Positions 1 through 64,000 of a stretch of DNA of 64,000 bases are shown one piece after another. Every line of letters starts with the position of its first letter. Position 1 is the first letter of the stretch. The position numbers were made by a program, and so were the translations under genes. This DNA comes from an uncultured Holophagaceae bacterium. GTDB taxonomy: Bacteria > Acidobacteriota > Holophagae > Holophagales > Holophagaceae. The notes under the pieces are model-generated. The model saw only the letters and a program-made list of their open reading frames with translations. It was not told the DNA's origin and did no database searches. The DNA lies in assembly GCA_903913215.1 (NCBI GenBank), contig CAIWKE010000011.1:62001-126000 (forward strand), written 5' to 3'.

Positions 1-2
1 GA

Positions 3-569
3 TTGCTCAATCACGCGCTCTCCAAGGATCCCTCCAACCGCTTTCAGACAGCTGAGGACTTTGCAGGAGCGCTGCGGGCCGCCAAGGATACCTCGTGGCG
101 CTGGCGTCAGGACCACCCCACGGTGGCTATCCAAATCAAGCGGCCAAAGGGGCGAGGGGTGGACAGCCCCACACCGCCCCGGGGCATGCCCGTCGTCTCC
201 GCCAGCCCCAAGGCCGCACCGGAGCCTGCGCGGAGCTCGGTCCCGCCGGCCAAGGCCCCCAGCGAGCAGCCCAGCGGTCGCAGCGAGGTCCGCCGGGATC
301 TGCTGGAGACCACCCGTGCCCAGCTCATGCAGGCCCTGGAGATCGATCCCACCAATCCGCGGGTCCACGCGCTGCTCCTGGTCACGCTCTACCAGCTGGG
401 CCTGCTGGAGTCCGTCATCTGGATCATCCGCTCGGCCCGGGAGAAGGGGCTCTCTGCCCAGGATCTGCTCGCCGTGCCCCGATGTGAGCAGGTGGTCCAG
501 GAAGAAGTCAGGGCCGCCCGCTTGTCCCACAAGGCCCACGCCGAGTTCATGGAGTTCTTCAGGCTCTGA
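3..569 (+). CDS. Ser/Thr protein kinase, C-terminal fragment
   Basis: The reading frame is open at the left edge, so the 5' end lies outside the window. The first residues (LNHALSKDPSNRFQTAEDF) match the last subdomain of Hanks-type Ser/Thr kinases, where the Arg of the DPxxR motif closes the C-lobe. A Pro/Ala/Ser-rich linker follows (about residues 45-95), then a helical tail with one TPR-like pair (QALEIDPTNPRVHALLLVTLYQ). Bacterial kinases of this kind often carry C-terminal TPR-like domains. The catalytic loop is not visible, so activity cannot be judged. It converges with the downstream lipoprotein gene with a 6-nt gap. Confidence 0.75.
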   Translation: MLNHALSKDPSNRFQTAEDFAGALRAAKDTSWRWRQDHPTVAIQIKRPKGRGVDSPTPPRGMPVVSASPKAAPEPARSSVPPAKAPSEQPSGRSEVRRDLLETTRAQLMQALEIDPTNPRVHALLLVTLYQLGLLESVIWIIRSAREKGLSAQDLLAVPRCEQVVQEEVRAARLSHKAHAEFMEFFRL

Positions 570-575
570 TGGGGC

Positions 576-992
576 TCAGCCGGGCAGCAACTCCCGCAGC
601 AGCCAGTGGGCGCCCTCCTTCCGCCAGCGCAGGTGATAGCTGCGGCGTGAGGCCTCCCCGGTGAGGAGGCTTCCGCTGCGGCTGGTGATGAGCAGATCGA
701 CATCCTGGTCTGCTTCAAGGCGGCGCACGAGCACCTCGCTGCGCAGCAGGGTCACGCTCACCTTTTCCTGCCGGAGGGTGCCCAGGAGGAAGAGCCGGGC
801 CGTGGCCCGGTCCATGCCTTCGGGGCCCCGAAAGGCGGGATCCAGGGCCGCTGTGGCGGCGCCCGCATCCCCCGCCTCCACAGCGGCACGGCAGGTCTCG
901 AAGGCCTTCCGCACCTGGGCCTCCGGGGACTCGGTCCGGCAGCCGCCCAGGAGCGCCAGGGCGAGGAGTGCGGTCTGGGCGATGGCTCGCAT
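576..992 (-). CDS. small lipoprotein, function unknown
   Basis: This encodes 138 residues. It starts with a hydrophobic signal and a lipobox (LALLGGC, Cys at 18), so it is probably a lipid-anchored envelope protein. The rest has the feel of an NTF2-like cone: an N-terminal helix pair (VRKAFETCRAAVEAGDAGAA), then strands ending in YHLRWRKEGAHWLLRELLPG. That fold assignment is inference. It lies 8 nt downstream of the CYTH gene on the same strand and is probably co-transcribed with it. Confidence 0.6.
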   Translation of the reverse strand: MRAIAQTALLALALLGGCRTESPEAQVRKAFETCRAAVEAGDAGAATAALDPAFRGPEGMDRATARLFLLGTLRQEKVSVTLLRSEVLVRRLEADQDVDLLITSRSGSLLTGEASRRSYHLRWRKEGAHWLLRELLPG

Positions 993-1000
993 GGGGCCTC

Positions 1001-1525
1001 CTAGCTCAGCCCTGCCTCCCGGTACAGTTCCGGGTAGCTGCGGGTCTCGGCGGTTTCGGTGCCGAGCCCCAGGCCTGCCAGGGCCACGTGGATGGCCTCG
1101 GGCTCACCCTCCAGCTCCAGGAAGCAGCCGAAGGGGGTCTCGTCCAGGCAGGCTTCCAGGTCTTGCCTCTGCCAGACGGCCCGCACCTTCTCCATGCGCA
1201 GGGTGGGCTCGAAGCCCAGGGCCAGCAGGATGGCCTCCAGGGCGGGTCCGTCCTCGACCCCGGTTTCCAGTTCGGGCCGGATCTTCAAGAGCGCATCCGG
1301 CACCCGGGGGCCCTTCCAGGTGAGGCGGCAGCGACCCGCGAAGGAGCGCGTACGCAGGGCGGAGTTCTCCGAGCGCAGCCGGTCCTCGCGATCCCACAGG
1401 GTGCTTTGCTCGGTCTGGGCGGGCGTGACCTCGCGGAATCCCAGGTCCGCCAAGCGGGCGCGAAGGGGCGCCGTGGCGGGGATGCGCAGCTTCAGTTCGG
1501 TTTCCACCGTGGATTTCTGTTTCAT
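1001..1525 (-). CDS. CYTH-domain protein (triphosphate tunnel metalloenzyme family)
   Basis: This is about 174 residues from the ATG at 1525. The frame is open further upstream, but the ExExK signature of CYTH proteins (ETELK, residues 8-12) sits right after this start, as in the family. CYTH enzymes form an eight-strand tunnel that binds triphosphates. Members include class IV adenylate cyclases, thiamine triphosphatases and inorganic triphosphatases. Charged motifs typical of the tunnel follow (RLTWKGPRV, KVRAVWQRQDLEACLDE, FLELEGEPEAI), the last resembling the FxEIE strand. The substrate cannot be told from sequence. It is upstream of a small lipoprotein gene and divergent from the gene at 1549. 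Confidence 0.8.
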   Translation of the reverse strand: MKQKSTVETELKLRIPATAPLRARLADLGFREVTPAQTEQSTLWDREDRLRSENSALRTRSFAGRCRLTWKGPRVPDALLKIRPELETGVEDGPALEAILLALGFEPTLRMEKVRAVWQRQDLEACLDETPFGCFLELEGEPEAIHVALAGLGLGTETAETRSYPELYREAGLS

Positions 1526-1548
1526 CTGGATCCAGTCTCCCGCCGGGG

Positions 1549-2898
1549 ATGGGGCATCATGGGTACGAACGCCACAGGCCACCCGTGATCCCCCAACGGT
1601 ACATCATCGCCACCCTCTTCATCGCCGCCATGCTGCTGCTCTTTGCGGTGGTACAGGCGCCGCGTCCGGTGTCCGCAGGCGGCGTCACGGCCACGGAGGC
1701 TCCGGCCCTCATGAATCTGGGCAGCTTCGAACTGCTGGCCGAATTCCGCATGGAGGAGGCCTGGTCGCCCCGCTTTCAGGGGGCCCAGGACCCGGATCAG
1801 TCCGAAGCCTGGCCCTTTGAGGGTGGCTTTGGAACCCCTTGGGAACCCGCCTCCCCCTACCTGTCGGACCAGGGGCTGGCCCTTAACGGTCCCCAGGGCC
1901 ACAGCGAGGTGGTGCTTTGGCGGGGGCTGGAGTGGCGCCACTACCGCTTCGATGCGCCGCTCTGCTCGGCCCGGCTCGATCCAGTCAAGGGCAACCGCCT
2001 CCTGGTGACCCTGCAGATGGGCCCCGCCCGCTTCGAGACCCGCCTGCTGGAGGTGCCCGAGGGCCGGGTGCTCTGGTCCACCCAGTCAGGCCCCTGGAGC
2101 CGCTTCAGCTGGGACGGGAAGGCGGCCCTCCTGGGGTTCTTCGAACCCGTCGAGGGTCGGGGCGAAAGCAGGGAGGCGCGGCTTCTCCTGAGTGTGCTGC
2201 CCCTGGATGGGGACCCCGGCGAGCCCAGCCTGGCTGCCTGGGATGAGGCGGACCTGCCCGGCCCACCCCGTGGTCTCGCCACCAAGGCCGAGGCCCTGTC
2301 TGAAGATGGCCAGGATCTGCCCGGGGCCCGCCTGGTGATCCCCTGGCACGCGGGGGACCGGCTCTGGTTCTCCCGTCGGGACTGGCTCTGGCACAGCGGC
2401 CTCGGGGGCTGGACGGCCTGGGCCCTGGAGCGGGGCCAGTGGCGCCGCCAGGGCCAGGGCCCCGGCCTCCTGAGCGCCCACCCCCCCCAGGAGATGGCGC
2501 TGGTGGAGCCGCTGAATGCCGACACCATGACCCGGAAGCTCAGCCCCGTGGATCGCCTGGCCTGGCAGCCCGTGCCCGATGCGACCCAGCCCTGGCCCGC
2601 CTGGGATCCCGCCTGGGTTTGGCACGAGGAGGGGGCCTTTGACGCCTGGGACCAGCGCTGGAGCGACACAAAATTGCCCCCGGAGCGGCAGCGCAAGTCC
2701 CTGCTCGAGGCCTACCGCTCAGACTGGCGTGCGGCCACGGGACTGCGGGTCTCCGTGAAGGGCTGGCTGCCCCGGGGCCCTGAGGTGGCCCTGCGTGAGC
2801 CGGCAGGCGCCGCCTGGATCTGGGTGGGGGACCGCGTCCTGCTGGTCCGGCTGGTGGAGGTGGAGCGCGTGCGCTTTCTCCGAAAGCTGTTGCGCTGA
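1549..2898 (+). CDS. hypothetical membrane-anchored protein
   Basis: This encodes 449 residues from the ATG at 1549; a GTG at 1585 is an alternative start. One N-terminal membrane segment (YIIATLFIAAMLLLFAVVQ) is followed by a large Trp-rich and acidic soluble region that should lie outside the cytoplasm. I recognise no catalytic motif. The C-terminus is basic (RVRFLRKLLR). The start is only 23 nt from the divergent CYTH start, so the two promoters must overlap coding sequence or the real start is further in. The function is unknown. Confidence 0.6.
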   Translation: MGHHGYERHRPPVIPQRYIIATLFIAAMLLLFAVVQAPRPVSAGGVTATEAPALMNLGSFELLAEFRMEEAWSPRFQGAQDPDQSEAWPFEGGFGTPWEPASPYLSDQGLALNGPQGHSEVVLWRGLEWRHYRFDAPLCSARLDPVKGNRLLVTLQMGPARFETRLLEVPEGRVLWSTQSGPWSRFSWDGKAALLGFFEPVEGRGESREARLLLSVLPLDGDPGEPSLAAWDEADLPGPPRGLATKAEALSEDGQDLPGARLVIPWHAGDRLWFSRRDWLWHSGLGGWTAWALERGQWRRQGQGPGLLSAHPPQEMALVEPLNADTMTRKLSPVDRLAWQPVPDATQPWPAWDPAWVWHEEGAFDAWDQRWSDTKLPPERQRKSLLEAYRSDWRAATGLRVSVKGWLPRGPEVALREPAGAAWIWVGDRVLLVRLVEVERVRFLRKLLR

Positions 2899-2977
2899 TC
2901 TTTGCAAGGGAAGTACACATTTCTGGTAGCGTTGTGCCCAGCCACTCTTCTTACCATCCGGCTTCCCGAGGTACCCG

Positions 2978-4321
2978 ATGCCACGTCTCCTCCTCGTGGA
3001 CGACAATCCAAGCATTCACCGCATTGCCGAATCCCTCCTGGCTCCCACGGATGTGGAGTTGGTGTGCGTGGACTCGGCGGCGGAAGCTCTGGATCGCATC
3101 GGACAGGGCGAGCGCTTCGACGTGGCCCTGGTGGACACGGCCATGCCGGGCATGGACGGCTGGACCCTGCTGGAGCGCCTGCGGGCCATGGAGGCCACGG
3201 CTCAGATGCCCATCGCCCTCATGGCGGGCGTGCTTGATCCCGTGGACCCCGCCAAGCTGGCCAGGGCCTCGATCCAGGGCTTTCTGAAGAAGCCCATCGA
3301 GCTCCGGGAGCTGGGCGACCGCGTCAAGGCCCTGCTGGCCACTCCCGTCCCGCCGCCGGCCCTCTCCCCCTTCGCCACCGCGCCCGCCATGCCCGCCAAG
3401 GATCTGGTCAAGCGCGCCGAGGCCGCCCTGCCAGAGCTCCGCCCTGAGGCCCTGCCCGTCAGCGCCCAGCATTCCGTTGATGAGGACCTCCTGGACTCGG
3501 CCTTTGCCGACCTGGACTTCCTGGATGAGGCTGTTCCTGAGGTTCCGGCCAGCTCCACACCCGCGCCCACACCCACGCCTGGGCCCAGCGCCGAGTTGGA
3601 GGCGGACCTGCTCCTGCTCAGCGTGGAGGATCTCTGGCCCGAAGAGACGGTGCCCACAGAGCCGGAAGCGGTGGTGGCCCTCCCGGAGCCGGCCCTCCCG
3701 GAGCCGGCCCTGCCGGACATGCACCTGGAGCTGGAGGAGCTGGACCTGGACAGTCTCCAGGACCTCACCGACGACCTCCCCGGGGAGCCTGCTGAAGAGC
3801 CGTTCTCCCATAGCCTTGCGGACCTGGAGCCCCTGGATGCCCAGGCGGAGGATTTTGCCCCCATCCCGGTACCGGCCCTTGAACCCTTGCCGGAACCCCT
3901 GCCGGAACCGGTGGTGGAGCAGGAGTTCCACGCCCTGCCCGCTGCGGCCCTGGCTGCTGGTGCTGCGGGCGCTGCCAGCCTGGCGGCCTTGGCCCTGCTG
4001 GGCCAGGACGAGCCTGCGGAACCCGCACATCCTGAACCCGCACATCCTGAACCCGCACCCCTGCCGGTCCCTGTCGTGGCCGAGGCCCCCGCCCCCGCGA
4101 TGCCCGTCGAGGCTGCCGCAGGTGGTCATCCGCCTGCCGCGCCTGGGCAGGCGGGTCTTGTGTCCCATGACCAGGCCCAGGCCCTCGTCCAGGCTCTGCT
4201 GGCGGATCCCGTGCTGGTGGACGCCCTGGTGAAGGCAGTGGTGGCCCGAATGGGCGATCAGGTCATTCGCGAGATCGCCTGGGAAGTCATGCCCGACTTG
4301 GCTGGAAGATTGCAGCGGTAG
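2978..4321 (+). CDS. receiver-domain protein with long Pro/Glu-rich linker
   Basis: This encodes 447 residues. Residues 1-120 form a CheY-like receiver with the acidic pair D8/D9, phosphoacceptor D53 (LVDTAMPGMDGW) and the conserved Lys (FLKKP, K105). The Thr/Ser switch position is Met82. A low-complexity linker follows (about 125-390) with short tandem repeats such as LPEPALPEPALP and AHPEPAHPEPAP. The C-terminal about 60 residues form a separate conserved-looking helical unit (LVKAVVARMGDQ, then IREIAWEVMPDLA). There is no DNA-binding or enzymatic output domain. The layout resembles response regulators of deltaproteobacteria that act through protein contacts; that is inference. The next gene starts 41 nt downstream and may be co-transcribed. 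Confidence 0.8.
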   Translation: MPRLLLVDDNPSIHRIAESLLAPTDVELVCVDSAAEALDRIGQGERFDVALVDTAMPGMDGWTLLERLRAMEATAQMPIALMAGVLDPVDPAKLARASIQGFLKKPIELRELGDRVKALLATPVPPPALSPFATAPAMPAKDLVKRAEAALPELRPEALPVSAQHSVDEDLLDSAFADLDFLDEAVPEVPASSTPAPTPTPGPSAELEADLLLLSVEDLWPEETVPTEPEAVVALPEPALPEPALPDMHLELEELDLDSLQDLTDDLPGEPAEEPFSHSLADLEPLDAQAEDFAPIPVPALEPLPEPLPEPVVEQEFHALPAAALAAGAAGAASLAALALLGQDEPAEPAHPEPAHPEPAPLPVPVVAEAPAPAMPVEAAAGGHPPAAPGQAGLVSHDQAQALVQALLADPVLVDALVKAVVARMGDQVIREIAWEVMPDLAGRLQR

Positions 4322-4362
4322 AGCATGCCTCACCTTGAAGCCCTTTCCCCCGAGTCCCCCTC

Positions 4363-5007
4363 ATGATCACCGGCTACAATACCGATGTTCGCCACGGGAA
4401 CCGCGTCTTCCATGTCCAGACCGAGGACAAGGGCTTCAGTAATCCCAAGATTGAGACCCTCATCTATGTGGGCGGGGAGATCCTGGACAGCTACCGCTCC
4501 TCCTACGAGGACCTGATTGCGGCTCCACCGGTGGTGGAGACGGAGATCCAGAGCCGCATGGACGAGCAGCACCGGGCGGTCATCCGGGATATCAAGAACG
4601 GGAAATACGACCTCACGCCCCCGGACATGCTGGAGCACCAGGCCTTCAATGACCGTCCCCTGGATCAGGCCATCCTGGAGTTCCTGCAGCAAGAGGGGGA
4701 TGTGGACACCCTGGAACTGGTTCTGGACCAGCCCTTGAAGCCCGCCTTCGGCAGCCTCTTCCGGATCCAGTTGCTGGCGCGCCTCTGCCAGAGCCAGAGC
4801 CCCGTGGCGGGAGCTGAGGTGACCGTGAAGCTCATTTCCAGCCTCAAGAAGGCCACCAGTCTGCTGTCTGGGAAGACCGGCTCCGATGGTCAGTTCAGGG
4901 GCGAGGTCCAATTGCCACCCAGCCAGCCCGGCCAGTGCGCCGTGGTGGTGGGTTGCTCCTGCGATCAGGGCTTTGACGAGGTCAAGGCCGTGGTGACAAC
5001 CGGCTGA
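4363..5007 (+). CDS. conserved protein of unknown function
   Basis: This encodes 214 residues. The N-terminus (MITGYNTDVRHGNRVFHVQT, continuing EDKG) is a pattern I have seen in uncharacterised proteins of Acidobacteria and Geobacter-like bacteria, where it follows signalling genes. A helical middle (about 55-120) leads to a C-terminal beta domain (about 125-214: SPVAGAEVTVKLIS, GSDGQFRGEVQLPP) that looks like a carboxypeptidase-regulatory or Ig-like fold. There is no signal peptide. It follows the receiver gene on the same strand. Confidence 0.65.
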   Translation: MITGYNTDVRHGNRVFHVQTEDKGFSNPKIETLIYVGGEILDSYRSSYEDLIAAPPVVETEIQSRMDEQHRAVIRDIKNGKYDLTPPDMLEHQAFNDRPLDQAILEFLQQEGDVDTLELVLDQPLKPAFGSLFRIQLLARLCQSQSPVAGAEVTVKLISSLKKATSLLSGKTGSDGQFRGEVQLPPSQPGQCAVVVGCSCDQGFDEVKAVVTTG

Positions 5008-5048
5008 TTGACCGGATTTAAATCTCGACAATTTTCTCCATAGATCCT

Positions 5049-5059
5049 AGGTTTAACCT
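5049..5059. promoter_or_regulatory. candidate operator upstream of CarH-like gene
   Basis: AGGTTTAACCT is a perfect odd-length palindrome with 5-nt arms, in an AT-rich 60-nt gap just before the MerR/CarH-like start. CarH-type and other MerR proteins repress from palindromes in this position. The assignment is positional inference only. Confidence 0.25.
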
Positions 5060-5070
5060 CATCAGATCGG

Positions 5071-5928
5071 ATGGGGTGCATGACCAAGGCAGGGCCGGCT
5101 TTGCTGAGCATCGGGGATATCTGTGAGGAGACAGGTCTCTCTGCGGACCTCATCCGTGTCTGGGAGCGGCGCTATGGCTTCCCTCAGCCCGTGCGCCTGC
5201 CCTCGGGGCACCGGCGCTACCGGCGGGGGGACTTGCACCAGCTGCGCCTCATGGCCGAGGCTGTGGCACAGGGGCATCGGCCGGGCCTGGTGGTCCGGGC
5301 CACGGAAGCGGAGCTGCGGAAGCTGCTGTTGCCCCAGGAAAATCCCAGGGTGGAGACCCTCTTCCGGGCTGTGGCCGCCATGGACACGGATCGCATGCGC
5401 AGCCTGCTCAAGGAGGGCTTGACCCAGCTAGGTTGGAAGGCTTTCCTGCAGCAGGTGGTCTCGCCACTCCTGGATCGGGTGGGGATGGCCTGGGCCGACG
5501 GCAGCATTGGCATCCACCACGAGCATCTGGTAACTGAGGTGCTGGAGGACGGCCTGCGGGAGCTGCGCCTGGAGTTCCGCGTGGCCCCCGCTCAGGGGCT
5601 GGTGTTGCTCTGCACGCTGCCGGGGGAGCGGCATCGCCTGGGGCTGCTCATGGCAGCCTTGGCCTACGAGGCCCAGGGCGTGCGCACAGAGCTGCTGGGT
5701 GTGGACCTGCCCGTGGCCAGCATCGCCGCGGCAGCCCGGACCCTCAAGGTGGCCAGCGTGGCTGTGAGTCTCTCCATCCAGAGCTCAGGGGAGCCCACCC
5801 GGCGCCTGCTCATGGATCTCAAGGAGCGCCTGCCCGCGGGCTGCCGTCTCCTCATCGGGGGTCAGGGCGCCACCCGCACGCGCAAGGTCGAGGGCATCGA
5901 GCGCATGGCGGGGCTGGAAGTCATGTAG
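5071..5928 (+). CDS. CarH/LitR-like MerR regulator with B12-binding domain
   Basis: This encodes 285 residues; M1 or M4 could be the start. Residues 11-75 are a MerR winged helix (LLSIGDICEETGLSADLIRV, then WERRYGFPQP, GHRRY). Residues 90-165 match the helical cap of adenosylcobalamin photoreceptors, with the W-x9-EH motif (W141, E151, H152). The Rossmann part carries E-x-H-x-x-G (GERHRLG, E186, H188, G191), where His binds cobalt. In CarH and LitR, AdoCbl drives tetramer formation and DNA binding in the dark, and light releases it. All signature residues are present, so B12 binding is likely. No carotenoid, photolyase or B12 gene is adjacent, so its targets are unknown. Confidence 0.85.
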   Translation: MGCMTKAGPALLSIGDICEETGLSADLIRVWERRYGFPQPVRLPSGHRRYRRGDLHQLRLMAEAVAQGHRPGLVVRATEAELRKLLLPQENPRVETLFRAVAAMDTDRMRSLLKEGLTQLGWKAFLQQVVSPLLDRVGMAWADGSIGIHHEHLVTEVLEDGLRELRLEFRVAPAQGLVLLCTLPGERHRLGLLMAALAYEAQGVRTELLGVDLPVASIAAAARTLKVASVAVSLSIQSSGEPTRRLLMDLKERLPAGCRLLIGGQGATRTRKVEGIERMAGLEVM

Positions 5929-5948
5929 GTCTGGGTTAGCAAGCCCAG

Positions 5949-6011
5949 GAGCGGCTTGGCCGCGAGTGGGTGCGGGGGTTCGGGGCTGTGCGCGCAGCGC
6001 GGAGCCCCCGG
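5949..6011 (+). repeat. dispersed palindromic element, copy A
   Basis: This fills the gap between two convergent genes. It has a small hairpin (GCGGC..GCCGC) followed by GAGTGGGTGCGGGGG and a larger hairpin, GGGGCT/AGCCCC around GTGCGCGCAGCGCGG. Related copies are at 39732-39789 (inverted), 56241-56358 and 56375-56438. Confidence 0.7.
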
Positions 6012-6017
6012 ATATCA

Positions 6018-6935
6018 TTAGCTATCGAAGCTCGGGCCGTCATCCTCGGTGGCGAACTGCTTGCGGACCCGGCGCAGCAGAAGCATCAGCTCCACGATGA
6101 TGGGGCGGGCGGCCAGGAAACAGAGGAAGCCAGCCAGAGGCACCGTCAGTTTGAAGCCGATGTGCTTGAAGCCCAGGGCCCCCACCACGCCGCCCCCCAG
6201 GAAGCTGGCGAGGATCAGGAGTAGGAGGGTCAGCTTCTGACGGTTGGCTACGATGCGCTCGCGGCCGTGGTGATTGTGGACATTCACATAGGCGAGGCGG
6301 CTCAGCTCGATGCCGATGTCCGTGACTGTGCCCGTGAGATGTGTGGTGCGCACCGCTGCACCCGAGATGATGGAAGTTACGGCATTGTGCAGGCCCATGA
6401 TGAAGCAGAGCAGCATCACGGTGAGGGGCAGGGTGAACTTGACCTCCTCCTGGAGCTTGCTGCCCATGAACCCGAAGATCAGCATGAGGGCTGCTTCCAG
6501 CACCAAGGTGAGCGCGTAGCGGCTGCGCATGCGCCGCCGCTGGCCGAAGCTGATGAGGGTGGTGCAGACGAAAGCCCCGCCCAGGAAGCTGAGCATCATG
6601 GCGAGCGCGGCCCCGGCGGTGACCAGGTCGCCTTCCGCCACCTCGTCTGCCATGGAGGAGACCACGCCGGTCATGTGGGACGTGTAGTGGGACACCGCCA
6701 GGTACCCGCCCGCGTTCACGGCCCCTGCCACGAAGGCCATGGCCCAGGCCAGCTGCCGGTTGAGAGTCTCGGAGCGCAGCGCCCCCTCCCGCACCAGGAG
6801 CTTCTCCTGGATGGGCAGGGTGGCCAAGGCCCGGTCCACCACGGCCTGCAACTGCTGCCCATCCAGGCGGTTCCTGAGCAGCCGGCGGAGGTAGCGGGCC
6901 ACGATGAGCTGGATGGTGCGGGGAATGCGACGCAT
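6018..6935 (-). CDS. YoaK/DUF1275-family membrane protein
   Basis: This encodes 305 residues. After a soluble N-terminal region of about 60 residues come about six membrane segments typical of the YoaK (DUF1275) family. The family pattern is visible in FVAGAVNAGGYLAVSHYTSH and the following MTG, then FGQRRRMRSRYALTLVLEA and GLHNAVTSIISGAAVRTTHL. The family is widespread and its biochemical role is unknown. The N-terminal extension (DGQQLQAVVDRALATLPIQE) is longer than in many members. The gene is divergent from asparaginase and convergent with the CarH-like gene. Confidence 0.85.
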   Translation of the reverse strand: MRRIPRTIQLIVARYLRRLLRNRLDGQQLQAVVDRALATLPIQEKLLVREGALRSETLNRQLAWAMAFVAGAVNAGGYLAVSHYTSHMTGVVSSMADEVAEGDLVTAGAALAMMLSFLGGAFVCTTLISFGQRRRMRSRYALTLVLEAALMLIFGFMGSKLQEEVKFTLPLTVMLLCFIMGLHNAVTSIISGAAVRTTHLTGTVTDIGIELSRLAYVNVHNHHGRERIVANRQKLTLLLLILASFLGGGVVGALGFKHIGFKLTVPLAGFLCFLAARPIIVELMLLLRRVRKQFATEDDGPSFDS

Positions 6936-6967
6936 GGGGAGTCTTTAGTGTACCGGGTCAGTGCCTG

Positions 6968-6973
6968 TAAACT
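6968..6973 (+). promoter_or_regulatory. candidate -10 box of asparaginase gene
   Basis: TAAACT, preceded by TG, ends 6 nt before the ATG at 6980, so transcription would begin at about the start codon and give a leaderless mRNA. An 18-nt spacer leads back to a weak -35 (TTTAGT). Confidence 0.3.
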
Positions 6974-6979
6974 CGAGTG

Positions 6980-7987
6980 ATGCCAAAGATCCTTCTCCTC
7001 CACACCGGCGGTACGCTCGGCATGGCGCCCAGCGGGGAACCCGCGGCCCTGGCGCCGGGGCGCTTTCTCAACGACCTGCTGCTGCAGGTGCCGGAACTGG
7101 CCAAGTTGGCGGAATTGGCCGTGGAGGTGCCCTTCAACCAGGACTCCGCCTGCCTGGAGCCGGAGCACATCCTGGTGCTGGCGGAGCGCATCAGGAAGGC
7201 GGCGGCGGATTTCGACGGGTTCGTGGTCATCCATGGCACGGACACCATGGCCTTCTCGGCCTCCATGCTGGGGTTCCTTCTGGCCGATCTGGGTAAGCCC
7301 GTGGTGCTCACGGGGAGCCAAAGGCCCTTGGCCTTCGTGCGCAGCGACGCCCGCAGCAACGTGGTCAACGCCGTGGACCTGGCCTGCCGCGCCATCCCCG
7401 AGGTGGGCATCTGCTTCGGCACCCACTGGCTGCGGGGCGTGGCCGCCGACAAGCTGAGCGTGAGCCAGTTCGAGGCCTTCGAAAGCCCGAACCTGGCCCC
7501 CCTGGCTGAGATCGGCGCCGAGATCCGCCTGCACCCGGAGGCTGGCCATTTTGAGCGCTGCGTCCCCAGGGACCTGGGTCGGGCCTTGAACCTCGCGGTC
7601 AACACCGTCACGCCTCATCCAGGAATGAGCTGGAGCTCTGCCCCCGAGGGCAGCGCCGCCGTGCTCATCCAGGCCTTCGGCGCCGGGAACCTGCCCATGG
7701 CGCGGCCCGACCTCAACGCCTTCCTGGGGGACTGCCGCCGCCGCCACCTACCCGTGGTGGTCATCTCCCAGTGTCCCCGCGGTGGCGTGGACCTCTCCGC
7801 CTACGAGATGGGTCGCAAGGTCGAGGAGCTGGGCGCCATCTCCGGCGGCCTCCACACCCGCTGGACCGCCCTGGCCAAGCTGGGCCTGGTGCTGGGCGCC
7901 GGAGGCGGCGTGGATCAGGTGCAGCAGGCGTTTGCGAGCCAATGGGCTGGAGAGCCCTTCCTTGATGGGGCCTGGCCGCAGTCCTGA
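6980..7987 (+). CDS. ansA: L-asparaginase (type I-like)
   Basis: This encodes 335 residues from the ATG at 6980; a GTG directly before it is possible. It hydrolyses L-asparagine to aspartate and ammonia. The first catalytic Thr lies in LLHTGGTLGM (T12), and the second Thr/Asp/Lys group is marked by VIHGTDTMAFSASM (T87, D88). TGSQRPL and the C-terminal SQCPRGGVDLSAYE also fit the family. There is no signal peptide, so it should be cytoplasmic like AnsA. It stands alone, with a hairpin downstream before serS. Confidence 0.9.
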   Translation: MPKILLLHTGGTLGMAPSGEPAALAPGRFLNDLLLQVPELAKLAELAVEVPFNQDSACLEPEHILVLAERIRKAAADFDGFVVIHGTDTMAFSASMLGFLLADLGKPVVLTGSQRPLAFVRSDARSNVVNAVDLACRAIPEVGICFGTHWLRGVAADKLSVSQFEAFESPNLAPLAEIGAEIRLHPEAGHFERCVPRDLGRALNLAVNTVTPHPGMSWSSAPEGSAAVLIQAFGAGNLPMARPDLNAFLGDCRRRHLPVVVISQCPRGGVDLSAYEMGRKVEELGAISGGLHTRWTALAKLGLVLGAGGGVDQVQQAFASQWAGEPFLDGAWPQS

Positions 7988-7996
7988 CTGCCGAAG

Positions 7997-8035
7997 GCTG
8001 ACTCTAGACGTGCCGCAGGCGCGTCTAGAGCCAGC
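7997..8035 (+). terminator. hairpin between ansA and serS
   Basis: A 9-bp perfect stem (CTCTAGACG/CGTCTAGAG) is extended by GCTG/CAGC after one mismatch, around an 11-nt loop. There is no T-run, so it may be a factor-assisted terminator or an mRNA-end structure. It lacks the specifier and T-box elements expected of a T-box leader. Confidence 0.35.
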
Positions 8036-8065
8036 TAGACTGGAAGACACGGAGCACCCACCCCC

Positions 8066-9331
8066 ATGATCGATGCCAGCCTCCTCCGCAACGACCTCGA
8101 CGCCGTGGCGGCGCGCCTGTCTGAGCGGGGCTACACGCTGGACCGGGCCCGCTACCAGGACCTCGACCAACGGCGACGCTCGGCGCTGCAGGAGGCGGAG
8201 CTGCTCAAGGCTGAGCGCAACCGCGTCAGTGAGGAAGTGGGCCGGCTCAAGCGGGCCAAGGAGAACGCGGACCATCTCATCGCCCAGCAGCGCGAGGTGG
8301 GCGACAAGTTGAAGGGCCTGGAGGCCGCCGAGCGCGACATCGAGGCCGAGTTCAAGGACTTCCTGGCGGGCCTGCCCAACCCGCCCCACGCCAGCGTGCC
8401 CAGCGGGCGCGACGAGCACGGCAACGTGGAGATCAAGCGCTGGGGCACCCAGCCCACCATCGAGGCCCCCAAGGATCACATGGAGCTGGGCACCGCCCTG
8501 GGCATCCTGGATCTGGACCGGGCCGCCAAGCTCAGTGGCGCCCGCTTCGCGGTGCTGAAGGGGCTGGGCGCCAAGCTGGAGCGGGCTCTCATCTCCTTCA
8601 TGCTGGACCGCCAGACCGGCGCGGGCTACGGGGAAGTCATCCCGCCCTACCTGGTGAACGCCGAGAGCATGTACGGCACGGGCCAGCTCCCCAAGTTCGA
8701 GCAGGACCTCTTCAAAACAGGCCACAGCGGCGGCGCCCTCTATCTCATCCCCACGGCGGAGGTGCCTGTCACCAACCTCTATCGGGACGAGATCCTTCCT
8801 GCCGAAGCCCTGCCCCTGCGCCACTGCGCCTTCACGCCCTGCTTCCGCAGCGAGGCGGGCAGCTATGGGCGGGATACCAAGGGCATCATCCGCCAGCACC
8901 AGTTCCACAAGGTGGAGCTGGTGACCTTTGCCGCTGCCGATGCGGCCGAGGCGGAGCTCGAGCGCCTCACAGCGGATGCGGAAGCGATCCTCGAGGCCCT
9001 GGAACTTCCCTACCGCCGCGTGCTGCTCTGCACCGGCGACATGGGCTTCAGCAGCCAGAAGACCTATGACCTGGAGGTCTGGCTGCCCTCCCAGAACACC
9101 TACCGCGAGATCAGCTCCTGCAGCTGGTTTGGGGACTTCCAGGCGCGCCGCGCCAACATACGGGCCAAGGGCAAAGAGGGCAAGCCCGTCTTCGCGCACA
9201 CGCTCAACGGCAGCGGCCTCGCCGTGGGCCGCACCTGGGTGGCCGTGCTGGAGAACTACCAGCAGCCCGACGGCAGCATCCGTGTGCCCGAAGTGCTGCG
9301 CCCCTTCCTGGGGGTTGAGGTGATTCGCTGA
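8066..9331 (+). CDS. serS: seryl-tRNA synthetase
   Basis: This encodes 421 residues, the normal length for SerRS. It charges tRNA-Ser with serine. Residues about 30-100 form the antiparallel coiled-coil arm that grips the long variable arm of tRNA-Ser (many Glu, Arg and Lys heptads). Class II motif 2 is FRSEAGSYGRDTKGIIRQHQ and motif 3 is GSGLAVGRTWVAVLENYQQ. TAEVPVTNLY and FGDFQARR are family hallmarks. It is probably transcribed alone or with the overlapping ABC ATPase gene. Confidence 0.97.
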   Translation: MIDASLLRNDLDAVAARLSERGYTLDRARYQDLDQRRRSALQEAELLKAERNRVSEEVGRLKRAKENADHLIAQQREVGDKLKGLEAAERDIEAEFKDFLAGLPNPPHASVPSGRDEHGNVEIKRWGTQPTIEAPKDHMELGTALGILDLDRAAKLSGARFAVLKGLGAKLERALISFMLDRQTGAGYGEVIPPYLVNAESMYGTGQLPKFEQDLFKTGHSGGALYLIPTAEVPVTNLYRDEILPAEALPLRHCAFTPCFRSEAGSYGRDTKGIIRQHQFHKVELVTFAAADAAEAELERLTADAEAILEALELPYRRVLLCTGDMGFSSQKTYDLEVWLPSQNTYREISSCSWFGDFQARRANIRAKGKEGKPVFAHTLNGSGLAVGRTWVAVLENYQQPDGSIRVPEVLRPFLGVEVIR

Positions 9332-9360
9332 CGAAGGGGTCCGTTCTCTGCGCTGAATGC

Positions 9361-10086
9361 TTGTGCTTTCAGCGGGGGGAAAAGACTGTGCTGGAGGACC
9401 TCTCGTTTTCCATCGCCCCGGGCGAGGCCTGGGGTCTGGTGGGTGAGAGTGGGTCCGGCAAGACCACCCTGCTGCACCTGGCGCTGGGACTGTTGGAGCC
9501 CACGGCAGGACGCCTGTGGCTGGAGGACGCGCCCTGGTCGCCCCTGCCCGAGCGGGCGCGCCGACGGCGGCGGCCGCGGATCCAGGCGGTGTTCCAGGAG
9601 CCCCTGGCCAGCCTGCCGCCCCATCGCAGCGGCTGGGAGATCCTCGCGGAGCCCCTGGAGGCCTGGGGGCGGGGCAGCGCCCCGGCACGCCGCGAGGCTG
9701 CGGCCCGCATGGCGGCGCGAGTGAAGTTTCCCGAGGCGGCCCTGGCGCAGCGACCCGAGGCCTGGTCCGGCGGCCTGGCCCAGCGCCTTTGCCTGGGCCG
9801 CGCCCTCATGCTGGAACCCGCCCTGCTGGTATTGGACGAGCCCTGTTCCGCCCTCGACGCCACCCAGGCCAGCCACCTGCTGGCCCTGCTTCTGGACCTG
9901 AAGACCGCGGGCACGGCCCTGCTCTTCGCCAGCCACGACCTGCTAATGGTGCAGCAGTTGTGCGATCAAGGGTTGGTGCTGGAAGCAGGCCGACCCGTTG
10001 CCCAGGGGCCGATAGATGCCGTAATGGCTGAGCCCGTGCATCCAACCTTGAAGGCACTGCTGGACGCGACGTTCACCTTCCCCTGA
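9361..10086 (+). CDS. ABC transporter ATP-binding protein, oligopeptide type
   Basis: This encodes 241 residues from a TTG at 9361. The visible motifs are Walker A GESGSGKTT (29-37), Q-loop Q79 (AVFQEPLASLPP), signature WSGGLAQRL (135-143), Walker B LLVLDEP (155-161) and switch His192. The Q-loop surroundings and overall form resemble DppF/OppF/NikE ATPases. Family members usually begin about ten residues earlier. A CTG at 9328 would supply them (SVLCAECLCFQ); it overlaps the serS stop and has GAGGTG 5 nt upstream. There is no permease or binding protein nearby, so this is an orphan ATPase with unknown partner. Confidence 0.85.
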   Translation: MCFQRGEKTVLEDLSFSIAPGEAWGLVGESGSGKTTLLHLALGLLEPTAGRLWLEDAPWSPLPERARRRRRPRIQAVFQEPLASLPPHRSGWEILAEPLEAWGRGSAPARREAAARMAARVKFPEAALAQRPEAWSGGLAQRLCLGRALMLEPALLVLDEPCSALDATQASHLLALLLDLKTAGTALLFASHDLLMVQQLCDQGLVLEAGRPVAQGPIDAVMAEPVHPTLKALLDATFTFP

Positions 10087-10092
10087 TCCAAA

Positions 10093-10126
10093 AGAAAATC
10101 GCAGCGCCAAAGCGCTGCGATTTTCT
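10093..10126. terminator. bidirectional intrinsic terminator
   Basis: A perfect 15-bp stem (10093-10107 with 10112-10126) has the 4-nt loop CAAA. The A-rich start and T-rich end make it a terminator in both directions, between the convergent ABC ATPase and ppiD genes. Confidence 0.9.
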
Positions 10127-10157
10127 CAGGCTGGATGACTGGTCGGGGATGACCCGA

Positions 10158-12059
10158 TCACTCGTCCCCGGTGGCCTTTACGGCATCGGGATTGATGTAG
10201 ATGCCGCTGAGGTGGCCCCAGAAGCTGCTGAGGCCGGGGCGCAGGCGACCCTGCTGGTCCAGGGACTGCAACTCGGCCGAGAGGAGCTTTTGCGCCTCGG
10301 CGGTCTGGGTCTCCTGGATGAGGGTGCGGCGGGCTTCAAAACTGAGGGCCGGGGCGGGCTCGCGGGAGCCGATGCGGGCTACCCACAGCTTGCCGTCCTG
10401 GGTCCAGAGGATGGGCGTGGTCTGACCCACGGCGGTATCCAGCAGGGCCTTGCGGATGGCGGGCTGGGCCACGAGTTCCTTCTGGGCGGCCAGAGGGGCC
10501 GCGGCCTGGTCTGTGACGGGACCCACGGCGGCCAGACCACCCTTGAGAGCCTGCTGGGCCTTGGCCACGGCCTGCTTGCGGGCCTCTTCCAGGCGGTAGG
10601 CAGCCAGCACCTTGGTGCGGATCTCCTTGAAGGGGGGCACGGCCTCGGGCAACTCTTCCTGGACCCGGAAGAGCAGGTGGTGTTGGGGGAAGGGCGTGGG
10701 CTTGGAGACCTCGCCCACCTTCATGCGGAAGACCTCGTTGCTGATCTGGCTCAGCTCCGGCAGGCCATCGATCTGGGCCGTGCCGTCATTGGTGAAGGGC
10801 AGGCTCAGCTGGGCGGGGCTGCCCAGACTCTTGGCGGCGGCGGCCAGGTCGCCCCCATTGGCCCGCTTGCGGATCTGCTCCAGGCGCTCCTGGGCCTTGG
10901 TGGTGAAGCGGCTGTCGGCGATCTCCGGGGCCAGCGTGGCCTTGGCCTCTTCATAGGTCTTTTCGCGGCGGCCTTCCAGCTTGATGAGGTGGATGCCGAA
11001 GGTTGTGCGCACGGGCTGGCTGATCTCGCCCACCTTCAGGGTGGCGGCGGCATCAGAGAAGGGCTTGACCATCTTGGAGGCATTGAACCAGCCCAGGTCG
11101 CCGCCGTTGCCCTTGGCGCTGGGATCCTCGCTCAACTCCTCGGCGGCCTTGGCGAAGTCCTGGCCCTTGACCAGGCGCTCGCGCAGCAGCTGGGCCTTGG
11201 CCGTGGCTTCCTGGATCTGGGTCTCGCCCTCGGCCTTGAACAGGATGTGGCGGGCCTTGAACTCGGAGTAGTCGCTCTTGCGGGCCTGGTAGGCCGCCTT
11301 GAGGGCCGCTTCGTCGGGCTGCAGGTCCTTGCCGAAGGCGGCGCGGTCCACGGCCACGTACTGGATCACGCGGCGGGGGGTGGACAGGAAGCGCTCGCCG
11401 GAGGTCTTGTAGAAGGCCTCTAGAGGGACGTCGCCAGGGTCGGCTACGGTGGCGGTGTCCACGGGCAGGCTCACCTGCTGGAAGGCCACCTTTTCATTCT
11501 TGAGGCGGTTCTCCTGGGCCAGCCAGAGCTCATCCAAGGGCACCTGCACGGCGGCCTGCTGGATCAGCTTGGTCCGGAGCAGTTCGCTGCGGATGGCCCG
11601 TTCCTGCATGGCGGGGTTGAAGCCCGTGTTCTGGAACACTTCCTTCATGTCAGCATTGGACTTGAGGTTGCCCTTGGCATCCAGGAAGACCGGGTATTGG
11701 CGCAGGAAGGCCCGGAGGCGGGCTCCCACCTCCTCGTCGGTCACCACCACGTGGTGCCGCTCGGCCAGTTCCTCCATGAGCTTCTGGTTGACCAGATCCC
11801 GCATGGCCTGGGACTGGATGAAGGGCCGGAGGGCCTCGGGACTGGCCTGCTTGCCATAGCGCTGGAACAGCTCCTGCATGTGCTCGGAGACTTCCCGCAT
11901 GAGGATTTCCTTGCCATAGACCCGCGCCGCCACAGTGTCTGCTGAGATGGCACCCCCCGTCGGCGCCAGATAGGCCACCATGCCCAGGAGGACAATGATC
12001 ATGACCGCCGCCATGGGCGTGCGGTTGGATTTGAAGACAGAACGGAAAGAACGAAGCAT
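10158..12059 (-). CDS. ppiD: PpiD/SurA-like peptidyl-prolyl isomerase
   Basis: This is 633 residues from the ATG at 12059, chosen because MLRSFRSVFKSN leads straight into the single membrane anchor (AAVMIIVLLGMVAYLAP). The SurA-type N-terminal chaperone region spans about 40-240. A parvulin (PpiC) domain follows at about 267-365 (KARHILFKAEGET, GNGGDLGWFNASKMVKPFS, TFGIHLIKLEGRR). The C-terminal part is a second, degenerate region. The enzyme would help outer-membrane proteins fold at the periplasmic face of the inner membrane. It is divergent from def. Confidence 0.9.
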   Translation of the reverse strand: MLRSFRSVFKSNRTPMAAVMIIVLLGMVAYLAPTGGAISADTVAARVYGKEILMREVSEHMQELFQRYGKQASPEALRPFIQSQAMRDLVNQKLMEELAERHHVVVTDEEVGARLRAFLRQYPVFLDAKGNLKSNADMKEVFQNTGFNPAMQERAIRSELLRTKLIQQAAVQVPLDELWLAQENRLKNEKVAFQQVSLPVDTATVADPGDVPLEAFYKTSGERFLSTPRRVIQYVAVDRAAFGKDLQPDEAALKAAYQARKSDYSEFKARHILFKAEGETQIQEATAKAQLLRERLVKGQDFAKAAEELSEDPSAKGNGGDLGWFNASKMVKPFSDAAATLKVGEISQPVRTTFGIHLIKLEGRREKTYEEAKATLAPEIADSRFTTKAQERLEQIRKRANGGDLAAAAKSLGSPAQLSLPFTNDGTAQIDGLPELSQISNEVFRMKVGEVSKPTPFPQHHLLFRVQEELPEAVPPFKEIRTKVLAAYRLEEARKQAVAKAQQALKGGLAAVGPVTDQAAAPLAAQKELVAQPAIRKALLDTAVGQTTPILWTQDGKLWVARIGSREPAPALSFEARRTLIQETQTAEAQKLLSAELQSLDQQGRLRPGLSSFWGHLSGIYINPDAVKATGDE

Positions 12060-12085
12060 GCAGGGCTCCAGACGGACCCCCCAGA

Positions 12086-12114
12086 TTAACAAGGGAACGC
12101 GCTTGGATTACACT
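12086..12114 (+). promoter_or_regulatory. sigma-70-type promoter of def-fmt
   Basis: The -35 is TTAACA (12086-12091), the spacer exactly 17 nt, and the -10 TACACT (12109-12114). It lies 19 nt before the def ATG, in the divergent gap with ppiD. Confidence 0.5.
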
Positions 12115-12133
12115 GGAATGCTGGAGAGGTTGA

Positions 12134-12637
12134 ATGGCTGTCTTACCCGTGCTCACCTGGGGGGATCCCCACCTGAAGATCAATAGTGCGGATGTCGGGC
12201 AGTGGACGCCCGAGCTGGAGCAGCTCGTTGCGGACATGTTCGAGACCACCTTGGACGAGGAGGGCCTGGGCCTGGCCGCGCCCCAGGTGGGGGTGAACCT
12301 CAACCTGGCGGTCATCGACTGCTCCTGCGGCGAGGACCCGGCCCAGCAGATCATCCTCATCAATCCCGAGATCACCAGGGAGGAGGGCGTCCAGTACGGC
12401 ACCGAGGGCTGTCTATCCATTCCGGGCATCCGGGAGGAGCTGGAGCGGCCCCAAAAGGTCTGGATCCGCAATCGCACCAAGGAGGGCGCCTGGGTCGAGC
12501 TGGAAGGCGAAGACCTCCTGGCCAGGGCCTTCTGCCATGAAATTGACCACCTGCGGGGCCGGCTCTTCGTGGAATACTTCGGCCCTGTGAAGCGCTCTGT
12601 CCTTCAGAGGAAATACCAGAAGCAGCTGAAAGGGTAG
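12134..12637 (+). CDS. def: peptide deformylase
   Basis: This encodes 167 residues. It removes the formyl group from the starting Met of new proteins. All three family motifs are intact: GLGLAAPQVG (44-53), EGCLS (91-95, metal ligand C93) and HEIDH (135-139, two His ligands and the catalytic Glu). fmt follows after 2 nt, the common def-fmt pairing, so the enzymes that add and remove formyl groups are made together. Confidence 0.97.
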   Translation: MAVLPVLTWGDPHLKINSADVGQWTPELEQLVADMFETTLDEEGLGLAAPQVGVNLNLAVIDCSCGEDPAQQIILINPEITREEGVQYGTEGCLSIPGIREELERPQKVWIRNRTKEGAWVELEGEDLLARAFCHEIDHLRGRLFVEYFGPVKRSVLQRKYQKQLKG

Positions 12638-12639
12638 CC

Positions 12640-13563
12640 ATGACCCGCATCGCCTTCCTTGGCACCCCCCGTGCGGCTGTTCCGGCCCTCCGGGCTCTGG
12701 CTGAAGAAGGCGTCGAAGCGGTGTTCTGCAACCCGGACCGGCCCGCGGGCCGAGGGCGCCACCTGGAGGCCCCCCCCGTAAAGGTGGCAGCCCTGGAGCT
12801 GGGTCTGCCGCTCCACCAACCCCTGAGCTGGAAGACCCCCGAGGCCCGGGAGCTCTGGGAGGGCCTGCACATCGACCTGGCGGTGGTGGTGGCCTACGGC
12901 CACCTGCTGCCCCGGTGGCTGCTGGATGCCTGCCCCCTGGGGGTCTGGAACCTGCATTTCTCCCTGCTGCCCCGCTGGCGCGGTGCGGCCCCTGTGAACC
13001 ACGCCCTCCTGGCCGGGGACGAGGAGTCAGGGGTCAGCCTCATGCGCCTCACGCCAGGCTTGGACGAAGGGCCTGTGCTGGCCCAGAGCCACCGGCCCCT
13101 CGGCTCGGAGACCACGGCCGAAGGGCTCTTGGAGATCCTGGCCCAGGACGCCGCAGAGCTCCTCATGGACCAGTTGCCCCTGTTGCTCAGCGGCAGTGGC
13201 CAACCCCGGGAACAGGAGCACGGCCTGGCCACCCATGCTGCCAAGCTCCACAAGGACATGGCCCGCCTGGACTGGCGCCGCTCCGCCGCGGAGCTGCACC
13301 GGCAGGTGCGGGCCCTCTGGCCCTGGCCCGGCTCCGAGCTGCACTTGGAGGGTCAGACCCTCAAGGTCTGCGGGGTGGGCTCGCTTCGCACCTGCTACCG
13401 CGAGCCTGGTCAGTTGATCTGGGGCAAAGAGGAAGGCGCCTGGCTCGTCACCGCCGAAGGCTCCCTGGAACTCACCCTGCTCCAGCGTCCCGGCAAGCCC
13501 GTCCAGCCCGCCCTGCAGGCCCTGCAGCCCTGGGGCGTCAGCGGCAGCCGCGCAGTGGAATGA
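12640..13563 (+). CDS. fmt: methionyl-tRNA formyltransferase
   Basis: This encodes 307 residues. It transfers a formyl group from 10-formyl-THF to Met-tRNA. The catalytic triad fits N104, H106 and D142 within NLHFSLLPRWRGAAPVN and LTPGLDEGPVL. An N-terminal Rossmann part (IAFLGTPRAAVPAL) and a smaller C-terminal beta barrel (about 210-305) complete the usual layout. It ends 12 nt from the convergent radical SAM gene. Confidence 0.96.
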   Translation: MTRIAFLGTPRAAVPALRALAEEGVEAVFCNPDRPAGRGRHLEAPPVKVAALELGLPLHQPLSWKTPEARELWEGLHIDLAVVVAYGHLLPRWLLDACPLGVWNLHFSLLPRWRGAAPVNHALLAGDEESGVSLMRLTPGLDEGPVLAQSHRPLGSETTAEGLLEILAQDAAELLMDQLPLLLSGSGQPREQEHGLATHAAKLHKDMARLDWRRSAAELHRQVRALWPWPGSELHLEGQTLKVCGVGSLRTCYREPGQLIWGKEEGAWLVTAEGSLELTLLQRPGKPVQPALQALQPWGVSGSRAVE

Positions 13564-13575
13564 CTCGGCGGGGAT

Positions 13576-15000
13576 TCAGCCTTTCTGGAAGGACTTGATC
13601 TCGGCCCGGATGGGGGCCAGGCGGCTCTGCTCCAGACCATCGCGGTAGAAGAGGTTGTAGGTGTCGAAGGGGATGATGCGGCCATCGGGGTGGGCGATGT
13701 GGACGCAGCTCTTGCGCACGCTGCGCAGGTCGAAGCTCTCGGCGTCGATGAACTGCATGAAGATCAGGCGGAACACGTCGCGGTAGCCGATGTCGCCGGG
13801 CACGGCCACCTTGGGCAGGCAGCAGAGCAGCTCCGAGAGGCTGGTCGCGGCTCCCTCGGGGCCGTGGTTGGTGGCCAGCATCTGGAAGAGCCGGGCCTGA
13901 AGCTCTGGATCTTTCTCGAACTGGATGGTGTTGCGGCCGCCCTCGATGAGCCACTGGGGCTCCACGAAGCGGGTGAGGGGCTGCAGGCGACCCTCCACCT
14001 TGAGGGCGTAGGCCATGGCCAGGCTGTCCGGGTGGCAGGGCACCGGAAGGATGTCCTCGGGGGCGAAGAGGCTCGTCTGCTCCAGCACCTTGCGGCGCAG
14101 CTCTGTGAGGGTGAGGCGGTCCCGGCCGGGGTCGTAGCCCTCGGTGCGGCCCGCGTGCTGGATGGGCTGGAAGGTCACGCCCCGCACGCAGCGCTGCTGG
14201 GCGGCGAACTCCACGAGGCGGCCCAGCTCGCCGTCATTGCAGCCCTTTTTCACCGTGACCACCAGGGAAGTGCTGAGGTCCAGCTCGTTGAGGGTCTCCA
14301 GGGCCTTGAGCCGCGTGGCTCTCAGGTCGGCGCCCCGCAGCTCCAGGAGGGGCGCGGCCTCCAGGGAGTCGAACTGAAGGTACAGCTCGAAGGCGGGCTG
14401 GTAGCTGGCGAGCCGTTCGGCAAAGGCGCGGTCCTGGGCGATGCGCAGGCCGTTGGTGTTGACCATGAGGTGGCGGATGGGGCGGCGGCGGCAGGCGTCC
14501 AGGATCTCGAAGAACTGGGGGTGCAAGGTGGGCTCACCGCCGCTGAGCTGCACCACGTCCGGTTCGCCCTCGTTGGCCACGATGGCGTCAAGCATGCGCT
14601 CCAGGGTGGCCAAGTCCCGCATGCCGCCGCGCTCGGGGCCGCTCTCGGCATAGCAGACGGGGCAGCGCAGGTTGCAGTGGTCCGTGACCTCCAGCAGAGT
14701 CAGGCAGCTGTGCTGCTCATGGTCCGGGCAGAGGCCGCAGTCGTAGGGGCAGCCGTGCTCCACAGCGGTGTTGTTCCGGCAGGGCTGCTCGGGCACCTTG
14801 AGGAAGACCTCCCGGCAGCGGCGGTAGTAGTCCACATCGTCGGCGATGAGCACCCGCTCGGGGCCGTGGCGCGGGCAGCGCTTCAGCAGGTAGACGCAGC
14901 CCTCCTGGAACACGATCTTGGCGTCCACCCGGCGGTAGCAAGTGGAGCAGATGGACACGGCCGTGTCGTAGAAGAGGTACGGGCGGGTGGGGGTGGGCAT
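13576..15000 (-). CDS. MJ0619/Tes-like radical SAM protein
   Basis: This encodes 474 residues. The radical SAM motif is CNLRCPVC (C109-x3-C113-x2-C116), followed by a GGEPT motif. Before it come an N-terminal CxxC zinc-finger-like unit (C18/C21, C35, C42: ICSTCYRRVDAK, RCPRHG) and a second Cys cluster, GCPYDCGLCPDHEQHSC (C84, C88, C91, C99). This Cys layout is that of archaeal MJ0619-type enzymes, which include tetraether synthase (Tes), known to join lipid tails by radical C-C coupling. A C-terminal CVHIAHPDGRIIPFDTYN also fits. Its own substrate is not known. It ends a minus-strand operon with Lgt-like and small membrane proteins, which suits a lipid role (inference). Confidence 0.85.
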   Translation of the reverse strand: MPTPTRPYLFYDTAVSICSTCYRRVDAKIVFQEGCVYLLKRCPRHGPERVLIADDVDYYRRCREVFLKVPEQPCRNNTAVEHGCPYDCGLCPDHEQHSCLTLLEVTDHCNLRCPVCYAESGPERGGMRDLATLERMLDAIVANEGEPDVVQLSGGEPTLHPQFFEILDACRRRPIRHLMVNTNGLRIAQDRAFAERLASYQPAFELYLQFDSLEAAPLLELRGADLRATRLKALETLNELDLSTSLVVTVKKGCNDGELGRLVEFAAQQRCVRGVTFQPIQHAGRTEGYDPGRDRLTLTELRRKVLEQTSLFAPEDILPVPCHPDSLAMAYALKVEGRLQPLTRFVEPQWLIEGGRNTIQFEKDPELQARLFQMLATNHGPEGAATSLSELLCCLPKVAVPGDIGYRDVFRLIFMQFIDAESFDLRSVRKSCVHIAHPDGRIIPFDTYNLFYRDGLEQSRLAPIRAEIKSFQKG

Positions 15001-15031
15001 GGCTACCTCGCCTGGCGAGCGGGATCGGTGC

Positions 15032-15382
15032 TCAACGGATCACCAAGGGTTGATTCGCAAAATAGCCAAAACAGAGCAATGGGGGGGTGAGCAGCAGCAG
15101 TCCTGTGAAGAGCAGAGCACCGATGATGAGCCCGGACCGGTAAGGGGAGTCTTCCAGTCCCAGCACCCTGGAACGCAGGACGATCACCCAGGCCCAATGG
15201 GCCACGGGGATGGCCAGCAGGACGTAGATGCTCATGCCACCGAAATTGGCCTTGAACAGGAGCAGAGCCGGGAGGCCGGCGAGCACCGCGCAGAGGAGCC
15301 CCGTGCCGATCCCAGTGAGGCAGCCTCGACCCTGGGAGCGGGGGGCTAGGGGGGAACCGGCATCCGGGGGCAGCTCACTCAT
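15032..15382 (-). CDS. small membrane protein, paralogue 1
   Basis: This encodes 116 residues. A Pro-rich cytoplasmic N-terminus is followed by three predicted membrane segments (CLTGIGTGLLCAVLAGLPAL, IYVLLAIPVAHWAWVIVL, GLIIGALLFTGLLLLTPPLL). It aligns along its whole length with the next gene upstream (shared features: GCxxGxGxGLxCA, LLAIPxxHWxW, YRSGLIxG, LLLxxPLLCFG), so the two arose by tandem duplication. I recognise no family. It lies between the paralogue and the radical SAM gene. Confidence 0.65.
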   Translation of the reverse strand: MSELPPDAGSPLAPRSQGRGCLTGIGTGLLCAVLAGLPALLLFKANFGGMSIYVLLAIPVAHWAWVIVLRSRVLGLEDSPYRSGLIIGALLFTGLLLLTPPLLCFGYFANQPLVIR

Positions 15383-15450
15383 TCGGAACCTCCTGGCAGG
15401 GCTTAGGGGACTTTCTCAGGCGAGGCGGGCAAAGGCAATCAGAGCCCCCC

Positions 15451-15798
15451 TCAGCGGGGGCCCCAGGCTGCCAGTCCGAAACAGAGCAGCAGGGGTGAGA
15501 GCAGCAGCAGGCCGGAGATGAGGACCGAGCCGAGGATCAGCCCTGAGCGGTAGGAGCTGCCCTCGGGCAGTGGGGTCTTGAGGAAGCGGTAGATTGTCCA
15601 GCCCCAGTGGCAGCAGGGGATGGCGAGGAGCAGCAGGTAGCCCAGGCTGTTGCGGGCGTGGTTGAACAGGAGTACGGCCAGGAAGCCGCCACCCAGGGCG
15701 CAGGCCAGGCCCATGCCCATGCCCGCGAAGCAGCCCTGGAGCTGGGTGCGGGGAGAGGGGGCGGAATCCCCTTCCGGGGGCGGAGGCAAGTCAGGCAT
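15451..15798 (-). CDS. small membrane protein, paralogue 2
   Basis: This encodes 115 residues and is the tandem paralogue of the protein at 15032-15382. It has the same Pro-rich start and three membrane segments (CFAGMGMGLACALGGGFLAV, LGYLLLLAIPCCHWGWTIY, GLILGSVLISGLLLLSPLLL). Its start overlaps the end of the Lgt-like gene by 8 nt, which suggests coupled translation. The function is unknown. Confidence 0.65.
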   Translation of the reverse strand: MPDLPPPPEGDSAPSPRTQLQGCFAGMGMGLACALGGGFLAVLLFNHARNSLGYLLLLAIPCCHWGWTIYRFLKTPLPEGSSYRSGLILGSVLISGLLLLSPLLLCFGLAAWGPR

Positions 15799-16534
15799 GG
15801 GGTGTCTCCTGGCGGTGTTCTCTGGTACGTTCCCAGACGAGGAGGATCAACGCGAGCATGGCCGCCCATTGGATGGGATTCAAACCCAGCATGCGGGGAT
15901 AGGGTTTGACGGCGTCGATGAGCAGCCGCCAGAAGGAATAGGCGCCCAGGAAAAGGCGCCAGAGGTCACCCTCCCGGGCCAGGCGGCGCCGCAGCCAGAG
16001 CGCAGCCAGAAGGAAGACCGACAGGACCAGAGCCTCATAGAGCTGAGCTGGGTGGCGGGGGATGCCATCGCCGAAGTCCACGCCCCAGGGCAGGGTGGTG
16101 GGCCCGCCGTGGGTGCCGTCCGCCAGGCCCGTGAGGAAGCAGCCGATGCGCCCCAGGAGCATGCCCACCAGGAGGGGGATCACGAAGAGGTCCCCGGTGC
16201 GCCGGGGTTCGTGGATCTGGGCCTTGGCCACCTCCACGCCGAGGTGGCCGCCCAGCAGGGCCCCCAGCACGCTCTTGCCCCCCAGCACCGCGCCCCAACC
16301 CACGGCGGACAGGACCGGCAGGAGGGTGGCGACGTGCAGGAGCTTGGCGCCGAGGCCTGCACCAAGGATGGCGCCTGCCACCACTGGGAGCCGGATGGAG
16401 CCCTGGAGGGGATCGCCCCAGTGTCGGCGCAGGAACCAGAAGAGATGGGCCCCCACCAGGTAGGCCAGGGTTTCGAAAAAGACGTGGGGATGCACCTGCC
16501 AGGGGCCCAGGGGCACGAAATACGGGAAGGTCAT
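15791..16534 (-). CDS. divergent Lgt-like membrane protein
   Basis: This encodes 247 residues with about seven membrane segments. It belongs to the prolipoprotein diacylglyceryl transferase superfamily by GRIGCF (128-133) and HPAQLYEA (161-168). In true Lgt the signature is GRxGNFxNxE. Here the Asn is Cys132 and the Glu position is Leu137, followed by ADGTHGGPTTLPWG. These are residues known to matter for Lgt activity, so it may transfer something else or be inactive on prolipoproteins. It lies 24 nt downstream of the TPR gene and overlaps the next small membrane gene. Confidence 0.8.
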   Translation of the reverse strand: MTFPYFVPLGPWQVHPHVFFETLAYLVGAHLFWFLRRHWGDPLQGSIRLPVVAGAILGAGLGAKLLHVATLLPVLSAVGWGAVLGGKSVLGALLGGHLGVEVAKAQIHEPRRTGDLFVIPLLVGMLLGRIGCFLTGLADGTHGGPTTLPWGVDFGDGIPRHPAQLYEALVLSVFLLAALWLRRRLAREGDLWRLFLGAYSFWRLLIDAVKPYPRMLGLNPIQWAAMLALILLVWERTREHRQETPHA

Positions 16535-16558
16535 GGGACTATCTCTGGGCCTTGGCGG

Positions 16559-19435
16559 CTAGGCCAATCGAGCGGCCACATCCCGGTAGTCGGGATCCAT
16601 CTCCTGGACGGCCTTGAACTCTTCCGTGGCCATGCCCAGGTGGCCCTGCTGGAGGTAGATCTCGGCGAGGTCGTAGCGGAGGCCGATGCTGTCCTCGGGG
16701 GGGAAGCCCGGAGCCAGAACGCCCTTGCGGAGCCACTCCACGGCGGAATCCAGGTCGCCCCGGGCCTGCTCGCAGATGCTCAGCATGGAGCAGCACTCCA
16801 GCGTGCGCTCGGGGTCTCCCATGGCCACCTTGAACTCCTCGATGGCGGGCTCGATGAGCATCATCTCCTTGTAGGCGATGCCCAGGTTGTAGTGGGTGTC
16901 GTAGTCGTCGCCCTTGACCTGCTTTTCCACGCCCTCGCGGAAGGCGCTGAAGAGTTCATCGACGCTCTGGATCTTCTCCACCACGTGGGTGGCGTCGTGC
17001 ATTTCCTCGCCTTCACCCGAGTCCATGAGGGCCGTGCCCAGCACATCCGTGAGGTCAAAGAAGGAGTTGGCGAAGTCGCTTTCATCCAGAGCGCCGGCTT
17101 TGGCCACGAGCCCCAGCTTCTGCAGGATGCCCTCGGCGCGGTCGAGGCGCTCCTGCAGCTCCGGGTGGTTCGGGAACTGGCGGAGAGCGGTCTCGATCTC
17201 GATCTTGGCTTCGTCGGGGCTGCCGTAGTCGAGCTGGAAGTCGATGTCGCTGAGCAGGCTCGAGAGCTCCTCGGGGATCGCGGCGGGCGCAGGTTCCGGC
17301 TGGGGCTCAGGCGCCGCGGGAAGAGGTGCAGGCGCTGGGGGCTGGACCGGCGGCAGGGCCGCAAAGTGGGCATCCAGGGCCGTGGGATCCAGGTGGGCGG
17401 TGGGCATGGGCGGAAGTTCCGCCGTGGGGGCCGAGGCCAGCTGCTCCGGTTCAGTACCGGGGACCAGATCTGTGAGGGTGACGTCCATCCAGCCGAGATC
17501 CGAGTCCTCGGCGGCATAGGGATCGCGAGGGGCTGGGAGGGGGGTCGGGGCGGGCGGCTGCGCCAAGGGCGCGAAGGGATCCACCGCGAAGGGATCCACC
17601 GCGAAGGGCTCCGTGGTGAAGGGCTCAAGGGGCGGCGGCACGTAGGCGGCGGCCGGAAGGGGGGGCGGGGCGAAGGGATCCGGGGGCAGGGTGTCGAGAT
17701 CCCCCAGCAGGGGGAGCCCATCCCCGAGGGCGATGGGCTCGGCGGGTTTGGGTGGCGCCCAGGCAGGCTCTGGGGCCTGATAGCCAGAGGTGTCCAGGCT
17801 GATGGGCAGTTCCTCTGTGGGCGTTTGAGTCGGTTGGGGCGCGAGCGGCACAGCTGCGGGTGTCAGGGGGGGCGTGACCCCAGGGTCCGGCAGGCCCATG
17901 GAGCGGCGGTGGATGCGGGTGGAGCCAGGGAAGAGCTGCTCGGCCAGGTCCAGCAGCTGGGTGGCCTCTCGCTTCCGGCCCAGTTGGGCGAGGACCTGGG
18001 CGCTTTGGGAGTACTGCATCTGCACCTGGGTCAGGCGGCCCGTACTGCGGTGCACGGCGACGATGGACTCGATGATGGCGAGGTCCGCGGGATCCAGCTC
18101 CAGGGCCTTCTTGTAGGACTCCACGGCCCGCTCGGGACTGCCGCTGCGGACGAAGGCCTCGGCCTCCCGCAAGAACTGCTCGATGCGCAGCCGCTTGACG
18201 GGATCCACCTCAGTCTCGCCGCCGCTGCGGGTGGACTCCTGGGGACTCGGTGACTCGAAGCCGCCCGAGGCGCTCACGGCCGCAAAGGCCTGTGGGGCTG
18301 TGGGGGCAGTGCCCGGCACCACGCCCAGGGCCTGGAGCTGGCCCGAGAGGTGGCCCAGCAGGGTCTGGTCGTTGTTCTGATAGGCCAGACCATAGGCGCT
18401 CTGGAGGGCATTGACCTGGTCGGCGCGGTTGCCGCTCTGGTGGGCGATTTCCGCCAGCAGCACCCAGGCCTCGGCACCGATGCTGCCCTGGAGGGCCGAG
18501 CGCAGGCTGCGGCTGACGATGTCCCCGGAGCCACGGCGGGACAATTCGCGGGCGATGGGGGCGAAGAGGCGCAGGCCCTCCTCGGCCCGATCCGCCTGGA
18601 CCAGGTTCCGCAGGGCCTTCTCGCAAAGGGGCAGCAACTTCTCGGGCAGCTGGGCCACGTCCGCCAGGGCCTCCAGGGCCCGGTCCGGGTGGCCGCTGCG
18701 CAGCTCGATTTCGGCCAGGGCTTCGAGCAGTTCAGTGTTACGGGGATTGCTCGTCAGGCCCTCGCGCAGGTGCTCCGCAGCCGTGGTGTAGTCGCCTTGG
18801 ATCACGCCCAGCCGGCTCTGGGTCAGGAAGACCTGGGGCGTGGAGATCATGGATTTGGCGCGCTCGAGGATCTGGTTCGCTTCGCCGTGCATCTGCTCCA
18901 TGGCCAGGGACTCGGCCACCTCGAGGTAGATGCCCGCCGCGCGGTCCTTCATGCCCTCCTTGTTGTAGAGGTCCGCCAGCTTGACCTTCATCTTCAGGTT
19001 CTTGGGGTCCAGATCCACGACCTTGTTGAACTCTTCCAGGGCCCGCTTGATGAGCCCCTTCTTCTGGAAGTGCTCCGCCACCTGCAGGTGCACCCGCACG
19101 GCGTCCGTGGTCTTGTTCATCTGGCGGTATAGGTCCGCCAGGCGCTGGGCTGCGTCGATGTCGTCCGGAGCGTTGCGCACGACCTTCTGGAAGATGGCCG
19201 CCGCGCGGGCGTGGAAGCCATCCCGCTCATAGGCGGAGCCCAGGCGCTTGTGGATGTCATTCGCCTCTTTGACCCGACCCACCTGCATGCAGAGGTCGCC
19301 GATCTGATTGAGGGTGTTGTAGTCCTTCGGATTGTCATCGACGATCTTCTGGAATTCGTCGATGGCCCTTTCGATCTTCCCCGCCGTCAAGAGCTTGTCG
19401 GCTTCCTTCTTGACTTTGACGCGATCAATGGCCAT
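16559..19435 (-). CDS. large TPR-repeat protein
   Basis: This encodes 958 residues. Residues 1-390 are tandem TPRs (for example AIDEFQKIVDDNPKDYNTLN, AIFQKVVRNAPDDIDAAQRL, ALEEFNKVVDLDPKNLKMKV). Another TPR block lies at about 430-520 (ERAVESYKKALELDPADLAI). A Pro/Ala-rich linker (about 540-740, with AVDPFAVDPFAPL) precedes a C-terminal TPR block (about 760-958) that ends LGMATEEFKAVQEMDPDYRD. There is no signal peptide or membrane segment. It is probably a cytoplasmic scaffold, and such proteins are common in Acidobacteria. It is transcribed with cytidine deaminase upstream and the Lgt-like gene downstream. Confidence 0.85.
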   Translation of the reverse strand: MAIDRVKVKKEADKLLTAGKIERAIDEFQKIVDDNPKDYNTLNQIGDLCMQVGRVKEANDIHKRLGSAYERDGFHARAAAIFQKVVRNAPDDIDAAQRLADLYRQMNKTTDAVRVHLQVAEHFQKKGLIKRALEEFNKVVDLDPKNLKMKVKLADLYNKEGMKDRAAGIYLEVAESLAMEQMHGEANQILERAKSMISTPQVFLTQSRLGVIQGDYTTAAEHLREGLTSNPRNTELLEALAEIELRSGHPDRALEALADVAQLPEKLLPLCEKALRNLVQADRAEEGLRLFAPIARELSRRGSGDIVSRSLRSALQGSIGAEAWVLLAEIAHQSGNRADQVNALQSAYGLAYQNNDQTLLGHLSGQLQALGVVPGTAPTAPQAFAAVSASGGFESPSPQESTRSGGETEVDPVKRLRIEQFLREAEAFVRSGSPERAVESYKKALELDPADLAIIESIVAVHRSTGRLTQVQMQYSQSAQVLAQLGRKREATQLLDLAEQLFPGSTRIHRRSMGLPDPGVTPPLTPAAVPLAPQPTQTPTEELPISLDTSGYQAPEPAWAPPKPAEPIALGDGLPLLGDLDTLPPDPFAPPPLPAAAYVPPPLEPFTTEPFAVDPFAVDPFAPLAQPPAPTPLPAPRDPYAAEDSDLGWMDVTLTDLVPGTEPEQLASAPTAELPPMPTAHLDPTALDAHFAALPPVQPPAPAPLPAAPEPQPEPAPAAIPEELSSLLSDIDFQLDYGSPDEAKIEIETALRQFPNHPELQERLDRAEGILQKLGLVAKAGALDESDFANSFFDLTDVLGTALMDSGEGEEMHDATHVVEKIQSVDELFSAFREGVEKQVKGDDYDTHYNLGIAYKEMMLIEPAIEEFKVAMGDPERTLECCSMLSICEQARGDLDSAVEWLRKGVLAPGFPPEDSIGLRYDLAEIYLQQGHLGMATEEFKAVQEMDPDYRDVAARLA

Positions 19436-19501
19436 TCAGCTGCCTCGGGGTGTCCATCTTGGTTGCAAAAGTGTAGGCGGGGCAAGAAGCCTTGGATAGG
19501 G

Positions 19502-19942
19502 CTAGAGGAAGTGGCTGCCCGTGAAGCTGTGGGGCAGCAGGTCTTCCAGGCGGTGCAACTCCCGGTTCTGGCGGTTGGCCAGCAGCACTGGCAGCCGGGC
19601 CGTGAACTCCACCAGGGCCTGGCGGCAGGCGCCACAGGGCGGGGTCAGCTGCGGGACATCCGTGACCACCACCGCCGCCACCAGGCCGCCGGGCTTCAGG
19701 CCCAGGGCCACTGCAGCGCTGAGGGCACCCCGCTCGGCGCAGAGGGTGACGGGATAGGCGGCGTTCTCCACGTTGCACCCGCCCACCACGGCGCCGCTGG
19801 TCGTGAGCAGGGCCGCGCCCACGTGAAAGTGCGAGTACGGCGCGTGGGCCTGCTCCCGGGCCTTCCAGGCCGCCTCCAGCAGGGGCGTCCACTCCGGGGC
19901 TTGGGGATTATCGAACACCAGTACCTCCACGCAAGGATCCAA
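19502..19942 (-). CDS. cdd: cytidine deaminase
   Basis: This encodes 146 residues, the size of small tetrameric Cdd. It deaminates cytidine and deoxycytidine in pyrimidine salvage. The zinc site is complete: CAERGAL (C68, proton-shuttling E70) and PPCGACRQ (C103, C106). YSHFHVGAALLTTSG and GCNVENAAYP bind the nucleoside. It starts 4 nt after the DUF58 gene ends, so the two are probably co-transcribed. Confidence 0.95.
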   Translation of the reverse strand: MDPCVEVLVFDNPQAPEWTPLLEAAWKAREQAHAPYSHFHVGAALLTTSGAVVGGCNVENAAYPVTLCAERGALSAAVALGLKPGGLVAAVVVTDVPQLTPPCGACRQALVEFTARLPVLLANRQNRELHRLEDLLPHSFTGSHFL

Positions 19943-19946
19943 TCCT

Positions 19947-20903
19947 TCAGCTTATCGGAGCCGGAGCCTCGAGGCTGATTCCAACTGGTTCCGGGTCCCG
20001 GCCAGCCGCCTGGGCCTGGGCCAGGGCCCGCCAGCAGGGGGTGTGGCCGCGGGTTTCGTGGGTGCCCTCGATGCCGTGCAACTCCAGGCTCACCTCCCGC
20101 TTTTGGAGCCGGGCCTGGAGGATGGCCCCGGAGAGGCGCTCCAGCTCCCGCTCGAAGGGCCGTCCCGGGGCCCAGGCCGTCAGGTCCAGGCGCAGGTGCA
20201 GGCCCAGGGGCCGCTCCTCCTCGAAGGTACGGACCCAGGGCTGGCTGCGCTGGGCGGTGCGCTTCCAGTGGACGCGGCCCGGGGCGTCGCCCAGGCGCAG
20301 GGGGCGGGCCCCTTCGGGGCTGCTGGTGCCCTCCACGGCCTGGGTACGATGCCCTTCGCCCCGCCAGCCCGAGGGCGCCGCTGGGGGGGTGCGGGGATGG
20401 GGCAGCACCAGCAGGGACTGGTCCAGAGCCAGGAAGCGGGACTTCTCCATGAGGCCGAAGGGAAAGCGGGTGCGCAACTCCAGTTGCTCGAGCCGGACCC
20501 AGCCCCGGTGGCCGGCCCGGGCGTGGAGGACCACCAGGGTCTCGCCGCTGCGGCTGGCGGTGCCCAGGAAGCCAGGCTCAACGGTACTGTCCGACAGGCT
20601 GAGGTGCAGCTCCAGGCCTCGCAGGCGACCGCGGCCCGGGTCGGCCAGCTTCAGCCTGAGGCCGCCCCGCACCCGGGCGAAGAGGTTGCCCTCCTCCAGG
20701 CCCAGGACGCGGATGCCCTGGAGGGCCCGGCGGCTCAGGATGCCCGAGACCAGAAACAGGCCCAGCATCATGGCGAAGACGAGATAGAGCAGGTTGTTCC
20801 CGGTGTTCACGGAGAAGAGGCCCACGGCCATCAGGGCCACCAGGTACTGGCCGCCCAGTCCCGTGAGGGACAGGCGCAGGCGGGGGTCGTTCCAGAGTCT
20901 CAC
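19947..20903 (-). CDS. DUF58-domain protein
   Basis: This is 318 residues from a GTG at 20903 (VRLWNDPRLRLSLTG). The frame is open further upstream but would run into the divergent permease gene. Two membrane segments (YLVALMAVGLFSV, LVFAMMLGLFLVSGILS) come first. The DUF58 core then has RTRFPFGLMEKSR and PGRVHWKRTAQRSQPWVRTF, the family's hallmark RxxxWKxTAR region, followed by a vWA-like stretch. DUF58 proteins usually pair with MoxR ATPases, but none is seen here. Confidence 0.85.
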   Translation of the reverse strand: MRLWNDPRLRLSLTGLGGQYLVALMAVGLFSVNTGNNLLYLVFAMMLGLFLVSGILSRRALQGIRVLGLEEGNLFARVRGGLRLKLADPGRGRLRGLELHLSLSDSTVEPGFLGTASRSGETLVVLHARAGHRGWVRLEQLELRTRFPFGLMEKSRFLALDQSLLVLPHPRTPPAAPSGWRGEGHRTQAVEGTSSPEGARPLRLGDAPGRVHWKRTAQRSQPWVRTFEEERPLGLHLRLDLTAWAPGRPFERELERLSGAILQARLQKREVSLELHGIEGTHETRGHTPCWRALAQAQAAGRDPEPVGISLEAPAPIS

Positions 20904-20961
20904 AGGCCCAGGGTAGCGCCGGTGCCGCCTGCTAGCATGGTCCTTCTCCCCAAGGCCGCCG

Positions 20962-22536
20962 ATGCTGAACCGACTCTTCCGAACCAAGTCCCTGGAGCAG
21001 CTGCGGGCCAGCGCCGAGGAGCCGGAGCACCAACTGAAGAAGAACCTGGGGGCCTTTGACCTGACCATGTTCGGCATCGGCGCCATCATTGGCGCCGGCA
21101 TCTTCTCCAGCATCGGCACCGCCGCCGCGGGCAACATGGCCGACGGCCGTTACCCGGCTGGGCCCTCCCTGGTCCTCAGCATCCTCATCGTGGCGCTCAT
21201 CTGCGGCTTCACGGCCCTGGCCTACGCGGAGCTGGCCTCCATGATCCCAGTCTCGGGCAGCGCCTACACCTATGCCTACGCCACGCTGGGCGAGCTCATG
21301 GCCTGGATCATCGGCTGGGACCTGCTGCTGGAATACGCCATCTCCAACGTGGCCGTGGCCATCTCCTGGGGCGACTACGCCCGCAGTTTCCTGTCCTCGG
21401 TCTTCCACGTGAACATCCCAGGTTGGCTGGGCATGGATCCCCGCTCGGCCTTGAAGCTGGTGGACGGTGTGCCCGTCTTGGAGCTGTCCTCCAAGCTGCA
21501 TGCGCTGGCCCAGGCCAAGGCGGGGCTGCTGAACGGTGCCACCCTCTTTGCCAATTGGGAGACGGTGCGCTCCGCGCCCACGGTGGCGGGCTTCCCCATC
21601 ACCATCAACCTCCTGGCCGTGATCATCACGGGCCTCATCACCTGGCTCTGCTACATCGGCATCAAGGAGAGCGCCCGGGTCAACAGCGTCATGGTGGTAG
21701 TCAAGGTGCTGATCCTCCTGGCCGTGGTCGGCCTCGGCATCAAGTTCATCAACACGGACAACTGGCACCCCTTCGTGCCCCATGGCTTCAAGGGCATCCA
21801 GGCGGGGGCCGCCATCATCTTCTTCGCCTTCATCGGCTTCGATGCTGTGAGCACCACGGCGGAGGAATGCCGCGACCCGGGCAAGGACCTGCCCCGGGGC
21901 ATCCTGGGCTCCCTGCTCATCTGCACCTTCATCTACGCCGCCGTGGCCCTGGTGGTGACGGGCATGATCCACTACACCCGCCTGGGCGGCATCGCGGACC
22001 CATTGGCCTACATCTTCAGCGAGCACAAGATGACCGCCATCGCCGGTGTCATTAGCTTCGGCGCCGTCATCGCCACCACGGCGGCCCTGCTGGTCTACCA
22101 GGTGGGCCAGCCCCGCATCTTCATGAGCATGAGCCGCGACGGACTCCTGGGTGCCTGGTTCGGCAAGGTCCATCCCAAGTACAAGACCCCTGCCCAGGCC
22201 ACGGTGCTCACGGGCTTCCTGGTGGCCATTCCGGCTGCCCTGCTGAACATCGACGAGGTGGTGGAACTGGCCAACATCGGCACCCTGTTCGCCTTCGTCA
22301 TCGTCTGTATCGCCGTGCTGATCCTGCGATATCGCCGCCCCGAGGCCCCCCGCAAGTTCACCATGCCCCTGGCCTGGGTCGTGGCCCCGGCGGGCATCGT
22401 GGGCTGTTTCTGGATCGCCAAGGGCCTGCCCGCCCTCACTTGGTACCGCTTTTTCATCTGGCTGGGCATTGGGCTCGTCATCTACGCCTTCTTCGGCTCC
22501 AGGAACAGCCGCCTGGAGAAGCCGGCCGCGTCATAA
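20962..22536 (+). CDS. APC-family amino-acid permease
   Basis: This encodes 524 residues with about 12-13 membrane segments. The APC signature GIGAIIGAGIFSSIGTAAAG in the first segment binds the substrate carboxyl and amino groups. The overall layout, including FIGFDAVSTTAEECRDPGKD, is that of cationic or general amino-acid permeases (YfnA/CAT type). The substrate is not defined by sequence. ribE follows after 10 nt. Confidence 0.92.
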   Translation: MLNRLFRTKSLEQLRASAEEPEHQLKKNLGAFDLTMFGIGAIIGAGIFSSIGTAAAGNMADGRYPAGPSLVLSILIVALICGFTALAYAELASMIPVSGSAYTYAYATLGELMAWIIGWDLLLEYAISNVAVAISWGDYARSFLSSVFHVNIPGWLGMDPRSALKLVDGVPVLELSSKLHALAQAKAGLLNGATLFANWETVRSAPTVAGFPITINLLAVIITGLITWLCYIGIKESARVNSVMVVVKVLILLAVVGLGIKFINTDNWHPFVPHGFKGIQAGAAIIFFAFIGFDAVSTTAEECRDPGKDLPRGILGSLLICTFIYAAVALVVTGMIHYTRLGGIADPLAYIFSEHKMTAIAGVISFGAVIATTAALLVYQVGQPRIFMSMSRDGLLGAWFGKVHPKYKTPAQATVLTGFLVAIPAALLNIDEVVELANIGTLFAFVIVCIAVLILRYRRPEAPRKFTMPLAWVVAPAGIVGCFWIAKGLPALTWYRFFIWLGIGLVIYAFFGSRNSRLEKPAAS

Positions 22537-22546
22537 TGGAAGCACC

Positions 22547-23203
22547 ATGTTCACCGGTCTGATTCGCCACCTTGGCACCCTCGAAGCCCGCTCTTCCCGC
22601 CCCGGCGGGGCGCGGCTGCGCATCGCGGCTGCACCAGAGTTGCTGGCCCGGGCAGAACTGGGGGCCAGCATCGCGGTGAACGGCGTCTGCCTCACCAGCG
22701 TGGCTGTGGATGGCCGGGCCTGGGAGGCGGAGCTGAGCGAGGAGACCCTGGCGAAGACAACGCTGGGGCGGCTCACCCTGGGATCTCGGGTGCACCTGGA
22801 GCCCGCCCTGCGCGTGGGCGAGCCTCTGGATGGACACCTGGTTTCGGGCCATGTGGACGGTCTTGGACAACTGCTGTCGCGACCTCAGGGCCAGGCTGGC
22901 GTGGATGAGGGGCTCTGGCGCTTCAGCCTGCCTGAGCTTCTCGCGCCCCTGATCGCACCCAAGGGCTCAGTGGCCGTGGATGGCATCTCGCTTACGGTGG
23001 TGGACTGCGGGCCCGACTGGTTCAGCGTGGCCCTCATCCCCGAGACCGTCATGCGCACGGCCCTGGATCTCCTGCGGCCCGGAGCCTCCGTGAACCTGGA
23101 GGGCGACCCCGTGGGCCGCTTCGTGGCCCGGGCTCTGGCCCTGCGCAGCTCCGACGCCAAATTGGCGGACTTCGCCCGGCATGGCTGGGCTTCAAGGGGC
23201 TGA
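22547..23203 (+). CDS. ribE: riboflavin synthase, alpha chain
   Basis: This is 218 residues from the ATG at 22547, chosen because MFTGLI is the invariant start of the family. It converts two 6,7-dimethyl-8-ribityllumazines to riboflavin. The two lumazine-binding barrels are visible by their repeated SIAVNGVCLTSVAVDG (about 44-59) and SVAVDGISLTVVDCG (about 143-157), with GHVDG between. No other rib genes are adjacent and I see no FMN riboswitch; it appears to ride with the permease. Confidence 0.95.
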   Translation: MFTGLIRHLGTLEARSSRPGGARLRIAAAPELLARAELGASIAVNGVCLTSVAVDGRAWEAELSEETLAKTTLGRLTLGSRVHLEPALRVGEPLDGHLVSGHVDGLGQLLSRPQGQAGVDEGLWRFSLPELLAPLIAPKGSVAVDGISLTVVDCGPDWFSVALIPETVMRTALDLLRPGASVNLEGDPVGRFVARALALRSSDAKLADFARHGWASRG

Positions 23204-23448
23204 GGTTTGGGTCAGCCAAACACCCGGGTTGGTGCGATTTTTTGATGTCAAGATTTTGGCGTTCTGGTTGTTAAAGTATTGTAAGAATTGAGCAGTCATT
23301 AGAAAAAACATTCATTAATTAATTTATTTTGTTATTCGATGTGAAAACAAACATTTCTGAATTCAAGAAGCCGATCACGTTGCCGTTGAACAGTTCCAAG
23401 TGACCGCCCCTTCGGTTTGTTGGGTGCGGCAGAATTGAGGAGCGTCTC
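23204..23448 (+). promoter_or_regulatory. AT-rich upstream region of porin/PstS-like pair
   Basis: This 245-nt gap is strikingly AT-rich against GC-rich surroundings, especially 23240-23360. It contains two similar heptamers, CAGTCAT (23293-23299) and CATTCAT (23309-23315), 16 nt apart. They resemble Pho-box half-sites but not at the usual 11-nt period. A regulated promoter is likely; its control by phosphate is a guess from the downstream genes. Confidence 0.35.
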
Positions 23449-24744
23449 ATGCGCAATGGAATTCGGGGGACCAGCGTTCTGGCTGTGTTGATCGTCTGCC
23501 TGCCGGCCCTCGCCCAGGACGTGGGGCAGGACATGTTCAAGGTGCGGGGCTTCGGCACCCTGGCCGCCACCAAGTCCAGCGAGAAGAACGCGGACTTCAC
23601 CTCCACCGCCGTCCAGTTCAATGGCCCCGGTTTCAGCAAGAGTGTGGACTTCGGGGTGGATTCCCGCCTCGGTGCCCAGGTCGACGCCAAATTCAACGAG
23701 ATGTTCTCGGCCGCAGTGCAGGTCATCGCCGACCACCGCTATGACGATACCTACACGCCCTACCTCAACATGGCGCATCTGAAAGCCCAGGTGACCCCGG
23801 ACCTCTCCATTCGCATTGGACGCATGCCCTTCTCGGCCTACCTCATCTCGGACTACCGGATGGTGGGCTACTCGATGCCCTGGGTCCGCCCCCCGGTGGA
23901 GGTCTACCAATTCAACCCCATCACCTCCTTCGACGGCATGGACATCGGCTTCCAGCAGAATGTTGGAGCTGTGGCACTCCTCTGGCAACTCGGGGGAGGC
24001 TCCTCCAAGGTGAAGACTGCCGGCGCGCACAGCACCGCCCAGTTCAAGGGCACGGGCGCCGCGCTCTCCCTCACGGTCACTGCGGGCTCCTCCACCTTCC
24101 GCGCCTACTACACCAGTCTGAAGAGCACCTACGACAACGCGGGCATCGACCAGTCCAGCGACCCCTTCTCCCCCTTCAACCTGCTGCGCGCCCAGACTGT
24201 GAACGTGGGCTTCGGGCCCATGCCGAATCCCTACTACGACCCGGCCATGGCGGCCAAGTACCAGATCAAGGACAAGACCATCACCTACACGAGTCTTGGT
24301 TACACCTATGATCCCGGGGGATGGTTCGTGACGGGCGAGTTGGCCCGAAATGCGGGTGACGAGATCATGCTGCCTCAGGCCACGGCGGGCTACATCACTG
24401 CCGGCGTCCGGTTCGGATCCTGGACACCCTACCTGACCGTGGCCCAGCGGAAGAACGACACCCACATCTCGAATCCCCCCCCCGCCATCGACTTCGGCCT
24501 GGGAGGCGGCACGCCCAAGCCCTACGACGTCATCGCGAACATCCTGGCCAACACCAACCAGGCCCAGTCGAGTCATGCCCTGGGCCTCCGCTGGGACTTC
24601 TACACCAACATGGCGCTCAAGGCCCAGGTGGACTGGATGAAGAACGACACCGGCTCCTACGGGGCCCTGATCAACACCCAGCCCAATTTCAAGGATGGCC
24701 AGAGCTACACCGTGTCCACCATCAGCCTCGACTTTGTGTTCTAG
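23449..24744 (+). CDS. outer-membrane porin
   Basis: This encodes 431 residues with a signal peptide ending at ALAQ (residue 22). The mature protein is an alternating amphipathic beta barrel (GFGTLAATKSS, LSIRIGRMPFSAYLISDYRM) and ends in Phe (SISLDFVF), the signal for the BAM complex. A small PstS-like protein is encoded 9 nt downstream. The same porin/binding-protein pairing is seen with phosphate- or anion-selective porins in Gammaproteobacteria, so an anion porin is plausible. Confidence 0.8.
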   Translation: MRNGIRGTSVLAVLIVCLPALAQDVGQDMFKVRGFGTLAATKSSEKNADFTSTAVQFNGPGFSKSVDFGVDSRLGAQVDAKFNEMFSAAVQVIADHRYDDTYTPYLNMAHLKAQVTPDLSIRIGRMPFSAYLISDYRMVGYSMPWVRPPVEVYQFNPITSFDGMDIGFQQNVGAVALLWQLGGGSSKVKTAGAHSTAQFKGTGAALSLTVTAGSSTFRAYYTSLKSTYDNAGIDQSSDPFSPFNLLRAQTVNVGFGPMPNPYYDPAMAAKYQIKDKTITYTSLGYTYDPGGWFVTGELARNAGDEIMLPQATAGYITAGVRFGSWTPYLTVAQRKNDTHISNPPPAIDFGLGGGTPKPYDVIANILANTNQAQSSHALGLRWDFYTNMALKAQVDWMKNDTGSYGALINTQPNFKDGQSYTVSTISLDFVF

Positions 24745-24753
24745 GGGGGAGCC

Positions 24754-25176
24754 ATGAAGACCATCACCGCTTTCACCTCGCTCACGTTCGCCGCCCTCCT
24801 GGCCCTGCCTGCCCAGGCCCAGGCGGTGGTGATCATCTCTGCCAAGAATCCCATCTCCAAGCTCACGCCGGATCAGGTCTCCCAGATCTTCCTGGGCCAG
24901 GCCAAGACCTTCTACTCCGGTGGCCAGGCCGAGCCCCTGGACCTGGCTGAAGGGGCCGCAGCCCGCAATGACTTCTACCAGAAGGTGACGGGAAAGAATG
25001 CCGCCCAGCTCAAGGGCTACTGGGCGAAGCTCACCTTCTCCGGCAAGGCCCAGCCGCCCCAGGTTCTGGCTGACAGCCACGCCGCCGTCAAGAAGGTGGC
25101 TGAGAATCCCAAATACATCGCCTACGTGGACAAGGCCGCTGTGGACGCCAGTGTGAAGGTGGTGCTGGTTCCATAA
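24754..25176 (+). CDS. small PstS-like periplasmic protein
   Basis: This encodes 140 residues with a signal peptide (ALLALPAQAQA). The mature part (AVVIISAKNPISKLTPDQVS, IFLGQAKTFYSGGQ, YWAKLTFSGKAQPPQVLADS, ENPKYIAYVDKAAVD) matches the short single-lobe proteins annotated as phosphate ABC transporter substrate-binding. It is about half the length of true PstS, so it may act as an accessory or sensor rather than a full transporter component. It is co-transcribed with the porin. Confidence 0.8.
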   Translation: MKTITAFTSLTFAALLALPAQAQAVVIISAKNPISKLTPDQVSQIFLGQAKTFYSGGQAEPLDLAEGAAARNDFYQKVTGKNAAQLKGYWAKLTFSGKAQPPQVLADSHAAVKKVAENPKYIAYVDKAAVDASVKVVLVP

Positions 25177-25187
25177 AGTACAAACGC

Positions 25188-25276
25188 CAACCGCGGAGAA
25201 CGCAGAGAACGCTGAGAACGCTGAGAACGCGGAGAAATGCAGGGCTTGCTCTGCGCTCTCTGTGTTCTCTGCGGTG
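25188..25276. repeat. CCGCAGAG-type inverted repeat element, copy 1
   Basis: This sits between convergent genes. Outer arms AACCGCGGAGAACGCAGAGA and the inverted GCTCTCTGTGTTCTCTGCGG flank a tandem array of a 9-nt unit, NGAGAACGC, about 4.5 times. A second copy lies at 27657-27723. The element could fold into one long hairpin and act as a transcription end for both genes. Confidence 0.7.
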
Positions 25277-25309
25277 GATCAACTGGGGCGGCGGGCCGCA
25301 ACCTAGAGG

Positions 25310-25765
25310 TTATTCCCGGGCGCCCTTCCTGATCCGATCCATCTCGCGCTTCTGCTCGCGCTCTTTGAGGGCCTCGCGCTTGTCGCCTACGGCCTTGCCC
25401 TCGGCCAGGGCCACCTTGATCTTGATCATTCCTTTGGCGTTGAGGTAGATGGCCAGGGGGATGATGGTGAGGCCCTTGCGGATGACCTTGGTGGTGATCT
25501 TGGTGATCTCCGCCTTGTGCAGCAGGAGCTTGCGGGCCCGCAGGGGGTCGTGGTTGGCGTAGGTGCCGAACTCGTAGGGGGAGATGTGGGCCTGCTTCAG
25601 CCAGAGTTCGCCTTCCACGGCATCCACGTAGGCGTCCTGGAGCTGGCCCAGGCCCGCCCGGAGCGACTTCACCTCGGTGCCCTGCAGGGCGATGCCCGCC
25701 TCCCAGGTCTCGAGGACATGGTAGTTGTGGAAGGCTTTGCGGTTGCGGACGAGATCTTCACCCAT
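25310..25765 (-). CDS. smpB: SsrA-binding protein SmpB
   Basis: This encodes 151 residues, standard length. SmpB binds tmRNA and brings it to stalled ribosomes. The family signature is clear: VRNRKAFHNYHVLETWEAGI, ALQGTEVKSLRAGL, GELWLKQAHISPYEFGTYAN and LLLHKAEI. The basic C-terminal tail (KREALKEREQKREMDRIRKG) enters the mRNA channel. No ssrA gene is seen nearby. It is divergent from the DedA gene. Confidence 0.97.
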   Translation of the reverse strand: MGEDLVRNRKAFHNYHVLETWEAGIALQGTEVKSLRAGLGQLQDAYVDAVEGELWLKQAHISPYEFGTYANHDPLRARKLLLHKAEITKITTKVIRKGLTIIPLAIYLNAKGMIKIKVALAEGKAVGDKREALKEREQKREMDRIRKGARE

Positions 25766-25812
25766 AGGACCAGTGTAACCCCCCCGGTAGACTGATCCTT
25801 TTGGGATGGCCG

Positions 25813-26469
25813 ATGCTGCAGAAGATCCTCGCTCCGATCGTCGCCTGGATGGTGGCCGTTATGGCCGCCATGGGCCCCCTGGGCGTGATGTTGCTCATGG
25901 CCATCGAAAGCGCCTGCATCCCCCTGCCCAGCGAGGTGATCATGCCCTTCGCCGGTTATCTGGCTTTCAAGGGCCAACTCACCTTCTTTGGCCTGGGGGC
26001 CGGGAACCCCGTGGCCCAGATCTGGATCGCGGGGCTCTTCGGCGCTCTGGGCTGCAACCTGGGCAGCATTCCGGCCTACGAGGTGGGTGCCTGGGGCGGG
26101 CGCCGGGCCGTGGAGAAATACGGTCGCTACATCTGGCTGCACACGGGCCACCTGGACCAGGCCCACCGCTTCTTCGAGCGCTTCGGCACCGCCGCCATCT
26201 TCATCGGCCGCCTGTTGCCCGTGGTGCGCACCTTCATCGCCCTGCCAGCCGGCATCGCCCGAATGAACCGCACCCGCTTCCACATCTACACCTTCCTGGG
26301 CAGCCTCCCCTGGTGCCTCTGCCTCGCCTGGGTCGGCTTCAAGCTGGGTGAGAAGTGGAACACCCTCGGCGTCTACTTCCACAAGCTGGATGCCGTCATC
26401 GGCGTCCTCCTCCTCGCCGGCGTCGCGTGGTTCGTTTACGACCACTTCAAGCACCGGGGAAAAGATTAA
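25813..26469 (+). CDS. DedA-family membrane protein
   Basis: This is 218 residues from the ATG at 25813; a TTG at 25801 is less likely. It belongs to the DedA/SNARE-associated family, involved in membrane lipid flipping and proton-dependent homeostasis. Visible motifs are ESACIPLPSEVIMPFAGYLA, the GxRxxxPxxRTxxxxPAG-type loop GRLLPVVRTFIALPAGIARM, and FxGSLPW. It has about five to six membrane segments and a short basic tail (YDHFKHRGKD). Confidence 0.92.
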   Translation: MLQKILAPIVAWMVAVMAAMGPLGVMLLMAIESACIPLPSEVIMPFAGYLAFKGQLTFFGLGAGNPVAQIWIAGLFGALGCNLGSIPAYEVGAWGGRRAVEKYGRYIWLHTGHLDQAHRFFERFGTAAIFIGRLLPVVRTFIALPAGIARMNRTRFHIYTFLGSLPWCLCLAWVGFKLGEKWNTLGVYFHKLDAVIGVLLLAGVAWFVYDHFKHRGKD

Positions 26470-26626
26470 AAGATTCAACACGAAGATGCGAAGACACAAA
26501 AAAAACAAAGAAAAGAATGAAAAATAAGTAAGACCGAAAGAGGGTTCGGCTTCGGCAAGCCGGCCCATGATGACAACCCTTCAGTCTTGATCTTTCTTCT
26601 TCCTTCCTTCGAGTCTTCGTGTTGAT
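26470..26626. repeat. CAACACGAAG-type inverted repeat region
   Basis: This is a gap between convergent genes. The left arm CAACACGAAGATGCGAAGAC (26477-26496) faces GTCTTCGTGTTG (26612-26623). Purine-rich left and pyrimidine-rich right inner stretches could pair imperfectly. The middle holds TTCGGCTTCGGCAAGCCGG. It is low in GC compared with its surroundings and has no coding potential. Confidence 0.55.
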
Positions 26627-26636
26627 CAGTTGCTCT

Positions 26637-27596
26637 TTAGGCGAACCGGTCGGTGGCAGCGACGAGGGCGCGGGAGATGCCGGGGTCGTAGGCGCTGTGA
26701 CCCGCGTCGGGGACGATAATCAGTTCGGCTTCGGGCCAGGCCTTGGAGAGGGCCCAGGCACTTTCGATGGGGCAGACCATGTCATAGCGGCCCTGGATGA
26801 TGGCGCCGGGGATGCCCTTCAACTTCGGTGCGTCCCGCAGCAGTTGAGCCTCCTCCATCCAGCCCCGGTTCAGGAAGTAGTTGCACTCGATGCGGGCGAA
26901 AGCCAGGGTGGTGGCCTCGTCGCCGTAGGAGGCGATGAAGTCGGCATCGGGGATGAGCTTGCTGGTGGCGCCCTCCCAGATGCTCCAGGTCTTGGCCGCA
27001 GGTAGGTTCACAGTGGGATCCTCGCTCAGCAGGCGTTTGGCGTAGGCCCGCAGGAAGTCGCCGCGCTCGGCCTCGGGAATCGCATCCCGGTAGGGCTCCC
27101 AGGCATCCGGGAAGATGCGGCTGGCGCCCTCCTGATAGAGCCAGTCCACCTCCCGCTGGCGCAGGAGGAAGATGCCGCGCAGCAGCAACTCCGTCACCCG
27201 CTGGGGATGCTTTTCCCCGTAGGCCAATCCCAAGGTGGCGCCCCAGGAGCCTCCGAAGACCATCCATCGCTCGATGCCCAGGTGCTCTCGGATGCGCTCG
27301 ATGTCGTCCACCAGATCCCAGGTGCTGTTCTCGCGCACCTCCGCGTAGGGCGTGCTCTGGCCGCAGCCCCGCTGGTCGAAGAGGATGATGCGGTACCGCT
27401 CCGGATCGAAGTAGCGGCGGTGCTTGGGGCTGGTCCCTCCACCGGGCCCGCCGTGGAGGAAGACCACCGGCTTCCCCGCCGGGTTGCCGCTTTCCTCGAC
27501 ATACAGCTCATGCAAGTCGGACACCTTCAGCCGATGGATTTGAGTGGGCTCGATGGCTGGGTAGAGCCAGCTGATAGGATCCTTGCGCAGCGACAT
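26637..27596 (-). CDS. pip: prolyl aminopeptidase
   Basis: This is 319 residues from the ATG at 27596, preceded by AGGAG. It releases N-terminal proline from peptides. It has an alpha/beta-hydrolase fold: oxyanion HGGPGGG, nucleophile in GGSWGATL, DQRGCGQSTPYAE, and the catalytic Asp/His at GRYDMVCP and DAGHSAYDPG. The cap region (FLRQREVDWLYQEGASRIFP) is typical of the S33 Pip group. There is no signal peptide. Confidence 0.95.
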   Translation of the reverse strand: MSLRKDPISWLYPAIEPTQIHRLKVSDLHELYVEESGNPAGKPVVFLHGGPGGGTSPKHRRYFDPERYRIILFDQRGCGQSTPYAEVRENSTWDLVDDIERIREHLGIERWMVFGGSWGATLGLAYGEKHPQRVTELLLRGIFLLRQREVDWLYQEGASRIFPDAWEPYRDAIPEAERGDFLRAYAKRLLSEDPTVNLPAAKTWSIWEGATSKLIPDADFIASYGDEATTLAFARIECNYFLNRGWMEEAQLLRDAPKLKGIPGAIIQGRYDMVCPIESAWALSKAWPEAELIIVPDAGHSAYDPGISRALVAATDRFA

Positions 27597-27656
27597 GGAG
27601 ACTCCTAGACGGGAACAGACCAACCACTCTCGCAGAGATCACTGAGAAAAAGCATT

Positions 27657-27723
27657 CAACCGCAGAGGACATAGAGGGCGCAGAGAGGGACCTCTCTTTT
27701 CCTCTGCGCTCTCTGCGGTTAAC
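27657..27723. repeat. CCGCAGAG-type inverted repeat element, copy 2
   Basis: AACCGCAGAG (27659-27668) is perfectly inverted at 27711-27720 (CTCTGCGGTT), with GGCGCAGAGAGG and CCTCTGCGCTCTC inside, so most of the element folds into one hairpin. It is related to 25188-25276. Confidence 0.7.
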
Positions 27724-27737
27724 TTCGCATTTGGTTC

Positions 27738-28733
27738 CTAGACAAAGAACAACGCCGCCGCTCCCGCCAGGGCGAGCAGGGTGCCCAGGATGGCGTGGCC
27801 GCCCACCTTCTCCTTGAAGACGAAGTGGGAGACAGGCAGCAGCAGGATGGGCGAAAGGGACATCAGCGTGGCGGCCACGCCCAGGGGGGCCTTGGCGATG
27901 GCTACGAGGGAGAGCACCACACCCAGCACAGGCCCCGTGAGGGCGCCGAGGCCGATGAAGTCCGTGGCCCGGCCGTCGCGCAGGGTGGCCAACGTGGTGC
28001 GGATCTGCCCACGGACGCCGAAGTAGAGCAGAAGGCCCACCAGCCCTGCCGTGACGCGGATGAGGTTGGCGGAGATGGGCGGGAAGCCCCCGGCCAGTCC
28101 GTATTTGCTGCAGAGCAGACCCACAGACTGCCCCAGAGCCCCGCCGATGCCCAACAGGATGCCGCGCCGAAGCTGGGGGTGCGCCTCCGAGTCGCCATCG
28201 CCCCAGACCACCCAGGCGATGCCACCCAAGGTGATCGCCATGGCCAGCAGCTTGGGCAGGCTCAGGCTCTGGCCCAGGAAGACCCAGGCCAGCAGGGCGC
28301 TGAAGAGGGGCGAGAGGGTCATGAGCAGCATGGTGAGCCGGGCCCCCAGCAGCACGAAGGCCTCGAAGAGTACCGCGTCGCCCAGGGCGAAGCCGATGAG
28401 GCCGGAGACCCCCAGCCAGCCCAGCCGTGCGCCCCCCGCCTGCAGGGGGAAGAGGCTGCCGTAGACCACGAGATGGACCACCACCATGGCGAGCCAGGCC
28501 ATGATCAGACGCCCCAGATTCACTGAGGCCGAGCCCACCCGCCGCCCCGCCACCGTGAAGCAGACGGAGTTCAGGGACCAGCAGAGGGACGTGAGAAGGG
28601 CGGCGCCTTCGCCGAGGTAGAGCAAGGGGACTCCGAGTCCCCGCGGAGCTGGGGCCAGCCTCAAACCTAACCGATCGCCTGGCTCCAACGGGGTCAAAAC
28701 CCGAACAGGCACATTGTCTGCTTCCGATTCCAT
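27738..28733 (-). CDS. EamA-family (DMT) transporter
   Basis: This is 331 residues from the first ATG; a later start near residue 35 would still keep the whole membrane part. It has about ten membrane segments in two EamA repeats (LLTSLCWSLNSVCFTVAGR, and GILLGIGGALGQSVGLLCSK). The family exports metabolites or amino acids. The substrate is unknown. A repeat element separates it from pip. Confidence 0.85.
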   Translation of the reverse strand: MESEADNVPVRVLTPLEPGDRLGLRLAPAPRGLGVPLLYLGEGAALLTSLCWSLNSVCFTVAGRRVGSASVNLGRLIMAWLAMVVVHLVVYGSLFPLQAGGARLGWLGVSGLIGFALGDAVLFEAFVLLGARLTMLLMTLSPLFSALLAWVFLGQSLSLPKLLAMAITLGGIAWVVWGDGDSEAHPQLRRGILLGIGGALGQSVGLLCSKYGLAGGFPPISANLIRVTAGLVGLLLYFGVRGQIRTTLATLRDGRATDFIGLGALTGPVLGVVLSLVAIAKAPLGVAATLMSLSPILLLPVSHFVFKEKVGGHAILGTLLALAGAAALFFV

Positions 28734-28784
28734 AGAAACTCTGAGGTGGTTTTTGACAACTCATATGACCGAGGGGGATCGCCC

Positions 28785-30566
28785 ATGCTTCGACTGCGTC
28801 GTTGCCTATTCGCTGTGCTGGCCAGTGTGGCCATGGCCCAGACCTCCCCGTCTGAGGTGGCGGCCCGCCTCCAGCCCCTGGACGCCTACATGGCCCAGGT
28901 CATGAAGGACTTCAACAGCCCGGGCATCGGCATCGCCGTGGTCTCCGGCGACCAACTGGTCTTTGCCAAGGGCTACGGCTACCGCGACTACGGGAGGAAG
29001 CTGCCCTTCACGCCTAGGACGCTCTTCCAGATCGCGTCCAATTCGAAGCTCTTCACCGCCGTATCCGCGGGGATGCTGGTGGAGGAGGGCAAGCTCAGCT
29101 GGGACCAGCCCATCAAGGGAGCCGTCCCCTCCATCAAGTTCTACGACGAGAACCTCAACGCTCGCGTCACCCTGCGCGACATGCTGGCCCACCGCACGGG
29201 CATCACGCGCCACGACACCATCTGGTACAAGTCCGAGGACCCCCGGGCCCTGCTCTTCCAGAAGCTCCAGTACATGGAGCCCAAGGAGCCCCTGCGCCAG
29301 CTCTTCCTCTACAACAACATGATGTACGCGGCCGTGGGCCAGGTCATCGAGCTGAAGTCCGGCAGGACCTGGGAGGACTTTGTCCGCCAGCGCATCTTCG
29401 GGCCCCTGGACATGAAGCAGAGCTGCTACAGCATCACCGACATGCTCAAGCAGCCGGACTTCGGCGTGGGCTTCACCGAGAAGCGGGACAGCTTCGAGCT
29501 CTACGCCGCTCCCTACTACGAGGACACGGCGGGCATGGCCCCCTGCGGTGCCATCATCTCCAACCTGGAGGAGATGTCGCACTGGCTCTCGGCCCTCATG
29601 AATGACGGCCGCTACAAGGGCCAGCAGGTGCTGCCCGCCTCGGTGCTGAAGGCGACCATGGAGCCCGCCATCAGCCTCAGCAATGCCAATGCGGAGTCCC
29701 GCGGCTGGTGGGAGCTGCTCAATCCGGCCTATGGCATGGCGAGGGAGACCGCCAGCTACCGCGGCCACCTGCTGACCTTCCACGGGGGCGACCTGCCGGG
29801 CTTCCACTCCCAGGTCTCCTTCATGCCCCGAGAGCGCCTGGGCGTGCTGGTCTTCGTCCTGGGCGACCACGATGCGATGCTCTACAACACCATCTCCTAC
29901 AACGTGTATGAATACCTGCTGGGCCTCGACCAGACCCCCTGGCCCGCGCGCATGCTGGAGCGCCGCCTGAAGGGCAAGCAGGAGGGCACGGCCGCCCGGG
30001 CCAAGGCCGGGGCCGATCAAGTGAAGGGCACCCGCCCCTCCCATGCCCTGGAGGATTTCCTCGGCGACTTCGAGCACCCGGCCTATGGGTTCCTGCGCAT
30101 CGCCAAGGGCGGCGAACAGCTTCAGTTCGACTTCCACAAGATGAAGCTGCCCCTCACGCACTTCCACTACGATCGCTTCGACACCCCCAATGACGAACTG
30201 GACGGCAAGTGGTCCGTGAACTTCCAGACCAGCCCCCAGGGCGATGTGGATCGGGCGGTCATGAGCCTGGACGAGGCGGAGGCGGTCTTCGTGCGCCGGG
30301 CCCCCACGCTGGACCCGGCCCTGGCCGCGAAGCTGGTGGGCACCTACGAGACCGTCACGGGCTTCAAGCTGCAGGTGGTGCTGCGGGAGGGCCTGGTCAT
30401 GGTGGCACCCGGGGATTCGGACACAAAGCTGGTCCCCTACAAGGGCCTGAAGTTCCGGTCGCCGGAGTTCTCGGACCTGCTCTTCGAGTTCGTCCTGGAG
30501 AACGGCGTCGTCAAGAGCCTCAAGCAGACGGATCCCTCGGGGGAATACACGCTCACGAGGAAGTGA
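28785..30566 (+). CDS. class C beta-lactamase-like serine hydrolase
   Basis: This is 593 residues from the ATG at 28785, which starts a signal peptide (MLRLRRCLFAVLASVAMAQT). The penicillin-binding fold has SxxK as S85-N-S-K88, YxN as Y176-N-N178 and HGG late in the domain (FHGGDLPGFHS). The C-terminal about 150 residues (PSHALEDFLGDFEHPAYGF) form a DUF3471-like lipocalin-type domain often found behind such esterases and peptidases. It is probably a periplasmic peptidase or esterase rather than a resistance enzyme. Confidence 0.88.
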   Translation: MLRLRRCLFAVLASVAMAQTSPSEVAARLQPLDAYMAQVMKDFNSPGIGIAVVSGDQLVFAKGYGYRDYGRKLPFTPRTLFQIASNSKLFTAVSAGMLVEEGKLSWDQPIKGAVPSIKFYDENLNARVTLRDMLAHRTGITRHDTIWYKSEDPRALLFQKLQYMEPKEPLRQLFLYNNMMYAAVGQVIELKSGRTWEDFVRQRIFGPLDMKQSCYSITDMLKQPDFGVGFTEKRDSFELYAAPYYEDTAGMAPCGAIISNLEEMSHWLSALMNDGRYKGQQVLPASVLKATMEPAISLSNANAESRGWWELLNPAYGMARETASYRGHLLTFHGGDLPGFHSQVSFMPRERLGVLVFVLGDHDAMLYNTISYNVYEYLLGLDQTPWPARMLERRLKGKQEGTAARAKAGADQVKGTRPSHALEDFLGDFEHPAYGFLRIAKGGEQLQFDFHKMKLPLTHFHYDRFDTPNDELDGKWSVNFQTSPQGDVDRAVMSLDEAEAVFVRRAPTLDPALAAKLVGTYETVTGFKLQVVLREGLVMVAPGDSDTKLVPYKGLKFRSPEFSDLLFEFVLENGVVKSLKQTDPSGEYTLTRK

Positions 30567-30825
30567 GGGCGAGGTCCCTGCCGCACCGTTCCGCCATCGG
30601 GGCAGCCTGCGTTGCAGTGATCCGCCGCAGCGCCCACAGACCAAGCCCCACGAGGGCACAAACCAGTGTCCCCATCCCCACGAGGGGATGGTGGTGTTTC
30701 GCCAGGAGCACTCCCGGGACGCACAGCATGCTGAACGATTGATAGACCTACAGGATCAGCAGGACCTAGGCAAAGCTCCGATAAGGTCTGGGTGGGGCCA
30801 CGGGGGTGGGCGCGGGATCGCTCAG
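30553..30825 (-). pseudogene. decayed small membrane protein with two in-frame TAG codons
   Basis: This covers most of the 307-nt gap at 30567-30873. On the minus strand one frame reads LSDPAPTPVAPPRPYRSFA, stop, VLLIL, stop, VYQSFSMLCVPGVLLAKHHH, PLVGMGTLVCALVGLGLWAL, then RRITATQAAP, ending at a TGA that overlaps the serine hydrolase end. The TAGs are at 30766-30768 and 30748-30750, both where TGG (Trp) would suit a membrane segment. The would-be start is CTG (30825). The last 58 codons (ATG at 30729) remain open. I cannot name the ancestor. Confidence 0.45.
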
Positions 30826-30873
30826 GATGTTCGCCGCGGGGCATTAGGTGCCCAATGCTTCCACCCTATCCGA

Positions 30874-32052
30874 TCACACGAACATCTGCAGGATCCCATT
30901 GCTCATCAGCATGCCCCTGGCGCTGAGGGCCACGCGGTCCCTATCCCAGAGAACAAGACCTTCCTTGGCCAGGCCCCGCAGCTTCCCCTCCCAGGCATCG
31001 CAGATGGGCCGCAGATTCACGGCGTCGGCCCGGTGCCGCAGGTCGGCCCAGTCGAGGCCCCGGTGCAGGCGCAGGCCCAGGAGTGGGATCTCTGAAAGGG
31101 CTTCGAGGCCGTCCAATATCTGCCAGTCCAGCTCGCCGCGGCCCTCTGCCCAGGCGGGGATGACGGCGGACTCGATCCAGCGGAGATCGCCCAATTGGGA
31201 GGCGGCGCTGGGGCCCAGGCCCAGGTAGGGGCGGCGGATCCAGTAGCGGGTGTTGTGGATCGACTCGGCGCCGGGCTTGGCGTAGTTGCTTATCTCGTAG
31301 GGGGCGAGGCCCAGCCGGGGCAGCTCCACCTGGAGGGCCTCGAAGACATCGGCGACTTCATCCTCGGAGGGCAGGGCCAGGCGCCCTGCGTCGATCTCGG
31401 CGCGGAGGGGACAGGCCTTGTCCAAGTCCAGCAGGTAGACGCTCAGGTGCTCGATGCCTGTTTCAGCCAGGCGGCGGGCATCGTGGATCACCTTGGACAG
31501 CGACTGTCCAGGGATGCCCACCATGAGGTCCGCGCTGCGGCGGCTGAAGCCCGCGCGCTCTGCCAGGTCCAGGGCCTCCAGGGCCTGGGCGGCGCCATGG
31601 ATGCGGCCCAGCCGGGCCAGGAGGGTGTCATCCAGGGCCTGGATGCCCAGACTGATGCGGTCCCAGCCCAGGCGACGGGCACCCTGGAGCCAGGCCAGGT
31701 CCACGGTGCCGGGGTTGGCCTCCAGGGTGGCTTCCACGAGGGGGCCCAGGTCGAAGGCCCCCCGGGCCGCCTGGGTGAGGTCGCCCAGTTCCTCCAGAGT
31801 CAGCAGCGAGGGGGTGCCGCCGCCCAGATAGAGGGTGTCCACAGCGGGCCGCTCCAGGGCCGCGCCCCAGGATTCAACCTCGGCGCTCAGGCGCTGGATG
31901 GTGGGTGTCTGGAGGCTGTGATCCCGGGTGGTGGTGAAGGAGCAGTAGGTGCAGCGGTCCAGGCAAAAGGGCACATGCAGGTAAAGGCCCAGAGGTTGGG
32001 CGTGAGCAGCGGTACGCAGGGCTTCGCGGTGGCCTGCCAGCTCAGGGTTCAA
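30874..32052 (-). CDS. hemW: HemW-like radical SAM protein
   Basis: This encodes 392 residues. The radical SAM Cys motif is C30-x3-C34-x2-C37 in YLHVPFCLDRCTYCSF. The fourth position after C37 is Phe, as in HemW, not Cys as in coproporphyrinogen oxidase HemN. GGGTPSLL and the ISLGIQALDDTLLARLGRIH region are typical. HemW is a heme-handling chaperone, not the HemN enzyme. The start overlaps the upstream DUF4124 gene by 11 nt. The product has a C-terminal HemN-type domain. Confidence 0.93.
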   Translation of the reverse strand: MNPELAGHREALRTAAHAQPLGLYLHVPFCLDRCTYCSFTTTRDHSLQTPTIQRLSAEVESWGAALERPAVDTLYLGGGTPSLLTLEELGDLTQAARGAFDLGPLVEATLEANPGTVDLAWLQGARRLGWDRISLGIQALDDTLLARLGRIHGAAQALEALDLAERAGFSRRSADLMVGIPGQSLSKVIHDARRLAETGIEHLSVYLLDLDKACPLRAEIDAGRLALPSEDEVADVFEALQVELPRLGLAPYEISNYAKPGAESIHNTRYWIRRPYLGLGPSAASQLGDLRWIESAVIPAWAEGRGELDWQILDGLEALSEIPLLGLRLHRGLDWADLRHRADAVNLRPICDAWEGKLRGLAKEGLVLWDRDRVALSARGMLMSNGILQMFV

Positions 32053-32779
32053 ACATCACGCGGTTCATCTCCTGGCGGAGGCTCCTCACTTCAGCGGGGA
32101 AGCGCCAGGGCACCTGGGAGAACTCCGCAGCCTGCTCCACAGCCAGATAGCGCTTCTGCAGCAGGGCCTGCTGGTCGCGTCGGAGGGCGTGACCGCTGCC
32201 ATTGTGGGCCTCCAGCAGTTCCAGGTTCTGCCGCAGGCGGATGGCCTGGGGGTGGTAGAGATAGATCGTGAGGAGGAGCTGGCCCAGGCCCAGGCCCATG
32301 AGGACGAAGCAACCGATCACCGGCAGGCGTAATCCCGCGCCCAGGCCATAGGCCAGCCACCAACCCAGGAGGCCCATGAGCGCCACTGCGAGGAAGGGGG
32401 CTAGGGTGAGGATCCAGAGCCCATTGCCCCAGAGGCAGGTCTGGATCAGGGAATCTGTCACCGCCGCCACCGTGCGGCCATCGTATTCGGCCCGGGCCCT
32501 GGCCAGGGTCCGGTCGAGGTTGCTCCAGGCCTGCTGCTGGGCCGGGTTCAGTACCACCTTCTGGTGACCACCCTGGCTCTCGCTCTGGCGGACCACTTCG
32601 AGCCGACCGGCCCGGCCAGGTTCCACGGCCAGGGGTGGCGGCGGCTCCAGGATCTCGGCATCTGCGGGGGGCGGCGTGTTGGTGAAGTGAGTCTGGCCCG
32701 CCGCGTCACGCCAGTAGTAGGTATGGGGCTGCGGCTGGCTCAGGAGGGCCAGGGCCAGGAGGCCGGGGGCCAGGGTCAA
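32042..32779 (-). CDS. DUF4124-containing membrane protein
   Basis: This encodes 245 residues. A signal sequence (MTLAPGLLALALLSQPQP) leads to a DUF4124 unit (HTYYWRDAAGQTHFTNTPPP), which usually lies in the periplasm. Two membrane segments follow (LTLAPFLAVALMGLLGWWLA, LPVIGCFVLMGLGLGQLLLT), then a helical tail. The function is unknown. It lies between gmhA and hemW in one minus-strand run. Confidence 0.75.
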   Translation of the reverse strand: MTLAPGLLALALLSQPQPHTYYWRDAAGQTHFTNTPPPADAEILEPPPPLAVEPGRAGRLEVVRQSESQGGHQKVVLNPAQQQAWSNLDRTLARARAEYDGRTVAAVTDSLIQTCLWGNGLWILTLAPFLAVALMGLLGWWLAYGLGAGLRLPVIGCFVLMGLGLGQLLLTIYLYHPQAIRLRQNLELLEAHNGSGHALRRDQQALLQKRYLAVEQAAEFSQVPWRFPAEVRSLRQEMNRVMFEP

Positions 32780-32788
32780 GGCCAGGCC

Positions 32789-33352
32789 TCAGAACTGGGC
32801 ATCGAGCACCTCACACCAGAAGTGGTAGATCATCTGGTGGGTTTCCTGGATACGGGCGGTCACCGTGGAGGGCACCACCAGTGCCTCGTCCATGAGGCCC
32901 GCCAGCTTTCCGCCATCCCGCCCCAGGAGGCCCAGGGTGCGGACCCCCAGTTCCCTGGCGGAGGCCACGGCGCGGATGACGTTCGGGCTGTTGCCGCTGG
33001 TGCTGATGCCGATGAGCAGGTCGCCGGGGCGGCCCAGGGCCTCCACCTGACGGGAGAAGACCTGATCGAAGCCGTAGTCGTTGCCGATGGCGGTGAGGGC
33101 GGAGGTGTCCGTGGTGAGGGCGATGCCCGCCAAGGCCTTACGTTCCTTCACATAGCGGCCGCTCAGCTCCGCCGCCAGGTGCTGGGCGTCGGCGGCGCTG
33201 CCTCCGTTGCCGCAGATGAGGATCCGGCCGCCGCGGCGCAGCCGCTCGCCCATGTCCTCGGCCTGGGCCACGATCCGGCCCACTTCAGCCTGGAAAAAGG
33301 CCTGTTTGAGTTCCACGGCGGCCTGGACGTGTTGGAGGAGGATCTGTTTCAT
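32789..33352 (-). CDS. gmhA: sedoheptulose-7-phosphate isomerase
   Basis: This encodes 187 residues, standard GmhA length. It makes D-glycero-D-manno-heptose 7-phosphate for LPS core. The SIS fold has [20 protein letters not shown] and the phosphate loop [35 protein letters not shown] is the GmhA hallmark, and [13 protein letters not shown] supplies metal ligands. The other heptose genes are not in this window. Confidence 0.95.
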
Positions 33353-33442
33353 GGCAGCGATTGTGACAGGAAAACCCTTCCCGGGTTTCTCCTAGGGGTG
33401 GCAGACTGCGGGGATACTTTGCATTCATCAGGTCTGGATCCC

Positions 33443-34426
33443 ATGGATTGGATTGCCTTCAAACATCCGCTGCTCTCCCACCTGCCCGTGGCGGTGGGGC
33501 TGCTGCTGCCCTGGGCCCTCTTTGCGGCCCAGCGGCCCGGCCGGGGCATCCGTCCCTGGTGGACCGTGGCCCGCTACCTGAGCCTGATGGGTGGCCTGGG
33601 CCTGCTCGGGGCCCTGCTTAGCGGCCTGGCAGCGGCGCACCAACTCGGGCTCATCCCCGCCCATCACCTCCTGCCCCGGGTCGCCCTGGGCGGTGGTTCC
33701 GAGGGCCTCCTCTTCCGCCACGCCCTGTTTGGGGTCGTGGCCTTCCTCACTGGGGCCGGGGCCCTTTGGGCCATGAATCGCAATCGGCAGGATCACCAGA
33801 GCCTGGGCATCCTGGCACTTAGTTTAGGCCTGCTCTGGTGCGCTGCCCTGCTGTTAGCGGGCGAGAACGGCTACCGTCTGGCCCACGGCCGATCCTTGCT
33901 CGTGGCGCCGACCGTCGCGCCAGCGCCGCTGCCGGTCGCTGTGGCCCCCGTCGCGCCCCCGCCGGTCCGTGTGGTGGCGGATCCCGAAGCCCACTTGCCG
34001 GTCCGAGCTCTGGACTTCGCGTCCCTGGAACCCATCCATGGGGAGCCCGTGAAGTCCCTGGCCCATGGGGGCCGTTGGATCCGGGCTTGGGCCAGCCCCA
34101 GCGCCGCCGCGGCCTATCGTGCGGGCCAGTCCCTGCCCCAGGGAGCCCTGGTGGTGCTCAGCTCCGTGGATGACCGCTGGGGGCGCCCCGGCACTGATCT
34201 GGGCCCGCTCTACGCCCTGGAGATGCTGGCCTCGGGTCCCTCTCTCACGCTCTACTGGCCCCGCATTCCCGTGGAACAGCGCAAGGCCTTCAACGGTGAA
34301 GCCGCCGTCTACTGGCGGGGGAGCGATCCCCACCTGGAGAGCTGCCGCAGCTGCCACGCCGCAGGCATGGCGGAACTCAGCCAGCGCAGCCGGTGGCGCG
34401 CCAAGAAGATCCTGACCACGGAGTAG
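33443..34426 (+). CDS. DUF2231-like membrane protein with C-terminal P460-like CxxCH domain
   Basis: This is 327 residues from the ATG at 33443. Residues 1-140 are a four-helix membrane unit starting HPLLSHLPVAVGLLLPW, the DUF2231 pattern. After a Pro/Val-rich linker comes a soluble domain of about 130 residues (RWIRAWASPSAAAAYRAGQS, LPQGALVVLSSVDDRWGRPG, YWRGSDPHLESCRSCHAAGM) with a c-heme motif C301-R-S-C304-H305. The domain resembles cytochrome P460-type proteins, which is inference. The result would be a membrane-anchored monoheme cytochrome. Its stop abuts the ftsK stop as TAGCTA. Confidence 0.75.
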   Translation: MDWIAFKHPLLSHLPVAVGLLLPWALFAAQRPGRGIRPWWTVARYLSLMGGLGLLGALLSGLAAAHQLGLIPAHHLLPRVALGGGSEGLLFRHALFGVVAFLTGAGALWAMNRNRQDHQSLGILALSLGLLWCAALLLAGENGYRLAHGRSLLVAPTVAPAPLPVAVAPVAPPPVRVVADPEAHLPVRALDFASLEPIHGEPVKSLAHGGRWIRAWASPSAAAAYRAGQSLPQGALVVLSSVDDRWGRPGTDLGPLYALEMLASGPSLTLYWPRIPVEQRKAFNGEAAVYWRGSDPHLESCRSCHAAGMAELSQRSRWRAKKILTTE

Positions 34427-37012
34427 CTATTCCGCCTGGGCGAACACTTCCCGGGGCTTTCCTGCCCCCCGGTCCGGCCCAACAATGCCCTCTTCCTCCA
34501 TGCGGTCAATGAGCCGGGCGGCACGGCCATAGCCCAGGTTCAGCTTGCGCTGGAGAAGGCTCGTGCTGGCCTTGCGCTCGCGGGTGACCACGGCCACAGC
34601 GCGCTGGTAGATGTCGTCGCTGCCCAGGTCGCCGTCCTCGAAGAGGGCCGTTTCTTCTTCGGTCTCCATGGCGCTGACCAGGGACTGGTTGTAGTCGGGG
34701 CGGCCCCGCTCCCGCAGCCAGGTGACCAGGCGGAGGGTCTCCTCTTCGCTGAGGAAGGGCGCGTGGATGCGCTTGGGATGGCTGGCGCCGTTGGGCAGGA
34801 AGAGGGCATCGCCGGCACCCAGCAACTGCTCGCCGCCCCCACAGTCGAGGATGGTGCGGCTGTCGATCTTGGTTCGCACGCGGTAGCTGAGGCGGCTGGG
34901 GAGGTTGGCCTTGATGACGCCCGTGACCACGTCCACGCTGGGCCGCTGGGTGGCCAGGATGAGGTGGATGCCCACGGCCCGGGCCTTCTGGGCGATGCGG
35001 GCGATGCTGTCCTCCACCTCGCTGCGGGCCACCATCATGAGGTCCGCCAGCTCGTCGATGACCACCAGCACGTAGGGCAGGTGCTGCAGCACCGCGGGGC
35101 GGTCCGGCCAACGGGGGTTGGGCGTGCGGTCCGTGAGATCGATCAGGCCGCCGGCATCGGCCACCTTGGCGTTGAAGCCCTTGAGGTCGCGCACGCTGAG
35201 CAGGGCCAGGCGCCGGTAGCGGTCTTCCATCTGGGCCACCACCCACTTGAGGACGCGGCCCGCCTCCTTCATGTCCGTGACCACCGGGGCCCAGAGGTGT
35301 GGGATGTCTTCGTAGACGCCCAGCTCCACCATCTTGGGATCCACCAGGATGAGCTTCACCTCGTCGGGCAGGGCCCGCACCAGGCAGGAGCAGATCATGG
35401 CGTTGACGCCCACGCTCTTGCCGCTGCCGGTGCTGCCGCCGATGAGCAGGTGGGGCATCTTGTTGAGGTCCGCCACCACGGGGCGTCCGGCAATGTCCTT
35501 GCCCAGGGCCAGGTGCAGCAGGCCCCCGGCGTCGCGGAAGGAGGGGCTGTCGATGACTTCGCGGAAGGTGATGATCTCGCGCTTGGGGTTGGGCACCTCG
35601 ATGCCCACGAGGTTCTTCCCGGGGATGCGGTCCATGCGCACGGCCTCGGCCTGCAGGGCCAGGGCCAGATCCTCCTCCATGCCCAGGATGCGCGACAGGG
35701 GGATGCCTGCGTCCGGCTGGAACTCGAAGACCGTCACCACGGGGCCCGGCTGCATGCCCGTGACCACGCCCTTGATCTTGAACTCGGACAGTTTCTGTCC
35801 AATCAGCTCTTTGATGTGCTCCAGAACGGCCAGGTCCACCTTGGCGTGCTGCCCAGGGGGATCGAAGAGTCGCCGCGGGGGCAGGGACTCCCGGTCGGTC
35901 ACGGAGGGCTCCACCGGCACGGGCGGCAGGGAAACTGGCGGCAGGGTCGGCATGGGAGGCAGTGGCTGGTTGGGGGTGGGCTCCATCAGGGGCAGGGGAG
36001 GCTGGACGATCTCGCGGCCATAGCGGTCCTTGGCCACCTGGGCCTTGGCCACCGTGGGGCGGGGCTTGGGCGGCGGCGGGGCTTCCGCCAGCAGCTTGGT
36101 GCGGAAGGGGGCATTGCCTGGCAGCTCGGAAGCGGACCCCGTGACCCGCTGGGGCGTGGAGAGCGGCTGGGCGTCGAGGATGGCAGAGCTGGCGTCCAGG
36201 TTCATGGAATGGATGGCCGGGAGCAGATCCTCCGGGGCAATGAATGGCTGCTTCTTCTTGGCCTCCACGGTTTCCAGCTCGGCCTTCAGCAGGGCCTCCC
36301 GTTGGTCCTCCAGCGCCTGCTGGCGGGCGGCCAGGGCCTGGAGGCCCACCGCGTCGCTGGCATCCAGGTCCGGCTGCTGGGCATTCCGGAACCGCAGAAA
36401 GGGCCGCCGCACCATGCCGATGAAGCGTTGGAGACCCTTGGCTGGCATGGGCTTCATCCAGGGCCAGGCCTTCTCGCCCAGCCAGCGGACCAGCAGGCGC
36501 CCCATGGCCCGGGGCAGAGCCGGGGCCAGGGCCATGACGCCCACCAACAGTAGGACGAAGAGGAAGAGGGGTAGGCCCACAGGGCCCAGGAAGTGGCGCT
36601 CCAGGGGCCAGACCTCGCTGCCGACCCAGCCGCCCCAGCGCCACTGCAAGGTGCCGCCGGCGGGCAGGCCGGTCCAGGTGCGGTTGCCGAAGGCGCCCAG
36701 GGTGGTCCAGATGGAAAAGGCCAGGCAGATCCAGGCCAGGCGACCAGGCCAGCGCGCCCCGTTCCGGGGCCAGGCCTCCCAGAGCAGGTAGGGCGGCACG
36801 AGCCAAGCCCCCACGCCCATGAGGGTCTGCAACAAGCCCGCCAAGGTGGCGCCCACGGTGCCGCAGAGGTTCTGCACGGCGGCCACGGTGGAGCCTTGCG
36901 TGAAGGGGTTGGGATCCAGGGGATGGAAGCTGCCCAGGGAGAGCAGCAGTACCAAGGCCGTGAAGCCCAGTCCCGCCCTCAGCGCCCAGCGGCCCATCTC
37001 CCCCTTCAACAT
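34427..37012 (-). CDS. ftsK: DNA translocase FtsK
   Basis: This encodes 861 residues. An N-terminal four-helix membrane region (about 10-165) anchors it at the septum. The linker (about 200-385) is Pro-rich near its end. The motor has Walker A GGSTGSGKS (525-533), VLVVIDELADLMM as Walker B and LILATQRPSVDVVTG. A winged-helix gamma domain at the end (about 795-855: LLQRKLNLGYGRAARLIDRM) reads KOPS-type signals. It pumps chromosomal DNA during division. Confidence 0.95.
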   Translation of the reverse strand: MLKGEMGRWALRAGLGFTALVLLLSLGSFHPLDPNPFTQGSTVAAVQNLCGTVGATLAGLLQTLMGVGAWLVPPYLLWEAWPRNGARWPGRLAWICLAFSIWTTLGAFGNRTWTGLPAGGTLQWRWGGWVGSEVWPLERHFLGPVGLPLFLFVLLLVGVMALAPALPRAMGRLLVRWLGEKAWPWMKPMPAKGLQRFIGMVRRPFLRFRNAQQPDLDASDAVGLQALAARQQALEDQREALLKAELETVEAKKKQPFIAPEDLLPAIHSMNLDASSAILDAQPLSTPQRVTGSASELPGNAPFRTKLLAEAPPPPKPRPTVAKAQVAKDRYGREIVQPPLPLMEPTPNQPLPPMPTLPPVSLPPVPVEPSVTDRESLPPRRLFDPPGQHAKVDLAVLEHIKELIGQKLSEFKIKGVVTGMQPGPVVTVFEFQPDAGIPLSRILGMEEDLALALQAEAVRMDRIPGKNLVGIEVPNPKREIITFREVIDSPSFRDAGGLLHLALGKDIAGRPVVADLNKMPHLLIGGSTGSGKSVGVNAMICSCLVRALPDEVKLILVDPKMVELGVYEDIPHLWAPVVTDMKEAGRVLKWVVAQMEDRYRRLALLSVRDLKGFNAKVADAGGLIDLTDRTPNPRWPDRPAVLQHLPYVLVVIDELADLMMVARSEVEDSIARIAQKARAVGIHLILATQRPSVDVVTGVIKANLPSRLSYRVRTKIDSRTILDCGGGEQLLGAGDALFLPNGASHPKRIHAPFLSEEETLRLVTWLRERGRPDYNQSLVSAMETEEETALFEDGDLGSDDIYQRAVAVVTRERKASTSLLQRKLNLGYGRAARLIDRMEEEGIVGPDRGAGKPREVFAQAE

Positions 37013-37069
37013 GCCTCCCTATGATCTAGTTCCAGTGTAGCCCAGCGGCTGCGCGAGCAGCGGCCTGGC

Positions 37070-38674
37070 TCAGTGGCTGGGTGTGGGGGAACTGTTGAGC
37101 AGGGCCAGCCGCTGATGGGGATCCCAGGTGGGTTTGCCTAGATCATGGAGGAGGCTCCCCGCGGATACGAATGTCCAGCCTTCCTGGAGGGCGCGGTCCA
37201 TGAAGGCGCCCAGACCATCCGTGGGGCGGTCGCCGCTGACCCGCGCTGAGCCCAGGTGCATCAGCACGATGAGGCCATCGCCATCTTTGGTCAGCCGCTG
37301 CTGGAGCCGCTGGACGATGGCGTCGCCCGTGCGGTAGAGGCGCCGCTCCTTGGGGGTGGCCCAGTCCAGGGTGTCGGCGCCTTCGCTCCAGCCCACGTGG
37401 CGGTAGCCCAGCTCTTCGGCCCACTTGCGGATCTCCGCCGTCTGCTCGCCGTAGGGGGCGCGCCAGTAGGGATCCATGGGGCGCCCGGTGAGGCGCATGA
37501 GTGCCTTGTCCGCGTCCAGCAGCTCGCGCTGGATCTTTTCGCGGGTCCACTTGGGATCGCGCTTCATGCCTGGCGCGAAGTGGGGGTGGTCCATGGTGTG
37601 ATTGCCGATCTCGTGGCCCTCGGCCACCATGCGCTTCACCAGGGCGGGGAAGCGCTGGATGAAGGCCCCCGTGAGGAAGAGCGTCGTGTGGACGCCCCGA
37701 GCCCGGAGCAGGTCGAGCACTTCCGTGGCGACCTCGGCACTGGAGCCACCATCGAAGCTGAGCACCAGGCGCTTGTGGCCCTTGGGGCCACGGGTGAGGT
37801 TCAGGGCCTCGCCCATGCCGGGCCAGACCATCGGATTGCCGCTGGGCGCTGTGGACGTCATGGGACGGGGTGGGACGGTCTCCAGGTGCAGGGCGGGGGA
37901 CCGGTTGGAGGCCATGGTGGGCGCTTCGGACACGCTGGGCAGGGCCAGGGGCTTGCGACCCTGGAGGGGCGGCACGGTCGAAGGGGAGGAGCGGGCCTCA
38001 GTGCGCACGCTGGGGGGCAGCACGGGGGCCTCGGCGGCGCTGGGCAGAGCCTGGGGCTTGCGACCCTGGAGCGGGGCCACGGGCTGCTGAGAGGGCCGGA
38101 CCTCGGTGCGCACAGTGGGCGGCAGGACCGGGGCCACGGCGGCGCTGGGCAGGGCCGGGGCCGGGTGCGATGGCAGGGGGGCCAAGCGAGGGTTGGGGAG
38201 CCGGGCCTCGGAGCGCACCTGAGGTGGCGGCGCTGGAGGCGGGGGTTTCGGGGCAGCTGGAGCCGGGCTTGTCGGCTCGGCCTGGCGGGCCAGTCTGGGC
38301 GGGGCCGGAGCGGGCTTCGCCTGGCCATCAGGGGCCGAGAAGTCGAACCGGGCCAGGACGACACCCTTTTCCGTGCGCAGCACCGCCACCTCGCCCACGG
38401 GGGGCCGGAACAGCTCCCAGCGCACGGGACCGACCTCGGCGTAGCGGTGCTCCTGGATGGAGCGGCCCTCCAGAATCAGCTCCGTAGGCTCCGCCACCTC
38501 GCCTTCGATGACCGCCAGGCTCCCCAGGCTGTGCCAGGACCAGGCTTCGAGCGGGGTCGGGGCTCCGGTTTGAACGACCGTCGGGGCGTCTGGCCGGGGC
38601 TGCCCGGTCCGGTCGCAGGCCAGCAGGGTCAGCAGCAGGATCAGAGCCAGGGGTGGCTTGGAGCGCAGCCTCAT
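37070..38674 (-). CDS. polysaccharide deacetylase-family lipoprotein
   Basis: This is 534 residues from the ATG at 38674, which starts a lipoprotein signal (LILLLTLLAC, Cys20). A domain of about 90 residues precedes a long Pro-rich linker (about 115-290) with two 35-residue tandem repeats. The NodB (CE4) domain begins at about 300: LSFDGGS (D308, G309) and the zinc site NHTMDH (H359, H363). The second Asp of the usual DDG is Gly, a variant seen in other members. It should act on peptidoglycan or another glycan at the membrane. Its start overlaps the QueD-like stop (ATGA). Confidence 0.85.
   Translation of the reverse strand: MRLRSKPPLALILLLTLLACDRTGQPRPDAPTVVQTGAPTPLEAWSWHSLGSLAVIEGEVAEPTELILEGRSIQEHRYAEVGPVRWELFRPPVGEVAVLRTEKGVVLARFDFSAPDGQAKPAPAPPRLARQAEPTSPAPAAPKPPPPAPPPQVRSEARLPNPRLAPLPSHPAPALPSAAVAPVLPPTVRTEVRPSQQPVAPLQGRKPQALPSAAEAPVLPPSVRTEARSSPSTVPPLQGRKPLALPSVSEAPTMASNRSPALHLETVPPRPMTSTAPSGNPMVWPGMGEALNLTRGPKGHKRLVLSFDGGSSAEVATEVLDLLRARGVHTTLFLTGAFIQRFPALVKRMVAEGHEIGNHTMDHPHFAPGMKRDPKWTREKIQRELLDADKALMRLTGRPMDPYWRAPYGEQTAEIRKWAEELGYRHVGWSEGADTLDWATPKERRLYRTGDAIVQRLQQRLTKDGDGLIVLMHLGSARVSGDRPTDGLGAFMDRALQEGWTFVSAGSLLHDLGKPTWDPHQRLALLNSSPTPSH
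37925..38134 (-). repeat. two 105-nt in-frame tandem repeats in deacetylase linker
   Basis: Residues 181-215 and 216-250 of the deacetylase lipoprotein repeat the pattern APVLPPxVRTExR, then PLQGRKPxALPS. They extend the Pro-rich spacer between lipid anchor and catalytic domain. Confidence 0.8.
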
Positions 38675-39021
38675 GCCGGGGCTCCAGCCCGGCAGAGTGC
38701 CCAGTAGTTGGCCTTCTCGCGGATCTTGACGGTCAGAGGCTTCAAGGCTGCGCCTTGAAGCGAGAGAAAAGCGCACTCGGCCAGCACCTCGGCCGTGGGG
38801 TTGCGGCCGCGGAGCGGTGCCAGCTCGTTCAGGAGTTGGTAGTCCACGCTGGCTACCCAGGTATCCAGGGCGGCGGCAAAGGTGGCTTCCTGGACCTCGG
38901 AGTCCAGCTCCGCCGTGGCCTCGATCTCCCAGTTGTGACCATGCCGGTCCTCCTGGAAACCAGGCAGGTCATGGAAGTGGTCCGCCACAAAGGGGCGCCG
39001 GAGGGAGAGGGTGAATGCCAT
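38671..39021 (-). CDS. 6-pyruvoyl-tetrahydropterin synthase/QueD-like protein
   Basis: This encodes 116 residues, the usual QueD size. The zinc ligands fit H15 (FVADHFHDL) and H27/H29 (RHGHNWEI). QueD and PTPS carry the catalytic Cys four residues before the HGH; here that position is Gln23 and no other Cys is near. It may use another base, make a different product, or be inactive. It is translationally coupled to the deacetylase gene. No other queuosine genes are seen here. Confidence 0.8.
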   Translation of the reverse strand: MAFTLSLRRPFVADHFHDLPGFQEDRHGHNWEIEATAELDSEVQEATFAAALDTWVASVDYQLLNELAPLRGRNPTAEVLAECAFLSLQGAALKPLTVKIREKANYWALCRAGAPA

Positions 39022-39038
39022 GGCGAAGTATATCCGCC

Positions 39039-39713
39039 CTAGTTCCCGCGGAACTCCACGTCGAGCTCAAGGCGCAAGGCCTTCAGAAAGACCTCCATGG
39101 TGGCCTCGCGGGCCTCGGCCATGCGGCGCCCCGTGGGGGTCTTCATGAGGGCGGGTAGCTTCTGGAGCTTCTTCTCGAAGTGATCCAGGGTCCAAGCCTT
39201 GTCGTTCAGGTCCCGGTTCCGGGCGAAGGGGTCCAGCGGATGCCAGAGCCCGGCGCCAAAACTGCCCCCCGTGGCGAAGACCCGGGCCACGCCGATGGCC
39301 CCCAGGGCTTCCAGGCGATCCGCGTCCTGCACGACGGCGGCCTCCAGGCTGAGGGGCTTGCCGCCCCCGCTCCAGCTGTGGCTGGCCACGGCGGCGGCCA
39401 CGGCCTCGGCCTTGGCCTCCAGGCCCGGAGTCTCCCCGCACCAGAGGGGCACCAGTTCGGCGGCCATGGCGGCGGTCTTGGAGGATTCGGGATGGTTCTT
39501 GGGGCGGTAGACCAGGTCGTGGAGCAGGGCCGCCGCCAGGCAGACCTCCTGGTCCGCTCCTTCGGCCACGGCCAGGGTCTGGGCCAGGGTGGCCGTGCGG
39601 AGGATGTGGCCCAGGTCGTGGGCCGCATCCCGGGGGGCGGGCTCTGAAGCCAGATGGGCCTTCAGGCGGGCGATGAGCGGCACGTACCAGGGGAAGGCAA
39701 ACGGAGTGGCCAT
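39039..39713 (-). CDS. HD-domain phosphohydrolase
   Basis: This is 224 residues from the ATG at 39713. The HD metal site is H32/D33 (AHDLGHILR) and H65/D66 (AALLHDLVY), with a later Asp in VVQDADRLEALGAIGVAR. This is the YedJ/uncharacterised HD group of metal-dependent phosphohydrolases, often acting on nucleotides. It ends 17 nt before the QueD-like start and is probably in the same operon. Confidence 0.88.
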   Translation of the reverse strand: MATPFAFPWYVPLIARLKAHLASEPAPRDAAHDLGHILRTATLAQTLAVAEGADQEVCLAAALLHDLVYRPKNHPESSKTAAMAAELVPLWCGETPGLEAKAEAVAAAVASHSWSGGGKPLSLEAAVVQDADRLEALGAIGVARVFATGGSFGAGLWHPLDPFARNRDLNDKAWTLDHFEKKLQKLPALMKTPTGRRMAEAREATMEVFLKALRLELDVEFRGN

Positions 39714-39731
39714 GCCTATAGGATAACTCTG

Positions 39732-39812
39732 TCCGGGGGTTCCGCGCTGCGCACACACCCCCGTGCCCGCTCGCGGCAAAGCCGCTCGGGGGCTTCCCTG
39801 TCCGGGGGTTCC
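39732..39812 (-). repeat. dispersed palindromic element, copy B
   Basis: Positions 39732-39789 are the reverse complement of the element seen at 5949 and 56375 (GAGCGGCTTTGCCGCGAG, and GCGCAGCGCGGAACCCCCGG). A 15-nt direct repeat, CTGTCCGGGGGTTCC, is found at 39729-39743 and 39798-39812. It lies in the divergent gap between the HD gene and dsbD. Confidence 0.7.
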
Positions 39813-39878
39813 TCGCCAGGCGGTCCTAGCATGGGTCTCCGGGGCGCTACCATGGTGGTTTCCTGGCCCGGAGTACCC

Positions 39879-41648
39879 ATGCGCTTGCTGTCCCCGATCT
39901 TCCTGAGCCTCTGCCTGGCGCTGCCGGCCCTGGCCCAGCGGGCGGATCCGACCTTCAGCCCCACCAAGGACATCAGCCTGGCTTTCGAGAAGGGCGCCGT
40001 GGTGCTGAACGTGCCCGATGGCGCCCACCTGAAGGCCTCCTTCATGGCCATCGAAAAGAAGGCTGGTCCGGGCACCCTCAAGGTGGGCAAGCTCCCCCCC
40101 ACGGACGCCAAGGACGAGCTGGGCGACGGTATCTGGCATGGCACCGTGAAGGTGCCCGTCAGCGGCTCTGGCCTCTCGGGCACCGTGACCCTCCAGGTGA
40201 CCTACCAGCCCTGCACTGAGGGGATCGGTGGCGTGTGCTATCCACCGACGACGCGGGCGTTGGAGGTGAAGGCTGGGGAGATTCCCGCTGTAGATTCGGC
40301 GAAAAAGCTGCCGAATCTACAGGTAGAAAAAAAGGCAGAGGCACTGAAGGTTGAGCTGGTGGTGACGGCAGCTCCTGTGGCGGCTGCGTCTGCTCCGGTG
40401 GTGTCGTCTCCGGCTGCCCCGCGTTCCAGCCTGCCTTGGGCATTACTGCTGGTCTTCCTGGCCGGCATGGCAGCCTCGCTGACGCCCTGTGTTTATCCCA
40501 TGATCCCCATCACCATGGCCATCGTGGGCGCCAAGGGGGGTGGGAAGGCCCGGGGTTTCGCGCTCTCGGCGGTGCTGGTGCTGGGCATGGCCGTGACCTA
40601 CACGACCTTGGGCGTCCTGGCGGCCAAGAGTGGCGGGGCCTTCGGGGCCTTCGCCCAGCGGCCCGGTTTCCTCATCCCCGTGTCGATCCTGTTCGCGGCC
40701 TTCGCGCTGTCCCTCTTCGGCGCCTTCGAAATCGCGCTGCCCTCGGGCCTGGCCATGAGGCTCCAAGGTGACGGCTCCCGTAAGGGCTACGGCGGTGCCT
40801 TCCTCATGGGCCTGGTGCTGGGGCCCCTCTCGGCGCCCTGCGTGGGGCCCGTCATCGGCGCTGTGCTGGTGGGTATCGCCCAGCAGGGGGACGTGCTCCT
40901 GGGTGGCCTGCAGCTCTTTGTCTTCGCCCTGGGCATGGGCGTGCTCTTCATGGTGGTGGGCACCTTCTCCGCGGGCCTGCCCCGCAGCGGCGAGTGGCTC
41001 ACGCGCTTCAAGCACGTCATGGGCCTCGTGGTCCTGGGCTTTGCCGCCTGGAACGTGCGGCTGGTGGTACCCGAGTGGCTCAACTACGGCATGTGGACAC
41101 TGGTGCTGCTCGCCGGGGCTGCCGTCTTCGGGGCCTTCGAAGCCGCTGCGGGCCTGGTGGCCCAGCTCCGCAGGGGTGCCGCGATTCTACTGCTGGTCCT
41201 CGGTATCCTGTGCGGGATGAAGGCCGTGGAAACCGGCCTGAACATCACCCTGCTAAGCAGTTCCCCCAGCAGAATCGCCACAGGCGATTCTGCTCCCGCC
41301 AAGGTCTGGCTGGAACAAGACCTGGAAGGCGCCCTGGCCAAGGCCAAGGCCGAGCACAAAGTGGTGCTGGTGGACATCTACGCCGAGTGGTGCGCCCAGT
41401 GCAAGGAGCTGGACGAGAAGACCTGGCCCGAGGCCTCGGTCCAGCAATGGATCGGACAGAACGCCGTGGCCGTCCGCATCGACACCGACGCCCGCCGCAA
41501 GGACCTGGCCACGCAGCTGAAGATCGCCAGCTACCCCACGGTGCTGGTGCTGAATGCTGACGGGAAGGAACTGCGACGCAGCCTGGGCTTCCAGAAGGCC
41601 GAGGAGATGCGCGCCTTTCTTCAAGGTGGGGCCGACCAAGTCCGATAG
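39879..41648 (+). CDS. dsbD: thiol:disulfide interchange protein DsbD
   Basis: This is 589 residues from the ATG at 39879, which opens a signal peptide (LSLCLALPALAQ). The N-terminal DsbD-alpha domain has the Cys pair C112/C120 (CTEGIGGVCYPP). The eight-helix membrane domain carries Cys in SLTPCVYPMIPI and LSAPCVGPVIG. The C-terminal thioredoxin domain has WCAQCKELDEKTW. All six redox Cys are present. It passes electrons from cytoplasmic thioredoxin to the periplasm for cytochrome c and disulfide repair, which fits the CxxCH and TlpA-like proteins nearby. Confidence 0.95.
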   Translation: MRLLSPIFLSLCLALPALAQRADPTFSPTKDISLAFEKGAVVLNVPDGAHLKASFMAIEKKAGPGTLKVGKLPPTDAKDELGDGIWHGTVKVPVSGSGLSGTVTLQVTYQPCTEGIGGVCYPPTTRALEVKAGEIPAVDSAKKLPNLQVEKKAEALKVELVVTAAPVAAASAPVVSSPAAPRSSLPWALLLVFLAGMAASLTPCVYPMIPITMAIVGAKGGGKARGFALSAVLVLGMAVTYTTLGVLAAKSGGAFGAFAQRPGFLIPVSILFAAFALSLFGAFEIALPSGLAMRLQGDGSRKGYGGAFLMGLVLGPLSAPCVGPVIGAVLVGIAQQGDVLLGGLQLFVFALGMGVLFMVVGTFSAGLPRSGEWLTRFKHVMGLVVLGFAAWNVRLVVPEWLNYGMWTLVLLAGAAVFGAFEAAAGLVAQLRRGAAILLLVLGILCGMKAVETGLNITLLSSSPSRIATGDSAPAKVWLEQDLEGALAKAKAEHKVVLVDIYAEWCAQCKELDEKTWPEASVQQWIGQNAVAVRIDTDARRKDLATQLKIASYPTVLVLNADGKELRRSLGFQKAEEMRAFLQGGADQVR

Positions 41649-41693
41649 GACAGCACTCGGCCCAACCAGGTCTGAGCAGGATCTGGAGGGCTC

Positions 41694-42080
41694 ATGCAGA
41701 AGCTGAAGGTTCCGAGGGAAATCGAGGCTTATTACGAGGCTTTTTTCGCGGCTGACATGGAGGGCATCCTGGCCTGTTTCACGCCGGATGCGGAAGTTCG
41801 ATCTACCGGGCTGGAGCATCCGGCCCGGGGACCAGCGCAGATCAGGGCCTATTTCGAAGCCATGCTCGATTTGTCCCGGGACATGAAGGCGCATCGCCAC
41901 CGCTTCCTGGTCCTGCCCCAGGCGGTCACCGCCACCTCCGAGATCACCATGCCCCTGCCGGGGCGGGGACCGACCCCCTACCTGTTCACCTCCATTCAGG
42001 TCTACGAGCTGGACGAAGCCGGCCTGATCTTCCGTTTGCTCACCTTCACGGACCTGGATGGGGCCGTGCCGATGGGGTGA
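41694..42080 (+). CDS. SnoaL/NTF2-like protein
   Basis: This encodes 128 residues. It has the cone fold of the ketosteroid isomerase-like superfamily: a starting helix (EIEAYYEAFFAADMEGILAC), FTPDAEVRSTG, then strands ending YELDEAGLIFRLLTFTDLDG. The pocket function cannot be told. It follows dsbD by 45 nt and may be its own unit. Confidence 0.75.
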   Translation: MQKLKVPREIEAYYEAFFAADMEGILACFTPDAEVRSTGLEHPARGPAQIRAYFEAMLDLSRDMKAHRHRFLVLPQAVTATSEITMPLPGRGPTPYLFTSIQVYELDEAGLIFRLLTFTDLDGAVPMG

Positions 42081-42113
42081 GGGTGCGAGGTGCTGATCCA
42101 GCCTGCCGAACGA

Positions 42114-43154
42114 CTACTTCCCGAGAAACCGCTCGAGCGTCTTCGCCAGCTCCTCACCCCGCAACTGGGCGCCGTTGGCTACGATCTTGCCGTCGGGGCC
42201 GATGAGCAGGGGCTTGGGGATGCCCTTCACGCCATAGGCCAGGCTGAGGGGGTTCTGGAAGCCGCCCTCCAGGAAGGTGTGCTTCCAGGGCATGGGGGTG
42301 GCGGCCTGCTTGCGGAAGGGTGCGATGTGCTCAATCTGGCGGTCGAAGGAGAGCGAAAGGATGTCGAAGGGCTTGCCCTGGAACTTGGCCCAGGCGGCGT
42401 GCATGTTGGGCATCTCGGCGCGGCAGGGGCCGCACCAGGTGGCCCAGAAGTCCACCAGTAGGTAGCGGCCCTTGAAGGTGTCGAGGGTATACGTGGTCTT
42501 GGGATCGCCCAGGGCTGTGACGCTGAAGGCCGGGGCCGGGTGGCCGATCGCGGTGAGCTGCTCGGCCTGGAAGAGCTCCTTGGCCTTCTGGGCCTGGCGG
42601 GTCTCGGCGAACTGGGACTGGAGCGTGTCATAGACCGGCTTCCAGGCCGCCTCGTCATGGGCATCCAGGCGGTCCCAGAAGTACTCGAAGAGCAGCAGGG
42701 CCCGCACACCCGGGTCCGGGTGCTTGGCCCGGGCCTCGGTCACATAGGGGCCCCAGCCTGGCTGCTTCTCGTCGCCCAGTTCGAGAATGAGGCTGGGATC
42801 CAGGCCCCAGGCGGAACTGGTGGGGGGCACTTCCTTCCGCACCTGGTCCAGCAGGGCCGGGGGAGCCACGGTGCGGGCCAGGTCCAGGTGGAAGAGCTTG
42901 CTGACCAGGAGGGCGTGGCGGATCTCCAGGCGTTTCTCGGTGTGGAGGCGGGCATCCAGCTCCGCCAGCTCCCGGCCGCAGTCGCCCTTGAAGTCGCGGG
43001 TGTTCTTGCCGGCCTTCTTCCAGGCGGCCACATCCTTGGCGACGTCCTGGGCCTTGAGTCGGGCCGCTTCGAGGATGGCCATGGACTCGGTGGTGGGCGC
43101 CGGGGCCTGGAGGGCGGGCAGGGCCGTCAGCAGGCAGATGAGGGGCAGGGACAT
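42114..43154 (-). CDS. TlpA-like thioredoxin-fold protein
   Basis: This is 346 residues from the ATG at 43154 with GGAGG upstream. A short signal sequence (MSLPLICLLTALPAL) precedes a helical domain of about 180 residues of unknown role. A C-terminal TlpA/ResA-type thioredoxin domain (about 205-346) has WATWCGPCRAEMP and the cis-Pro loop VKGIPKPLLIGPDGK. It should be a periplasmic reductant, possibly fed by DsbD. Confidence 0.88.
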   Translation of the reverse strand: MSLPLICLLTALPALQAPAPTTESMAILEAARLKAQDVAKDVAAWKKAGKNTRDFKGDCGRELAELDARLHTEKRLEIRHALLVSKLFHLDLARTVAPPALLDQVRKEVPPTSSAWGLDPSLILELGDEKQPGWGPYVTEARAKHPDPGVRALLLFEYFWDRLDAHDEAAWKPVYDTLQSQFAETRQAQKAKELFQAEQLTAIGHPAPAFSVTALGDPKTTYTLDTFKGRYLLVDFWATWCGPCRAEMPNMHAAWAKFQGKPFDILSLSFDRQIEHIAPFRKQAATPMPWKHTFLEGGFQNPLSLAYGVKGIPKPLLIGPDGKIVANGAQLRGEELAKTLERFLGK

Positions 43155-43279
43155 AGATCCTCCGACGGGGTGCTTCGAGCCTTCCATGATACATCGGGTG
43201 CTGAGGCCTACCTGGAGCCCGTCTTTGTCCCAGGTCACGAATGGACGGAGGGCCCGGCATGGGACGCAACAGAACGCCC

Positions 43280-43308
43280 GGGTTGTGGCATTGTTTGAGG
43301 CACAACCC
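43280..43308. promoter_or_regulatory. inverted repeat upstream of acyl-CoA ligase gene
   Basis: GGGTTGTG (43280-43287) is repeated inverted as CACAACCC (43301-43308), 48 nt before the ligase start in a divergent promoter gap. It could be an operator for a fatty-acid regulator; no regulator gene is adjacent. Confidence 0.3.
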
Positions 43309-43356
43309 CCGGCCCGAACACTCTGCCATCCCACCCCAATTCGGAGGAGGAGTTCC

Positions 43357-44955
43357 ATGCGCGCCACCCATGCCCCGACCAGCCCAAAGTCCACCCTTGC
43401 GCCCGCACCCCGCGTCTCCCGCCAGGAACTGAGCCCCATCCACCTGCTGGAGCGGGCTGGCGATATCTACGCGGATGTGAAGGCCGCCACGGATGGTCCG
43501 AACACCTACACCTGGCGGGAACTGCGGGCCCGGGCCCGGCGCCTGGCCTCGGCCCTGCGCCGGGACGGCCTGAAGAAAGGGGAGCGGGTGGCCTTCCTGG
43601 CCTTCAACTCCGAGCCATTGCTGACCGCTCACTTTGGCGTGCCCCAGGCGGGTGGCGTACTGGTGGCCATCAACACGCGCCTCAACGCTGAGGAGGTCGC
43701 CTACATCGTCCAGCACAGCGGCGCCACCCGGGTCTTTGTGTCGCCGGAGCTGCTGCCCACGCTGGCGGAGGTGCCCGCCACCATCCAGCGCATCGTGCTG
43801 GGACCGGACTTCGAGGCCCTGCTGGCCAAAGGCTCCGAAGAGCCCATCGAGCTCTGGCTGGAGAGCGAGGACGAGCCCATCACCATCAACTACACCTCGG
43901 GCACCACGGGCCGCCCCAAGGGTGTGGTCTACCACCACCGCGGTGCCTACCTGAATGCCCTGGCCATGGTCATCGACCACAAGCTGGTGCGGGAGTCGCG
44001 CCTGCTCTGGACCCTGCCCATGTTCCACTGCAACGGCTGGTGCTTCCCCTGGGCTGTGGCCGCCGTGGGCGCTGAGAGCGTCTGCATCCCCCGCATCGAG
44101 CCCGGTCCCACCTGGCAGCTCTTCGACGAGGGCGTCACCCACTTCTGCGCGGCCCCCACGGTCTGCACCATGCTGGTGACCGATCCTGCGGCCCACCGCC
44201 TAGCTTCCCCCGTGCGGCTCTTCGCGGCGGGCGCCCCGCCCTCACCCACCCTCATCGCCCGCATGACTGAGCTGAACTTCCAGCTGGAGCACGTCTACGG
44301 CCTGACCGAAGTCTACGGCCCCTTCACCATCAACGTGGCGAAGCCGGGCCAGGACCAGCTGCCGCCCCAGGAGCAGGCCAACCTGCGCGCTCGCCAGGGC
44401 ATGCCCAACGTCTGCGCGGGACAGGTCCGCATCGTGGACCTGGACATGAACGACGTGCCCCGGGACAGCGCCACCATGGGCGAAGTGGTCATGCGTGGCA
44501 ACGTGGTCATGACCGGCTACTTCGAGGACGAGGAGGCCACCACGCGGGCTTTCCACGGGGGCTGGTTCCACTCCGGCGACCTGGGCGTCATGCACCCGGA
44601 CGGCTCCATCGAGCTGCGGGACCGCAAGAAGGACATCATCATCTCCGGCGGCGAGAACATCTCCACCATCGAGGTGGAGCAGGCTGTGGTCTCCCACCCG
44701 GCCGTGCTGGAGTGTGCCGTCATCGCCGTACCTGATGAGAAGTGGGGCGAGGTGCCCAAGGCCTTCGTGACCCTGAAGCCCGGCGTGGAGTTGACGGTCG
44801 AAGAGCTGGTGGCCCACTGCCGCACCAAGCTGGCCAACTTCAAGGTGCCCCGCCAGATCGAGTTCGGTGGTCTGCCCAAGACCTCCACCGGCAAGATCCA
44901 GAAGTTCCTGCTGCGCGCCAAGGAGTGGGAAGGTCGCGAGCGGCGGATCAACTAG
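43357..44955 (+). CDS. AMP-dependent acyl-CoA synthetase
   Basis: This is 532 residues from the ATG at 43357, preceded by a strong GGAGGAGG. It activates a carboxylic acid with ATP and CoA. Motifs: YTSGTTGRPKGV (phosphate loop), YGLTEVYGPFTIN, the hinge WFHSGDLGVMHPDGSIELRD and the catalytic Lys region TSTGKIQKFLLR. Overall it resembles medium-chain acyl-CoA or methylmercaptopropionyl-CoA ligases. The substrate chain is uncertain. Its stop overlaps the next convergent stop in CTAG. Confidence 0.92.
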   Translation: MRATHAPTSPKSTLAPAPRVSRQELSPIHLLERAGDIYADVKAATDGPNTYTWRELRARARRLASALRRDGLKKGERVAFLAFNSEPLLTAHFGVPQAGGVLVAINTRLNAEEVAYIVQHSGATRVFVSPELLPTLAEVPATIQRIVLGPDFEALLAKGSEEPIELWLESEDEPITINYTSGTTGRPKGVVYHHRGAYLNALAMVIDHKLVRESRLLWTLPMFHCNGWCFPWAVAAVGAESVCIPRIEPGPTWQLFDEGVTHFCAAPTVCTMLVTDPAAHRLASPVRLFAAGAPPSPTLIARMTELNFQLEHVYGLTEVYGPFTINVAKPGQDQLPPQEQANLRARQGMPNVCAGQVRIVDLDMNDVPRDSATMGEVVMRGNVVMTGYFEDEEATTRAFHGGWFHSGDLGVMHPDGSIELRDRKKDIIISGGENISTIEVEQAVVSHPAVLECAVIAVPDEKWGEVPKAFVTLKPGVELTVEELVAHCRTKLANFKVPRQIEFGGLPKTSTGKIQKFLLRAKEWEGRERRIN

Positions 44956-46403
44956 GGACGCAGGGCTCTCACCAGCTCCAGGCCGGCCTCTGTTCGGCTG
45001 AGGTACCAGGTGAGGGCCTGGCCGTCCACGAGGCGCACGTCGGCCTTTGGGAAGCGCTTCTGTAGTTCCGCCTGATGCCGCTTGTTGAAGCGGTAGGGCT
45101 CCGTGGGCAGGAGGATCAGCTCCGGGGCCAGGGCCTCCAGTTCGGTGTCGGTGAAGCTGGGATAGCGATCGGGGCCCACGGGCGTCAGGCCGCCCTGGCG
45201 CAGCAGATCACCGATGTAGGTATCCGGGCCGGAGCTCATCCAGGGGTCTCGCCAGATGAGCGCCAAGGTGCGTGGTCCCTTACACTTCCTGCTCTTCAGC
45301 AGCGCCTCCAGGGCCTGGGCCCGGGCCTCGGCCACCTCGGCCACGCCCAGGTGCCCGCCCAGCAGGCGCAGGGCGGCCACGCAGTCCTTGAGGGTGCGGA
45401 TCTCCAGGGCCAGCCAGGGGATGCCCAGGGTGTCCAGGGCCTCCACTACGGCCTTGGGGTTCTCGTCCTTTTCGAGGATCACGAGGTCCGGCGCCAGGGC
45501 CCGGATGCGCTCTAGGTTTGGATCCTTGGTGCCGCCCACTTCGGGGACGGTGTTGCGGATCCAGCGGGGCTCGATGCAGTAGCGGGAGCGCCCTGCCAGC
45601 TGCGAGGCCAGACCCCACTGCACGAGCAGCTCCGTGATTGAGGGGACGAGGCTGATGATGCGCAGGGGCTTGATGGGCTGGGGGCTGTGGGAGGTGGGGC
45701 GGGGGTCATGAGTGAGGTGCCTACCCGAGGGCGGAGCGGCGAACTTGGTGCCGGAGTGGGGATCCTTGATCCGACCCTGGCCCGTTGGACATAGGTCCAG
45801 CAGGGGACAGCCCTGGCAGTCCGGGCGGCGGGCATCGCAGGTGCGGCGGCCGTGGAAGATGAGCTGGTGGTGTAGGTCGATCCATTCGTCGCGGGGGAAG
45901 AGGCGGCAGAGATCCGCCTCCACCTTTTCGGGCGTCGTCGCCTTGGAGAGGCCCAGGCGCTTGGCCACGCGGAAGATGTGGGTGTCCACGGGCAGGGCGG
46001 GCACGCCGAAGGCATTCGACAGCACCACATTGGCGGTCTTCTGGCCCACACCGGGCAGGGCCGTGAGCGAGGCCAGGTCATCGGGCACCACACCCTCGTA
46101 GCGTGCCATCAGGGCCTGGCCCAGGCCGATGAGGTTGCGGGCCTTGTTGTGGAAGAAGCCCGTGGATTTAATGAGCGCCTCCAGCGCCTCCAGCGGGGCC
46201 GCCGCCAGGCTGGCCGCGTCCGGGAAGCGGGCAAAGAGGGCCGGGGTGGTGAGGTTCACCCGGGCGTCCGTGCACTGGGCGCTGAGGATGGTGGCCACCA
46301 CCAGCTGGAAGGGATCCTGGTGGTCCAGAGCGCAGCGGGCGTCCGGGTAGGTGGTGCGGAGGCGGCGCTGCAGCTCGATGGAATTGGACTTCGGTGTTCG
46401 CAT
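44952..46403 (-). CDS. nth: endonuclease III fused to BtuF-like binding domain
   Basis: This is 483 residues from the ATG at 46403. Residues 1-207 are a complete endonuclease III: HhH LPGVGQKTA (116-124, K122), VDTHIFRV (D140), and the 4Fe-4S ligands C189-x6-C196-x2-C199-x5-C205. A Pro/Ser/His linker (about 208-246) joins it to a helical-backbone metal-receptor domain (247-483: LRIISLVPSITELLVQWG, GRSRYCIEPRW, VGGTKDPNLERIRALAPDLV). No ATG, GTG or TTG lies in frame in the linker, so a separate second protein is unlikely. The binding domain resembles cytoplasmic cobalamin-binding BtuF-like proteins. Its partner role in base-excision repair is unknown. Confidence 0.88.
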   Translation of the reverse strand: MRTPKSNSIELQRRLRTTYPDARCALDHQDPFQLVVATILSAQCTDARVNLTTPALFARFPDAASLAAAPLEALEALIKSTGFFHNKARNLIGLGQALMARYEGVVPDDLASLTALPGVGQKTANVVLSNAFGVPALPVDTHIFRVAKRLGLSKATTPEKVEADLCRLFPRDEWIDLHHQLIFHGRRTCDARRPDCQGCPLLDLCPTGQGRIKDPHSGTKFAAPPSGRHLTHDPRPTSHSPQPIKPLRIISLVPSITELLVQWGLASQLAGRSRYCIEPRWIRNTVPEVGGTKDPNLERIRALAPDLVILEKDENPKAVVEALDTLGIPWLALEIRTLKDCVAALRLLGGHLGVAEVAEARAQALEALLKSRKCKGPRTLALIWRDPWMSSGPDTYIGDLLRQGGLTPVGPDRYPSFTDTELEALAPELILLPTEPYRFNKRHQAELQKRFPKADVRLVDGQALTWYLSRTEAGLELVRALRP

Positions 46404-46472
46404 GAAATCAGGATAGGAGGCCTTCCTGCCGATATCAGAGACAGATTCGCTAAACTGCATCCGAGGTGCTCC

Positions 46473-47333
46473 ATGCCCATGACGCTCACGGGAAGGCTCG
46501 ACTGCCAGGAAACGGCCCGGCACTACCTGGAGCTGGTGAAGGCCAACGTGAAGAAGTTGGGCTTCTCGCCTGGTCTGGGCGTGATCCTGGGCAGCCAGGA
46601 CGCGGGCAGTGTCACCTACCAGCACTGGCTCATGAAGGACTGCGAGGATCTGGGCATCAATGCCGCCGAGCTGCGGGTGGAGAACGGCATGCAGCTGGTG
46701 AAGCTGGTGGCCCGGCTCAACCAGGATGAGAAGACCCATGGCGTCTTCATCTTCTACCCGCTGCGTTACACGGAGATCAAGGACGACGAGGTCATGGATC
46801 TGGTGGACCCGGGCAAGGACATCGAGGGCCTGCACGCCATCAACATTGGCTATCTGAACAAGTACCGGAAGCGCCTGGAGGATGGCAGCCAGAACCGCTG
46901 CATGACGCCGTGCACCGCCCGGGCCATCGTGAAGACCCTCAAGCGGGGCTTCGGCGAGAACTGGCTCACGGGCAAGACCGTGCTGGTGATCAACGACAGC
47001 CTGCGCATCGGCCGCCCCCTCACGGCCATGGTGGCCAACCTCAAGGCCACGCCCATCCTCTGCCATGCGGCCACCAACAAGGAGCACCTGGAGGGCTTCA
47101 TCCGGATGGCGGATGTCATCGTCAGCGCCGTGCCTGCGGCGGGCTACCAGATCAACACGGACTGGATCAAGGACGGGGCCCTCTGCTTCGACCTCAGCGG
47201 CGAAGGCAACTTCGACTACGAGGCCCTGACTCGCCGCGGCATCCCGTACACGGACACCACCAAGAACAGTGTGGGCAAGGTCACGCGGGCCATGGCGCTG
47301 CTGAACCTGACCTATGCGGCGGGTGTGGAGTAG
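46473..47333 (+). CDS. folD: methylene-THF dehydrogenase, Mtd1-like FolD-family protein
   Basis: This is 286 residues from the ATG at 46473. The fold is that of FolD: PGKDIEGLHAINIG, RCMTPCTARAIVKTL, VINDSLRIGRPLTAMVAN, VGKVTRAMALLNL. The bifunctional enzyme has a YxxxK motif whose Lys drives cyclohydrolase chemistry. Here the motif is Y49-QHWLM-K55, with Leu at the Lys position. This is the pattern of yeast Mtd1 (YATWTQK), an NAD-dependent dehydrogenase without cyclohydrolase activity. It may therefore only make 5,10-methenyl-THF, needing another cyclohydrolase. It is divergent from nth. Confidence 0.85.
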   Translation: MPMTLTGRLDCQETARHYLELVKANVKKLGFSPGLGVILGSQDAGSVTYQHWLMKDCEDLGINAAELRVENGMQLVKLVARLNQDEKTHGVFIFYPLRYTEIKDDEVMDLVDPGKDIEGLHAINIGYLNKYRKRLEDGSQNRCMTPCTARAIVKTLKRGFGENWLTGKTVLVINDSLRIGRPLTAMVANLKATPILCHAATNKEHLEGFIRMADVIVSAVPAAGYQINTDWIKDGALCFDLSGEGNFDYEALTRRGIPYTDTTKNSVGKVTRAMALLNLTYAAGVE

Positions 47334-47334
47334 A

Positions 47335-47799
47335 TCAGAAGCTGCAGGTGAGGGTCAGGCCCAGGCTGCTCCTGCGGCGGACGCTGAGGCCCGGGGCGAA
47401 GGAGCGCTCCAGGTGCTCGCCCTCCAAGCTGAGCGCCCAGCTGGGGTGGAAGGCCCAGCCCACGCGGAGGCGGGGGCCCAGGAAGGCGCCCTCGCCGGGG
47501 GGCACTTCGGCCACGGCGCCGAAGCCCACAAAGAACTCCTTCACCGTGGCGTTGGCGTCGGCCACGAAGCGCAGGGCATTGTCCCCGTCATCCCAGTGCC
47601 GGGCCCCCAGGCCGATACCCAGGTGGAGGCGGCTCAGGTCCCCCTGGTCCTTCAGTTGGATCTCCGTGATGGGCACGGTGAACTCCGCCGCCGTGGCCCG
47701 GGGTTGTCGGATGAGCGAGACCATGGCGTGCTGGGCCGCGAGGGGCAGCGTGACCAGGAGCAAGGTGGGGAACAGGAGGAGGGGTTTGACAGGTCGCAT
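47335..47799 (-). CDS. small outer-membrane beta-barrel-like protein
   Basis: This encodes 154 residues with a signal peptide (LLLFPTLLLVTLPLAAQ). The remainder is alternating strands (LHLGIGLGARHWDDGDNALR, FFVGFGAVAEVPPGEG, LRVGWAFHPSWALSLEGEHL, SLGLTLTCSF) ending in Phe. This suits a small eight-stranded barrel or OmpW/OmpX-like protein. The function is unknown. It converges on the FolD-family gene. Confidence 0.6.
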   Translation of the reverse strand: MRPVKPLLLFPTLLLVTLPLAAQHAMVSLIRQPRATAAEFTVPITEIQLKDQGDLSRLHLGIGLGARHWDDGDNALRFVADANATVKEFFVGFGAVAEVPPGEGAFLGPRLRVGWAFHPSWALSLEGEHLERSFAPGLSVRRRSSLGLTLTCSF

Positions 47800-47829
47800 G
47801 GCCGGTTTACCGGGCAGGGGTGGACCGGT

Positions 47830-48381
47830 TTAGCGCCGTCGCCACTCTACGGCCAGCAGTCCATAGACGGCGTGGTCCACGGTGCGGCCCGCCAGGCGCT
47901 CGGCCTGACGCAAGGTGCCCTCGTGGCGGAAGCCCAGGCGCTTGGGGATGGCGCGGCTGCGGTGGTTGCGCACACCGGCGCGAATCTCGATACGGTTGAG
48001 GCCCAGGCTGCGGAAGCCGTGGCGCAGCAGGGCCTCTACGGCCCGGGTCATGAGGCCGTGGCCCTCGGCCTCCTGGGCCAGCCAGTAGCCGATGCCGGCG
48101 CTGGCGTTGAGGGCATCGAGCCACACAAAGCCCGCCACGCCAACCAGCTCCTCTTTCCACCAGAGCCCGAAGGAGAGGCCCCGGCCTGCTTTGGCCAGGG
48201 CGCGCATGCGCAGGATGTAGGCCCGCGAGTCCTGGACGCTGCGGTTGGCGTCGGGCCAGGGCAGCCAGGTGCGCAGGCGCTCGCGGTTGGATTCCACCAA
48301 GGCGAAAAGGGCCCGGGCATCCCGCAGCTTCAGGGGCCTCAGGGCCAGGTCGCGACCTGCCTTCAGGGCCTCGGCCATCAC
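47830..48381 (-). CDS. GNAT acetyltransferase, RimJ/RimL type
   Basis: This encodes 183 residues. It has an acetyl-CoA dependent GNAT fold: LRPLKLRDARALFALVESNR, the V/I-G-Y-W strand (SAGIGYWLAQEAEGHGLMTR), and NRIEIRAGVRNHRSRAIPKR ahead of GFRHEGTLRQ. Members acetylate ribosomal-protein N-termini or small amines. It overlaps the kdsA stop by 4 nt (ATGA), so it is translationally coupled to kdsA. Confidence 0.88.
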   Translation of the reverse strand: MMAEALKAGRDLALRPLKLRDARALFALVESNRERLRTWLPWPDANRSVQDSRAYILRMRALAKAGRGLSFGLWWKEELVGVAGFVWLDALNASAGIGYWLAQEAEGHGLMTRAVEALLRHGFRSLGLNRIEIRAGVRNHRSRAIPKRLGFRHEGTLRQAERLAGRTVDHAVYGLLAVEWRRR

Positions 48382-49208
48382 CGGGCTGCGGGATCCTGCA
48401 GGGCCGCGGCGCGGCCCGCGCGCCAGAGCACCAGCAGTTGGTCCAGCAGCGCGCCGAACTGGTCCAGGGGCATGGCATTGGGGCCGTCGCTGTGGGCCTT
48501 GGCGGGGCAGTCGTGGACCTCGAAGAAGAAGCCGTCCACGGCAGTGGCCGCCGCCCGTGCCAGGGTGGGGATCATCTCCCGGGCGCCGCCGGTGGCATTG
48601 CCCAGGGCGCCAGGCTTCTGCACGCTGTGGGTGGCGTCAAAGATGATCGGGCAGCCGGTCTTGCGCAGGTGGGGGAAGCTCTGGAAGTCCACCACCAGGT
48701 TGCCGTAGCCGAAACTGGAGCCGCGCTCGGTCACCCACACAGGGCCGTGGCCGGGGACGGACTGGAGCTTCTCCACGCCGTGCTTGAGATCCCAGGGCGC
48801 CAGGAACTGGCCCTTCTTCAGGTTCACCGTGCGACCCGTGGCCGCGGCGGCCAAGAGGAGGTCGGTCTGGCGGCAGAGAAAGGCGGGAATCTGCAGCACG
48901 TCCACAGCACGCGCCACGGCCTCGCACTGGGCGCTCTCGTGGACATCCGTGAGCACCGGTACGCCATAGCGGCTGCGGACCTCCGCGAGGATGTCGAGGC
49001 CCTCAGCCATGCCGGGGCCGCGGTGCGCCTCGGCGGAAGTGCGGTTGGCCTTGTCGAAGCTGGCCTTGAAGATGAAGGGTATGCCCCGGTCTTCGGCCAG
49101 ATCCCGCAGGCTGGAGGCCATGAGGTGGGTGTGTTCCCGGCTCTCGATGACACAGGGCCCCGCGATGAGGAAAAAGCTCTGGTCGGTGAAGGGTCGGGTG
49201 AAGTTCAT
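48378..49208 (-). CDS. kdsA: 3-deoxy-8-phosphooctulonate synthase
   Basis: This encodes 276 residues, standard length. It condenses PEP with arabinose 5-phosphate to give KDO-8-phosphate for lipid A core. The barrel motifs are present: FFLIAGPCVIESREHTHLMA, FKASFDKANRTS, PVLTDVHESAQ, IPAFLCRQTDLLLAAA, VNLKKGQFLAPWD and FDATHSVQKPG. A metal-type KdsA carries Cys in AGPC, as here. It confirms an LPS-bearing Gram-negative host. Confidence 0.97.
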   Translation of the reverse strand: MNFTRPFTDQSFFLIAGPCVIESREHTHLMASSLRDLAEDRGIPFIFKASFDKANRTSAEAHRGPGMAEGLDILAEVRSRYGVPVLTDVHESAQCEAVARAVDVLQIPAFLCRQTDLLLAAAATGRTVNLKKGQFLAPWDLKHGVEKLQSVPGHGPVWVTERGSSFGYGNLVVDFQSFPHLRKTGCPIIFDATHSVQKPGALGNATGGAREMIPTLARAAATAVDGFFFEVHDCPAKAHSDGPNAMPLDQFGALLDQLLVLWRAGRAAALQDPAAR

Positions 49209-49231
49209 GGGCGCCTCGGGGCCTCAGTTTA

Positions 49232-49284
49232 GGGGCTGTTACGGAATAATCAGAGCAATGTATTGCCATTCCGTTACAGCCCCT
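49232..49284. repeat. TTACGGAAT hairpin element, copy 1
   Basis: The arms AGGGGCTGTTACGGAAT and ATTCCGTTACAGCCCCT pair at 16 of 17 positions around a 19-nt loop beginning AATCAGAG. A second copy lies at 60132-60185 with the same arms and part of the loop (ATCAG). This one lies between kdsA and the Lrp gene. Confidence 0.7.
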
Positions 49285-49430
49285 TAGGTTGCCGGTGCCT
49301 CAGAATGAAACAGATTTATTTAACAGCGGCTTGACGTCCCCGGACAGCGTTGACGGGTTGTCATTACATGAGATGAAACCACTGGCATACTGTTCAAGGA
49401 CCACTCAACCCTTTTTGCCTGGAGCCTGCA

Positions 49431-49934
49431 ATGGCGAAGCTGCTGATGGAGGATGACCTCAACCGCCGCCTGGTGGCGATGCTGCAGGCGGATGGCCGCA
49501 TGAGCCATGCGGAGCTTGCGGAGCGCCTGGGCGTGAGCCGGCCCACCATCATCGACCGCGTGAAGCGCCTGGAGGCCGACGGCATCCTCAATGGCTACGC
49601 CGCACGCGTCAGCCCGGCGGCGGTGAACAAGCCCACGGTGGCCTTCGTGGCCGTGCGGTACAAGGACAACAACGAGGCCATCGAGCAGCGCTTCATCAAG
49701 GCCCTGGAAGACGAGCCCGACATCCTGGAGGCCCACACCATCGCTGGCGAGGACGCCCTGCTGCTGAAGATCGTGGCGGACACTCCCGCGGGCATCGCCG
49801 AGCGGCTGCGCCGCATCCGGGTGCTGGGTCCCATGGTGACCACGCGCACGACGGTGGTGCTGGAGACCCACTGGGAGAAGGCCGGTCCCAGCCCCTTCCC
49901 CATTGACGGTTCCGCCAAGAAGCCCAAGAAGTGA
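49431..49934 (+). CDS. Lrp/AsnC-family regulator
   Basis: This encodes 167 residues. An N-terminal helix-turn-helix (LNRRLVAMLQADGRMSHAEL, AERLGVSRPTIIDRVKRLEA) is followed by an AsnC effector domain (about 65-150: TVAFVAVRYKDNN, EPDILEAHTIAGEDALLLKI). An EamA exporter begins 16 nt downstream, so the regulator probably controls export of an amino acid it senses. The upstream region holds the hairpin element and AT-richer DNA with a possible -10 (CATACT). Confidence 0.92.
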   Translation: MAKLLMEDDLNRRLVAMLQADGRMSHAELAERLGVSRPTIIDRVKRLEADGILNGYAARVSPAAVNKPTVAFVAVRYKDNNEAIEQRFIKALEDEPDILEAHTIAGEDALLLKIVADTPAGIAERLRRIRVLGPMVTTRTTVVLETHWEKAGPSPFPIDGSAKKPKK

Positions 49935-49950
49935 TGCAGGTCCGCAGCTG

Positions 49951-50817
49951 ATGCTGGGGTGGCTCGCCTACCTAACCGTTGCCGTTGTCTGGGGTTCCAC
50001 CTACTTCGCCATCGCCCTGGGCCTGGAGTCCTTCACCCCTTACGGCATGGTGGCCCTGCGCTTCTCTCTCTCGGCGGTCCTGGCCCTGGGATTGGGCCGT
50101 GTGCGCCGGGAAGCTTGGCCCGCTGCCCGGGAAGTCCCACACCTGCTGATTGTGGGGGCACTTCTGCTGGGCGGCGCCAATGCCCTGGTCTCCTACGCGG
50201 AACTGCATGTCTCCTCGGGGCTGGCGGCGGTGCTGGGCGGCCTGGTGCCACTCTGGCTGGCGGTCTTCACCATGGCCAAGGAGCCCCTGGGCCCCAAGGG
50301 CTGGGCGGGGCTGGTGCTAGGCCTGGCGGGTGTGGCCGTGCTGGTCTGGCCCACCCAGGGGCTGCGGCTGCATGGGGGCGGTCTGGCGGCCATGATGCTG
50401 GCACCCCTGCTCTGGTCCTGGGGCACCCTGCACGGCAAGCAACATGTCCATGGCGGCGGCCTCATGACCAACGTGGGCATCCAGATGAGCATGGCGGCCC
50501 TCATGGGCCTGGTGGTGGCGCCCCTCTCGGGGGGTTACCTGCGCGGCCCCGTCACCCATAGGGCGCTCTTCGCTGTGGCCTACCTGGCCCTCTTCGGCTC
50601 CCTGCTGGCCTTCTCCGCCTACATCTACCTGGCCAAGGCCTGGCCGCCCGCCAAGATGGGCACCTATGCCTACCTGAACCCCCTGGTGGCGGTGCTCCTG
50701 GGGGGCCTCGTGCTGCACGAGCCCTTTGGTCCCCGCGGCTTCCTGGGCATGGTGATCATCCTGGCGGCGGTGGCCCTGGTGCAGCTGAGGCCCAAGGCCG
50801 TCGTGGCCGAAGGCTGA
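49951..50817 (+). CDS. EamA-family exporter next to Lrp regulator
   Basis: This is 288 residues from the ATG at 49951. It has ten membrane segments in two EamA repeats (AYLTVAVVWGSTYFAIALGL, MMLAPLLWSWGTLHGKQHVH). WGSTYFAI and the terminal ILAAVALVQLRPK resemble the RhtA/YdcZ-type amino-acid exporters. Export of an amino acid or its analogue is inferred from the Lrp-type neighbour. Confidence 0.88.
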   Translation: MLGWLAYLTVAVVWGSTYFAIALGLESFTPYGMVALRFSLSAVLALGLGRVRREAWPAAREVPHLLIVGALLLGGANALVSYAELHVSSGLAAVLGGLVPLWLAVFTMAKEPLGPKGWAGLVLGLAGVAVLVWPTQGLRLHGGGLAAMMLAPLLWSWGTLHGKQHVHGGGLMTNVGIQMSMAALMGLVVAPLSGGYLRGPVTHRALFAVAYLALFGSLLAFSAYIYLAKAWPPAKMGTYAYLNPLVAVLLGGLVLHEPFGPRGFLGMVIILAAVALVQLRPKAVVAEG

Positions 50818-50910
50818 GGGGCACCCGCTCATGGAACGAATCCTGCGGCTGGCCACGGCGTCCCAATCTATGCTTATGAAGGCCCATCTGCTGGCCGGGA
50901 AAGGTCGACC

Positions 50911-52341
50911 TTGACGCTTCCGATGATCATTCAAGGTGGTATGGGTGTGGGGATCTCGAACTGGACCCTCGCGAATGCGGTGTCGCGCCTCGGCCAGCTC
51001 GGGGTGGTCTCAGGCACGGTGCTGGATGTGATGCTGTCGCGCCGCCTTCAGGACGGTGACGAGGGGGGCCACATGCGGCGGGCGCTGAGCCACTTCCCGT
51101 TCCCGGCCATGGCCCAGCGTGTGCTTGAACGCCATTTTGTGGAGGGCGGTCGGCCTGCCGATGCACCCTACAAGGCCCTGCCGATGTACTCCAGGACTGG
51201 GTCGGCCCGGGAGCTGATGGAGCTCTGCATCGCCGGCAACTTCGTGGAGGTCTTCCTGGCCCGTGAAGGGCACGGGGGGCCGGTTGGCATCAACTACCTC
51301 GAGAAGATCCAGCTGCCCATCCTGCCCTCGATCTACGGCGCCATGCTCGCGGGCGTAGCGGTGGTCATCATGGGCGCAGGGATTCCCATCCGGATCCCTG
51401 GTGTGCTCGATGCCTTCGCACACCAGGCGGCGGCGGAGTACCCGCTGACCGTGACGGGCTCTGTCCCGGGCGAGGACACGCAAATGCGCTTCGACCCGGC
51501 GGACTGGAATGAAGGGGCCACCCCCGAGCTGCAGCGGCCCGCCTTCCTGCCGATCATCTCCTCCAACTCCCTGGCGCACACCCTCAGCCGCAAGGCGAAC
51601 GGGCGCATCGATGGCTTCATCGTGGAGGCCCCCACCGCCGGCGGTCACAATGCCCCGCCGCGCGGCAACCCTCCTCTCTCCGCAGAAGGCATGCCCGTCT
51701 ACGGGGCGCGCGACATGGTGGACCTGGCCAAGCTGCGGGAGCTGGGGCTGCCCTTCTGGTTGGCCGGAAGCCGGGGCACGGCCGAGGGCCTGCGCGAGGC
51801 CCTGGAGCTGGGCGCCGCGGGCATCCAGGTGGGTACCGCCTTCGCCTACTGCAATGAATCAGGACTGGAGCCCAGCACCCGGGCGCGGGTCCTGCGGCTC
51901 GCCGCTGCTGGTGGGGCGCGGGTGTTCACAGATCCCGTGGCTTCGCCCACGGGCTTTCCCTTCAAGGTCGTGCAGCTCGAGGGCACCCTGTCCAGCGAGG
52001 CGGAATACCTCGCCCGCACCCGCATCTGCGACCTGGGCTACCTGCGGGAGCCTTATCGCAAGGAGGATGGCAGCATCGGCTACCGCTGCGCCTCCGAGCC
52101 CATCCACCACTTCGTGGCCAAGGGCGGGCTGGAGGAAGGCGCCCTGGGACGGAAGTGCCTGTGCAACGCCCTCATGGCGGACGTGGGCATGCCGCAGATC
52201 CGCAAGGGGATCGCGGAAAAGACCCTGGTCACCTCCGGCGATGACGTGGCCGATATCGCCCGGTTCCTGCGGCCCGGCGCCGAGTCCTACAGCGCCGCGG
52301 ATGTCATTGCGCGGCTGCTGGAGCCCGCTGTTCCCTGCTGA
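50911..52341 (+). CDS. nitronate monooxygenase-family flavoprotein
   Basis: This is 476 residues from a TTG at 50911; an ATG at 50923 (MIIQGGMGVGISNW) is an alternative. It is an FMN-binding TIM barrel: IIQGGMGVGISN, DGFIVEAPTAGGHNAPPRGN with the catalytic-type His, PFWLAGSRGTAEG and AAGIQVGTAFAYCNESGL. It is longer than classical nitronate monooxygenases and has a C-terminal extension with Cys (GRKCLCNALMADVGM). The substrate is not known; the family also includes enoyl-ACP-reductase-like members. Its end overlaps the convergent lipoprotein gene by 38 nt. Confidence 0.85.
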   Translation: MTLPMIIQGGMGVGISNWTLANAVSRLGQLGVVSGTVLDVMLSRRLQDGDEGGHMRRALSHFPFPAMAQRVLERHFVEGGRPADAPYKALPMYSRTGSARELMELCIAGNFVEVFLAREGHGGPVGINYLEKIQLPILPSIYGAMLAGVAVVIMGAGIPIRIPGVLDAFAHQAAAEYPLTVTGSVPGEDTQMRFDPADWNEGATPELQRPAFLPIISSNSLAHTLSRKANGRIDGFIVEAPTAGGHNAPPRGNPPLSAEGMPVYGARDMVDLAKLRELGLPFWLAGSRGTAEGLREALELGAAGIQVGTAFAYCNESGLEPSTRARVLRLAAAGGARVFTDPVASPTGFPFKVVQLEGTLSSEAEYLARTRICDLGYLREPYRKEDGSIGYRCASEPIHHFVAKGGLEEGALGRKCLCNALMADVGMPQIRKGIAEKTLVTSGDDVADIARFLRPGAESYSAADVIARLLEPAVPC

Positions 52342-53056
52342 GCACGTGTCCCCGCGGGAACTCCGGCATGGCCTCCAAGTCCTTGAACAGTTCCTTCCGG
52401 ACCTTGTGCAGGCTGGCCTGGAGCTGCACTTCTCGACGCTCCTGATCGGACTTGGGGTACTCAGCCAGTTCCTGTCTGGCCCAGAGCACGTAGTAGGTCT
52501 CCTCCCAGAGGGGTTTCTCCACACCGCGGCGGCGCAGCTGCGCCTCTACCACGGCCGGGGAGGACCAGCGGCCCATGAGCAGGGAACCGCCGATCCAGAA
52601 GGCGCTCTCCTCCACGAGTTCGTAGGCGCCCAGGCCCAGGGCCAACCGCGGGTTGTGGGCAATCAGGCCCGTGCCCACACCCCAGGCCACGCCGCTGAGG
52701 ATGCCCAGGGCGATGTATTTGGCCCGCACCTCGCCGAGGCTGCTGACCTTCAGGTCGAGGCTCAGCCCGACTGCGGGATCCAGGGCCAAGCCCCGAGCTG
52801 CAGCCTCCCGGCGCAGGTCCGCCTCGAATGTGGCGCGGTGGCGTTCCAGGGCCTGGCTGCGCGCCTCCGGAGAATTCGCCTCTGAGCCAGACCAGAGCTG
52901 GCTCAGCCTGTGGCTGTGGTCCTCCATCTGCACCGCCAGCTGGAGGGCCGGGCGACTTCGATCCAGGGGCAGGTCTGCCAGGGGCGAGCGGCAGGCCAGG
53001 CCCAGCAGGGCCAGGAGAATTAGGCAGAGTGGCGCTGTACGGTGAGAAGGGTTCAT
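52304..53056 (-). CDS. lipoprotein of unknown function
   Basis: This is 250 residues from the ATG at 53056, which starts a lipoprotein signal (LCLILLALLGLACRS, Cys22). The mature part is helical and charged (VQMEDHSHRLSQLWSGSEAN, ALERHRATFEADLRREAAAR), with a hydrophobic stretch (YIALGILSGVAWGVGTGLIA). I do not recognise a family. The frame is open upstream to a 173-nt gap where a CRSC motif and a membrane-like stretch can be read but no start codon before 53140. It overlaps the 3' end of the nitronate monooxygenase-like gene. Confidence 0.6.
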   Translation of the reverse strand: MNPSHRTAPLCLILLALLGLACRSPLADLPLDRSRPALQLAVQMEDHSHRLSQLWSGSEANSPEARSQALERHRATFEADLRREAAARGLALDPAVGLSLDLKVSSLGEVRAKYIALGILSGVAWGVGTGLIAHNPRLALGLGAYELVEESAFWIGGSLLMGRWSSPAVVEAQLRRRGVEKPLWEETYYVLWARQELAEYPKSDQERREVQLQASLHKVRKELFKDLEAMPEFPRGHVLSREQRAPAAAQ

Positions 53057-53229
53057 GGCCGAGGCGCCAGAGCCTGGGCGGGCCGGACGCCCCAAGAGTC
53101 GGGCGAAGAGGAAATCCATGAGCAGCATGAGACTGAGCATGATGGCGCTGAAGGCGAAGCGGTAGTCCCAGTTGCCCGGGAAGTGTCGCTGCAGCCTGCC
53201 AGAGCAACTCCGGCAGGCTTCGGCGGAGC

Positions 53230-54441
53230 TCAGGTCGCGGGGTCCGCTGGCTGCTGGAAGAGCTTCCAGGCCACGGCTCCCAGCGCCAGCACTGCCAGCC
53301 CCGCGACCCAGGGCATCCAGGGCCGCGCCCGCTCATCGGCGCGCAACGGGCGGAGCAGACCCTGCGGATCAGGCTCCGCAGGCCCCAGGCTCAGGGGAGC
53401 GCTGCGAACCAGGCTGCTGAGGGAGGGCAGGGCGCCCAGGTTGCCCGGTGCGAGCTTGGGTTCACCACCGAGGTGCAGGACATAGACCTGGCCCGCTTCT
53501 ATGGGGATGAGAAGGGTCTGGCGCCGCACCAGGATGCGGGCCGACTGAGGCGTGGCCCCCGGGGGCAGGTGGATCTTGAGGCTCCGGGCCAGGAGGGGCT
53601 GGAGGGCGATGCGCGAGGCGCGGCTGCCCAGGGCCGGGAGGTTCCACACCAAGTCCGCAGAGGGCCAGACACGGCCCGACTCGGGGCCATCTCCTGCCTG
53701 GATCTCCGGTTGGATTGGCGCGGCAGGGGGCGTCAGTTCCAGGTCCAGGCCCACGATCCGCTGGGTTTCCGGCAGGCTCAGGCGCCAGGTCTGGGGCTGG
53801 CCGGGCTCAGGCGCGAGTACCGTGTCCAGGGCCAGCTCGGCTTCCAAGGCCTCGGGCCGGGTCTCCGCCTGCACCCGCAGTCCCCGGATGCGCGGCGCCG
53901 TGCCTTGGGTGGCCACCAGGCTGAGGCGGTAGCGGTCCCCGTCCCAGGGCAGCTGCAGGGTGCTGCGGGAGCCGGCGCTGCCCAGGTTGTAGAGGTGGAA
54001 GGGGGCGGGCGGATCCAGGGCCACGAAGGCCCCACCCGGGCGTTGGCGATCGGCACGGACCTGGACAACCCAAGGCGCTTCGCCTTCCAGATCCAAGTCC
54101 AGGGCCAGGGCCTCCCGCTCGCCCACCTGCCAGCCCTCGGGCAGGCGGAGGCTGAACTCCACGGTGGGATGGCCCAGGGCGTCCCTGCCCGTGAGCAGAT
54201 GTTCCAGGGGCAGAGAGCGCGTGTCCCAGAGACCTTCGCGTACCAGGGAGAAGGGCACGCTGCGACCGCTCCCGTCGCTGATCCAGGCTCCCTCCAGCTG
54301 CCGCTGGGCGGCGGCATCCAGGGGCAGGCGGGCCCAGCCACTGGTGGGGCTGGGGCTGATGGGGCGACGCTGCAGGGTGGAGCGATCCTCCCGGGTGCAG
54401 GCCAGGCTCAGGAGGAGGAGCAAGGGCAGGGCGGCCTTCAT
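53230..54441 (-). CDS. DUF3999-like membrane-anchored lipoprotein
   Basis: This is 403 residues from the ATG at 54441. A lipobox (LLLSLACT, Cys15) is followed by two beta-rich domains (FVALDPPAPFHLYNLGSAGS, SLPETQRIVGLDLELTPPAA, IEAGQVYVLHLGGEPKLAPG). A C-terminal membrane segment (WVAGLAVLALGAVAWKLFQQ) ends it. This is the DUF3999 layout, which commonly accompanies DUF2339, as it does here with a 4-nt start/stop overlap. The function is unknown; the pair probably forms an envelope complex. Confidence 0.8.
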   Translation of the reverse strand: MKAALPLLLLLSLACTREDRSTLQRRPISPSPTSGWARLPLDAAAQRQLEGAWISDGSGRSVPFSLVREGLWDTRSLPLEHLLTGRDALGHPTVEFSLRLPEGWQVGEREALALDLDLEGEAPWVVQVRADRQRPGGAFVALDPPAPFHLYNLGSAGSRSTLQLPWDGDRYRLSLVATQGTAPRIRGLRVQAETRPEALEAELALDTVLAPEPGQPQTWRLSLPETQRIVGLDLELTPPAAPIQPEIQAGDGPESGRVWPSADLVWNLPALGSRASRIALQPLLARSLKIHLPPGATPQSARILVRRQTLLIPIEAGQVYVLHLGGEPKLAPGNLGALPSLSSLVRSAPLSLGPAEPDPQGLLRPLRADERARPWMPWVAGLAVLALGAVAWKLFQQPADPAT

Positions 54442-56153
54442 GAAGGCTCCTGAGTCCGCCGTCGGTTGGCGAGGATGGCCGCGGCCATGCCGATGCCGCC
54501 CACGCCCAGGAAGGCCAGGGCCCGCAGGGGCGTGTCCGCACCGTCCAGGTCTGCGGCGATGAGCTTGAAGCTGGCCAGGCCCATCCAGGCGTAGCCGGCG
54601 ATCATCCATGCCTTCCGCGTCTCGTCCCGCAGTCTGAGGCTGCGCATCCACTGCCAGGCGCCCGAGAGTGCCAGCACCAGGGTGATGGACACCGAAGCGC
54701 CCCGGGAGAAGCCGTAGGAGTGGCCTGCGGGGACCTGGAGTCGTTGCACCAGGTGGGCCGCCTCCAGGGCCAGGGTGAGGTTCGCGGTGAGCTCCAGCGC
54801 CAGGAAGGAGATCCCCCGCAAGGGACCACCGCCCCGGAGCAGAAGGAACCAGGCCAGAGAGACCAGGGCCCCCTCGGCGAAGGAGCTGTTGAAGAAGGGC
54901 AGGGCGCCGCTGTAAGAGCTGCCGATCAGGCCATCGACATGGTGGAAGGCCCAACGCAGGCTGGTCAGGAGGGCCAGGGCGGCGCCCAGCCAGCGCAGCG
55001 AAGTGGCCTCCTCCGTGTGCTCCGCTGTCCGGGCGCGATCCGCGGCCCAGGCCAGGCTGAGGGCGAAGATGCCCCACACGGGTCCCACCCAGCGCCAGGC
55101 CAAGGCCACGGGCACGGCCAGGCTCAGGTGGCCCGCCGCCAGGGCCAGCAGGCCCCAGTCCGCGCGGCGGTTGCCCAGGCGGTCCCGCAGGGGCTTCACC
55201 AAGACCAGGTTCAGGGCCGCCAGGGCCAGCACCGGCAGGGCAAAGGTCTCCACGCTGAGGTCGCCCCGCTTCCAGAGCAGCCAGCCGTAGGCGGTGGTCA
55301 GCACCGAGGCCACCAGCCAGAGGGCCGTGGGTGTACCGGGCTTTTCTTCGGTGTGGGGCAGCCAGGCCCAGAGGCCCGCCAACAGCAGGTGAAGGAGCAG
55401 CAGGCCGCCCAGGGTGGGCAGATCCGCGCGGGTCGATTCGAGGCAGGCGGCCAGGAGCCACAGCCACACGCCCAGCAGGGCGGTCCAGCGGGCCCCATGC
55501 CAGGCCCCGCCGCTGCGGGCCAGGTAGGGCACGGCCAGGGCGGCGGTCATGAGCACCGCCAGGTAGAGGGCCAGGGCCACTTCGTGGTGGCCGCCCTGGC
55601 TGAAGACCAAGGGCGCCACCAGGCCCGAGACGAGGGCCACCGTGAGTGCGGCGCCGCTCCTGACCCGGGCGGCCAGGGCCCCAGCTACGAGCGTCAGGAG
55701 AGCCGTCGCCGCGAGGCCCAGGACGGCAGGGAAAAAGTGGTAGCTCATGGCCCCGGCCCGGAAGGCGAACTGCAGGGTTCCCAGACCCGCCAGGAGCAGA
55801 GCCACGCCCAGCCTGGGTGTGCCGCGCAGCATCAGGCGGGCCGCGAAGGCCGCGATGCCACCGCCCGCCAGCAGGCCCAGGACAAAGCGCAGTTCCGGCT
55901 CCACCCAGCCTTGCTGAACCGCCCAGTGGAAGAAGAAGATGGCGCCGATGAGGAAGATGGAAGCAGCGATGCCCGCGATCCAGACCACGGGGGAGATCTC
56001 CCGGCCTGGCGCCGCGGGCTTCGGGATGGGTGGCGGCAGGCGGGGCGGGGTCGCGGCAGGGCGCTGGCCCGCACCCTGCTGGAGGAGCCAGGCTACCTGG
56101 GCTTCCAGGCGGGTGACGCGCTCGGCCAGATCCTGAGGTTCTTGGGATTCCAT
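54438..56153 (-). CDS. DUF2339 polytopic membrane protein
   Basis: This encodes 571 residues. A short coiled coil (ERVTRLEAQVAWLLQQG) and Pro-rich stretch lead to about 14-16 membrane segments, the DUF2339 pattern. LVSGLVAPLVFSQGG is typical. It is translationally coupled to the DUF3999 gene. The function is unknown. Two palindromic repeat elements lie just upstream. Confidence 0.85.
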   Translation of the reverse strand: MESQEPQDLAERVTRLEAQVAWLLQQGAGQRPAATPPRLPPPIPKPAAPGREISPVVWIAGIAASIFLIGAIFFFHWAVQQGWVEPELRFVLGLLAGGGIAAFAARLMLRGTPRLGVALLLAGLGTLQFAFRAGAMSYHFFPAVLGLAATALLTLVAGALAARVRSGAALTVALVSGLVAPLVFSQGGHHEVALALYLAVLMTAALAVPYLARSGGAWHGARWTALLGVWLWLLAACLESTRADLPTLGGLLLLHLLLAGLWAWLPHTEEKPGTPTALWLVASVLTTAYGWLLWKRGDLSVETFALPVLALAALNLVLVKPLRDRLGNRRADWGLLALAAGHLSLAVPVALAWRWVGPVWGIFALSLAWAADRARTAEHTEEATSLRWLGAALALLTSLRWAFHHVDGLIGSSYSGALPFFNSSFAEGALVSLAWFLLLRGGGPLRGISFLALELTANLTLALEAAHLVQRLQVPAGHSYGFSRGASVSITLVLALSGAWQWMRSLRLRDETRKAWMIAGYAWMGLASFKLIAADLDGADTPLRALAFLGVGGIGMAAAILANRRRTQEPS

Positions 56154-56240
56154 GGCAACTCCATACGGAAGCGTATGGAATCATGCGGACCTTGCCCGGC
56201 CCTGTCAAGCGATGCAATTGATGGGGTGCGCGTCAAACCC

Positions 56241-56358
56241 GAGCGCGGCTTTGCCGCGAGTGGGCGCCTGGGAGCAGCGCCTAGCGTTGCGTCAGCTGGA
56301 GGCTCGCAGCGCGCCCCGAGGTCCTGGCGGCGCATGCGCCGCTAGGGGAACCCCCGGA
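56241..56358 (+). repeat. dispersed palindromic element, long copy D
   Basis: GAGCGCGGCTTTGCCGCGAG and the end GGAACCCCCGGACTAG match copies A-C, but the middle is longer (CGCCTAGCGTTGCGTC, GGCGGCGCATGCGCCGC). Together with copy C it fills most of the 291-nt gap 56154-56444, which has no gene. Confidence 0.6.
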
Positions 56359-56374
56359 CTAGAGGCAAGCCCGC

Positions 56375-56438
56375 GAGCAGCTTTGCTGCGAGTGGGCGCG
56401 GGGGCCCGGGGGTGTGCGCGCAGCGCGGAACCCCCGGA
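56375..56438 (+). repeat. dispersed palindromic element, copy C
   Basis: GAGCAGCTTTGCTGCGAG is followed by GTGGGCGCGGGGG and a perfect 8-bp stem CCGGGGGT/ACCCCCGG around GTGCGCGCAGCGCGGA. The first hairpin has changed on both sides (GCAGC/GCTGC against GCGGC/GCCGC in copies A and B), keeping pairing. It ends beside the GGDEF gene stop. Confidence 0.75.
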
Positions 56439-56444
56439 CTAGAT

Positions 56445-57902
56445 TTACCCCACGACGCGGTTGCGACCCTGGGCCTTGGCGAGATAGAGAGCCTTGTCCG
56501 AGCGGGACATGAGCTGCTCGATGCTGTCTTCGGGGCCGTTCCAGGAGGCGAGGCCGATGCTGAGGGTCACGCGGTCCCCAGCGGGCAGGCCTGGGACGGA
56601 GTCCAGGATGACATCCTCGCGCAGGCGTTCGGCCATGGCGCGGGCTCCTTCCATATCGGTCTGGGGGCAGTAGATGAGGAATTCCTCGCCGCCGATACGG
56701 CCCAGCTGGTCAACCTTGCGCAGCCCGAAGGACATGCGCTGGGCCATGACGCTGAGTACCTGATCGCCCACTGGATGGCCATAGCGGTCATTCACGGCCT
56801 TGAAGTGGTCTAGGTCTACCAGCATGATGGCCAGCCCCTGCTTGAAGCGCCCGCACTGGTCCAGCTCCATGGCGAGCATGTCGAGGATGTGCTTGCGATT
56901 GAAGAGGCCCGTGAGGGGATCCCGGATGGCCTGATGGTAGAGGCGCAGGCGGGAGTCCTCGAGGCTGAGCAGGCGCCCCAGCTCTTCGGCGGCGATCTCA
57001 AAGAGCCGCTCGAACTCATCCGCGGAGCGGCGCTCGGTGATGAAGCCCAGGGCCCCCAGCACGGGGTAGCCCGGTGTGGTGGCCTGGTAGATGCGGAGGG
57101 TCGGATCCCGCAGGCTGCGGCGGCGTTCATCGTCATCCGAGGCGGGGTGCCACTGGCAGCCGGCGGAGAGGTGGAAGCAACTCTGCTCCTGAAGCGCCTT
57201 TTCCAAGTCCAGCCGATCTTCCTCGGAGACCGAAGAACCATGGACGCCCCGGCACCAGACGCCGTCCTCGCCCAGGTAGTTCACCATCAGGGCGCCAGGC
57301 AGCACCAGTTCCTGCAGGATCTCAACGAAGCCCTGGATGAGGCGGGCGGTGTCGTGTTCAGCGGTGTAGAGCCGGGCGATGGAGTCACGCAGGGCGGTCT
57401 CCAGCAGGCGCTGCTCCAGGGCCGAGGCCAGGCGGTGCTGGATGGCCTCCACGCCGAAGTTGTCCTGGGCCAGCTTGGGCACCGCGTGGGCGGCCCGGGG
57501 CTTGTCGGACTGAGCGGCCAGTGCTGCGGCGACCTCGACCACGTGGTCCAGGTCGCGTCCCTTGACGAGGAAGCGGTCTGCACCGCAGGTCTTGGCCCAG
57601 AACCGGGCCAGGCCAGCCCCCTGGGCGGTCAGCAGCAGGACCGGCAGGTGGCGTGTGGCGCGGTCATCTTTTACGAGGCGGCAGAACTGATAGCCGTCCA
57701 GCAAGGGCATGACGCAATCGCTGACCACCACGTCCGGGAACTCTGTGGCCAGGACGATGAGGGCCTCGGCGCCATTGCGGGCCTCAATGGTGAGGTGACC
57801 GTGACGCTGGAAGAGATGTCGCAGCAAGCTCAGCTGGATGGGGTTGTCATCCACCAAGAGGACCAGAAGCTGCTGAGCATTCTTCGGTACAGGAATTGTC
57901 AT
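56445..57902 (-). CDS. receiver-GGDEF diguanylate cyclase
   Basis: This encodes 485 residues. The receiver (1-125) has D18/D19, phosphoacceptor D62 (VSDCVMPLLDG), T92 and K114. A middle GAF-like region (about 155-315) leads to the cyclase: RDPLTGLFNRKHILD, then the active site GGEEF (404-408). An inhibitory I-site RxxD (RKVD, 395-398) sits five residues before it, so product feedback is likely. It should make cyclic di-GMP in response to a kinase that is not visible here. Confidence 0.93.
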   Translation of the reverse strand: MTIPVPKNAQQLLVLLVDDNPIQLSLLRHLFQRHGHLTIEARNGAEALIVLATEFPDVVVSDCVMPLLDGYQFCRLVKDDRATRHLPVLLLTAQGAGLARFWAKTCGADRFLVKGRDLDHVVEVAAALAAQSDKPRAAHAVPKLAQDNFGVEAIQHRLASALEQRLLETALRDSIARLYTAEHDTARLIQGFVEILQELVLPGALMVNYLGEDGVWCRGVHGSSVSEEDRLDLEKALQEQSCFHLSAGCQWHPASDDDERRRSLRDPTLRIYQATTPGYPVLGALGFITERRSADEFERLFEIAAEELGRLLSLEDSRLRLYHQAIRDPLTGLFNRKHILDMLAMELDQCGRFKQGLAIMLVDLDHFKAVNDRYGHPVGDQVLSVMAQRMSFGLRKVDQLGRIGGEEFLIYCPQTDMEGARAMAERLREDVILDSVPGLPAGDRVTLSIGLASWNGPEDSIEQLMSRSDKALYLAKAQGRNRVVG

Positions 57903-58063
57903 AGAGGTCGCTTATCGAATCGATCTGGCCCGGGCATGAGTCCAGAACCCTGCGTCGAGATTCCGGGAGCATGGGAAGCTGAAACCCGGAGGTACTTCCA
58001 TCATGGGGCCGGGACACGGAAAAAGACAAGGGATGCACCCTTGAACCAGGAGCTTGGATAGCC

Positions 58064-59530
58064 ATGGACGGTCCGCTACTGCTCGCCCTGAGCCGCGCCT
58101 GGCTGACCCAGCGCGGCGAGGTCCCGGTGGATGCTGCCTGGGCTTCAGGTCGGGCCCTCGGCCTCAAGTGGGCCGGGCGCCGGGAGGCCCTGGGCTGGGT
58201 TCTGCTCCTGCAGCCCAGGCCCGAGCTCTGGCTGTTGGGCCTGGATCATCCTGCCTGGGTACGCCTGCAGGGAGAGGCCCCCAAGGACAGCGCCAAGCTC
58301 TGGGGGCCCTGGCTCCAGGGGGCCCGGCTGCGCGCGGTGGAAGGGGATCCCAGGGAGCGCTGGCTGGGGCTGGTGCTCCAGCGCAGGGCCATCACGGGGC
58401 GCCTGGAGACCCTGCGCCTCAGCTTCCAGGCCATTCCGGGCCGGGCGGGCATCCGCGTGGACGGCCAGGACGTGCAGCTGCCCCGGCTGGGCCTGGGCGT
58501 GCCCTTTCCTGCGACCCAGCCCGAGCCCTTCGAGGATCCACCCCCCCTGCGCCGCTGGCGGGAGCGCTGGGGTGAGGGTCTGGACCGGGCCCTGGCTGGC
58601 CTGGAACCCGATGTGCTGGAAGGCGAGGGCGACCTGCTGGCCCGGCACCGGGCCTGGTCCGAGGCCCGGGCTGAAGCCCTTGTGCTGGGGCCTGCCCTAG
58701 CTGCGGTGGCGCGGAAGCTCCAGGCCGAGTCCGCCCGTCTGGAGCGCCTGGGCCAGGCCCTGGCCCGAGACCGGGCGCGGCACTTGGAGCAGCTGCCCCT
58801 GAAGGTCCAGGCCAGCCGACTTTCGGCCGAACTCTACCGCCTCAAGGGGGCCACGGGTGAGGCGCTCCTGTTGGATGGCAGCCGCCTGGAACTGCCCCAC
58901 GGCACCAGCGCTGAGCAGGCCGTCCAGGTCTGGTTCAAGATCGCCAAGAAGGCCGAGCGGGGCCTGGTCAGGGTCGCGGAGCTGGAGGCCGAGCTGGCCC
59001 GGGAGCGGGCCGCCTGGGCGCGGCGCCAGGAGGAGGGCGGACTTGCACTGCCGCCCCCCTTCACGAGACAAACAAAGGGGCAGGCGAAGGGGGAGGCTGG
59101 AGCCGGGACCAAGGGGACCAAACGCATGCAGGACGAAGGCTCGAAGGGGAAGGGCAAGCGCCAGGACGGCAAGGGTCAGGCGTTCCGCAGTGTCATGGTG
59201 GATGGCTTCGAGGTGCTCATCGGCAAGGGTGACGCCGAGAACGATCAGCTCACCTTCAAGGTGGCCGACAATACCGACTTCTGGCTGCACGTCGCCAGCG
59301 TGCCCGGCAGCCACGTGGTCATCCGCAACCCGGACAAGCTGAGCGAGCTGCCCCGCCCGGTGCTGGAGCGGGCCGCGGAGCTGGCCGCTTTCCACAGCAA
59401 GGCCCGGGACGGCGGCAAGGTGGAGGTCCACCTGGCCCGCATCGCCGATATCAGCAAGCCCCGCGGCTTTGCGCCGGGCAAGGTGATTCTCAAAAAGTGG
59501 ATCGGGATCCGGGTCTATCCCAAGCCCTGA
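58064..59530 (+). CDS. NFACT (RqcH-like) ribosome quality-control protein
   Basis: This encodes 488 residues. The N-terminal NFACT-N part (LLALSRAWLTQRGEVPVDAA, ERWLGLVLQRRAITGRLETL) is followed by a coiled coil (about 220-330). The C-terminal NFACT-R (DUF814) domain reads DNTDFWLHVASVPGSHVVIR and the conserved HSKARDGGKVEVHLA. In RqcH the protein binds obstructed 60S/50S subunits and adds Ala tails. The region between 340 and 375 is Lys-rich. It is shorter than Bacillus RqcH, lacking part of the N-terminal domain by my reading. Confidence 0.85.
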   Translation: MDGPLLLALSRAWLTQRGEVPVDAAWASGRALGLKWAGRREALGWVLLLQPRPELWLLGLDHPAWVRLQGEAPKDSAKLWGPWLQGARLRAVEGDPRERWLGLVLQRRAITGRLETLRLSFQAIPGRAGIRVDGQDVQLPRLGLGVPFPATQPEPFEDPPPLRRWRERWGEGLDRALAGLEPDVLEGEGDLLARHRAWSEARAEALVLGPALAAVARKLQAESARLERLGQALARDRARHLEQLPLKVQASRLSAELYRLKGATGEALLLDGSRLELPHGTSAEQAVQVWFKIAKKAERGLVRVAELEAELARERAAWARRQEEGGLALPPPFTRQTKGQAKGEAGAGTKGTKRMQDEGSKGKGKRQDGKGQAFRSVMVDGFEVLIGKGDAENDQLTFKVADNTDFWLHVASVPGSHVVIRNPDKLSELPRPVLERAAELAAFHSKARDGGKVEVHLARIADISKPRGFAPGKVILKKWIGIRVYPKP

Positions 59531-59531
59531 T

Positions 59532-60068
59532 CTATTCCACCTTTATCGGGAAGGGCTTGATGCCGGCCTTCTTGAGTTTCTCAGCGGCCTTGTCGATGGT
59601 GGTGCGGTCGGCGCTGTGGAGGCGGATCTTCAGCTGGCCCTTTTCCTTGACGGTGACGGTGCTGAATCCCTCGGCCTTGGCCTTGTCGGCGATGCGCTTG
59701 GCCTCGGCGGCGTCCGCCGTGGCGACCAGTTGCAGGGTCCAAAGCTCAGCGGTGGCTTCCGCTGGTTTCTCCGCGGGCTTCTCCTCGGGCTTGGGGGCCG
59801 CGGCTTCAGGTTTGACCGCCTCAACCTTGGCGACGGGCACGAGCTTGTCGCTGCCCTCCCCCTCGAAGAGCTTCAGCTGATCCACCAGGGGCTCGGGCAG
59901 ATCCTTGAGGTTCTCCTCTGTGCCCCGCTGGGAGGGGCGATGCAGGGCCGCGCTCTGCTTGCCCACCTGCACGCCCAGCACGAAGGCCATGGTGAGCAGG
60001 GCCACGCCCACACCACCCACCCAGAGGATGGATTGGCTGCTGATGCTGATCTGGTCGCGCTGATTCAT
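59532..60068 (-). CDS. SPOR-domain membrane protein
   Basis: This encodes 178 residues. A single N-terminal membrane segment (SILWVGGVGVALLTMAFVLG) is followed by a Pro/Glu/Ala-rich linker (KPEEKPAEKPAEATAELW). A C-terminal SPOR-type domain (about 105-178) begins WTLQLVATADAAEAKRIADK and ends IKPFPIKVE. SPOR domains bind denuded peptidoglycan at the septum. It stops 1 nt from the convergent NFACT stop. Confidence 0.85.
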   Translation of the reverse strand: MNQRDQISISSQSILWVGGVGVALLTMAFVLGVQVGKQSAALHRPSQRGTEENLKDLPEPLVDQLKLFEGEGSDKLVPVAKVEAVKPEAAAPKPEEKPAEKPAEATAELWTLQLVATADAAEAKRIADKAKAEGFSTVTVKEKGQLKIRLHSADRTTIDKAAEKLKKAGIKPFPIKVE

Positions 60069-60131
60069 CGTACTTCCAGCCTAAGCCGCCGTGCCGAAAT
60101 CGGCATTTCATTTTGAGCCATGAGCGGCATG

Positions 60132-60185
60132 AGGGGCTGTAACGGAACACCGATCCTAATCACTGATGATTCCGTAACGGCCGCT
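60132..60185. repeat. TTACGGAAT hairpin element, copy 2
   Basis: Read on the minus strand: AGCGGCCGTTACGGAATCAT, then CAGTG, ten bases, and TTCCGTTACAGCCCCT. It matches 49232-49284 in both arms and in the loop start. One arm lies inside the last codons of the KS-beta-like gene, so the gene's stop falls within the element. Confidence 0.65.
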
Positions 60186-61271
60186 AACCTCTTCAAGCAA
60201 GGCCGCGAACTGGGTCCCCGCGCTGGCCGGGGCGGTGATGAGAACCTGCGGAGAAGCTTCCAGGAGGGCCGCCGCCAGGAGTTGGCCGCCGGAGCCCGCG
60301 AACTCGCCCCAGAGCTGCTTGGGGTGCAGGGCGGCGGGCCACTGGGGCTGCCGGGCGGCCAGGCGGGCTTCGGCAATATCCAGGTTCGGCCGGCCGTTGC
60401 CGCCGCCGATGCGGCGCTGCGGGGAAGTAACCATCAGAGACTCCGCGCTGGCTGCCAGGGCCTCGGCCCGGTCCTCGCGCCCATCGCCTGCGGCGGAGCG
60501 GCACGCCAGTCCCGCCAGGGTGGCCCGGGGGCGGATGCCTCGGCCTGCGACCGAGGCGCGAGTTTCCACCAGGAAGGCCTGCGCTCCCTCGCCGGGCAGG
60601 AAGCCGGTGCCCGCGTCCACCACGGGATCCCCGTGCCGGGCCAGGAAACCTGCCCGGCCGCAGAGGTCCAGCAGCAGCGGGAAGAGCCCGTCCGTGCCCA
60701 CCACCAGGGCCGCGTCCACGAGGCCCAGGCGCAGCCAGCGGCAGGCCTGCTCCAGGGCGCCGAAGGTGGCATTCTCCCGGTCGACGAAGGTGGCGCTGGG
60801 GCCCTTCAGTCCGAAGGCCAGGGCCAGGTGGCCACTGGCAGCATTCGCTACGGTGTTGGGAAAGATCAGGGGCGACGCGCCCTCGGGGCCGCGCAGCAGG
60901 TAGGGGCGCATGAAGGCCTCGCTGGCTTCGCTGCCCCCGCTCTGGGTCCCCACGGCCACGGCGATGCGGTCGCCCAGGCTTCGGGGCTCCAGGCCCGCGT
61001 CCAGGAAGGCCTGGTGGGCGGCGCCCCAGGCATAGCGGCAGGCCCGGTCCAGGCGCCGCAGCTGCATGGGTGGGATGATGCCCGTGGGATTGAAGGCTGT
61101 GCAGGCGGCACCCCGCCCTGGGCCCAGGGCCTCGGGCAACTCCGCGAAGCAGGGCCTCCCGGAAGCCAGGCTGGCGCGGGCCGCCTCGATCCCGTCTCCG
61201 CAGGGGAACACCAGGCCGAGGCCAGAGATGACGAGGTCGGTTGGACCATGGGGTGTCGGCTGTGGAGTCAT
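60156..61271 (-). CDS. ketosynthase-beta-like protein lacking catalytic residues
   Basis: This is 371 residues from the ATG at 61271, which overlaps the upstream KS stop (ATGA). It has the thiolase fold of beta-ketoacyl-ACP synthases (VISGLGLVFPCGDGIEAARA, FPNTVANAASGHLALAFGLK). The active Cys position holds E166 (FVDRENATFG). The two His positions hold N292 (GGGNGRPN) and E323 (LWGEFAG). Such dead partners are known as KS-beta or chain-length factors in type II polyketide and aryl-polyene systems, where they pair with an active KS. The partner here is the next gene. Confidence 0.85.
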   Translation of the reverse strand: MTPQPTPHGPTDLVISGLGLVFPCGDGIEAARASLASGRPCFAELPEALGPGRGAACTAFNPTGIIPPMQLRRLDRACRYAWGAAHQAFLDAGLEPRSLGDRIAVAVGTQSGGSEASEAFMRPYLLRGPEGASPLIFPNTVANAASGHLALAFGLKGPSATFVDRENATFGALEQACRWLRLGLVDAALVVGTDGLFPLLLDLCGRAGFLARHGDPVVDAGTGFLPGEGAQAFLVETRASVAGRGIRPRATLAGLACRSAAGDGREDRAEALAASAESLMVTSPQRRIGGGNGRPNLDIAEARLAARQPQWPAALHPKQLWGEFAGSGGQLLAAALLEASPQVLITAPASAGTQFAALLEEVSGRYGIISD

Positions 61272-62449
61272 GCGCCACTCCAACGGCCCAGCAGGAGGCT
61301 CACGTTGTTGCCCCCAAAGGCAAACGCGTTCACCAGGGCCGCGCGGAGGCGCCGCTGTTTGGCCACCAGCGGTGTGCAGTCCAGGTCACAGAGGGGGTCG
61401 GGGTCATCCAGCCGGAGGGTGGGGCTGACCACCTGGTCCCGCAGGGCCAGGATGGCGGCGGCGGCACCGAAGGCTCCGGCGGCTCCCAAGGTGTGCCCGA
61501 ACTGGCTCTTGGTGCTGGTGACGGAGACGGCGTCGGCGGCAGGCCCCAGGGCCCGGCGGATGGCCAGGCACTCAGCCCCGTCATTGGCAGGAGTCGCGGT
61601 GCCGTGGGCGGAGACCAGGTCCACCTGGTCCGCGTCCAGGCGGCCTTGGCGCAGGGCCATGGCCAGGGCCCTGGCGGCGCCTTCGCCTTCTGGATGGGGG
61701 GCCGTGGGGTGGTGGGCGTCCATGCTGGCGCCGTAACCCAGGACCTCCGCGAAGATGGTGGCGCCCCGGGCCTGGGCGCGGTCCAGGGGCTCCAGCAGGA
61801 GTTGGACGGCGCCTTCGCCCAGGTTCAGGCCCGCCCGGTCCCGGCTGAAGGGGCGGCACTTCCGGGGATCTACGGCCTTGAGGCAAGAGAAGCCCCCGTA
61901 GGTGGTTCGGCATAGGCTTTCGGCGCCCCCGGCCACGGCGACGTCTAGTTCGCCCGCGACAATGCGCTCCCAGGCCTGGCCCAGGGCCAGGAGACTGGAG
62001 GAGCAGGCGTTCATGAGAGTGGCCCGGGGCCCGCAGGCGCCCAGGCGCCGGGCCAGGGCGTCCGCCACATTGCAGGGGGTCTGGTAGGCAGGCTCCAGGG
62101 CCCGGCCTCGGCCTCCGGCCAGGCGCTCCTCCAGGTACGCCTCAGCCACGGGCAGGCCGCTGGTGCCCGCGCCCTGGAAGACGCCGATGCGCCCCGGATC
62201 GCCCGGGGGCGTGAAGCCGTCCAGGGCCTCCTCCAGGGCCAGCAGGGCCATGCGCTCACAGAGGGTCTGGTGCCGCAGGGCTGCCAGGGGCACTTGGCCG
62301 GCGATCTGGGCTGGTTCCAGGGGCAGGTTCAGGCGGGTGAGGGGCCCCAGGCCATCCCGGCCCTCCAGCATGGCCGCCCAGGTGGTCTCCCGGCCCGGAG
62401 CCAGGGAGGAGACCATGCCGAAACCCGTGACCACCACCCGCCGATTCAT
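61268..62449 (-). CDS. beta-ketoacyl-ACP synthase (KS-alpha)
   Basis: This encodes 393 residues. The catalytic set is intact: C149 (LMNACSSSLLALG), H282 (SAHGTATPAND), H319 with K314 (TSTKSQFGHTLGAAGA). It is FabF-like and should condense ACP-bound acyl units with malonyl-ACP. It overlaps the dehydratase stop upstream and the KS-beta-like start downstream by 4 nt each, so the three are translationally coupled. It is probably a dedicated heterodimer partner rather than the housekeeping FabF. Confidence 0.92.
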   Translation of the reverse strand: MNRRVVVTGFGMVSSLAPGRETTWAAMLEGRDGLGPLTRLNLPLEPAQIAGQVPLAALRHQTLCERMALLALEEALDGFTPPGDPGRIGVFQGAGTSGLPVAEAYLEERLAGGRGRALEPAYQTPCNVADALARRLGACGPRATLMNACSSSLLALGQAWERIVAGELDVAVAGGAESLCRTTYGGFSCLKAVDPRKCRPFSRDRAGLNLGEGAVQLLLEPLDRAQARGATIFAEVLGYGASMDAHHPTAPHPEGEGAARALAMALRQGRLDADQVDLVSAHGTATPANDGAECLAIRRALGPAADAVSVTSTKSQFGHTLGAAGAFGAAAAILALRDQVVSPTLRLDDPDPLCDLDCTPLVAKQRRLRAALVNAFAFGGNNVSLLLGRWSGA

Positions 62450-62853
62450 AGGCGCTTCACCAGCAGGGTGGCGGTGCAGAGGTCCCGGTCCTCGCAGCGC
62501 ACGGTGCCTTTGACCTTCATGAGGCCCCCAAAACTGCCCTCGGCGCTGACTTCCAGGCGGAGGCGGTCCCCCGGGAAGGCTGGAGCCTTGAAGCGGGCAT
62601 CCTGGACCCCAGCCAGGAAGATGGCGGCGCCATGCAGGGATTCCGCCTCCAGGAAGCCCCCGGCCTGGGCCAGCATCTCCAGCAGGAGGACGCCGGGGAC
62701 CAGGGGGCGGCCCTCGAAGTGACCCTGGAGGTAGGGCTCGCCGAAGGTGACCAACTTCTCCGCCAGCACCCGCACCCCGGGTTCGCGCTCCAGGACCCGA
62801 TCCACCAGGAGGAAGGGGTAGCGGTGCGGCAGGTGGCCTGGGATATCGGTCAT
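62446..62853 (-). CDS. FabZ-like 3-hydroxyacyl-ACP dehydratase
   Basis: This encodes 135 residues with the hot-dog fold. The start motif HRYPFLLVDRV and active residues H45 (YLQGHF) and E59 (PLVPGVLLLEMLAQ) are intact. It removes water from 3-hydroxyacyl-ACP. It begins 7 nt after the ACP gene ends and is coupled to the KS-alpha gene. In this setting it would dehydrate the product of the KS pair after a ketoreductase that is not encoded here. Confidence 0.92.
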   Translation of the reverse strand: MTDIPGHLPHRYPFLLVDRVLEREPGVRVLAEKLVTFGEPYLQGHFEGRPLVPGVLLLEMLAQAGGFLEAESLHGAAIFLAGVQDARFKAPAFPGDRLRLEVSAEGSFGGLMKVKGTVRCEDRDLCTATLLVKRL

Positions 62854-62860
62854 GAAGCGC

Positions 62861-63118
62861 CTAGGCCTTGGCGTGCTCGGCGATGAAGTCCGTCAGGGCC
62901 TGGACTGACTTGAAGGCCTTGAGGCCCGCGGCCTCGTCCTCAATCTTCACGCCGAAGACCTGCTCGATGCCCAGGACCAGCTCCAGGGCATCGATGGAAT
63001 CCAGGCCCAGGCCGTCCCCGAAGAGGGGGGCCCCGTCCTCGATGTCGTCGGGGGCCATGTCCTCAAGCTTGAGCCGCTCGATGATCATCTCTTTGACGCG
63101 CAGCTTGAGGTCGCTCAT
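62861..63118 (-). CDS. acyl carrier protein
   Basis: This encodes 85 residues. The phosphopantetheine site is S41 in LGLDSIDALEL. Acidic helix 2 (IDALELVLGIEQVF) suits ACP docking to synthases. The sequence differs from the standard housekeeping AcpP (for example PDDIEDGAPLFGDGLG). It is the first gene of the four-gene cassette and divergent from nuoA. Confidence 0.93.
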   Translation of the reverse strand: MSDLKLRVKEMIIERLKLEDMAPDDIEDGAPLFGDGLGLDSIDALELVLGIEQVFGVKIEDEAAGLKAFKSVQALTDFIAEHAKA

Positions 63119-63253
63119 GGGTTTCCTGGAAAAAAGGGGTCAAAGGGATTCTATCCTGGGAGGGCTCCCGAAGCCTTGTGATCTTGACACGATAGCGGTC
63201 CCGCCAAAGGGCGCTAAGCTGGTGGATCGCGGAATCCTCCGCCCGAGAGCGCC

Positions 63254-63634
63254 ATGGCCAATCCCGCATCGCCCTTCCTGTCGGTCCTCATCCTCATGCT
63301 GGTCGCCGCCGTGACGGCTGTCGCCATCCTTATCCTGTCCGGCAAGCTGCTGACGATCTGGAAGCCGAAGAACGCCCAGGCGGCCAAGCTGCGGGTCTAC
63401 GAGTGCGGCGTGCCGCCCGTCCAGACCGGGGCCCGGCACAAGTACTCGGTGAAATTCTATCTGACCGCCATGCTCTTCATCCTGTTCGACGTGGAAGCGG
63501 CCTTCCTGCTCCCCTGGGCGGTGAACTACAAGCAGGCCCTATGGACCTTCGGGGCCATGCTGAGCTTCATGGCCACCCTCCTCGTGGGCTTTGTCTACGC
63601 CTGGGGCAAGGGTGCCTTCGAGTGGGAGCGCTGA
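63254..63634 (+). CDS. nuoA: NADH-quinone oxidoreductase subunit A
   Basis: This encodes 126 residues with three membrane segments. It is the NuoA subunit of complex [21 protein letters not shown] and [20 protein letters not shown] contain the invariant ECG loop and the acidic residues in TM2. nuoB follows after 1 nt, so this is the start of the nuo operon running off the right edge. Confidence 0.95.
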
Positions 63635-63635
63635 G

Positions 63636-64000
63636 ATGTCCGAACTGAACATCAACGATGCGGTGATGACGACGCGCCTGGATGCGGTGGTCAACTGGGG
63701 CCGCAAGAACAGCCTCTGGCCCATGCCCTTCGGCGTGGCCTGCTGCGCCATCGAGTTCATGAGCATGATGTCCTCGAAATACGATCTCAGCCGCTTCGGC
63801 GCCGAGGCCATGCGCTTCAGTCCCCGGCAGAGCGACATGATGCTGATCCTAGGCACCATCACCAACAAGATGGCCCCGGTGCTGCGCACGATCTACGCAC
63901 AGATGGCCGAGCCCAAGTGGGTCATCTCCGTGGGGGTCTGCGCCTCCTCCGGTGGCATGTATCGCACCTACGCCACCCTACAAGGTGTGGATCGCATCAT
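63636..64000 (+). CDS. nuoB: NADH-quinone oxidoreductase subunit B, 5' part
   Basis: The start is at 63636, 1 nt after the nuoA stop; the end lies outside the window. NuoB carries the terminal N2 4Fe-4S cluster. The adjacent Cys pair is present ([12 protein letters not shown]), with [20 protein letters not shown] and a later [11 protein letters not shown] Cys. The visible about 121 residues match the family without a break. Confidence 0.95.

Follow-up and report, generated by a model that had tools for sequence, protein, structure and literature searches.

Tetraether synthase (Tes, or GDGT-MAS; MJ0619) is a radical SAM (rSAM) enzyme which, according to passages of one structural paper, binds phospholipids, holds its coupling intermediate bonded to a sulfur of an [Fe4S4] cluster and has a tyrosine, Tyr459, that is strictly conserved among the archaeal enzymes (PMC9433317). 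Met439 is the only residue of its C-terminal cluster, [Fe4S4]C, named in the paper's passages on MJ0619. Bacterial Tes homologues at E <1e-50 are discussed, in sections of a further paper, as possible makers of brGDGTs (PMC8941075), and Mss, also a radical SAM protein, is named as the bacterial tail-coupling enzyme in part of the recent literature (PMC13274423). For E. coli Lgt, passages of PMC4728403 give the roles of the donor-pocket residues and report no active variant among the tested H103 or R143 changes. A literature search, partly judged from titles and abstract openings, found no published link between Lgt-like and rSAM genes.

The window, meaning the whole 64,000-nucleotide stretch of DNA that was analysed, brings two such genes together. 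An earlier note on this DNA had claimed four ORFs on the minus strand, all of which were confirmed at the positions listed in Table 1. The end of the Lgt-like ORF overlaps the start of the twin 1 ORF by 8 bp, and the other gaps in the block are 68 bp (twin 1 to twin 2) and 31 bp (twin 2 to the rSAM gene). I use LR as the name of the two-gene module formed by the Lgt-like and rSAM genes.

Table 1. Genes of the four-gene block and its two flanks, with the basis of each assignment.
Feature	Position	Strand	Basis
Lgt-like integral membrane protein, 247 aa, second Lgt homologue of the genome	15791..16534	-	PF01790, 5azb profile match, residue comparison
Twin 1: small hydrophobic protein, 115 aa, Pro-rich N-terminus, paralogue of twin 2	15451..15798	-	ORF, twin alignment
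Twin 2: small hydrophobic protein, 116 aa, Cys near C-terminus	15032..15382	-	ORF; without family model
Radical SAM (rSAM) protein, 474 aa, MJ0619/Tes fold, LR clade (TrsS-like side, not Tes)	13576..15000	-	Pfam, NCBIfam, PDB, fold, trees, metal sites
Methionyl-tRNA formyltransferase (fmt), left flank, outside module	12640..13563	+	TIGR00460 above cut-off
TPR protein, right flank, outside module	16559..19435	-	Pfam TPR

The rSAM protein matches the Pfam Radical_SAM family and the HMPTM zinc ribbon. Among NCBIfam models it scores highest with the (seleno)protein TrsS, NF045646 (311 bits, cut-off 490), followed by Tes, NF045702 (254 bits, cut-off 450), and falls below the curated cut-offs of both; each of these models also matches all 65 LR rows at E <=1e-30. 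Its top sequence match in the PDB is MJ0619/GDGT-MAS, 7tol (E 5e-63, an E-value for the PDB set), and the likeness extends to the whole fold, the predicted structure matching tetraether synthase (7tom) at Z 42.9 over 422 residues with 31% identity.

The earlier note had also described the cysteine layout as that of MJ0619-type enzymes, a description that is right for three of the four MJ0619 metal sites in the LR clade and wrong for the last. Every Cys position of the rubredoxin-like site (CX2C-X20-CX2H), of [Fe4S4]N and of the RS cluster (CX3CX2C) is Cys in 65 of 65 LR rows, and His45 of the rubredoxin-like site is kept in 62, with Cys in the remaining three. Conservation suggests that positions 326, 431 and 446 are the ligands of [Fe4S4]C, and here the LR rows part company with Tes: position 431 is Ser (48), Thr (16) or Ala (1), position 446 is Asp (55) or Glu (10), neither is Cys in any of the 65 rows, and position 326 is Cys in just 25. 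Likewise, the equivalent of Tyr459 is Ile435, which is Ile in 59 rows and Tyr in none. The [Fe4S4]C cysteines are retained elsewhere in the class, in 8/8 Tes-like bacterial proteins, 7/7 members of a 700-aa group of Acidobacteriota and 9/10 TrsS-like proteins. Since [Fe4S4]C is the cluster that carries the MJ0619 intermediate, replacement of these cysteines leaves the known coupling route unavailable in its known form.

The LR rows have conserved cysteines of their own at positions 322 (64/65), 393 and 394 (62/65 each) and 432 (65/65), and a re-ligated C-terminal cluster is possible. Residues 352-396 of the predicted structure, which include Cys393 and Cys394, have a pLDDT <50, so the model cannot tell whether the new cysteines meet. 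Cys432 is shared with the TrsS-like rows, as is Cys99, but those rows keep Cys at 326, 431 and 446, and their genes stand among other neighbours.

Phylogeny, proposed in the earlier note as a check of kinship with Tes, sets the two apart. The 30 LR rows of a 58-row tree fall into a single clade (SH-aLRT 100), to which the TrsS-like rows and the divergent rSAM protein of acidobacterial genome G193 (locus L020) are closer than are MJ0619 and the bacterial Tes-like rows. The 700-aa group, which may be Mss, lies far from LR in the same tree. A 39-row tree built with 15 of the 30 LR rows, and without four other long or odd rows, rejects LR and Tes as one group (AU p 8e-34). The LR clade is thus separate from Tes, from which it also differs in having an Lgt-like partner.

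That partner matches PF01790 at 81 bits (cut-off 24.9) and E. coli Lgt (5azb) at E 9e-16 in a profile search. It is extra to a canonical Lgt (166 bits), which the same genome encodes on another contig; a PF01790 match is present in 288 of 297 acidobacterial genomes. In E. coli numbering, all 24 Lgt-like rows retain the equivalents of R143, R239 and Y235, and 22 of them retain that of E202. In contrast to Lgt, the H103 position is Val (22), Leu (1) or Ile (1) and never His, while N146 has become Cys and R246 Lys in all 24 rows. By HMM alignment, Y26 maps to His17 and Y30 to Glu21 in the window protein, and the altered residues singled out in the earlier note, C132 and L137, are indeed found at N146 and near E151, respectively. 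From this pattern, I infer that the lipid site seems to be preserved and the acceptor side to be altered, although, given the loss of H103, the protein could be no transferase at all.

The Lgt-like and rSAM genes share one pattern of inheritance and loss, and most often they overlap or lie almost end to end, a strongly positive outcome for this pair of the co-occurrence check that the earlier note had suggested. When a 14-row alignment was used to scan named genomes, at least 589 stretches matched, of which 581 of those listed encode a relative; the best 80 were kept. These best 80 of at least 581 named loci carry 12 phylum labels: Bacillota (26), Pseudomonadota (20), Acidobacteriota (12), Planctomycetota (5), Cyanobacteriota (5), Myxococcota (4), the archaeal Thermoplasmatota (3) and five further labels with one locus each. 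An Lgt homologue was found near the rSAM gene by tblastn and profile searches in 72 of the 80, in 67 of them upstream and on the same strand. It lies downstream in L071, L124, L127 and L130 and on the other strand in L118, and scores just 100-141 bits in L071, L118, L124 and L130. Eight loci are without Lgt: L078, L099 and L125, which have <500 bp of upstream sequence; L073, L085 and L114, where none was found despite upstream sequence being present; and L122 and L128. Over 81 upstream cases (67 named, 13 acidobacterial and the window), the two genes overlap or are <=20 bp apart in 55.

Within the Acidobacteriota, a strong rSAM match (>460 bits) occurs in 17 of 297 genomes, a strong Lgt-like match (>180 bits) in 18 and both in 16 (Fisher p 1.7e-25, with genome G193 counted as having both and kinship ignored). 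In G193, a divergent rSAM gene (325 bits) lies 1.1 kb from its own Lgt-like gene, in G015 the Lgt-like gene is at a contig end, and in G233 the rSAM gene is broken and the Lgt-like gene absent. The Paenibacillaceae have the rSAM gene in 16 of 104 genomes and the Lgt-like gene in all 16 of these, split over two stretches in G307, G326 and G381, and in none of 20 tested rSAM-negative genomes (Fisher p 1.4e-10, for 36 of the 104 genomes, with 68 rSAM-negatives outside the test and kinship ignored). The two proteins also co-diverge: their distance matrices correlate at r 0.825 (n=81) versus <=0.157 in 2000 permutations, and at r 0.698 (n=55) when Bacillota are left out.

The block is missing from congeners at this place. 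The TPR gene lies 46-535 bp past fmt in 8 of the 11 congener loci that contain fmt (TPR was not matched in L169 or L170, and the sequence at L178 is short), and none of the four block genes is present at any of the 11. Nor was a strong rSAM or Lgt-like match found in any of 20 congeners. Because fmt adjoins TPR without the block in congeners, the four genes appear to be a 3-kb insertion within this lineage.

The two small membrane proteins are paralogous, as claimed earlier: they are alike in pairwise alignment, and neither matches a Pfam or NCBIfam family model. Small multi-TM ORFs recur at other loci, being found on the module strand in 57 of 80 versus on the opposite strand in 10 of 80 (by hydropathy only, in the best 80 of at least 581). 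Moreover, a three-helix family of 43 proteins, 42 of them with a Cys, is encoded 3' of the rSAM gene at 39 of the 93 loci outside the window, with several copies at each of L034, L083 and L112. The predicted structure of a small protein (pLDDT 89) has four helical segments. Membership of the window twins in the downstream three-helix family was tried and rejected, as four rounds of HMM searching gave no window match at E 10. Aligned to the same family with hhalign, the twins gave a probability of 9.6% versus 0.1-2.2% for ten shuffles and control pieces, and in Smith-Waterman comparisons with eight related small proteins, 8 and 17 of 500 shuffles scored at least as high as the twins. Their resemblance to the small membrane proteins at other loci is therefore weak and suggestive only.

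What could such a module do? Because both partners come from phospholipid-handling families, a lipid-modifying module is the best reading, and the earlier note's suggestion of a lipid-modifying role is still plausible in view of these families and the conserved gene group. The occurrence of the pair across bacterial phyla and some archaea points to an undescribed lipid-modifying pathway. At slightly less than even odds, I favour the reading that the block in the window is a horizontally acquired form of the widespread LR module, and that this module alters a membrane glycerolipid through some reaction other than the joining of two tails. In such a scheme the retained pocket of R143, R239, E202 and Y235 would let the Lgt-like enzyme bind a PG-type lipid, whose diacylglyceryl part it would transfer, or present, to some acceptor that is not a lipoprotein cysteine, since H103 has been replaced, as have the residues at Y26, N146 and E151. 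The rSAM enzyme would abstract hydrogen from an unactivated carbon of the lipid or of its new head group, its C-terminal cluster being re-ligated or absent, and the small membrane proteins might hold the two enzymes together at the membrane. A more far-reaching version is doubtful: that bacteria of many phyla and Poseidoniales-type archaea share one undescribed glycerolipid, made by an enzyme derived from Lgt, which moves a diacylglyceryl group from PG, or from its counterpart in archaea, to an acceptor that is not a cysteine, and by a Tes-fold rSAM enzyme whose cluster, re-ligated by Cys322, Cys393, Cys394 and Cys432, carries out a new reaction on an unactivated carbon. The betaine lipid DGTA, which Chloracidobacterium makes according to part of PMC12816986, was rejected as the general product, as the DGTS family PF11899 is found in just 5 of 34 module genomes, all of one family. 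A defence system was rejected as well, PADLOC yielding only partial viperin matches, by way of the radical SAM core.

The earlier note had also proposed lipid joining, in which the rSAM enzyme would link the tails of lipids, as Tes or Mss does, and take part in the synthesis of iso-diabolic or membrane-spanning lipids. The GDGT-MAS fold, the match to 7tol and the lipid-type partner all speak for this, but it is now very unlikely: LR is rejected as a group with Tes, its cysteines at 431 and 446 are gone and that at 326 is mostly missing, its rows never have the tyrosine, and other members of the class keep the [Fe4S4]C cysteines. The module is also absent from all 20 congeners, and strong rSAM matches occur in only 17 of the 297 acidobacterial genomes. 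I know of no iso-diabolic-type lipids from cyanobacteria, Paenibacillus or Burkholderiales, in all of which the module is found. Passages of PMC12816986 describe Chloracidobacterium as a maker of iso-diabolic acid, and it bears the module if G123, G165 and G096 belong to that genus. However, iso-diabolic acid is reported, in the sections consulted of a 2026 survey, from subdivisions 1, 3, 4 and 6 of the seven surveyed (PMC13274423), a distribution that does not match LR in 17 of 297 genomes, and for this reason the link to these lipids fails. It is unlikely, rather than very unlikely, that the rSAM enzyme produces or modifies a small metabolite or metalloid compound, as proposed for TrsS or ArsS, and that the Lgt-like enzyme attaches this compound to a diacylglyceryl anchor. 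TrsS is the closest NCBIfam model of the window protein, and L122 and L128 have an LR-clade rSAM gene without Lgt, beside DUF547 and a DVU_1556-type (ArsM-type) methyltransferase gene; the same type of methyltransferase stands beside a TrsS-like gene in L051. These partners speak against the favoured reading, as they suggest that the rSAM enzyme may act on a non-lipid substrate, and so do L073, L085 and L114 with their missing Lgt. On the other side, no such methyltransferase is among the recurrent neighbours of module loci, and TrsS itself has no known function.

The small membrane proteins could instead be the substrates, the Lgt-like enzyme lipidating a conserved third-helix Cys and the rSAM enzyme modifying the protein. 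The spread of the three-helix family, its nearly invariant Cys, its multiple copies at some loci and the Cys near the C-terminus of the window twins are consistent with this. I nevertheless consider it improbable, as the small proteins are not universal, the twins are not demonstrably in the family, and H103, which passages of PMC4728403 show to be required for E. coli Lgt activity, is gone. Least credible is a peptide (RiPP) pathway whose product carries a lipid anchor. Radical SAM enzymes often mature peptides, but a search within the best 80 of at least 581 named loci found no ORF of 18-75 aa conserved across them, the largest short-ORF clusters covering 5 and 3 loci, mostly of close relatives.

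A pair conserved under twelve phylum labels and without an assigned function offers a practical way to find a new lipid or a compound linked to one. Whatever its product, an LR protein that matches MJ0619 at such E-values and identity could be miscounted as a tetraether synthase. Genome surveys could thus mistake the LR module for membrane-spanning lipid synthesis, which bears on climate proxies. Positions 431 and 446, taken together, would separate LR enzymes from tetraether synthases.

The four-gene block, in which genes for an Lgt-like protein, two small hydrophobic twins and a radical SAM (rSAM) protein lie together on the minus strand, fills in its entirety a position at which congeners have no insert: at their loci (L169-L179, 11 with fmt, eight of these with the TPR gene near it) the TPR gene comes directly after fmt.

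Coordinates of the block and of related genes at the loci compared
Feature	Source	Coordinates
Entire four-gene block	window	13564-16558
MFS + acyltransferase protein	L104	2972-4945
LR-clade rSAM	L122 (Shewanella canadensis)	7478-9198
LR-clade rSAM	L128 (Ectothiorhodospiraceae MAG)	7470-9139
Divergent rSAM, 160-aa protein and Lgt-like protein	L160 (G219)	4046-6942

Upstream of the Lgt-like/rSAM pair, on the same strand, L104, L109, L120, L121 and L132 encode an MFS + acyltransferase protein (PF07690 and PF01553 at L104), an additional hint of phospholipid handling. The pair also occurs on three archaeal contigs (L101, L106, L115) from Thermoplasmatota of Poseidoniales type; a passage of PMC8941075 reports Tes, the archaeal tetraether synthase, to be almost absent from MG-II archaea.

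A more distant version of the module consists of three consecutive genes in G219, the divergent rSAM showing 34% identity over the matched part. At L122 and L128, DUF547 and a DVU_1556-type methyltransferase replace Lgt beside rSAM genes of the same clade as the pair's.

Among other rSAM groups of the class, the TrsS-like genes that belong to the acidobacterial family f28 (L023, L028, L029 and others) are interrupted by in-frame TGA, the pattern expected of selenoproteins. Another group, of roughly 700 aa and common in Acidobacteriota (L143-L149), may, at a guess, be the acidobacterial Mss (membrane-spanning lipid synthase); the cysteines of the N-terminal cluster site, [Fe4S4]N, are missing from its aligned positions.

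Follow-up and report, generated by a model that had tools for sequence, protein, structure and literature searches.

Our data suggest that four adjacent genes of an uncultured Holophagaceae bacterium encode a dedicated type II polyketide synthase (PKS) that is reduced to a minimum and belongs to the highly reducing (polyene) lineage, and we consider this reading probable. At its core, an active ketosynthase (KSα) would be paired with a chain-length factor (CLF), whereas FabD, a FabG-type reductase and release enzymes would be borrowed. This cassette most likely builds an unusual polyunsaturated chain apart from ordinary fatty acids, and it is its kinship with other systems that suggests a polyunsaturated product. 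The window, which is the whole stretch of DNA that was analysed (64,000 nucleotides), belongs to a 3.9 Mb genome that is 95% complete. The relevant features are as follows:

62861..63118, minus strand: acyl carrier protein (ACP), 85 aa, with Ser41 in GLDSIDALEL; ApeE-type (NCBIfam NF006617 / PRK09184)
62446..62853, minus strand: FabZ-like 3-hydroxyacyl-ACP dehydratase, 135 aa, with His45/Glu59 (NF000582, PF07977)
61268..62449, minus strand: KSα, active ketosynthase, 393 aa, with Cys149/His282/His319
60156..61271, minus strand: KSβ, chain-length-factor-like, 371 aa from the ATG, with Glu166 for Cys, Asn292 for His and Glu323 for His
63119..63253, no strand: intergenic stretch between the cassette and the divergent nuoA, probable promoter region
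59532..60068, minus strand: SPOR-domain gene (PF05036), neighbour outside the cassette, which adjoins nuoA in cassette-less genera
63254..63634, plus strand: nuoA, neighbour outside the cassette and first gene of the nuo operon, with conserved synteny

ACP, FabZ, KSα and KSβ form a tight minus-strand operon, and Pfam and NCBIfam searches agree on all four protein families. An earlier note on this DNA had named Ser41 of the ACP, His45/Glu59 of the dehydratase and Cys149/His282/His319 of KSα as functional residues and had described all three catalytic positions of KSβ as changed (Glu166, Asn292, Glu323). We found each of these residues at these numbers. The note had also reported overlaps of 4 nt between the three enzyme genes. 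This holds for FabZ/KSα (62446-62449) and KSα/KSβ (61268-61271), both of which overlap by ATGA, but ACP and FabZ are separated by a 7-nt gap. The KSα/KSβ overlap of 4 nt is kept in all orthologous loci examined (22/22), and for KSβ the reading of the open frames leaves a TTG at position 61283 open as alternative start. As had been stated before, the cassette includes neither reductase nor transferase: we detected no reductase, malonyltransferase or ligase in or beside it, and its flanks are made up by the SPOR-domain gene and nuoAB. A promoter scan of 63119..63253 did not yield a match to the sigma-70 consensus.

When we scored the ACP with NF006617, we obtained 73.3 bits (cut-off 70), and its Ser41 is invariant in 30/30 family orthologues. 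With an HMM of the cassette ACP family, E. coli ApeE reached 85.6 bits, ApeF 28.5 bits and the housekeeping ACP of the host 29.7 bits. The names ApeE and ApeF follow PMC8253772, which reports that E. coli no longer produces aryl polyenes when apeE is deleted, whereas deletion of apeF does not have this effect. The dehydratase is recognized by the FabZ model NF000582 (129.8 bits, cut-off 113) and by PF07977, and its profile did not match the E. coli APE dehydratases. KSα carries the Cys-His-His set that characterizes the active KS of a KS-CLF type II PKS core, and C149, H282 and H319 are invariant in 51/51 family orthologues. It scored 326 with the FabF model TIGR03150, which is under the cut-off of 494, and its dN/dS against seven congeners is 0.15-0.23. 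The predicted structure of KSα is only moderate (pLDDT 72), and its best PDB match is chain B of 9s5h.

In KSβ, E166 and E323 are invariant in 51/51 family sequences, and two distant homologues that belong to another family deviate at these positions. Position 292 is mainly occupied by N (29) or S (20) in the family orthologues. The dN/dS values of KSβ against seven congeners (0.26-0.43) indicate purifying selection, and therefore KSβ is not a decaying pseudogene, although it evolves faster than KSα. Its TIGR03150 score is 84 (cut-off 494), and it does not match the C-terminal ketoacyl-synthase model because this half of the protein has diverged. The AlphaFold model of KSβ (pLDDT 84.8, pTM 0.87) retains the whole thiolase/ketosynthase fold with both halves. 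Foldseek/VIA ranked FabFs, Iga11 and Act KS/CLF nearly equally for KSβ, and thus the fold cannot tell a CLF from a KS.

Phylogenetic trees place the KSα of the family, other acidobacterial KSα and E. coli ApeO in one clade (100/99), to which the active half of a fused Streptomyces KS attaches (99/95). In a tree that left out the characterised CLFs Act and Iga12, family and acidobacterial KSβ make up a clade of full-length dead KS (100/98). The dead half of this Streptomyces protein is its sister (100/97), and this grouping is of the CLF type. KSβ sits on a long branch (about 1.0), and the support for the deep relationships among the KS families is weak. AU tests rejected a grouping with FabF for both KSβ (p 0.0009) and KSα (p 0.0008), and the idea that KSβ is a local or recent duplicate of KSα was rejected as well (AU p 8e-9). 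These data are in line with the earlier note, which had assigned the cassette to the type II polyketide/aryl-polyene kind and not to ordinary FAS: the FabF grouping is rejected, the KSα clade contains ApeO and the dead KS form a separate clade.

To follow the distribution of the cassette, we surveyed the relatives of the host, a check that had been proposed before. Here, we found that the cassette is widespread: KSβ orthologues (57-76% identity) are present in 52 of 77 genomes and in 7/11 genera of the host's family. KSα follows the same genus pattern, and across the genera of the family both proteins are present or absent together. This distribution would fit the family Holophagaceae with the genus Geothrix. 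In the few genomes with a KSα match and no KSβ match, KSα is partial or located at or near a contig end. The order nuoB-nuoA / ACP-FabZ-KSα-KSβ / SPOR is kept in the loci read, with few insertions. In members of three cassette-less genera (g10, g14, g16), the SPOR gene directly adjoins nuoA, which leaves a clean empty site. The four genes therefore constitute a discrete unit, which was acquired or lost as a whole and is otherwise transmitted by vertical descent. We had considered the SPOR gene as fifth member of the cassette, but it remains beside nuoA when the cassette is missing and was thus rejected. Taken together, KSβ lies outside FabF, the cassette occurs in relatives and the changed residues stand, so that none of the findings which the earlier note had named as speaking against its reading was made.

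The strongest alternative to a dedicated PKS is a specialised branch of fatty acid synthesis similar to FabN/FabO or FabA/FabB, which would provide mono-unsaturated or special membrane fatty acids and in which KSβ would tune the length. A dehydratase that passes the FabZ model, an operon without KR or starter enzyme, the vertical inheritance of the locus and a genome with just one further FabF and one further FabZ would all fit such a branch. However, neither KS behaves like a housekeeping FabF, since the TIGR03150 scores stay under the cut-off and the AU tests reject this grouping, and KSα also sits away from FabB in the tree. Moreover, the ACP is ApeE-type and not AcpP-type, and whole genera of the family live without the cassette. 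To our knowledge, FAS needs no dead KS partner, and we therefore consider this alternative rather unlikely.

Among the known systems, the cassette resembles the aryl-polyene core (ApeO-ApeC, ApeE; E. coli CFT073/Xenorhabdus/Acinetobacter) in having a KSα of the ApeO clade, an ApeE-type ACP and a dead KS partner, and homologous acidobacterial KSα/KSβ pairs occur in APE-like clusters. In contrast, its KSβ retains both thiolase halves over a full length of 371 aa whereas ApeC is half-size (240 aa), its dehydratase is FabZ-type, and it lacks the ApeH ligase, the ApeQ reductase, the second KS ApeR, an exporter, Lol proteins, an acyltransferase and a glycosyltransferase. ApeH, ApeQ, ApeR, MMPL/Lol export genes and acyltransferases of this kind are absent from the window, and a search of the host genome did not reveal such a set. 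Because of the full-size CLF and the missing tailoring genes, the cassette is not an aryl-polyene cluster, and it probably works like the core of one.

More distant relatives were obtained by a KSβ profile search of 396 genomes of the phylum. In every family locus that we read, and likewise in 20 distant acidobacterial loci, a KS homologue without nucleophile abuts KSα. This is the arrangement of KS-CLF systems, and most of the distant loci involve the same ACP type. In three further distant loci, an ACP is encoded nearby or another KS lies no more than several kb away. The distant KSβ carry Glu at the Cys position in nearly all cases (rarely Asp or Gln), in an (R/K/M)E motif, and nearly all of them have 'GE' at the second His. 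Many of these loci hold an AMP ligase, a lipid A-type acyltransferase, an MMPL exporter, GT2, a methyltransferase and a FabG-type reductase, and they match the aryl-polyene lipid gene set described in PMC8253772. In another acidobacterial family, one locus (L118) shows the same order ACP-DH-KSα-KSβ. Adjacent KS and CLF-like genes of Acidobacteria have been catalogued before and were often scored as FAS-like, without a function (PMC10132072).

An active KS with a full-length dead partner also occurs in Streptomyces, in highly reducing type II PKS such as the ishigamide type (Iga11-Iga12) and a plasmid cluster of CP108998, and the structure search with KSβ retrieved Iga11 among other proteins. 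When we scanned named genomes with KSβ, a distant Streptomyces KS was the sole match. The plasmid cluster of CP108998 contains a single 788-aa CDS (L204:7726-10092), in which an active KS is fused to a dead one that carries 'GE' in the position of the second His, and this fusion falls on both of our clades. As the best indirect evidence, it leads us to infer a KSα/KSβ heterodimer for the cassette. However, the Streptomyces cluster has its own FabD, ACP, FabG, two dehydratases, KASIII, AMP ligase and transporter, whereas the cassette consists of four genes only. The closest solved pair is PDB 9s5h/9s5i, which involves an active KS (chain B) and a KS (chain C) that, like KSβ, lacks the Cys and has GE in the position of the second His. 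Both chains measure about 410 aa, and their sequence similarity to the cassette is only moderate. Our literature searches retrieved no paper naming 9s5h and no paper joining Geothrix with polyene or ketoacyl topics.

For the proposed PKS, the following reaction sequence may be envisaged. KSα and KSβ would form a KS-chain-length-factor heterodimer, in which KSα would condense malonyl-ACP onto the growing chain held by the ApeE-type ACP of the cassette. KSβ, in which Glu has replaced both the nucleophile and the second His, would shape the chain tunnel and set the length. Each condensation would be followed by reduction of the keto group through a borrowed SDR, either FabG or a different one, and then by dehydration through the cassette FabZ. 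Since the set does not include an enoyl reductase, double bonds would accumulate, and together with the dedicated ACP this makes a polyunsaturated chain the simplest outcome. The earlier note had also thought of a branched chain, for which the evidence offers no support. Malonyl loading (FabD), priming, release and export would be supplied by genes elsewhere, and borrowing of FabD and FabG is plausible.

Besides a single additional FabF, the host genome carries one other FabA/FabZ-fold gene (contig C21), a true FabG (contig C36) and phosphopantetheinyl transferases. An aryl-polyene-like tailoring set was not found in it. As trans-acting ligase, the best AMP-ligase match (28%) is located among sugar-biosynthesis-like genes, and as trans-acting exporter an MMPL match (31%) lies beside dnaK/dnaJ; both candidates are unconvincing. 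On contig C39 (G000:C39, about 49500-57300; L202), there is a sugar-biosynthesis-like locus with KASIII, AMP ligase, a FabG-like SDR, an aminotransferase and a WxcM-like protein, which is possibly an acyl-sugar pathway. About 10-15 kb before the window (G000:C11:47299-51759), we observed an open frame of 1557 aa that matches AMP ligases and phosphopantetheinyl transferases.

As a further alternative, the cassette might act like the AmcF/AmcG/AmcE system of cispentacin, a short-chain type II PKS-like pathway with one or two condensations, in which the partner would aid cyclisation and the FabZ fold would catalyse a non-standard reaction. We regard this as quite improbable. The AmcB, AmcE and AmcF models do match, and cispentacin formation is likewise assumed to rely on FabD for malonyl loading (PMC10698177), but the matches are weak, with scores far under the cut-offs (AmcF 202 vs 325; AmcE 54 vs 140; AmcB 39 vs 80). 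In addition, an adenylating enzyme, an aminotransferase and a thioesterase are absent nearby, and KSβ keeps the full KS fold whereas AmcG is without some CLF secondary structures (PMC10698177).

Two other explanations carry very little weight. The larger kin clusters of other acidobacteria, the several genera that lost or never had the cassette and the faster evolution of KSβ might suggest a relic of an aryl-polyene-like cluster that persists without a dedicated product, but intact and invariant catalytic residues, dN/dS values well under 1 and the gene order and overlaps kept in the genera examined make this highly improbable. It is equally hard to conceive KSβ as a primer-making, KSQ-like decarboxylase instead of a chain length factor: the Glu at the nucleophile position is invariant in the family and conserved in most distant KSβ, but a KSQ has Gln for Cys and keeps the catalytic His, whereas KSβ has Glu166 and has lost both His, which malonyl decarboxylation presumably requires (Asn292 or Ser, Glu323).

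Highly reducing type II PKS are already known as a kind, and the pared-down four-gene form described here is a new variation: a core reduced to ACP, dehydratase, KS and dead partner, which descends vertically beside the respiratory nuo operon. This vertical retention beside nuo makes a product of core physiology plausible, rather than an optional pigment. More tentatively, and as a possibility we rate clearly below the PKS assignment itself, this core-genome PKS of an acidobacterial family might make an undescribed polyunsaturated lipid, pigment or redox-active compound with housekeeping FAS partners, and the dead KS with the fixed Glu might represent a CLF class across the phylum. The full-length dead-KS clade with its conserved Glu at the Cys position is spread across Acidobacteriota, and our literature search retrieved no functional test of a CLF role for it. 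A clean natural comparison for finding the product by lipidomics is offered by genera that carry the block and genera in which this very site is empty.

Two smaller observations concern related dead KS. Orphan dead-KS genes (L081:9475-10425 and L082) with 38-43% identity to KSβ over part of the sequence were detected in two genomes that belong to a different family within this class. They have Leu/Phe at the Cys position, a shortened C-terminal half and no adjacent KSα, and were not counted as cassette members. Finally, two small acidobacterial loci (L120:7463-9092, L122:7068-9918) consist of KSα, KSβ and a 4HBT thioesterase, with no ACP or tailoring genes close by, and they are a second reduced form of the KSα-KSβ pair.
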